The notes under the pieces: generated by a model
Told to the model about the DNA's origin: nothing
Database searches by the model: none
What the model saw: only the letters and a program-made list of their open reading frames with translations
Assembly: GCA_016282095.1 (NCBI GenBank)
Contig: JAEEJW010000010.1
Coordinates: forward strand, 1-32,906
DNA: 32,906 nucleotides
Source of the DNA: Ruminiclostridium sp.
GTDB lineage: Bacteria; Bacillota; Clostridia; Oscillospirales; Ruminococcaceae
Direction of reading: 5' to 3'
Shown here: in pieces, positions 1-32,906 of the stretch
Numbering within the stretch: position 1 is the stretch's first letter
Layout of the letters: each line of letters starts with the position of its first letter
Made by a program: the position numbers and the translations under genes

Positions 1-1642
1 ATCCATATATTTCTCCTATTTTACTAATTTCTTTTTTGATTTCTTCCCTTATCTCCTCGTCCATGATCTCCACATTCGTTCCATACTGCATCGCCCAGTG
101 AACGATCATGAAAGGAGAGGTCTTAACGTTTACCAGATCATATTTGTTGCCTTTGTCGTCTTCTCCGGCATCTCTGATCTTTTCATAATGATCTCCGAAC
201 CAGTCATGCAGGATCGTGTAATCATCATTTCTGATCTTTATGCAGATATCTCTCGGTTCGTCATAAGCCATATTGAGATGCTCCGCCATATACTTCTCCG
301 GATCCCAATAAGCATTACATATCGGAGTGCAGTCATAAGCGCTTATTTCAATCGGGATCTCCCTGCCGGTATCATCTTTCAGTATCTCAACGTCTGACAT
401 AAGATCTATGCGGTAGTGCCAGATACGCTTATCACCCTTTTTCAGTCCTATACAGTAGTAATTATCGTGATAAACAACCAGATGATACGGACTTAATATG
501 TGCGTATAATCGGATTTTGGGATCATCTTATGATCTTCGGTATATTGATTGAATTTAAAGCTGATCTGCACAAGATTATTGACGGCATATTGGATAGTCT
601 TAAGATTATGTACAAAGTGACTCTTTTCTTGGGGACGTCTCGTACTGAATCTTCCATGTACTGCCTTCGGATTAAACTTTATCTCTTTATCACAGAACGG
701 TGTATTATAATATACACTTGCGGTCGAAACAAGTTTTTTCACCAGAACACTCTTTTCATTTGCGTCCAGCATATCCGAAAAGCAGACAAGCTGAATGAGT
801 CTGTCGAGTTCATCATTGGTGAATATGTGAGAGAACCAAAAGTTTGTTATAGAATCAGCTTTCGTTCCCTTTTCCTTATTGAGCTTTTTCTTTATCCTAT
901 CTTCCTTATACCCATCATATTTGATCCTGTATTCATCTTCATTATCTTCAGAATATTCCAATGGATCAAGTTCGGTTATTATCTCCTCGATCGTTTTGGT
1001 TATCGTATTATCGGATTCAATGCCACTTTTCGAGTCATATTTTGTACCATATTTTGCAACTCTGTACAACCTGAGGAGATCAGAAAAGTCTTCCTTTGAC
1101 AGCTGATGATTTTCATCAGTCATAAGTTTCAGTATGCTAAGATACTGTAAACCACGTCTCTCTGCTGAATACTCTTTGATTTCAGATGCCTCATCAACAT
1201 ACACTCCGGGCTTACCGTATAAGCTCCTTGCCATGGCCGTCGGGATTGTATTTCCTTTGTCATCTTCGATATATACCCTTTTAATAGCCGCCTTTACTCT
1301 TCTTCCTTTTTCATTCAGATTAATCCCAAGCGAATTAATGTAAAAATCCAGTTCATCGGATATTTCTTCATCAATAAAAGATGTCGCGTATGTCAGAAAT
1401 TTTCCTTTATCAGGATCAAAGCGCTTCAGTGCCGAAATGAATCCTTTCCATCCAGCCTGAAACAGATCCTGCTCCATTTCACACTTTACGTTCTCTTTAA
1501 GATTCATACCTCTGAGCTTTTGCCAAGCGCGTTCATGCACATAGTTCCTGAAGTTTTCATAAACAAGTCCCCATGCCTTTTCGTCACCGGATTTTATTTT
1601 GATGATAAGTTCTCTGATTTGTTCTTCAGACAAATATTCCAT
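1..1642 (-). CDS. Sigma-70 region-2-like / HTH / WYL-WCX domain fusion protein (C-terminus truncated by window edge)
   Basis: Hand translation of the minus strand from ATG at 1642-1640 is open for 547 codons to the window edge. RBS AAGGAGG upstream (AACAAGGAGGCAGCATTATATGG). aa ~55-95 'EQDLFQAGWKGFISALKRFDPDKGKFLTYATSFIDEEISDEL' resembles sigma-70 region 2. aa ~345-422 'HNLKTIQYAVNNLVQISFKFNQY...SPYHLVVYHDNYYCIGLKKGDKRIWHYRIDLMSDVEIL' resembles WYL. aa ~465-540 'ICIKIRNDDYTILHDWFGDHYEKIRDAG...YDLVNVKTSPFMIVHWAMQYGTNVEIMDEEIREEIKKEI' resembles the WCX extension. Absent from the ORF track because there is no stop codon in the window. Confidence 0.88.
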   Translation of the reverse strand, partial: MEYLSEEQIRELIIKIKSGDEKAWGLVYENFRNYVHERAWQKLRGMNLKENVKCEMEQDLFQAGWKGFISALKRFDPDKGKFLTYATSFIDEEISDELDFYINSLGINLNEKGRRVKAAIKRVYIEDDKGNTIPTAMARSLYGKPGVYVDEASEIKEYSAERRGLQYLSILKLMTDENHQLSKEDFSDLLRLYRVAKYGTKYDSKSGIESDNTITKTIEEIITELDPLEYSEDNEDEYRIKYDGYKEDRIKKKLNKEKGTKADSITNFWFSHIFTNDELDRLIQLVCFSDMLDANEKSVLVKKLVSTASVYYNTPFCDKEIKFNPKAVHGRFSTRRPQEKSHFVHNLKTIQYAVNNLVQISFKFNQYTEDHKMIPKSDYTHILSPYHLVVYHDNYYCIGLKKGDKRIWHYRIDLMSDVEILKDDTGREIPIEISAYDCTPICNAYWDPEKYMAEHLNMAYDEPRDICIKIRNDDYTILHDWFGDHYEKIRDAGEDDKGNKYDLVNVKTSPFMIVHWAMQYGTNVEIMDEEIREEIKKEISKIGEIYG

Positions 1643-1790
1643 ATAATGCTGCCTCCTTGTTATCTGCTGTCCACCGATCAGATTTAAGAATAACACCTTC
1701 GTTCGTCCGACAAAAGGTAATGATAATCGCATACTGTCCTATACCATGTGGAAGTACCTCTTCACACAGTAAGCAATAGCTAAAATACAT
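1626..1790 (-). CDS. Small 54-aa ORF overlapping the start of the sigma-WYL gene (possible leader/coupled ORF)
   Basis: ATG at 1790-1788: MYFSYCLLCEEVLPHGIGQYAIIITFCRTNEGVILKSDRWTADNKEAALYGIFV, stop TGA 1628-1626. Overlaps the first 17 nt of the downstream gene in another frame. Composition looks protein-like, but no clear RBS and it sits just after a terminator hairpin. Confidence 0.35.
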   Translation of the reverse strand: MYFSYCLLCEEVLPHGIGQYAIIITFCRTNEGVILKSDRWTADNKEAALYGIFV

Positions 1791-1794
1791 ACGA

Positions 1795-1827
1795 AAATAG
1801 CCGAGCTATATTTTAGCTCGGCTATTT
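1795..1827 (-). terminator. Rho-independent terminator downstream of tRNA-Thr
   Basis: Perfect 14-bp inverted repeat AAATAGCCGAGCTA / TAGCTCGGCTATTT, followed by T-rich sequence in minus orientation. Confidence 0.75.
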
Positions 1828-1859
1828 GATGCCACGCAAGCTATAGGGCGTGAGTGGTT

Positions 1860-1935
1860 TGGAGCTGGCGAACGGACTTGAACCCCCGACCTGCGCATTA
1901 CGAATGCGCTGCTCTACCGACTGAGCTACGCCAGC
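1860..1935 (-). tRNA. tRNA-Thr (anticodon CGT)
   Basis: GCTGGCG TA GCTC AGTCGGTAGA GCA GCGCA TTCGTAA TGCGC AGGTC GGGGG TTCAAGT CCGTT CGCCAGC T CCA. Acceptor, D, anticodon and T arms present, CCA encoded. T-stem has one G-G mismatch and two G-T pairs. Confidence 0.92.
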
Positions 1936-1979
1936 ATATTAAATTGTGAAAATTTTGTAAGGCTACGTTTTTGAATCCG

Positions 1980-2056
1980 GCTGATGCGTCGCTTTATCAC
2001 TACTCCGAGACCTGCGCATTACGAATGCGCTGCTCTACCGACTGAGCTACACCAGC
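1980..2056 (-). pseudogene. Degenerate tRNA-Thr copy (5' half intact, T-arm lost)
   Basis: GCTGGTGTAGCTCAGTCGGTAGAGCAGCGCATTCGTAATGCGCAGGTC is nearly identical to the intact tRNA; after that the sequence diverges, with no TTCRANNC T-loop. A CATCAGC segment could still close the acceptor stem. Confidence 0.7.
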
Positions 2057-2092
2057 ATATTAAATTGTGAAAATTTTGTAAGGCTACATCCG

Positions 2093-2167
2093 GCTGATGT
2101 CGCTTTATAACCGGTCCGAGACCCGCGCATTACGAATGCGCTGCTCTACCGACTGAGCTACACCAGC
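2093..2167 (-). pseudogene. Second degenerate tRNA-Thr copy (5' half intact, T-arm lost)
   Basis: GCTGGTGTAGCTCAGTCGGTAGAGCAGCGCATTCGTAATGCGCGGGTC then divergent; CATCAGC again at the 3' side. Flanked by the same 'CAATTTAATAT' leader as the other copies. Confidence 0.7.
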
Positions 2168-2302
2168 ATATTAAATTGTAAAAATTTGTAAAGTCTACGT
2201 TTTGATCCGAGCAAATTCAGCACGGCATCGTGCCGTGGCTGCTGCTTTATAACCGGTCCGCGGCTTTTCGGCGCAACTGAACCGAACCGGCGGCGCATTG
2301 CT

Positions 2303-2788
2303 TTATTTTCTGCTCTCCGCATACCCGTTAACAAACGTTTTTCCGGAATCATAAGCGAGTATTTCATCGCCGGTCAGATCCCCTTTTCCGTCATAACGGT
2401 AATACCTTCCGCTGTCGGCCGTGAATTCGATAACGCAGTAATCCTCGTCGTCGATCCCCTTCGGATAATACTTTTCATCGCCGTCATTCCACAGCAGCTC
2501 TTTGTATTCACGGTCGGAACGAACTGTCGATTTCCCGTAAAGACATACGCCTTCAAAACTTGCATCATCGAAGAAATAAAGGCATGAATTTCCGTTTTTC
2601 ATCAGGCTATGGACGTGCTGTGAGCTTGTATTTGTCGAAATAAGATGACCGCCTATTCCTTTGTGCCATACGCAGAAGACCCTGCGGACATTCTGCCTGC
2701 CGTTTTCATCGGTATAGCCTAACACGGCGAAAAGAGACCGGTCTATGATGTCCTTTATCTCATCTTTTGTCATTCGGAACTCCCACAA
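2303..2788 (-). CDS. Pyridoxamine 5'-phosphate oxidase family protein
   Basis: 161 aa; 'MTKDEIKDIIDRSLFAVLGYTDENGRQNVRRVFCVWHKGIGGHLISTNTSSQHVHSLMKNGNSCLYFFD' matches the split-barrel PNPOx-like pattern. Initiation may be at the internal 'MTKDE' Met. Confidence 0.8.
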   Translation of the reverse strand: MWEFRMTKDEIKDIIDRSLFAVLGYTDENGRQNVRRVFCVWHKGIGGHLISTNTSSQHVHSLMKNGNSCLYFFDDASFEGVCLYGKSTVRSDREYKELLWNDGDEKYYPKGIDDEDYCVIEFTADSGRYYRYDGKGDLTGDEILAYDSGKTFVNGYAESRK

Positions 2789-2936
2789 TATCTTGTGTCA
2801 ACATCAAAACAAATCAATAAATATTGTTAAAAGGTATTGCAAAAAGAATGAAAATGTGATAAAATAGTATAGGTAATTACGCCTACTCTATCTATTATAC
2901 ACATTTTTCGGATTTTGTCAAGAGAGGTTTTGAAAA

Positions 2937-4295
2937 ATGAGCCTTAAAAATAAAATTTTTCATGTGATACTGCGCGTTCTCTGCGCCGTATTCCTTGTAC
3001 TTGCTCTGTTCTTCGGAGTAACGGCTGTCGTGTATTCCACAGGCGGAGGAACTCCGAATATTTTCGGTACCAACGTCTACCTGCTGAAGACCGACGCTTT
3101 CGGATTTCTGAAAAACGGCACCGCAGTCATAGCGAAGCAGGTACCCAGTTCCGAGATACAGCCCCCCAATGTCGTTATTTTCAAGCTTGAAAACGGCAGA
3201 CCGGCCCTTGCGCAGGTGCTCAATTCCGAGCTCTCGGACGGTGTGTACAGCTTCCGGGTACTGACGGAGAACGACTCCGAGATCACACTGACCCAGAGCC
3301 AGATAGTCGCCAAAGGAATGAGTTATTCCGACCTGTGGGGTGCTCTCATCGGCTTCGCTGTTTCGCCCGTGGGCATACTGCTGATAGCAATAACCCCGAG
3401 TATCATAATGGTGCTGCTGGAGATAGCAAAATTCGCGGCGAAGATCATGCCACAGCCCGAGATAGAACCGGTCAGGAAGCAGTATGAAACACCCACCTAC
3501 ACTCCCGGCGAAGATCGCGTGTCACGCGGAACGAGGGCTTCGGCGCAGGCTGTCCGGGCATACCGCAATTCCACACTTGACGGCAGCATAGGCATTTATG
3601 ATACTGCCATCAGCGAGACCGTTCCGCAGAAGCGCACTCCCACACAGGAACTTCCCGCCCGCCGGAACAACGCGCAGGAGTCGCCGCTTTTCATAAGCCC
3701 CACAGCAAAACCTCAGCGTCCTCCGCAGCCTGCTCCCCGCAATAATAACCGTCCGCTGTCACAGAAGAAGCTCGACGCGGCTATTGAAGCCACCAAAGCC
3801 GAACATGAAATGGACAACATGAACAAGATACGCGAGCAGGTCGTGAACGATATCAAGAAGACCCGCGGTGCGGCTATAGCTGCCGAAAAGGAATTTGAGA
3901 TACGCGAAAAGAGCATACTGACACAGGCACAGCGCCCCAGCGATCTCAAACGCACTGCGGTCATAGGCGAGCTCTCCAGGAACCGTACTGCCACGATCAC
4001 GCAGGCGGCTGCGCGTACAGCCAGCCAGTCAAGGCCCAGACCCGAACAGACTGCCGAGCGTCCGCTGCTGCGGCAGCCCGGCTCCGAACGTAAGCCTGCC
4101 GAACAGCCTGCAGCTCCGCGGCGTCCTGCGCTGCGGCTCACTCCGGAGGAGCCGGTCAAGCAGTATGTTCCACGGTCAGGCAGCACCGGTACGACGTCGT
4201 CTATCCCTCGTCTCGATGCACTTCTGAAAGAGGATGCTGATGAGCCTTATAACATAGATGATATCCTCGCAGGCCTTGACCGCAGACGCGGCTGA
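2937..4295 (+). CDS. Membrane protein with S26 signal-peptidase-like (SipW-type) N-terminal domain, apparently catalytically degenerate, and long disordered tail
   Basis: Two TM segments flank 'FGTNVYLLKTDAFGFLKNGTAVIAKQVPSSEIQPPNVVIFKLENGRPALAQVL...VAKGMSYSDLWGALIG', resembling the S26B fold pattern. Followed by ~280 aa Pro/Arg/Ala-rich tail. Confidence 0.6.
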   Translation: MSLKNKIFHVILRVLCAVFLVLALFFGVTAVVYSTGGGTPNIFGTNVYLLKTDAFGFLKNGTAVIAKQVPSSEIQPPNVVIFKLENGRPALAQVLNSELSDGVYSFRVLTENDSEITLTQSQIVAKGMSYSDLWGALIGFAVSPVGILLIAITPSIIMVLLEIAKFAAKIMPQPEIEPVRKQYETPTYTPGEDRVSRGTRASAQAVRAYRNSTLDGSIGIYDTAISETVPQKRTPTQELPARRNNAQESPLFISPTAKPQRPPQPAPRNNNRPLSQKKLDAAIEATKAEHEMDNMNKIREQVVNDIKKTRGAAIAAEKEFEIREKSILTQAQRPSDLKRTAVIGELSRNRTATITQAAARTASQSRPRPEQTAERPLLRQPGSERKPAEQPAAPRRPALRLTPEEPVKQYVPRSGSTGTTSSIPRLDALLKEDADEPYNIDDILAGLDRRRG

Positions 4296-4339
4296 CAGCG
4301 CCGTTCCTCTATACGCTGTCAATACATCTTTAGCATTAA

Positions 4340-4378
4340 AAAACTGCTCCTTTTTATACCGACAAAAGGAGCAGTTTT
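4340..4378 (+). terminator. Terminator hairpin, AAAACTGCTCCTTTT...AAAAGGAGCAGTTTT
   Basis: Perfect inverted repeat with T-rich tail after the 2937-4295 CDS. Confidence 0.85.
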
Positions 4379-4493
4379 CTTTTTAATTTAACAGCGGAGC
4401 GTTCAAAGTTTTTAAAAGTGAGGCGGGGAAAACCATTTTCAAAAAAGTTTCTCCCGGTCCCGAACGCAGCGGCTTCAGTGCGCCAGCGCCGGA

Positions 4494-5906
4494 TCAAGGC
4501 TGGGCTTCGACAATAACCACGTCGTCCTCGGGAGGCTCTGTGGTATCGGCAGATTCTGCGGTAGTCTCGGCGGCAGTGGAGCCGCGGATAACGAAATCGG
4601 AGCTTATGGGATTTTCGTTGATCTCTGTAAACGGCGTAGTCCTGCGGACGGTGTTTATGAGCCAGTTGATCCGCGACACGTTATTCCATTCAAGAGACTG
4701 TCCCTTTTCCACGACCACAACGCCGTTGGCATTTCTTATCTCGCCGGTGAATATCTTCGCATTTCCGGATTTGATGTAATTATAATATTTCGAGCAGATT
4801 GTACCGGTGCCGGTTTTTGACATGGGGCTGAATTCGACCATTCTCACCATGCCGGAGGCGATGTCACCCGCGTATTTTGACGGGTGGAAGTTGTCGTTCA
4901 TTACCGAACGCACCTTGTCAACGATATGTGTGCTGAAATTGAAGTGGAAAGCGGTCAGATAATCGTCCGGGGCAAGCTCCGGGATATTTGCGGCGTTGCC
5001 TATCAGTTTCACGCCTCTGCCCGCGGCGTATCTTATCGGGAGATCCGACTCCATGTAGGACATGATCACATCACAACCCTGCGTTATCAGGTCGTCGACC
5101 GCCGAACGGATTTCGGCTTCATTGTTCGACCATGCCCAGTCCACGCGGACATCGGTCTGAGCCGCAAGTATCTCCGCCGCTCCGAGGCAGAAAGCGTCGA
5201 GAACGCCGTAGGCGTTGTACTCGCCCGGGTCCGCGATAATGCCGATCTTGTTGGTGACCGTATTATGGGCGGCAGCCATGCCTGTTACGGCTGCGGTCTG
5301 GTACAGCTCGCCGCCGAAGCACGTTACGTTCGATGAAGAGTTTTCGCCGCCGAAACTGATGTAGGTCGTACCGTTGAGTGTCCTTGCTTCGCGGTCAACA
5401 GAATTGGCAAATTTATGGCTGCATGACACGATTATGGTACAGCCTGCCTCCTGAAGCAGCCGCACCGCTTCAGGGAAATCCGCCACCAGTACGTTCTCGA
5501 TGTAGCAGGTGTCGATTCCGAGGGATTTCTTTATCTGCGCCCGGGCAGCCTCAAACATCAGGTTCGTGGTGCTTCCTTCAACGGAGCCGCTGTAAACGAA
5601 TCCCACTTTATGAATTATTTTCTCCGGTTCGGGGAGCTTTTCGTACTCATACTGAGGGTTTCCGCTTTCGTCGGTAACTATCGCGCCCATATCGTCGGTG
5701 ACGAGTATTGTTTCCAGCGGCACCTCGGTGTATGCCGGATTACCGTCCGCGTCGGTGATGAGGTCGCCGTATTCGTCCGTCATCGTGACGCTCTTCATCG
5801 GGATCTCTTCTTCGGGTTCGGAATTGCATCCTGTCAGTGTGAATATCATCGCCGCGGCAGCGAACGCTGCTGCGAGTATTTTCAGTCTGGTTTTTATTGC
5901 AGTCAT
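4494..5906 (-). CDS. BMP family ABC transporter substrate-binding lipoprotein
   Basis: Lipobox 'LTGC', then 'KVGFVYSGSVEGSTTNLMFEAARAQIKKSLG...NSVDREARTL', typical of the BMP/PnrA family. RBS GGGAGAC before ATG. Confidence 0.88.
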   Translation of the reverse strand: MTAIKTRLKILAAAFAAAAMIFTLTGCNSEPEEEIPMKSVTMTDEYGDLITDADGNPAYTEVPLETILVTDDMGAIVTDESGNPQYEYEKLPEPEKIIHKVGFVYSGSVEGSTTNLMFEAARAQIKKSLGIDTCYIENVLVADFPEAVRLLQEAGCTIIVSCSHKFANSVDREARTLNGTTYISFGGENSSSNVTCFGGELYQTAAVTGMAAAHNTVTNKIGIIADPGEYNAYGVLDAFCLGAAEILAAQTDVRVDWAWSNNEAEIRSAVDDLITQGCDVIMSYMESDLPIRYAAGRGVKLIGNAANIPELAPDDYLTAFHFNFSTHIVDKVRSVMNDNFHPSKYAGDIASGMVRMVEFSPMSKTGTGTICSKYYNYIKSGNAKIFTGEIRNANGVVVVEKGQSLEWNNVSRINWLINTVRRTTPFTEINENPISSDFVIRGSTAAETTAESADTTEPPEDDVVIVEAQP

Positions 5907-6015
5907 TTTTAGTCTCCCTTCGGATAAAACTGCATGAGCTTACGGCGCGCGGAGCCTGTGACCCCGATAATATCAAGGTCTGATCTCCTTCCAGCAGCCG
6001 TGGGTCTATGCGATA

Positions 6016-6044
6016 ATTATAGCACATTATCGCCAAAAAAGCAA
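6016..6044 (-). promoter_or_regulatory. Sigma-A-type promoter for the BMP gene
   Basis: Minus strand TTGCTT-N17-TATAAT, with -10 at 6021-6016 preceded by TG (TGCTATAAT). Confidence 0.7.
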
Positions 6045-6237
6045 TAGGGGAGCGGAGCAGAAATATAAATGAATACAAATTGTCTCGCTCGGCTGACAGA
6101 ATGATTTTTTTCTCCTTGTATTTCTGCAATTCTGAAATGACTTCGGGATTGATGTGCAGACATTGAATTATTTCAATGTCTTTCAGGGCTGCAATGCCGC
6201 AAAATATGTAGAATTTAACAAAAAAAGCGGTTTTGTC

Positions 6238-6266
6238 TTGATTTTGGCGGCCGTATGATATATAAT
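6238..6266 (+). promoter_or_regulatory. Sigma-A-type promoter for the PP2C/histidine-kinase operon
   Basis: TTGATT (6238-6243)-N17-TATAAT (6261-6266). Confidence 0.7.
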
Positions 6267-6424
6267 ATATAGTATATTTTTTGCAGTACATTATCTGTAC
6301 ATAAGCCGTACAGAGATGTGACCGATGCGAGAGGGGCCGATGAGAAAAAGAAGCCTCTCCGGAATGGTCTGTTTTATATATCATCTGTAACGATCGGCTC
6401 AGATCCGGAAGGAATAATTATTGT

Positions 6425-8185
6425 ATGAAGAAAAAACTGCTGATACAGGTAGGGATAGCCGCATCACTGTTCCTTGCGGCAGTGCTGATAGCTGTGGAGG
6501 CCGTGCTTTACACAAGCGCGGAGAAGGTCTACCTGACCGCAAAGAATGAAATGATCGGGCGCGATCTTAATGTAATGTATTCTGATATCTGTGAAACGGA
6601 GTCGGCGGCCTCGCTGATCGAATACTGGCAGAACAATCCGGATAAGATCAGGGGAGGATTCACGCAGGAGGAGAACGACAGCCTGGAAAAGCTCTGGGCG
6701 AGCGATTTTGACAGCGCGGAATGGAATAACATCGAAAATGGCTTTGACCAGCTTGCTGAGACCGAACCGGCCTATCAGCATATGCTGGCGGATGACTTCT
6801 ATCTTTACCTGGTGAATTCCCTGCATTACAGGCTGATACAATTCGGGTATGAAAGAGTTTACCTTGCCGATATAAGCGATAAGAGTGACGGAACTGTTTT
6901 CATTGCGGCAAGCGCAGAAGAGACCGGGGAAGACCGCATCGAGCGCACCCGGTTCGGCTCAAACCCGATATTTGATATAAGGGGCACCAACGCGGCCGGA
7001 AAGCTGCGCGGCGGCGCGGCAGGCGATATCGCGTATGATGTGGTGAACTTTACAAACGGAACCCCTCTTTACGCGGGATATATACTTGTCGCAGCCAAGG
7101 ACGGACACTGTTACGCTCTGTGCTTACTATACGACTGGAGCGAATTCAGTTACCGACTGAACAACTCGGTGCTGCCCTCAGTCCTTGTAAGTGCGCTGCT
7201 TATAGTCGTTGCGAATGTACTGCTGATAAGTTTCCTGTATGTGCGCTCCATACGTCCTGTGACCCAGATACAGAAGAATGTCCGCGAATACACCGATACC
7301 AAGAACTCGGAGCGCATCATCAGCGAGTTGTCGCGGATAACCGCGAAGAACGAGTTCGGTGAGCTTGCCGCCGATGTTTCGCGCCTTGCCGATGAGATAG
7401 AGCACTATACCTCGGAGATAGCCCGGTTCGCAAGTGAAAAGGAACGCACAGCCGCCGAGCTTGATCTTGCTTCGCGCATACAGCTCTCTGCGCTCCCCTC
7501 GGAATTTCCGGCTTTTCCCGACCGCTCCGAGTTCGATCTGTTCGCGTCCATGAGTCCCGCAAAGGAAGTCGGCGGGGATTTCTATGATTTCTTCATGATC
7601 GACAGCGATCATCTCGCTCTTGTTATCGCGGACGTTTCCGGAAAGGGAGTACCGGCAGCACTGTTCATGATGGCTTCAAAGATACTGCTGAACGATAAAG
7701 CGATACTCGGCGGCTCGCCGGCGGAGATACTCGGTTTTGTGAACGAGCGCATCTGCTCGGGCAACAACGACAGTATGTTTGTGACCGTGTGGCTCGGAAT
7801 ACTTGAGATAAGCACCGGTAAACTCACCTGCAGCAATGCCGGTCATGAATATCCCGTCTTAAAAAAAGCCGGCAGGGATTATGAACTGTTCAGGGACGCA
7901 CATTCTCCCGCTGTCGGCGTGGTATCCGGCATACGTTATAAGGATTATGAGATCAGTTTAGAACCTGGCGATACGCTGTTTGTTTACACCGACGGAGTCC
8001 CGGAGGCGACAGATGCCGGAAACGAGCTTTTTGGAACCGACAGACTTTTAGATGCACTGAATTCTGCCGGGGACGTTTTCCCGAGGGAACTGCTCCATGC
8101 TGTAAGGTCGGCGGTCGATGATTTTGTGGGCGAGGCTCCGCAGTTCGACGATATGACTATGCTGGCGCTGAGGTACTTCGGATAA
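6425..8185 (+). CDS. PP2C/SpoIIE (RsbU-like) serine/threonine phosphatase with extracytoplasmic sensor and HAMP-like region
   Basis: N-terminal TM, sensor region, second TM and HAMP-like segment, then 'LASRIQLSALPSEFPAF...SPAKEVGGDFYDFFMIDSDHLALVIADVSGKGVPAALFMM...GDTLFVYTDGVPEA...FDDMTMLALRY'. Confidence 0.93.
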   Translation: MKKKLLIQVGIAASLFLAAVLIAVEAVLYTSAEKVYLTAKNEMIGRDLNVMYSDICETESAASLIEYWQNNPDKIRGGFTQEENDSLEKLWASDFDSAEWNNIENGFDQLAETEPAYQHMLADDFYLYLVNSLHYRLIQFGYERVYLADISDKSDGTVFIAASAEETGEDRIERTRFGSNPIFDIRGTNAAGKLRGGAAGDIAYDVVNFTNGTPLYAGYILVAAKDGHCYALCLLYDWSEFSYRLNNSVLPSVLVSALLIVVANVLLISFLYVRSIRPVTQIQKNVREYTDTKNSERIISELSRITAKNEFGELAADVSRLADEIEHYTSEIARFASEKERTAAELDLASRIQLSALPSEFPAFPDRSEFDLFASMSPAKEVGGDFYDFFMIDSDHLALVIADVSGKGVPAALFMMASKILLNDKAILGGSPAEILGFVNERICSGNNDSMFVTVWLGILEISTGKLTCSNAGHEYPVLKKAGRDYELFRDAHSPAVGVVSGIRYKDYEISLEPGDTLFVYTDGVPEATDAGNELFGTDRLLDALNSAGDVFPRELLHAVRSAVDDFVGEAPQFDDMTMLALRYFG

Positions 8186-8207
8186 GGAAAAAAGGGGTGT
8201 TACACCA

Positions 8208-10895
8208 TTGATATGGATAATAAATAACTGCGCTCTGCTGATAGCCGGAACTGTAGCGGGCGTTATGGGGATAAGTTTCTATATGCGGAACAGGGGTTCC
8301 GCAGGGAATATAAGGTACTATATGCTTTTCTACGGTGTATTCTCCGCGCTGTGGTGCCTTAGCTATGCGTCTCTCGGGGTCTCGACAGACCTGTCGTTCT
8401 GTGCGGGTATACGCACCGTTGGCCTGATCGCGATAGACGCCTTCCTGATAAATGAAACTTTCCTTGCTACGGAGATGGTCGGGGGATCAAAGAAACCTGC
8501 GTGGTTCATACGGATCGCCGCGTGTATGTATGCTGTGGCAGATGTTATTATATATTCCCATGAGGATGTGGATATCTTTGTCCGCGAGGACGGCTATACA
8601 CGGTGGTTTGCCAATCCGGAAATGAAGTTCAACCGCACATTCCACAATATATATGAGATCGCTATGTTCCTGATGCTTTTCGTTCACGCACTGATCTGGC
8701 TGAAAAGGACAAAACTGAAGCGTTCCCGGAAATTCCTTGGAATACTTATCGTGGCGAACTTCTCCATTCTTTTCTTCACAATTCCGGACACGGTATTCCC
8801 GGCGCTGGGGCTTCCCGGTATCGCCACTTCCGGTATCGGCGGTGCGGTCTGCACTATCGTAATGTGGTACGGTGCTATCGTTCTCAACTCCTTCGATGTC
8901 AGCGTCGGCAATATCACACAGCGTCTTTTCAACTTCATTGAGGCGGGCGTCATCGTGTTTGATACAAACCGCCATATCGCGATAATGAACGCCTATGCGG
9001 AGAACTGCCTGTCCGGCGGAAAAAACAAGGAACTCCATGATCTGTTCAGCATCAGCGAACCGGATATAGATACCATGTTCGAAAAAGGAGCGAACGAGAT
9101 ATATTCCACCCGTCTGTGGGACAAGAAAGGCGAGAAAGCGTATTCGGTCAAGCTCAATTCCGTCAAGGATACATACGGTGAACCCTATTGTGTGCTTATG
9201 GTATTCGCGGACATCACGGAAGAGCTTGAACTTGCGGATAAGTTTGCCATTGCGAGCCATGCCAAGAGCCAGTTCCTCGCGCAGATGTCCCATGAGATCA
9301 GAACTCCTATCAATGCCGTTCTCGGTATGAATGAGATGATACTCCGGGAATCAACGGACAATGATATCCTCGAATATGCTGCGAATATAGATTCTGCCGG
9401 AAACACACTGCTTTCTCTTATCAACAGTATTCTTGATTTTTCAAAGATCGAAGACGGCAAAATGGAGCTGGTGCCGGTAAAATATGACACCGCGTCTCTT
9501 ATAAACGATCTGTACCATTCTATAATACAGCGTGCTGACGCAAAAGGCCTTGCTTTCGTTATAGATGCGGACGAAAATCTTCCCTGTATGCTTTTCGGTG
9601 ATGATGTAAGAGTTTCTCAGGTGATAATGAACCTGCTCACAAATGCGGTAAAATACACGGAAAAGGGAACAGTCACCCTCACAGTTTCAATAGCGGAGAT
9701 GAACGAAAAGACCGTTAAGCTGCATATATCGGTGAAAGATACAGGCATAGGTATAAAGCCCGAAGACCTGGGCAGACTGTTTGAATCCTTCGAAAGGCTT
9801 GATGAGATACGCAACCGCAATATAGAGGGAACAGGCCTCGGTATGTCCATTGTATCCAGCCTGCTGAAAATGATGGGCAGTGAGCTGATGGTCAAGAGCA
9901 AGTACAACGCGGGCTCTGAGTTCTATTTCGTGCTGGAGCAGGGCATAGCTGACAGCACACCCATAGGCAATCTCCGCGAGAGGATGAATAAACGGACGGA
10001 GCGCAAGAGTAACGCTGACGTGATAAGCGCGCCGGGTGCCCGCATACTTCTGGTGGACGACAATGAAATGAACCTGAAAGTCGCCAGAAATCTGCTTAAA
10101 CTGTGCAGTATCAAGCCGGATATGGCTTCTTCCGGTGCTGAAGCGATAGAATACATGAGACACAACACATACGATATCGTATTTCTCGACCACATGATGC
10201 CGAAAATGGACGGTATCGAAACGCTCCGGAAAATGAAAAGCGAGGATCTTGTCCCGGATAACACGGCTGTTGTGGCGCTTACCGCGAATGCGGTCGTAGG
10301 CGCAAGAGAGATGTATCTCAAAGATGGCTTTAAGGATTATCTTTCCAAACCTATGGAAGTAAAGACTCTTGTTGAGAAGCTGAAAAAGTATCTGCCGGAA
10401 AGTGCGTACCTGAAAAGCAACGAGACTGCAGCGGCAAAAGCCGGAACCGGGATCCCGGAAATATCATCGGCGGACGGCGACGAGATAATGGAGTTTGCTC
10501 CGGAAGAGAACTCCGGAGGTTCCGGCGGGGCAGTTTACGACAAGGAAAAGCTCAGTGCGGCGGGTATCGGCGTATCGGTCGGTCTTGATTATTCCGGAAA
10601 TGACGAAGAGCTGTATGCAGAGATCCTTGGTGAATTTGCGGCATCCTGCGGTGATAAGATAAAAGCGCTGGACGAGCTTCTGGAAAAAGAGGACTGGAAA
10701 ACTTATGAGATAAAGGTTCACGCCCTGAAAAGCAACGCAAGAATGATCGGCGCAGAAGCTCTTGCAGTCCGTGCGCTGAAGCTTGAAGAGGCGGCGAAGA
10801 ACGGTGACATCGCATATATCAGGTCAAACCATGCTTCCTTTGCTGCTGAGAGCGAAAAGACTGTAAAAGCGATAACGGAAAGCCGCGAAGAATAA
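8208..10895 (+). CDS. Hybrid sensor histidine kinase/response regulator with Hpt domain
   Basis: TTG start. Multi-TM N-terminus, H-box 'SQFLAQMSHEIRTPINAVLGM', N/G boxes 'QVIMNLLTNAVKYTEKG...DTGIGI...GTGLGMSI', REC 'ILLVDDNEMNLKVA...YDIVFLDHMMPKMDG', C-terminal Hpt 'IKVHALKSNARMIGA'. Confidence 0.93.
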   Translation: MIWIINNCALLIAGTVAGVMGISFYMRNRGSAGNIRYYMLFYGVFSALWCLSYASLGVSTDLSFCAGIRTVGLIAIDAFLINETFLATEMVGGSKKPAWFIRIAACMYAVADVIIYSHEDVDIFVREDGYTRWFANPEMKFNRTFHNIYEIAMFLMLFVHALIWLKRTKLKRSRKFLGILIVANFSILFFTIPDTVFPALGLPGIATSGIGGAVCTIVMWYGAIVLNSFDVSVGNITQRLFNFIEAGVIVFDTNRHIAIMNAYAENCLSGGKNKELHDLFSISEPDIDTMFEKGANEIYSTRLWDKKGEKAYSVKLNSVKDTYGEPYCVLMVFADITEELELADKFAIASHAKSQFLAQMSHEIRTPINAVLGMNEMILRESTDNDILEYAANIDSAGNTLLSLINSILDFSKIEDGKMELVPVKYDTASLINDLYHSIIQRADAKGLAFVIDADENLPCMLFGDDVRVSQVIMNLLTNAVKYTEKGTVTLTVSIAEMNEKTVKLHISVKDTGIGIKPEDLGRLFESFERLDEIRNRNIEGTGLGMSIVSSLLKMMGSELMVKSKYNAGSEFYFVLEQGIADSTPIGNLRERMNKRTERKSNADVISAPGARILLVDDNEMNLKVARNLLKLCSIKPDMASSGAEAIEYMRHNTYDIVFLDHMMPKMDGIETLRKMKSEDLVPDNTAVVALTANAVVGAREMYLKDGFKDYLSKPMEVKTLVEKLKKYLPESAYLKSNETAAAKAGTGIPEISSADGDEIMEFAPEENSGGSGGAVYDKEKLSAAGIGVSVGLDYSGNDEELYAEILGEFAASCGDKIKALDELLEKEDWKTYEIKVHALKSNARMIGAEALAVRALKLEEAAKNGDIAYIRSNHASFAAESEKTVKAITESREE

Positions 10896-10903
10896 TATAA
10901 ACA

Positions 10904-10940
10904 AAACTGCTCCTTTCAATTACGAAAGGAGCAGTTATTT
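10904..10940 (+). terminator. Terminator hairpin, AACTGCTCCTTT...AAAGGAGCAGTT
   Basis: Perfect inverted repeat after the histidine kinase stop; same stem as at 4340 and 21249. Confidence 0.8.
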
Positions 10941-11040
10941 TGTGCTTTGCGGCGCGGTCCCCGCACCCGATCCGCCTGTTACATTCTGCAACGAGGTGGG
11001 TTTCAGCCTCGCAGTCCGGAGTAGGAGTACACATGGTCGA

Positions 11041-11125
11041 ATCTGCAAGGCAAAGCGATTTGTTTAGGGATCCAAACCCTTTTTAAAGGGTTTGGCCGCC
11101 GGAGGCAACTCAAGCGGAGCGCCTC
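11041..11125 (-). repeat. Dispersed hairpin repeat, copy A (3' of groEL)
   Basis: TCTGCAAGGCAAAGCGATT...CCAAACCCTTTTTAAAGGGTTTGGCCGCCGGAGGC; shared with copies B and C. Confidence 0.8.
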
Positions 11126-11150
11126 TGGCTTTCGGCCTCGGGCGAAGCGA

Positions 11151-13152
<2,002 letters not shown>

Positions 13153-13202
13153 TTAGCACTTTGCTGTTCCGAGTGTTAGCACTCTTTTATCCTGAGTGCT
13201 AA
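13153..13202 (-). promoter_or_regulatory. CIRCE operator plus overlapping degenerate CIRCE copy
   Basis: Perfect TTAGCACTC-N9-GAGTGCTAA at 13176-13202; TTAGCACTT-N9-GAGTGTTAG at 13153-13179. Confidence 0.95.
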
Positions 13203-13213
13203 CCGATAATCAT

Positions 13214-13242
13214 ATTATAGTCTTTTGGCATGGAAAAATCAA
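13214..13242 (-). promoter_or_regulatory. groESL promoter
   Basis: Minus strand TTGATT-N17-TATAAT immediately upstream of the CIRCE elements. Confidence 0.8.
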
Positions 13243-13285
13243 GTGTTTTTTTTGGATTTTAACATTTTTGTGCTGTTACACAATA

Positions 13286-13324
13286 ATACTGCACAAATCA
13301 TACATATAATTTGTGCAGTATTTA
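13286..13324 (-). terminator. Hairpin terminator downstream of ddl
   Basis: ATACTGCACAAAT...ATTTGTGCAGTAT inverted repeat just after the ddl stop codon. Confidence 0.7.
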
Positions 13325-13333
13325 CAATTCTTG

Positions 13334-14530
13334 TTATAATTTCCCGCCCTTTGCGCCTTTGGACCCTCCGAAAGATGCATTTTCGAGAATGTTCGTGTCG
13401 AACGAGAAGTTTATGGACTTATTTTCACGGGCGCGCTTGAGAGCAAGATCAACGAGCCTGTCAAGCATATCGCCGTAATGAAGTCCCACGGGCTCCCAGA
13501 GGTAGAACGCAAGGCTGCCCGGAATGGTGTTTATCTCGTTCAGATATATCTTTCCCGTTGATTTGTCCAGCATGAAGTCGATGCGGGCAACGCCTCCGCA
13601 GCCCAGCGCCTGGAACGCTTTCACTGCCATGGTGCGCACTTCCTCGCGCTGTTCGGGTTTGATGTCCGCGGGTATCCTGCGTTTCAGCGAAGCCATGCCG
13701 GACTTGCCGCCGGAGGACTTCGTTCCGCCTACATACTTATCCTGATAGGAAAGGATCTCATCATTTGCGACGGGCTCCTCACATTCGCTGGCTTCGGCGT
13801 GCTCATAGTCGCCAAGTACCGCACAGTTGATCTCTTTCAGTTCGGTTATTGCATCCTCGACAAGCACCTTCATAGCAAATGTGAACGCGTAGTCCAGAGC
13901 GTCAAGCAGTTCGTCACGGTTCCTGGCCTTGCGTATGCCGACGCTGGAGCCGAGGTTCACGGGCTTCACGATGACGGGGTAGTGTGTTCTGCTTTCGATG
14001 CGCTCTGTCACAGAAGCCTGCTCTCTCGTGAATTCCTTGATATTTATGACTGTTCCGGGAAGAACGGGGATGCCGTTGTCCGCGAACACGCACTTCATGA
14101 CGTATTTATCCATGCCGACGGCAGAGGACAGCACATCGCAGCCCGCATACGGCACTCCCAGGGTCTGGAGATAGCCCTGAAGCGCTCCGTCTTCGACATT
14201 TGTGCCGTGAACTATCGGCAGTGCTACGTCTATGACAGCGGCGATGTTATTGCCGAATTTCTTCATCGGGTAATGCAGGAGCTCCACGGTTCCGCTGTTC
14301 CCGACAGGCAGAACACGCTCGCTTTCCTTCAGCAGGGCAGGTATGTTCTTGTAGGCCTCGATCTTACCGATGTTTTCACCGATGTAGAATTCGGTGTTCT
14401 TGGTTATGTAGACCGGGATTATCTCATATTTCTCCTTGTTCAGCGAGCGGCAGGCCTGAAGTGCGGATATTACGGACACCTCATGCTCAACGCTCTTTCC
14501 TCCGAAGAATACGCCTAATCTTATCTTCAT
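13334..14530 (-). CDS. ddl: D-alanine--D-alanine ligase
   Basis: 'FFGGKSVEHEVSVISALQ...VPYAGCDVLSSAVGMDKYVMK...PVIVKPVNLGSSVGI...GGVARIDFMLDKSTGKIYLNEINTIPGS'. Confidence 0.95.
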   Translation of the reverse strand: MKIRLGVFFGGKSVEHEVSVISALQACRSLNKEKYEIIPVYITKNTEFYIGENIGKIEAYKNIPALLKESERVLPVGNSGTVELLHYPMKKFGNNIAAVIDVALPIVHGTNVEDGALQGYLQTLGVPYAGCDVLSSAVGMDKYVMKCVFADNGIPVLPGTVINIKEFTREQASVTERIESRTHYPVIVKPVNLGSSVGIRKARNRDELLDALDYAFTFAMKVLVEDAITELKEINCAVLGDYEHAEASECEEPVANDEILSYQDKYVGGTKSSGGKSGMASLKRRIPADIKPEQREEVRTMAVKAFQALGCGGVARIDFMLDKSTGKIYLNEINTIPGSLAFYLWEPVGLHYGDMLDRLVDLALKRARENKSINFSFDTNILENASFGGSKGAKGGKL

Positions 14531-14560
14531 ATCATATATCCTTTCTTTTGTTATGTATTA

Positions 14561-15037
14561 TCAATTATTTAAAGTAGTGATATCCGGTACTTCTATTTTT
14601 ATGTCCGGAACTGTCGGAACAACTATCTCGGGGATCTCTATGGGTGTCATGCTTATAGAGTAGGTCAGATCGATGCGATGCGTGGTGACTGTGGCTTTTC
14701 CGGTATCCGGTTCCTTATTTTTTTCCTTTGATTCACTCTCACTGGCAATTAGCGCCAGTATAATGAGCAGAACTGCTGTTATAATAAGAAACATAAAAGA
14801 GATAACGCAGCCTTTTGCTGACGTTTTCGTACCGGAATTGCGCAGCTGCTCGTTTTCGATACGGAGCCGTTCGTTTTCGAGTTCTCTCTGCTGCATGAAG
14901 AGCTCGTCGGCTTTATCGAGCTTTTCTTTTTCGGTCAGGACTTCCTTATCCCTGGAATATATACCGCCGCAGCTGGGGCAGGTATCGTACTGGTCGGTAT
15001 CGAATTGGGAACCGCAGTAATCACAATTAATCTTCAT
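14561..15037 (-). CDS. Zinc-ribbon, single-TM protein of unknown function
   Basis: 158 aa; N-terminal 'CDYCGSQFDTDQYDTCPSCGG' ribbon, central TM, extracytoplasmic tail rich in P/I/V/T. Confidence 0.7.
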   Translation of the reverse strand: MKINCDYCGSQFDTDQYDTCPSCGGIYSRDKEVLTEKEKLDKADELFMQQRELENERLRIENEQLRNSGTKTSAKGCVISFMFLIITAVLLIILALIASESESKEKNKEPDTGKATVTTHRIDLTYSISMTPIEIPEIVVPTVPDIKIEVPDITTLNN

Positions 15038-15106
15038 ATTATTACTTCCTCAGCTTCTTTTTTCTTTAAATAGTACTGCCCGCCGGGTCTGCACGGCGAA
15101 GCGTCA

Positions 15107-16714
15107 TCAGAAATTATCCGGCAGGTCATTTTCGAGCAGGATAACGCGCTCTCTGCCGGGCTGGATGGAATATGCGGCATTCATTGCTTCTTTCAGGTCC
15201 TTCGCCACAATTATATGGTTCTCCGGGAAGCCCTTTGCAAGCAAGCCTTCTTTGATCGGCGGAGCCTGACGCTCTCCCACGAGGATCGCTATATCACAGC
15301 AGGAGGACGCGTCCATGCCGAGTTCCTTGTTGAGCTGATATTCACGTTCACCGAGCTCTATCATGCCCGGAGTAGCTACGATGCGCAGGGCGTCGAACAT
15401 CGACAGCGTTTTCAGAGCGGCACGGGCTCCGGCAGGGTTGGAATTGAATGCGTCGTCGATTATTGTTACTCCGTTTCCTTTGTCGAGTATCTCCATGCGG
15501 TGCGGAACAGCCTGGAGACGTTTCACGGCATATATCAGATCATTGAGCGGTATGCCCAGCTCATGGGAAACGGCTATGGCACCGAGTATGTTCTGTACGT
15601 TGTGTTCGCCGAGGAGCTTGGTGGAGAAGCGCATGGATTCGTCACCGTGATGCACTGTGAATTCGGTGCCTTTCGATGTCACGGTGATCTCGTCTGCCGT
15701 ATAGTCGAAAGCTCCGCCGCTTATGCCGTAGGTTATTCTGTTCTTGTCTATATTCTTGTTCCTTATGTGCTCGTTGTCATAGTTCAGGAATACCATACCG
15801 TCGGTTATGCAGTCGGCTATCTCAAACTTCGTTTTTATGATGTTCTCCACCGAGCCGAAGGTCTCAAGATGCTGCTCTCCGATAGATGTGATTATCGAAT
15901 GTTTCGGGTGTACGATATCGCAGATCTCCTTGATCTCGCCGACCTTTTTCGCGCCCATCTCGCAGAGGAATATCTCGTGGGTCGCGTTGAGGCTACCGCG
16001 TACTACCTTGACCACGCCCATTGTGGTGTTGTAGCTGCCCGGGGTCATCAGGACGTTGTACTTCACGGACAGCAGCTTTTCAAGGTAGAACTTGGTCGAT
16101 GTCTTGCCGTAGCTTCCCGTAATGCCTATTACCGTGGTGTTCGGGAGCCCGTCGATTATGCGTTTTGCGTCCTTGATGTAGTAGTTGTTGACTGCCTTCT
16201 CTATCGGCTTGTTGATAAAATTCGAGAGCGGCGGCATCAATAAACAGAAGATAGGCAGCAGAGCAGCGGCTGCGAAGTAGAACTTCGATTCATACAGGAA
16301 TACGAACGACAGCGAACATACGGCTCCGTATATTACCGCGGTGGTCACACACATACGGATCACCCGGGGCGTGAATACGAGCTTCTTCTTGACCGGCTTC
16401 TTCATGGCGACGGCACTGACTATCATGCCTGCGGCCATCAGCACGGAGCCTATATAGGGGAGCAGGTCGCACACAACGGTCATGATCACGTCCGTATCGT
16501 AATATGATCTGCTTGCCGCAAATACTGCGATGAACCAGAATGCTACGGGGAATACGACACGTTTTATGTAGTCGGAGCCGTTCTTTCTGTGCCATTCCAT
16601 GTGTTCTTTAGTGTCGTAGGAATTGAGCTGGAACATATGCATGAAATGCACATAGTCGAGTGAAAATTTCACGAGCATAGCCGCATAGAACAAAATGTGA
16701 GCAAATACTGTCAT
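15107..16714 (-). CDS. Membrane-anchored MurF-like Mur ligase
   Basis: Likely start MTVFAHILFY with RBS GGAGATAT. Several N-terminal TM helices, then 'TVIGITGSYGKTSTKFYLEKLL', 'EMGAKKVGEIKEICDIVHPKHSIITSIGEQHLETFGS', 'DDAFNSNPAGARAAL'. Track ORF extends to 16765, overlapping the upstream gene. Confidence 0.88.
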   Translation of the reverse strand: MTVFAHILFYAAMLVKFSLDYVHFMHMFQLNSYDTKEHMEWHRKNGSDYIKRVVFPVAFWFIAVFAASRSYYDTDVIMTVVCDLLPYIGSVLMAAGMIVSAVAMKKPVKKKLVFTPRVIRMCVTTAVIYGAVCSLSFVFLYESKFYFAAAALLPIFCLLMPPLSNFINKPIEKAVNNYYIKDAKRIIDGLPNTTVIGITGSYGKTSTKFYLEKLLSVKYNVLMTPGSYNTTMGVVKVVRGSLNATHEIFLCEMGAKKVGEIKEICDIVHPKHSIITSIGEQHLETFGSVENIIKTKFEIADCITDGMVFLNYDNEHIRNKNIDKNRITYGISGGAFDYTADEITVTSKGTEFTVHHGDESMRFSTKLLGEHNVQNILGAIAVSHELGIPLNDLIYAVKRLQAVPHRMEILDKGNGVTIIDDAFNSNPAGARAALKTLSMFDALRIVATPGMIELGEREYQLNKELGMDASSCCDIAILVGERQAPPIKEGLLAKGFPENHIIVAKDLKEAMNAAYSIQPGRERVILLENDLPDNF

Positions 16715-16730
16715 AGTTATATCTCCAATG

Positions 16731-17504
16731 TTATATTGCAAGTCCGATGTATGCCGCCAGCACACGCATAAACAGGTATTGCTGGTCGATAAAGGCGAAA
16801 TGTCCTGCGTTTTCGATAGTCACGAGAGCCGCCTGCGGCATCTCTTTTTCCATGCGCTGACCGTCCTCGATCGGCGTGGCGTCGTCGTTCCTGCCCCACA
16901 TCAGCAGTGTCTCGGCCGTGCACTTCGGCAGCAGGGGCGACAAGTCCTCGTTCACGGTCTTTACAAGCACCTGACGCATCATCGGGGAAGCCGCCCTGTA
17001 ATCGGCGGAGCCGTGCTTCATGCGCAGATTTTCCAGTGCTTTCGGGAACAGTGTCCTTACAGGCGCGGACGACAGAAATTTTTTGGCCTGCTGGTATTTC
17101 TTTGCTTTCTTCTTCGCGGCCGCAGAGGGTTCGTGGCGTATGCCGGCTGCACCGGTGAGCGCGATCCTGTTTATTTTCAGCGGGATATTTTCCCGTGCCA
17201 TGAGTTTGAGGACTATGCGGCCTCCGAAGCTGTGCGCGAATATGAAAGTCTCGGTAATGCCGAGCTTTTCACAGAATTCCAGCACAAAGTCCGTGTACCC
17301 GTCCACGTCCCACGGTTCAGGCGGTTCCGGTGTCTGTCCGAATCCCGGCAGGTCGGGTGCGTAAACGTGGTACTTTTCCGCGAGAGTGTCTATTATCGGA
17401 TCATACAGATTTATGCTCGTGCCCCAGCCCTGTAAAACGAGCGCGGCTTCGCCGTCACCGTTCTCGGTGTAGTGCACGGGTATACCTTTTATGTTTATTT
17501 CCAT
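16731..17504 (-). CDS. Alpha/beta hydrolase
   Basis: Likely start MEINIKGIPVHYTENGDGEAALVLQGWG with RBS GGGAGAC; nucleophile elbow 'FAHSFGGRIVLKLM', 'LLMWGRNDDATP', 'ENAGHFAFID'. Confidence 0.9.
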   Translation of the reverse strand: MEINIKGIPVHYTENGDGEAALVLQGWGTSINLYDPIIDTLAEKYHVYAPDLPGFGQTPEPPEPWDVDGYTDFVLEFCEKLGITETFIFAHSFGGRIVLKLMARENIPLKINRIALTGAAGIRHEPSAAAKKKAKKYQQAKKFLSSAPVRTLFPKALENLRMKHGSADYRAASPMMRQVLVKTVNEDLSPLLPKCTAETLLMWGRNDDATPIEDGQRMEKEMPQAALVTIENAGHFAFIDQQYLFMRVLAAYIGLAI

Positions 17505-17654
17505 TATAAGTCTCCCTCTGAGAATCGCTCCCGATCCGTATGGTAATCCCTGCAGCTTGCAGACCCGGTCAGAAGTGCTCCTGTACCGGTTACTGCCATA
17601 CAAAACATTATACATCGTTTATTATACACCCGCAGAGGGTACTTTGTCAAGAAA

Positions 17655-17698
17655 AAACGCCTTCGCACCTCATATTCCGAGGGGAAGGCGTTTCCGTT
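17655..17698 (-). terminator. Hairpin terminator AAACGCCTTC...GAAGGCGTTT
   Basis: Inverted repeat between the micro-ORF and the divergent alpha/beta hydrolase region. Confidence 0.6.
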
Positions 17699-17704
17699 TC
17701 CTTA

Positions 17705-17776
17705 TCAGCAGCTTTCCTTGCCGTCACCGTTCTTGTCAGTGGCCGCCGGCTGCTTGTTCTTCTTATTCTTGCCCAT
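17705..17776 (-). CDS. 23-aa micro-ORF, MGKNKKNKQPAATDKNGDGKESC
   Basis: ATG at 17776, strong RBS AAGGAGG, stop TGA, terminator just downstream. Below ORF-track size cutoff. Confidence 0.5.
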   Translation of the reverse strand: MGKNKKNKQPAATDKNGDGKESC

Positions 17777-17843
17777 AAAAGCGTTCCTCCTTGGCCCGAT
17801 ACGGGTCCGAGGCTATTATGTGCATGATCCGTGTGATTATTCA

Positions 17844-18492
<649 letters not shown>

Positions 18493-18783
18493 TTATGATA
18501 AAAGACCCGCGTCACGCAGCAGCGGGATAATACGCATCAGCTTCATCAGGCGGGCTGCACGGTCGAGCTTCGGGCGGTTCTCGGCTTTGAGCAGAGGCCT
18601 CAGCGCGGTGAGCAGGGCGGTGTTCGCGTCATTCCCGTTTATTCCGGACGCGATATCGAGTATTTTCAGCAGCATTTCCGGGTCGATGTCCCCGAAGATA
18701 TCGGCGCTGTCGCTGTCACTGTCGTTTTCGCCGCCGGACAGGAGACTTCCCAGCAGCTCTGCGATATCGTTCATGTCCGCCAC
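18493..18783 (-). CDS. Uncharacterised small protein
   Basis: Likely GTG start at 18783 (RBS GGAGGTGAG); 'MNDIAELLGSLLSGG...DPEMLLKILDIASGINGNDANTALLTALRPLLKAENRPKLDRAARLMKLMRIIPLLRDAG'. Track ORF starts at 18801. Confidence 0.7.
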   Translation of the reverse strand: MADMNDIAELLGSLLSGGENDSDSDSADIFGDIDPEMLLKILDIASGINGNDANTALLTALRPLLKAENRPKLDRAARLMKLMRIIPLLRDAGLLS

Positions 18784-18807
18784 TGCGCTCACCTCCGGCA
18801 AGGCGGA

Positions 18808-19011
18808 CTACCGGCCGCCGTGTTTCTTTCTCAGTTCTTCGGCATATCTGCTGTCTTTCAGTGCGCTGTCGAGTTTCTGACCGTCCGCGCCGCTCATATA
18901 CTTCTTTATCGCGGCCGTATCACCGCTTTTCAGAGCCTCCCGCAGCTTATCCTCGGGCATGCCGAGCTGCCGGCTCGCGGTCTTTATCAGAGCCTCTGTG
19001 TTGATTTTCAT
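18808..19011 (-). CDS. Uncharacterised small helical protein
   Basis: MKINTEALIKTASRQLGMPEDKLREALKSGDTAAIKKYMSGADGQKLDSALKDSRYAEELRKKHGGR; RBS AAGGGGGG upstream of the Met at 19011. Confidence 0.7.
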   Translation of the reverse strand: MKINTEALIKTASRQLGMPEDKLREALKSGDTAAIKKYMSGADGQKLDSALKDSRYAEELRKKHGGR

Positions 19012-19132
19012 GTCTATCCCCCCTTTCATAAGATATGAAACGTTTTCTGTAATTATTCTGAAACTTTATTAGTCGGTTTTGACAAAAACGGTATGTAAAA
19101 CACAGATATGTGTAAATATTTTTCAAAAACAT

Positions 19133-19161
19133 TTGACTTGACGGCCGATAGATGCTATAAT
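19133..19161 (+). promoter_or_regulatory. Sigma-A-type promoter for the phosphoesterase operon
   Basis: TTGACT-N17-TATAAT. Confidence 0.8.
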
Positions 19162-19208
19162 AGAATACGGAAAAATATAAAGCCCGCGGGGCGGAACTGG
19201 AGGACAGC

Positions 19209-19688
19209 ATGAAGATAGTCGTAGTTTCCGATACGAATAAGGATTATCACAAGTACAAATCCGTTGTTGAGAAGAACCTCGACGCGGATATGATCATTCA
19301 CCTCGGAGACGGTGAGCATGAATTTGCCGATGTTAAGAACGAATACCCGGATATGAAGTTCTACTATGTCGGCGGCGAATGTGATTACGGTCAGCATAAG
19401 ATGCTCGAGGTCATCGAGGCCGAGGGTTACCGCATACTCTGCATACACGGCCATGAGCACAACGTTCAGGGTACCCTTGACGCAGTTATCGGTGAAGCCA
19501 AGCAGCATGGCTGCAAAGTCGCTCTCTACGGACATACTCATATGTACCGCACGGAATGCATCGACGGCATTTATATAATGAACCCCGGCGCGATCGACTC
19601 GCCCCGCGGCAAGAACAAGCCTTCCTACGGTGTTCTTACCATTGACGGCTCCGGCAAGCTCACTATGAATATCGTTGCCATCAAATAA
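19209..19688 (+). CDS. YfcE/MJ0936-type metallophosphoesterase
   Basis: 'MKIVVVSDTNKDYHKYKSVVEKNLDADMIIHLGDGEHEF...VGGECDYG...CIHGHEHNV...ALYGHTHMYRTECIDGIYIMNPGAIDSPRG'. Confidence 0.92.
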   Translation: MKIVVVSDTNKDYHKYKSVVEKNLDADMIIHLGDGEHEFADVKNEYPDMKFYYVGGECDYGQHKMLEVIEAEGYRILCIHGHEHNVQGTLDAVIGEAKQHGCKVALYGHTHMYRTECIDGIYIMNPGAIDSPRGKNKPSYGVLTIDGSGKLTMNIVAIK

Positions 19689-19722
19689 TTATATTACTTT
19701 TTATCCCATAAGGTTACAAAAA

Positions 19723-19944
19723 ATGGAAAGAAATAACAGACCCTATATCATCTGCCTGAAATTCGGCACATGGAGGAACGAACTCTGGTTCTCGGCTCCC
19801 GACGATGAAACTACCGGGAAGGAATGGGACAAAGCGATAGCGGAGCTCCCAGAGGTCAGCGCCCGCTGTGTCAATTCCAACGAATTCATGTCAGCAGCCG
19901 TCGATCACTTCGAAGAACGCGGCTTTACAAGGATACGCCGCTGA
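19723..19944 (+). CDS. Small protein of unknown function
   Basis: 73 aa from MERNNRPYIICLKFGTWRNELWF; stop overlaps the start of the next gene (TGATG). Confidence 0.65.
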   Translation: MERNNRPYIICLKFGTWRNELWFSAPDDETTGKEWDKAIAELPEVSARCVNSNEFMSAAVDHFEERGFTRIRR

Positions 19945-20912
19945 TGCTGCGTACCGTAACTGTCGGGAAAAATTCCGCGGGACAGCGTATCGACCGTTTC
20001 CTGCAAAAAGCATTTCCCGCTATGTCACAGGGCATCATCTGCCGCCTTATCCGGAAAAAGGACATAAAGGTCGGCGGAAAGCGCACCGAGCCTGCCTATA
20101 AGCTGTGCGAGGGTGATGTCGTTACCGTGTACGCTCCGGATACGCTGCTGGACGAAAAGCCCGCAGAACACGGCTTCATGGACGCTGCGGACGGGATCTC
20201 CGTTATTTACGAGGACGAGAATATCCTGCTGGCCGACAAGGCTCCCGGACTTCTTGTTCACGAGGACGACGGCGGCAGCGGCGATACCCTTATAGACCGC
20301 ATAAAGAAGTACCTTTATACGAAAGGCGAATATTCTCCGGAGGACGAACAGTGCTTCGCTCCGGCGCTCTGTAACCGCATAGACCGCAATACCGGCGGCA
20401 TAGTGATCGCAGCGAAGAATGCCGAAAGTCTGCGCATACTCAATCAGAAGATACGCGACAGGGAGCTGACAAAGCTCTATCTCTGCGCTGTATGCGGTGT
20501 TCCCGAACCCCGTGAAGCGGAGCTGAAAGCCTATCTCTTCAAGGACAGCGCGGAAAACAAGGTCATAATATCGGACAGAAAGACTCCGGAAAACCGTACC
20601 ATTGTCACGAAATACCGCGTACTTGAAGTCAATTCAGCGGGCGACAGCCTTCTGGAAGTCGATCTTATCACAGGGCGCACCCACCAGATACGCGCACACC
20701 TGGCATACAAAGGCCACCCTCTGCTTGGCGACGGCAAATACGGCTCGAACCGTGTGAACAGGGAAAAGGGCTATAAATATCAGGCATTGTACAGCTATAA
20801 GCTGAAATTCCGCTTCACCACGGACGCGGGCATACTTTCGTATCTTCACGGCAGGGAGTTTGAAGCGAAAAACGTATGGTTTCTCGATAAATTCAGAAAA
20901 GGCACCGAATAA
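19944..20912 (+). CDS. RluA-family pseudouridine synthase
   Basis: S4-like N-terminus 'GQRIDRFLQKAFPAMSQGIICRLIRKKDIKVGGKR'; 'LCNRIDRNTGGIVIAAKN', 'LITGRTHQIRAHLAYKGHPLLGDGKYG'. Track ORF over-extends upstream to 19824. Confidence 0.95.
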   Translation: MLRTVTVGKNSAGQRIDRFLQKAFPAMSQGIICRLIRKKDIKVGGKRTEPAYKLCEGDVVTVYAPDTLLDEKPAEHGFMDAADGISVIYEDENILLADKAPGLLVHEDDGGSGDTLIDRIKKYLYTKGEYSPEDEQCFAPALCNRIDRNTGGIVIAAKNAESLRILNQKIRDRELTKLYLCAVCGVPEPREAELKAYLFKDSAENKVIISDRKTPENRTIVTKYRVLEVNSAGDSLLEVDLITGRTHQIRAHLAYKGHPLLGDGKYGSNRVNREKGYKYQALYSYKLKFRFTTDAGILSYLHGREFEAKNVWFLDKFRKGTE

Positions 20913-20928
20913 TGGTGCCTTTTTTTCA
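20901..20928 (+). terminator. Terminator GGCACC-gaataat-GGTGCC-T7
   Basis: 6-bp stem with T run; the RluA stop codon lies in the hairpin loop. Confidence 0.8.
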
Positions 20929-20957
20929 TATAGTAATCACCGGAAGGTGATGTTTTT

Positions 20958-21179
20958 ATGGACAAGAAGAAAGCCCGCGGAAACCACAATGAGTTCCCGT
21001 TGCGGGACGAAATGACAATGACCGGCACGGTCAGCGCGACGGACTGTACCGGGCTCGTTCCTGCCGGGAGCATTGACAGTGCCGAAGAAGCAGAGACAGC
21101 TGCTTCGCTCGGGACTGTTGAGAAGCCGATGTGCCCGGGGACTTCAGGAGACCGGCATAAAAAAGGTATTGTTTCCTGA
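20958..21179 (+). CDS. Small conserved-looking protein of unknown function
   Basis: 73 aa 'MDKKKARGNHNEFPLRDEMTMTGTVSATDCTGLVPAGS'; RBS GGAAGG 10 nt upstream. Confidence 0.6.
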   Translation: MDKKKARGNHNEFPLRDEMTMTGTVSATDCTGLVPAGSIDSAEEAETAASLGTVEKPMCPGTSGDRHKKGIVS

Positions 21180-21248
21180 ACTGAACCGCTTTAGTCTGCT
21201 GGCTGTACGCTGCATTCAAAAACGGACGGGTTTACGATTTATGAACGC

Positions 21249-21298
21249 AAAAACTGCTCCTTTTAGCTAACAAAAGGAGCAGATATTTTTATTTTTTT
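21249..21298 (+). terminator. Terminator hairpin, AACTGCTCCTTTT...AAAAGGAGCAG + T-rich
   Basis: Third copy of the same stem. Confidence 0.8.
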
Positions 21299-21333
21299 GA
21301 TTTCCTGACCTCGAAAAGACGTACTGATTAACG

Positions 21334-21418
21334 AATCTGCAAGGCGAAGCGATTAGTTTTAGGGTCCAGCCCTTTTTCAAAAGGGCTGGCCGCCGGAGGC
21401 ACTCGAGCGTTAGCGACT
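21334..21418 (-). repeat. Dispersed hairpin repeat, copy B (3' of mrp)
   Basis: AATCTGCAAGGCGAAGCGATT...CCAGCCCTTTTTCAAAAGGGCTGGCCGCCGGAGGCACTCGAGCG. Confidence 0.85.
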
Positions 21419-21467
21419 CTCTTCCCACTCAAGCGCCAGCGACTCTCTTCTCCCCAAGCGTCAGCTA

Positions 21468-22283
21468 TTACTTAAGCACGCTCTCGGCGAAATCGGCGAG
21501 GACATTGCCGGCGCTTTCGATGTTGCCGGAGTCGCCGAGCTGGGAGAAGGCGGGGTTTATCGGTATCTGTGCTACATTTTCTATGCCGAACTTCTTTGCG
21601 GTGTCCTCAATGTGGCTGTTTCCGTAGATATAGTGCTTTTTGCCGCACTGATCACACTCGAACCAGCTCATATTCTCGACTATGCCAAGAACCGGAACTT
21701 TCATCAACGCTGCCATGTTGACAGCTTTTTCAACGATCATACCGACGAGCTCCTGCGGGCTTGTAACGACGATGATGCCGTCAACGGGCAGGGACTGGAA
21801 TACCGTAAGCGGCACGTCGCCTGTTCCGGGAGGCATATCCACGAACATATAATCTACCTTATCCCAGATGCAGTCCGACCAGAACTGCTTTATAACGCCC
21901 GCGATAACCGGGCCGCGCCATACTACGGGATCTGTGTCGTGTTCAAGAAGCAGGTTCACCGACATTACGCGTATGCCGGAAGCGGTCTGCGAAGGCAGGA
22001 GAGCATCCTCTGTGCCCTGCGCGCGGTCACGGAGACCGAACAGTCTCGGTATCGACGGACCCGTTACGTCAGCGTCAAGTATGGCAGTGTTGAAGCCCTT
22101 TCTGCGGGACGCGTTCGCCATGAGAGCAGTCACAAGGGACTTGCCGACGCCGCCCTTGCCGGATACCACGGCGATGACCTTCTTTACATCAGAAAGCGCA
22201 TTCTGCGGCGCAAGCAGACTTTCCGCAGTGCGCTCGGAGCAGTTTGCTCCGCAGGTCTCACAGTTGTGTGTACATTCACTCAT
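21468..22283 (-). CDS. Mrp/NBP35 family P-loop ATPase (Fe-S carrier)
   Basis: Likely start MSECTHNCETCGANC; 'VIAVVSGKGGVGKSLVTALMA', 'DADVTGPSIPRLFGL', 'YMFVDMPPGTGDVPLTVFQSLP', 'VENMSWFECDQCGKKHYIYG'. Confidence 0.95.
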   Translation of the reverse strand: MSECTHNCETCGANCSERTAESLLAPQNALSDVKKVIAVVSGKGGVGKSLVTALMANASRRKGFNTAILDADVTGPSIPRLFGLRDRAQGTEDALLPSQTASGIRVMSVNLLLEHDTDPVVWRGPVIAGVIKQFWSDCIWDKVDYMFVDMPPGTGDVPLTVFQSLPVDGIIVVTSPQELVGMIVEKAVNMAALMKVPVLGIVENMSWFECDQCGKKHYIYGNSHIEDTAKKFGIENVAQIPINPAFSQLGDSGNIESAGNVLADFAESVLK

Positions 22284-23193
22284 TATAGTTTCCTCCGTTT
22301 GTATCATTTATCTCATTTATCTCCCGGATATCATCGTACATTCCCGAAAGAGCATTGTCAAGCTCCTCGTCGGAGAGCCGCAGTTTCATATCTGCTCCCG
22401 TGTTCACAGGTACGGGCATCTCCGGTTCGTGAACTGTGCGGGAACGCTGAACCGCACCGGTGGCGGCCAGCATCATTTTTGACGGCATCACTTTGGCAGC
22501 GGCAGCAGCCAGCTTGCCGTATACCGTGGGTACGATTATGAGCTGTCCGTCAAACATCTTGTCCAGAGCGTATTCGGCAGCTTCCATTTCATCGAGTCCT
22601 TCCACCGCGAACTCCGCACCTGCGACATCATTGAACTCTGTCTTTACAGGCCCCGGACAGAACGCGCCGATATAAACGTTCGATTTCTGCAAGCGCAGCT
22701 CCTCATATATAGCTTTGGTGAGCTGCAATACATAATTCTTCGATGCATAGTACGATGAGAACCACGGCCCGGCGAGGAATCCCGCCAGCGACGCCACGTT
22801 CAGTATATAGCCGTGACCGCGCTTCACGAACTTCTGTAAATACAGCTTCGTCAGTATGTGTACAGCTTTGATGTTCACATCGATCATTTCCAGCTCGCGG
22901 TCAAGATCGGTCTCGGTGAACTTGCCGAATACGCCGAAACCCGCGCTGTTGATGAGAATGTCTATGTTTACGCGCTCCGTTTCTTCAACAAGGCGCTTGC
23001 ATTCGTCCGGGTCAGACAGGTCGTGGCAGAGTACCTTTGCCTTTATGCCGTATTTTTCGGTAAGTTCCTGTTTCAGCTCAACAAGTCTCGGTCTGCGGCG
23101 CGCCACAAGAACAAGATTGAAGCCGCGTTTCGCAAGTATCTTTGCGAACGAACGCCCGAGTCCCGAGCTTGCGCCGGTGATAAGTGCTATCAT
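22276..23193 (-). CDS. SDR family NAD(P)-dependent oxidoreductase
   Basis: 'MIALITGASSGLGRSFAKILAKRGFNLVLVARR', 'NSAGFGVFGKF', 'SSYYASKNYVLQLTKAIYEEL'. Confidence 0.93.
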   Translation of the reverse strand: MIALITGASSGLGRSFAKILAKRGFNLVLVARRRPRLVELKQELTEKYGIKAKVLCHDLSDPDECKRLVEETERVNIDILINSAGFGVFGKFTETDLDRELEMIDVNIKAVHILTKLYLQKFVKRGHGYILNVASLAGFLAGPWFSSYYASKNYVLQLTKAIYEELRLQKSNVYIGAFCPGPVKTEFNDVAGAEFAVEGLDEMEAAEYALDKMFDGQLIIVPTVYGKLAAAAAKVMPSKMMLAATGAVQRSRTVHEPEMPVPVNTGADMKLRLSDEELDNALSGMYDDIREINEINDTNGGNYNE

Positions 23194-24183
23194 TTATACT
23201 CCTCCTGTTATATCGTTTTCCTTTTTTATCAGTTCAATGAGTGCATAAAGGTCGGTCAGAGCCGACAGTTTCCCGCAGAGACCGCGGTATTTCGCAGCGC
23301 CCGTCATACCTTTCAGATAGAAGGAAGCCTGAGCCCGTGCCTGCTTCATTCCGGTGTTTTCTCCGTTGCAGGATACGAGCAGCTCAATGTGCTCCCGCAT
23401 TACTGCAAGCCGTTCCGCAAGAGTCGGTGCAGGCTGTTTGTCTCTGCCCTCATAATGATCGTCAATGTCACGGAACAGCCACGGATTGCCGCAGGCTCCC
23501 CGCCCTATCATGGCAAGGTCGCATCCCGTGTCACGGTACATAGCCTCGCAGCTTTCTATGCTGTCAATGTCGCCGTTGCCGATGACCGGTATCTTCACGG
23601 TCTGCTTCACCCGTGCGATCACCTCGCGGTCGGCTTTCCCCGCATACATCTGCGTTTTCGTGCGTGCATGAACGGCAACTGCCGCCGCTCCGCAATCCTC
23701 GGCAATGTGCGCTATCTCGCAGGCGTTGATGTGCTCCGCGTCCCAGCCCGCTCTTATCTTAACGGTAACAGGTACGTGGGCGGCCTTTACCAGCGCAGTG
23801 ACCATTTCGCCGAACAGTTTCGGGTTCTTCATCAGCGCGCTGCCGGAGCCGTTGCCCGCGACTTTCGGAACAGGGCAGCCCGCATTCAGGTCGATTATGT
23901 CCGGCTCATACCGTTCGGCTATGGCCACAGACTTCGCGGCAAACTCCGGCTCACAGCCGAAAAGCTGTACGGCAGCGGGACGCTCGATATCTGTTAAAGC
24001 CAGCAGTTCGGCGCTTTTGCGGTCACTGTAGCACAGACCCTTGCTGCTAACCATTTCTCCGACGCAGTACGCCGCGCCGAAACGCTTCATGACCGTGCGG
24101 AAAGCGGTATCTGCCACACCTGCCATGGGCGCGAGAGCCGCTGTCTTCTTTATTCTGACATTTCCAATCGTAATATATTCCAT
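23194..24183 (-). CDS. dusB: tRNA-dihydrouridine synthase
   Basis: 'LAPMAGVADTAFRTVMKRFGA', 'DIIDLNAGCPVPKVAGNGSGSALMKNPKL', 'VIGNGDIDSIESCEAMYRDTGCDLAMIGRGACGNPWLF'. Confidence 0.94.
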   Translation of the reverse strand: MEYITIGNVRIKKTAALAPMAGVADTAFRTVMKRFGAAYCVGEMVSSKGLCYSDRKSAELLALTDIERPAAVQLFGCEPEFAAKSVAIAERYEPDIIDLNAGCPVPKVAGNGSGSALMKNPKLFGEMVTALVKAAHVPVTVKIRAGWDAEHINACEIAHIAEDCGAAAVAVHARTKTQMYAGKADREVIARVKQTVKIPVIGNGDIDSIESCEAMYRDTGCDLAMIGRGACGNPWLFRDIDDHYEGRDKQPAPTLAERLAVMREHIELLVSCNGENTGMKQARAQASFYLKGMTGAAKYRGLCGKLSALTDLYALIELIKKENDITGGV

Positions 24184-25245
24184 TCAGTAAATAATTCTTC
24201 CTATCACGGCATTGGAGACCGGAAAGCCCTCCGCCGTCAGATTTACGCCGTTTTTCGTTATGTTCACCAGTTCCGGCGGCAGCTTCGCGGCGTTCCTGCG
24301 CAGCTCGTCCGCCTTGCCGAAGCGTCCGGCTTCATCGAAGGTGATACCTTCGGTGAGACGCAGTTTCAGCATCGCGTATTCCTCCCATCCGCCCGGGTTT
24401 TCGTCGGTAACGGAAGTCTGCTGTATGTCGGAAGCGGTAAATGCCCCGATATCAGGCGGTACACTGAAGCGCCTTCCTTTATAATAAGAATGTGCCGCGG
24501 CGCCTATGCCGATATATTCCTTGCATCGCCAGTATTTAAGATTATGCCTGCATTCATATCCCGGAATGGAGAAATTGCTGACTTCATACTGCGCAAACCC
24601 GAGTCCGGCGAGTTCTCTGACTGTAAATAAATACAGGTCCGCAGTCCTGTCATCGTCCGGGAGGGATATATCCTGCCGTGCAAACGGCGTATTTTCTTCA
24701 ATTTTGAGTATATATGCCGAAATATGTTTCGCCCCGTACTCTTTCAGCGCCGAGGCTGTTCCGGAGATACTGCTTTCGTTCTGCCCGGGCAGGCCAATCA
24801 TCATATCCGCGGAGATGTTACCGATGCCGGCGGCGTTCAGGTTTGTGAAAGCTGCCTGCACCTGCGCGGGAGTATGGCGTCTGCCGAGGAACGAGAGCTC
24901 ATTCCTGTTCATTGACTGCACACCGAGGGATACCCGGTTCACGCCTGCGGAAGCAAGCCTTTTCGCGATATCCGGCGTAACTGCGCAGGGGTTGGCCTCG
25001 ACGGTGACCTCGGCATTCCCGGTGATATCCGCTGCTTTCAGGATCTTTCCGATATACTCATAGAGCAGAACGGGGGTACCGCCGCCGAAGTAGACGGTAT
25101 CGTATTTTTTGCTGTAATGCCGGATATTGCGGATCACAGCCTCTGCGTATTCCTGTGCTGCTCTGCGGCTGTACTGTACGGAATAGAAATCGCAGTACGG
25201 GCATTTCGACAAGCAAAACGGAATATGAATATATAAACCTATCAT
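24184..25245 (-). CDS. hemW: Radical SAM heme chaperone HemW-like
   Basis: 'GLYIHIPFCLSKCPYCDFYSV', 'VYFGGGTPVLL', 'VTVEANPCAVTPDIAKRLASAGVNRVSLGVQSMN', 'NISADMMIGLPGQ'. Confidence 0.94.
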   Translation of the reverse strand: MIGLYIHIPFCLSKCPYCDFYSVQYSRRAAQEYAEAVIRNIRHYSKKYDTVYFGGGTPVLLYEYIGKILKAADITGNAEVTVEANPCAVTPDIAKRLASAGVNRVSLGVQSMNRNELSFLGRRHTPAQVQAAFTNLNAAGIGNISADMMIGLPGQNESSISGTASALKEYGAKHISAYILKIEENTPFARQDISLPDDDRTADLYLFTVRELAGLGFAQYEVSNFSIPGYECRHNLKYWRCKEYIGIGAAAHSYYKGRRFSVPPDIGAFTASDIQQTSVTDENPGGWEEYAMLKLRLTEGITFDEAGRFGKADELRRNAAKLPPELVNITKNGVNLTAEGFPVSNAVIGRIIY

Positions 25246-25278
25246 AAAGCTGTTTTTCTAAAAATGGCACTTATTAAC

Positions 25279-25425
25279 GGGTCTGCAAGGCGAAGCGATT
25301 GAAGTTTTTGGTCAAGCTTTTTTCAAAAAGCTTGCCGCCGGTAAAAGCAGGATGCTTTTAGTTGTTCGCCAAAAGCGCGCACGATGCGCGCATCAAAGCG
25401 AACAACAGCACTCGAGCGCAAGCGA
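25279..25425 (-). repeat. Dispersed hairpin repeat, copy C (3' of lepA), carrying an inserted double hairpin
   Basis: GGTCTGCAAGGCGAAGCGATT...CAAGCTTTTTTCAAAAAGCTTGCCGCCGG, then extra inverted repeats at 25342-25406, then CACTCGAGCG. Confidence 0.8.
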
Positions 25426-25429
25426 CCTC

Positions 25430-27247
25430 TTACTCATCGTCGAGTTTCAATACGGCCATAAACGCCTCCTGCGGTACTTCGACGGAGCCGAGCTGGCGCA
25501 TACGCTTCTTACCCTCTTTCTGTTTTTCGAGGAGCTTCTTCTTACGGGTGATATCGCCGCCGTAGCACTTGGCGAGTACGTCCTTGCGCATGGCTTTGAT
25601 CGTCTCGCGGGCGATGATCTTGCCGCCGACGGCTGCCTGCACGGGGACCTCGAAGAGCTGGCGCGGTATGTGCTCTTTCAGGCGCTCGGTTATTTTGCGG
25701 GCGCGGGGGTAGGCGCTGTCCGCAAAGACGATGAACGACAGCGCGTCCACGATGTCACCGTTGAGGAGGATGTCGAGCTTGACGAGCTTTGAAGGCACGA
25801 AGCCCTTGAATTCATAGTCATAGCTTGCGTAACCGCGGGTGCGGGATTTGAGTGCGTCGAAGAAATCATATACTATTTCGTTGAGCGGCAGGTCGTAGTG
25901 CAGATCAACGCGGGTCTTGTCGATATACTTCATATCCTTGAAAACGCCGCGGCGCTGCTGACAAAGCTCCATGATATTACCCACATAGTCCGAGGGCGCG
26001 TAGACGTGCGCCTCTACCATAGGTTCGTAGGCCTGCTTTATCTCCGACGGATCGGGGAAGTTCATGGGATTGTCTATGAATATCGTTTCGCCGCTCATCC
26101 TATCTATCTTGTAGACAACAGAGGGCGCGGTGGTTATCAGATCGAGATTGTATTCGCGCTCCAGACGCTCCTGTATTATCTCCATGTGCAGGAGACCGAG
26201 AAATCCGCAGCGGAAACCTAATCCCAGTGCTATGGATGTTTCGGGTTCGAAAGTCAGGGACGCGTCGTTGAGACGCAGCTTTTCCAGCGCGTCGCGCAGG
26301 TCGCCGTATTTTGAGCCGTCAGCAGGGTAGACGCCGCTGAATACCATGGGATTGACACTTCGGTAGCCTGCGAGAGGCTCGTCGGCAGGCATATCGCATC
26401 TTGTGACCGTGTCGCCCACCTTGGTGTCTCCGATAGACTTGATCGACGCGGCAATATAGCCGACTTCGCCTGCGCGGAGCTCTTCCGCCGGAACAAGCTC
26501 GGTAGCACCCATATAGCCGACTTCGACAACCTGGAATTCCGCCTTTGTCGCCATCATGCGTATGCGGTCGCCTGCGCGCACCGAGCCTTCCTTGACGCGC
26601 ACATATACGATAACGCCCTTATAGCTGTCGTAGTAGCTGTCGAATATCAGCGCCTTCAAAGGAGCATCGGGATCACCTTTCGGAGCCGGGATAGCGCTGA
26701 CTATCTTCTCCATGACTTCCTTTATGTTTATGCCCATTTTTGCGGATATGAGGGGTGCGTCGTCGGCGGGTATGCCGATGACGTCCTCGATCTCCGCTTT
26801 CACCTCGTCGGGGTGAGCGGAGGGCAGATCTATCTTGTTTATGACCGGAACGACTTCAAGGTCCTGCTCCACCGCAAGGTAGGTGTTGGCAAGGGTCTGC
26901 GCCTCGATGCCCTGTGATGCGTCCACAATCAGTATCGCGCCTTCGCAGGCGTTCAGGGAGCGGGACACTTCATAGTTGAAATCGACGTGGCCGGGAGTGT
27001 CGATAAGATTGAAAACATAGGTATTCCCGTCGTCCGCCTTGTAGTTCAGGCGCACGGCGCGGGCTTTTATGGTTATTCCGCGTTCGCGCTCCAGCTCCAT
27101 GTTGTCGAGGAGCTGTTCTTCCATATCCCGGGCTGCCACAGTGCTGGTCTGTTCCAGTATGCGGTCGGCAAGGGTGGACTTGCCGTGGTCGATATGGGCG
27201 ATTATGCAGAAGTTGCGTATCTCGTCAAGGTAGTTCTTATCTGACAT
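25430..27247 (-). CDS. lepA: Elongation factor 4 (LepA)
   Basis: 605 aa, '[23 protein letters not shown]', '[43 protein letters not shown]'. Confidence 0.98.
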
Positions 27248-27362
27248 ATTTATCTCAATCCTTCATATAACGTACATTAATAGGCCTGTTATCTGCCAAC
27301 TCCGGTGATATGTGAAATAACCATTATATTATATCACAAATTCCCCCGTTTTGCAAGCATTT

Positions 27363-28220
27363 TCACGCGCCGATAATAATATCCGCGAGCTGGAAGCCGA
27401 GTATGCCGGCTATGCATATCACGCTTCCTGCAAGGTTGAGACCCGTAGGACGCGTACTCTTGCTGAAAAGCCCGATTATGAAAATGACTATCAGTATCAT
27501 CGGCGGTATGAACGAGAAGTTGGTCAGGCTTTCGGCTGCTACGGCATTCTCGCCCATGAGTCCGAATGCGTTAGGTATCTTGCAGAGTACGACTATTAAA
27601 AGGCCTTTCATGTGCTCGGGGCTTTCCTTCGGTATGCGCCAGGGCTTAGCGGCAGGCAGCATGACCGCTGCCAGCACGATGAGCGCGAACAGCAGCGTCA
27701 GTGTCGATGATATGTATGGTTCAGCCCACTTCATCACGAATCCGTATCCGAAGCGCGCTGCAAGATAAAGCAACAGCGGCAGGGCGATCTTTTTGTAATT
27801 GACCTTGCCGCGTCCGGATATGGCTATCATGGCGAGACCGGCGGTGGTCAGAACAATGAACAGTATTTTCAGCGGGTCGGGTGAGAAACCGTACATCACT
27901 GCGTCGGTAAAATAGGACACGAACAGCAGTATACCGACCCACGCCTTCAGTTCGAAGGCCGACATATCTTCAAGTATGCGGGCGCTCATACCGAATTCGA
28001 GGTATTTTGACAGTGCGATGAGAAGTATGCAGACTACCGCCTGCCATGTGAATGTGAGCGTCCTGTCCGCCCACGGGAGCAGCAGCGCGAGGAACGGTGC
28101 GGTTCCAGCTGCCATGAGGAAAGTCAACTGGGCGCCGTTATATTTAGCCTTGCTGACCGCGTATTTGTCGTTGAGTGAGGTCAGGGTGTATATTCCCACT
28201 ACTGCGAGCATAAGAAGCAT
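27363..28220 (-). CDS. EamA/DMT-family membrane transporter
   Basis: 285 aa, about ten hydrophobic segments in duplicated DMT-like arrangement. Confidence 0.75.
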   Translation of the reverse strand: MLLMLAVVGIYTLTSLNDKYAVSKAKYNGAQLTFLMAAGTAPFLALLLPWADRTLTFTWQAVVCILLIALSKYLEFGMSARILEDMSAFELKAWVGILLFVSYFTDAVMYGFSPDPLKILFIVLTTAGLAMIAISGRGKVNYKKIALPLLLYLAARFGYGFVMKWAEPYISSTLTLLFALIVLAAVMLPAAKPWRIPKESPEHMKGLLIVVLCKIPNAFGLMGENAVAAESLTNFSFIPPMILIVIFIIGLFSKSTRPTGLNLAGSVICIAGILGFQLADIIIGA

Positions 28221-28377
28221 TTCAGTATCACCTTCTGGGATTATCCGTTTATTTGCATAAAGCTGAAAGACATTATAACATAAGAGTGACAGATTTGCAA
28301 GCGTATTTTATATAGAAATCGTTTTATTTGGGATGTATATTTGTGCGGAATTGCCATAGGAAATTTCAAAAAGAATG

Positions 28378-28406
28378 ATGACAAATCGTGAATTTTATGA
28401 TATAAT
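28378..28406 (+). promoter_or_regulatory. Promoter for purA
   Basis: ATGACA-N17-TATAAT. Confidence 0.65.
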
Positions 28407-28483
28407 AAATTGGAATGTGTAAAAACACACAAAGTTGTCCGAAATGTAAAAATGTGAAGAACATGAAAGGAATGGTACAGACT

Positions 28484-29758
28484 ATGCCGGCAAGTATAGT
28501 AGTAGGAACACAGTGGGGCGACGAGGGAAAGGGTAAGATAATTGACATCATCGCTTCCCGTGCGGATGTTGTGGTGCGCTCACAGGGCGGCAACAACGCG
28601 GGACATACCGTAGTTAACAACGGAGAGACTTATAAACTCCACCTTATCCCGTCGGGAATACTCTATAAAGAAACCCTTTGCTGCATCGGAGCGGGTGTTG
28701 TGCTCGACCCCAAGGATTTCATCGGAGAGCTTGACAGCCTCGGTGCAAGAGGAGTGAGCTTCGATAACCTGAAGGTGGACCCCAGGGCTCACGTTATAAT
28801 GCCGTGGCACATAACTCTCGACGGACTTTCCGAGCAGTTCCGCGGCAACAGCGATATCGGTACGACAAAGCGCGGCATAGGTCCCACATATATGGATAAG
28901 TACGAGCGCTGCGGCATCAGAGTGTATGATCTCATACACCCCGAGGTGTTCGCGGAGAAGGCCCGCTCCACCGGCAAGCTCAAGAATGCTATAATCACCA
29001 AGGTCTACGGCGGTGAAGCACTCGATATTGAAGCTATAATCAAGGAATACACCGAGTACGGCAAGCGCATCGCCAAGTATGTTGACGACGTTTCCGTAAT
29101 AGTTTATGAGGCTGCGAAAGCAGGTAAGCAGATAATGTTCGAGGGAGCTCAGGCGACCCTGCTTGACATAGACTTCGGCACCTACCCTTATGTAACATCG
29201 TCGCATCCCGTATCCGCGGGCGTATGCGTCGGAACAGGCGTAGGCCCTATGATCATCAACGACATAATCGGCGTAGCAAAGGCCTACACCACAAGAGTAG
29301 GCAAGGGACCCTTCCCGACAGAGCTCAATGATGAGACAGGTGATCTTATCCGCAACCGCGGCGGCGAGTTCGGCACCACCACAGGCAGACCGAGAAGAAC
29401 AGGCTGGTTCGATGCTGTTATTGTCCGTCATTCGGTACGCGTGAACGGCCTTTCAAAGATAGCTGTAAACAAGCTCGATACTCTCTGCGGTATCGGCGAC
29501 CTTAAGATCTGCACGGCTTACAGAAAGCCCGACGGCAGCATCATAAAGGACTTCCCGCCAACACTTGAGGAGCTTGCGGACTGCGAGCCCGTTTACGAAA
29601 CATTCCCGGGCTTTGCAGACGACATCTCGGGCTGCAAGTCGTTCGACGAGCTGCCGGAGCTCTGCAGGAAATATATCCTCAAACTCGAGGAACTCTGCGG
29701 CTGCAAGATAGCTATGGTAGGCATAGGTCCTGACAGAAGCCAGATACTCGAGAGATAA
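28484..29758 (+). CDS. purA: Adenylosuccinate synthetase
   Basis: 'MPASIVVGTQWGDEGKGKIIDIIASRADVVVRSQGGNNAGHTVV', 'GTTTGRPRRTGWFDAVIVRHSVRVNG'. Likely start at the internal MPAS rather than the track start 28415. Confidence 0.97.
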   Translation: MPASIVVGTQWGDEGKGKIIDIIASRADVVVRSQGGNNAGHTVVNNGETYKLHLIPSGILYKETLCCIGAGVVLDPKDFIGELDSLGARGVSFDNLKVDPRAHVIMPWHITLDGLSEQFRGNSDIGTTKRGIGPTYMDKYERCGIRVYDLIHPEVFAEKARSTGKLKNAIITKVYGGEALDIEAIIKEYTEYGKRIAKYVDDVSVIVYEAAKAGKQIMFEGAQATLLDIDFGTYPYVTSSHPVSAGVCVGTGVGPMIINDIIGVAKAYTTRVGKGPFPTELNDETGDLIRNRGGEFGTTTGRPRRTGWFDAVIVRHSVRVNGLSKIAVNKLDTLCGIGDLKICTAYRKPDGSIIKDFPPTLEELADCEPVYETFPGFADDISGCKSFDELPELCRKYILKLEELCGCKIAMVGIGPDRSQILER

Positions 29759-29760
29759 GC

Positions 29761-30522
29761 ATGAATGTACTTTTTGTCGGTGATACGGTAGGCCAGAAAA
29801 GCGCCGAGCACCTTGTCTCACGGCTTCCGGAGCTTAAACGGCGGTATTCGGTCGATATGACGATAGTCAATGGCGAGAATTCCGCGGACGGCAACGGCAT
29901 CACGCCATATTCGGCGAAGCTGCTGCTGGAGGGCGCTGATGTGATAACCACAGGCAACCACTGCTTCCGCCGCCGTGAAATGAACGAGATGTTCGAGGCT
30001 TCCGATGCGATAATCCGTCCCGCCAACTTCGGGGACACCGTAGGCCGCGGCCGGACAGTGTTCGATATGGGCAGGACGCGGGTCACTGTCATAAATCTTA
30101 TCGGCATGGCATATATGGAGAGCTGCGACAATCCCTTTGGATGTGCGGACAGGATACTCGGAGAGACAGATACACCCGTAGTCATCGTTGACTTCCACGC
30201 AGAAGCCTCGTCGGAGAAAAAGGCTATGGGTTTCTACCTCGCAGGCCGCGTTTCGGCAGTCATCGGCACCCACACCCATGTGCAGACAGCTGACGAACAG
30301 ATAATCGCAGGGCATACGGGCTATATCACTGACGTGGGTTATACCGGCGTAAGAGACTCTGTACTCGGCATCGACAAGGACGTGATAATAGCGCGGCTCA
30401 CCACATATTATCCGCAGAAACACACATATCCGGACGGCGATATAATGATAAATGCCGTTCTGATGACAATAGATGAGAAAAACGGGAAATGCACTGCCAT
30501 TGAACGTTTGAATATAATATGA
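29761..30522 (+). CDS. YmdB-family metallophosphoesterase
   Basis: 'MNVLFVGDTVGQKSAEHLVSRLPELKRRYSVDMTIVNGENSADGNGITPYSAKLLLEGADVITTGNHCFRRREM', 'VIGTHTHVQTADEQI', 'DVGYTGVRDSVLGID'. Confidence 0.95.
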   Translation: MNVLFVGDTVGQKSAEHLVSRLPELKRRYSVDMTIVNGENSADGNGITPYSAKLLLEGADVITTGNHCFRRREMNEMFEASDAIIRPANFGDTVGRGRTVFDMGRTRVTVINLIGMAYMESCDNPFGCADRILGETDTPVVIVDFHAEASSEKKAMGFYLAGRVSAVIGTHTHVQTADEQIIAGHTGYITDVGYTGVRDSVLGIDKDVIIARLTTYYPQKHTYPDGDIMINAVLMTIDEKNGKCTAIERLNII

Positions 30523-30568
30523 AATAATCGGGAAAAATCAACGTGAGATCTGAGGGGAGGAATCGGAA

Positions 30569-30829
30569 ATGGACGTTATCAAGGTATCTTCGCGAAGCGT
30601 GCCTAAGTCAGTTGCAGGTGCAATCTGCGCGGTAATACGCGGGGGCAGCGGCGCAACCGTCGAGGCAGTCGGAGCAGGGGCTGTAAATCAGGCTGTGAAG
30701 GCTGTGGCAGTTGCCCGGACTTTTCTGACCGAAGAGGGTATAGAACTTGTTTGTATGCCTGAGTTCGGTGAGTTTGAAGTAGCCGGCGAGACAAAGACCG
30801 GAATGAAATTCACGGTCGAAAAACGATAA
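30569..30829 (+). CDS. spoVS: Stage V sporulation protein S
   Basis: 86 aa 'MDVIKVSSRSVPKSVAGAICAVIRGGSGATVEAVGAGAVNQAVKAVAVARTFL'. Confidence 0.96.
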   Translation: MDVIKVSSRSVPKSVAGAICAVIRGGSGATVEAVGAGAVNQAVKAVAVARTFLTEEGIELVCMPEFGEFEVAGETKTGMKFTVEKR

Positions 30830-30839
30830 AAAACCGATA

Positions 30840-30888
30840 GTCTGCGGTTTTCCGACGGTTACGTCGGAGGATCGCAGATTTATTTTCG
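30840..30888 (+). terminator. Hairpin terminator after spoVS
   Basis: TCTGCG...TCCGAC...GTCGGA...CGCAGA followed by TTTATTTT. Confidence 0.65.
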
Positions 30889-30897
30889 GAAATGCTA

Positions 30898-30926
30898 TTG
30901 ACATAACCGGAAGGTTATGTTATAAT
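30898..30926 (+). promoter_or_regulatory. Consensus promoter with palindromic spacer, ABC exporter operon
   Basis: TTGACA-N17-TATAAT; spacer contains CATAACC-GGAA-GGTTATG (30902-30919). Confidence 0.85.
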
Positions 30927-30962
30927 ACAGTAAATAATATTTACCCAAAGGAGGAATTTCCA

Positions 30963-31868
30963 ATGGCATTGGTCGTAGAACATCTCTCCAAAAAATTCGG
31001 AGATCATGTCGCGGTCGAAGACCTGTCCTTCGAGATACCCGAGCCGGGCATATTCGCCTTCCTCGGCACGAACGGCGCAGGCAAGAGCACATCTATCCGT
31101 ATGATACTCAATATGCTGACAAGAGACAGCGGAACGGTAACATGGAACGGCAGCCCTCTCGATGTTATGAAGGAGAAGATAGGCTACCTGGCGGAGGAGC
31201 GCGGACTTTACCCAAAATATAATATCCTCGAGCAGATGTATTACTTCTGTTCAATAAAGGGTATGAACAAAAAGGATTCGACGGCGGCGATAGATTACCT
31301 GTTCTCACGTCTGAAGATCGATGAGTACAGAAAAAAGAAAGCCGACCAGCTTTCAAAGGGCAACCAGCAGAAAGTTCAGCTTGCGGCGGCGCTTCTCAAC
31401 AACCCCGAGATAATCATTCTCGACGAACCGCTCAGCGGTCTCGATCCCGTAAACGCCGATCTGTTCAAGAGTATAATCCGTGAAGAGCGTGACAAGGGCA
31501 AGTACATAATCATGTCATCGCATCAGATGGAGACTATCGAGGAATTCTGCGAAGACCTCGTTCTTCTGCACCGCGGCAAGGTCGTTATGCAGGGTAACCT
31601 GAACGACATCAAGCGTGAGCGCGGTCGTGAGAACCTGACCGTCAAGGCTGACAAGCCGATCGGAGACATTGCTGAAAAGTGCGGCCTGAAACTTGTCGAG
31701 GAGACACCAAACGGCTCGTATTTTAAGGTAAAATCCGAAGAAGATGCGCATACTATGCTTGCAGAGATGATGGCGCAGGGCATCGGAGTCATAAAGTTCG
31801 ACCTGAGTGAGCCTTCACTGCACGAACTCTTTGTCGAAAAATGCGGAGGTGAAGTAAATGAAGACTAA
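30963..31868 (+). CDS. ABC transporter ATP-binding protein (NatA-like)
   Basis: Walker A 'GTNGAGKSTSI', signature 'LSKGNQQKVQLAAALLNNPEIIILDEPLSGLDP', 'IMSSHQMETIEEFCEDLVLLHRGKVVMQG'. Confidence 0.94.
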   Translation: MALVVEHLSKKFGDHVAVEDLSFEIPEPGIFAFLGTNGAGKSTSIRMILNMLTRDSGTVTWNGSPLDVMKEKIGYLAEERGLYPKYNILEQMYYFCSIKGMNKKDSTAAIDYLFSRLKIDEYRKKKADQLSKGNQQKVQLAAALLNNPEIIILDEPLSGLDPVNADLFKSIIREERDKGKYIIMSSHQMETIEEFCEDLVLLHRGKVVMQGNLNDIKRERGRENLTVKADKPIGDIAEKCGLKLVEETPNGSYFKVKSEEDAHTMLAEMMAQGIGVIKFDLSEPSLHELFVEKCGGEVNED

Positions 31869-32906
31869 AGGCTGGAAGGAAGTATTTGCGTTCACCTTCA
31901 CGCAGCAGATAAAGACAAAATCCTTCATTATCGGTACAGTAGTGATTACCCTCATTGTGGCGCTCATGGCGGCGACGGCCAATATACTGCCCACATTCTT
32001 CCTGGATTCGGCGATGAGCGGTGAAGCGTCCCCGCTGGATTCCTTTACCGTAAGGACACTCTATCTCGACAATGAGACCGGGTACGCCTTCGATTTCACA
32101 AAGGCTCTTGAACCCATGGCTGTAACAATAAAGCCCGTAACAGCAGCCGAAGCCGACACAAAGGCAAACGAGCTCACAAATACCACAGAGCCGGCTATGC
32201 TTACCCGTCTGACTCTCGTCGATAATATGTTCGGTATCGATTCGCAGTACGCAGGCGGAGATTCCGGCGTTAAAAAGCCCGACTGTGAAGCGGTCACACA
32301 GGTTATCCAGAACAATGTACACGCACAGTTCCTTGTTCTTTCGGGACTGCCGGAAGATAAGCTTGCAACGGCGCTTTCCGGTGCGAATGTCAGCGTAAGC
32401 TGCGCAGGTGAGGAACCCGAGAGCATGATTGGCTCACTCGTCAAGACTTTCGTGCCTATGATCTCCTCCATAATCCTGTTCATATTCATCTTCTCGTACA
32501 GCCAGCTCGTAGCGCAGGCTATCGCGATAGAAAAAGCCTCCCGTATAGTTGAGTATCTGCTCACCTCTATAAAACCTCTTGCCCTCATTATAGGAAAAGT
32601 CATAGCGATGTGCACGGTATCGCTCATGCAGTTCCTTATCATCGGCGCCGGCGGAGCGCTGGGCTTCCTTATTTCGATGCCCTTCGGAATATTCTCGAAG
32701 GTCGGCAAGCTTGTCGAGGCAGCCGGAGGCGCAGCTCTTACGGGCAACGGCCTTGAAGCGCAGAACATCCTCGATGAGATCGGAAAGGCATTCTCTCACG
32801 TTGATGCTATGGCTCTTGTTGTGATGATACTCACATTCGTGTTCGGTTTCCTGCTGTATGCCGGAATGGCGGGTCTCGCAGGCGCGAGCGTCAGCAAAAT
32901 GGAAGA
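31858..32906 (+). CDS. ABC transporter permease (NatB/ABC-2 type), truncated by window end
   Basis: ATG at 31858 overlapping the ATPase stop; 'MKTKGWKEVFAFTFTQQIKTKSFIIGTVVITLIVALMAATANILPTFF...QAIAIEKASRIVEYLLTSIKPLALIIGKVIAM'. No stop codon seen before the window end, so it is absent from the ORF track. Confidence 0.88.
   Translation, partial: MKTKGWKEVFAFTFTQQIKTKSFIIGTVVITLIVALMAATANILPTFFLDSAMSGEASPLDSFTVRTLYLDNETGYAFDFTKALEPMAVTIKPVTAAEADTKANELTNTTEPAMLTRLTLVDNMFGIDSQYAGGDSGVKKPDCEAVTQVIQNNVHAQFLVLSGLPEDKLATALSGANVSVSCAGEEPESMIGSLVKTFVPMISSIILFIFIFSYSQLVAQAIAIEKASRIVEYLLTSIKPLALIIGKVIAMCTVSLMQFLIIGAGGALGFLISMPFGIFSKVGKLVEAAGGAALTGNGLEAQNILDEIGKAFSHVDAMALVVMILTFVFGFLLYAGMAGLAGASVSKME

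Follow-up and report, generated by a model that had tools for sequence, protein, structure and literature searches.

A minus-strand gene at the edge of the window

The window, a stretch of 32,906 nucleotides that is an entire contig of a Ruminiclostridium sp., begins with a minus-strand frame (positions 2–1642) that is open over 547 codons. The frame starts with an ATG at position 1642 and is preceded, about 10 bp upstream on the same strand, by the ribosome-binding site AAGGAGG (1652–1658), in agreement with the good ribosome-binding site ascribed to it in an earlier note on this DNA. The contig end cuts the frame within its last codons; homologues end no more than a few residues from this position, so that nearly all of the protein is present. 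Since the window is the whole contig, the end of the gene and all DNA behind it are absent.

The N-terminal part (aa 1–103; 1334–1642) is a sigma-70 region 2-like domain, here referred to as sigma2, with the core motif DLFQAGWKGF...FLTYA, and was recognized by Pfam, by a family profile and by Foldseek. The Pfam match to Sigma70_r2 covers aa 58–98 (E 3.3e-7, above the gathering score), and many NCBIfam sigma models match the N-terminus, all below their cut-offs. A variable linker of low confidence follows (aa 104–157; 1172–1333; pLDDT mostly <50, mean pairwise identity 20%), and then a winged helix-turn-helix (wHTH; aa 158–228; 959–1171) that is conserved in 26 relatives and is the putative reader of the palindrome described below, its recognition-helix types tracking the palindrome types. 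The family alignment and the AlphaFold model place a helical linker or insert at aa 229–330 (653–958). The WYL domain (aa 331–424; 371–652) was matched by Pfam (PF13280, aa 346–420, E 8.1e-6, above the gathering score) and by PADLOC (E 1.3e-17), the remaining PADLOC matches being weak. The C-terminal extension (aa 463–547; 2–256) is WCX-like in its fold, which matches PafBC and DriD, and is the most conserved domain of the family; a significant WCX sequence match was not obtained for the window protein itself, and a weak one was found in one divergent member.

With a wHTH before its WYL domain and a WCX extension after it, the latter weakly matched in sequence, the protein has the arrangement of class A (HTH-WYL-WCX) regulators. 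With respect to the sigma-70 family, homology to region 2 is present and region 4 is not: no family match to region 4 was found in the window protein with Pfam or NCBIfam, a WYL-type wHTH lying behind region 2 instead, and no beta-flap contact is recognizable in it. The earlier note had proposed from the sequence a region 2-like N-terminus, an HTH segment at aa ~160–227 and a WYL domain at aa ~345–422, and had seen no convincing region 4, all of which was borne out. Its WCX extension at aa ~465–540 was upheld at the level of fold and not by a significant sequence match in this protein. The sigma domain, which it thought might replace or supplement the usual DNA-binding head, supplements a complete wHTH-WYL-WCX protein and does not replace the head.

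Directly upstream of the gene, positions 1860–2198 of the window hold one intact tRNA-Thr(CGT) gene together with two copies that retain only the 5' part, arranged in tandem repeats of 100 nt (85–90% identity), which may mark an integration hot spot or the decay of an array. The 3.0-Mb draft genome G000 contains 31 matches to sigma-70 region 2, many of them in short ECF-sized frames.

Distribution of the fused protein

A scan of one genome per species detected 13 relatives of 47–56% identity, mainly in Lachnospiraceae and Ruminococcus MAGs and isolates, their hosts being other gut and rumen Clostridia. Cultured carriers include Eubacterium ruminantium FB3002. Both halves are fused in all 13 of these genome-collection relatives, and also in genome G005 and in divergent members of another family. 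The independent fused relatives rule out a frameshift artefact that joins two separate genes, and they contradict the possibility, also raised earlier, that homologues never keep the two halves together. One relative (L012:7974–9668) carries an in-frame TAA in its WYL domain, indicating a pseudogene or an assembly error, and another (L006) is cut at the end of its own contig.

Within the genus of the window, one other genome among 71 carries the gene. A second, more distant group was found in another family within the class, where 14 of 115 genomes carry it; the members inspected start with a sigma2-like segment, which is sometimes very divergent (Pfam sigma2 at E 0.0055 in L028, and no match in L029). 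Genes that bear sigma2 occur once per genome, rarely twice. The genus also has WYL proteins, mostly of ~330–360 aa, that match the WYL half only. A phage, plasmid or viral origin was rejected, as phages, plasmids and IMG/VR held no full-length relative, and IMG/VR held no copy of the element described below. No report of a sigma2-WYL fusion was found in the open-access literature, an absence that is weak evidence of novelty, and the accessible portion of a survey of WYL classes, which included only architectures with at least 100 sequences, shows no sigma2-WYL class (PMC6789036).

Conservation and structural model of sigma2

A profile built from the first 103 residues of the family matches several native sigma factors of the window genome, with a best E value of 5e-16. 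Among close pairs, dN/dS of sigma2 is 0.09–0.28; sigma2 is under purifying selection. L60, G64 and T84 are invariant across 26 relatives. Sigma2 is the least conserved folded domain (35% versus 42–56%). At the position that we equate with R436 of sigma-70, most members have an acidic residue (D91). Aligned with sigma-70, the family seems to retain the D-L-x-Q-A-G core in region 2.2 and F-x-T-Y in region 2.3, and to lack the tryptophan pair and R436.

The AlphaFold model, made with 26 sequences, has a mean pLDDT of 71.8 and a pTM of 0.46, with good local confidence for sigma2 and for the WYL part and a disordered linker. In Foldseek, the model matched PafBC (E 6e-10) and DriD (E 7e-10) over ~400 columns. 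The sigma part matched sigma domain 2 of SigI6 over 102 columns (rmsd 3.7) and the N-terminal domain of SigE (TM 0.72 over the target), these sigma matches taken alone having E values of 0.002 or worse. Because whole-chain TM scores are low, the orientation of the domains is not predicted.

Genes behind the regulator

Over 28 loci, the genes at ranks 1–5 downstream lie on the same strand in 114 of 122 cases, mostly with short gaps, as against 86 of 124 upstream. In the relatives, the gene heads a co-directional operon, the content of which is variable. By clustering, 18 loci have calcineurin-like phosphoesterases, which fall into three clusters (representatives were identified, one of them weakly), 12 have an uncharacterized family c1 and 9 a family c2. 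HAD nucleotidases (NT5C) and HD proteins were found in several loci, and HAD_SAK_2, AAA_33 and a CbbX-like AAA protein once each. A theme of RNA or nucleotide processing is a guess. For family c1 (e.g. L060:3754–5001), AlphaFold gave a confident fold for residues 1–250, with no PDB match at E <0.001 and no convincing Pfam or NCBIfam match in the members scanned. These loci represent an apparently undescribed, phosphoesterase-rich type of operon in gut and rumen Clostridia. By analogy with them, the targets of the window protein probably lie off the left edge of the window, as the earlier note had supposed.

No CRISPR, BREX or CBASS gene, the kinds of neighbour for which that note had suggested a search, was present in the selection of neighbours scanned. 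In addition, no anti-sigma gene was recognized among the neighbours scanned, and no recurrent integrase family in the clustering. In one locus, the sigma2-WYL gene shares its operon with a gene for a second WYL protein, of 413 aa and without a sigma2 match (L003:10819–12060). The genes directly upstream include a recombinase-like ORF recognized by eye (L026:5078–6514), a HEPN-containing pair (L010:7226–7931) and a RelB-type pair (L012:7259–7972), from which the loci may be insertion hot spots.

A promoter-like element ahead of the downstream genes

In the relatives, the downstream genes are preceded by a repeated, apparently undescribed element, in which the centre of a palindrome lies 17–18 nt before a box CCATA(A/T). 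The consensus reads half-site, AATT, half-site, ~11 nt and CCATAATATA(A/G)GTGAAA. The element was first spotted by eye in the intergenic DNA of 5 loci and then found in 16 others by a strict rule; where the loci of its discovery are concerned, the statistics are post hoc. For the test, each [CT]CATA[AT] within 6.5 kb downstream on the strand of the gene was taken, and the dyad was scored at centre offsets of 10–40. Of the 189 downstream boxes, 13 had a dyad score of 8/9 or more, at offsets 17 or 18 only. The upstream and opposite-strand controls gave isolated matches, including a genuine element of L026 that reads the other way. With a dyad of at least 7/9, 29 elements were found, compared with an average of 0.55 over 200 shuffles (maximum 3) and 1 in a larger upstream stretch. 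Two of the 29, with boxes and dyads unlike the others, were set aside, so that 27 elements from 20 loci were kept. An earlier, relaxed scan (dyad 6/7, free distance) had been too noisy, with 29 matches against 3–14 in shuffles, and was replaced by the fixed-offset test.

The CCATA of the box is constant, with one T at the first base among the 27 elements, and the ribosome-binding site, where found, begins 25–154 nt after the box, mostly <100. The palindrome looks like a replacement of a −35 element and the box resembles a −10 element; taking CATAAT as the −10 hexamer would put the centre of the dyad near −31. The proposal of the earlier note that the HTH would stand in for −35 recognition agrees with palindromes that sit where a −35 element would be. 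The strict rule detected no element in 8 of the 28 loci (L002, L006, L009, L013, L050, L053, L057 and L059); weaker look-alikes were seen by eye in L002, L050, L053 and L057, and L006 is truncated. Ten loci of WYL relatives without sigma2 held no element. In the window genome, pattern searches gave matches at chance level, none with a dyad, because its downstream DNA is missing, and its own element would lie beyond the contig end.

Local occurrence and the putative reader of the palindrome

Searched with up to 3 mismatches, the TTCAA-type pattern gave 8 matches in four of six carrier whole genomes, all in the gene's own locus, and the reversed pattern gave none in the same six. Among the 71 genomes of the genus, the pattern occurred only in the one other carrier, with 0 matches in 69 others. 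With up to 2 mismatches, it had 0 matches in 391 genomes of the class, three of which are carriers with other palindromes or none visible. Since the matches are confined to the locus of the gene, the element is local and not part of a genome-wide regulon.

The half-sites vary by group (TTCAA, CTGCAA, CCGCAA, TGTATA and GTTCAG), and the box is the same in all. The recognition segment of the wHTH differs along with the half-site in the CTGCAA and TGTATA groups. This co-variation is consistent with a wHTH that reads the palindrome, although common ancestry by itself could also produce it. The helix of the window protein, NTITKTIEEI, is that of the GTTCAG group, from which a TTCA(A/G) half-site is predicted, ahead of a CCATAAT box; in many relatives, the element lies ~70 bp or less from the stop codon of the family gene.

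Possible mode of action

On the sequence evidence, we give about an even chance to a local, WYL-gated activator of the operon in cis, in which a putative wHTH dimer binds the palindrome and sigma2 engages the polymerase and/or the −10 element. The dimer would bind through its wHTHs, with the centre near −31, in place of −35 recognition; sigma2 would dock on the polymerase and read or open the CCATAAT −10; and the WYL/WCX part would switch the protein on upon sensing a ligand, which, to judge from PafBC, SiwR and DriD, is probably a nucleic acid or nucleotide. In its strongest form, the protein would itself be a sigma factor, with the wHTH replacing region 4. Such a sigma factor, gated by a ligand, contained in a single polypeptide and lacking region 4, would serve only the operon behind it, with a dimeric wHTH on the palindrome in place of −35, its own sigma2 on the CCATAA −10 and control by WYL/WCX; we place this tentative reading somewhat short of an even chance. 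Against the local activator in general we count the closeness of CATAAT to TATAAT, the least-conserved sigma2 with its acidic D91, the absence of region 4 and of a recognizable beta-flap contact, and the loci devoid of the element, as well as the window genome, which shows none.

Since CATAAT is one change from TATAAT, sigma-A could read it. The protein might then be an ordinary WYL activator of the PafBC/SiwR type that directs the sigma-A holoenzyme to these promoters, with the fused sigma2 serving only as an extra contact or a spacer. We regard this as less likely, although PafBC acts via domain 4 of sigma-A with a −26 motif (PMC11804915), and SiwR binds as a homodimer to a palindrome of 19 bp that is located between the −35 and −10 of an adjacent operon (PMC10693628); the acidic replacements in sigma2 would also suit it. 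Nearly all boxes, however, have CC before ATA and not the T of TATAAT, sigma2 is held under purifying selection, and the element is absent from the ten WYL loci that lack sigma2.

The poor retention of DNA-facing residues of regions 2.3 and 2.4, together with the precedent of PhyR (PMC8103513), would agree with a sigma2 that starts no transcription and instead captures an anti-sigma factor or competes with other sigmas for the clamp. This appears improbable, given the lack of a recognized anti-sigma gene among the scanned neighbours and the promoter-like elements beside the gene, which point to direct local action. We consider it highly improbable that the element serves recombination in a gene-cassette array or forms an RNA hairpin, with the regulator acting elsewhere. 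The variable gene content behind the regulator would be expected of such an array, and the copies in L004, L005 and L063 overlap an inverted repeat that reaches the ribosome-binding site. Against this, no recurrent integrase family was recognized, Rfam matched nothing but tRNAs in the seven loci tested, the orientation and the distance to the ribosome-binding site suit a promoter, and complementarity extends to the centre of the dyad (22, 19 and 22 of 27), a pairing that the loop of a hairpin does not require. In these three loci, the box lies within a longer inverted repeat (at ~+715 in L004, +33 in L005 and +36 in L063 after the stop of the family gene), the second arm of which coincides with or lies close to the next ribosome-binding site.

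Among nucleic-acid sensors, WYL regulators form a major class, whose well-studied activators borrow the housekeeping sigma. The fusion and the local signature together suggest a self-contained, signal-controlled start of transcription. If this is true, the family would illustrate how parts can be combined into a signal-gated sigma factor, with a short promoter-like signature strictly beside its gene.

Comparison with known systems

Activation by WYL proteins between −35 and −10 is already known from PafBC and SiwR; the sigma2 fusion and the constant, non-canonical box appear to be new. SiwR of Mycobacterium smegmatis shares with the present family a WYL regulator with an HTH, an adjacent dinB-like operon as target and a promoter palindrome between −35 and −10, and differs in that the accessible part of its description mentions one target operon, no sigma2 domain and no constant CCATAA box (PMC10693628). 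PafBC and DriD have the same wHTH-WYL-WCX fold, whereas they work with the housekeeping sigma and neither carries a sigma2 domain. PafBC also reprograms the polymerase holoenzyme at its own promoters (PMC11804915), but does so as a PafB/PafC heterodimer on the non-palindromic RecA-NDp motif, whereas here there is no tandem gene pair and the element is palindromic.

SigO-RsoA of Bacillus subtilis likewise has sigma2 apart from sigma4, in a split sigma able to start transcription (PMC8103513). Its sigma4 is a second protein, whereas in the present family that role would fall to a WYL-type wHTH of the same chain. ECF41 and ECF42 presumably differ from the window protein in retaining sigma4. They resemble it as sigma proteins with a fused regulatory module in a C-terminal extension, for which the accessible part of the review mentions no WYL domain (PMC8103513). 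PhyR is a response regulator and not a WYL protein. It serves as a decoy for an anti-sigma factor. What it has in common with the window protein is a sigma-like domain fused to a sensory domain (PMC8103513).
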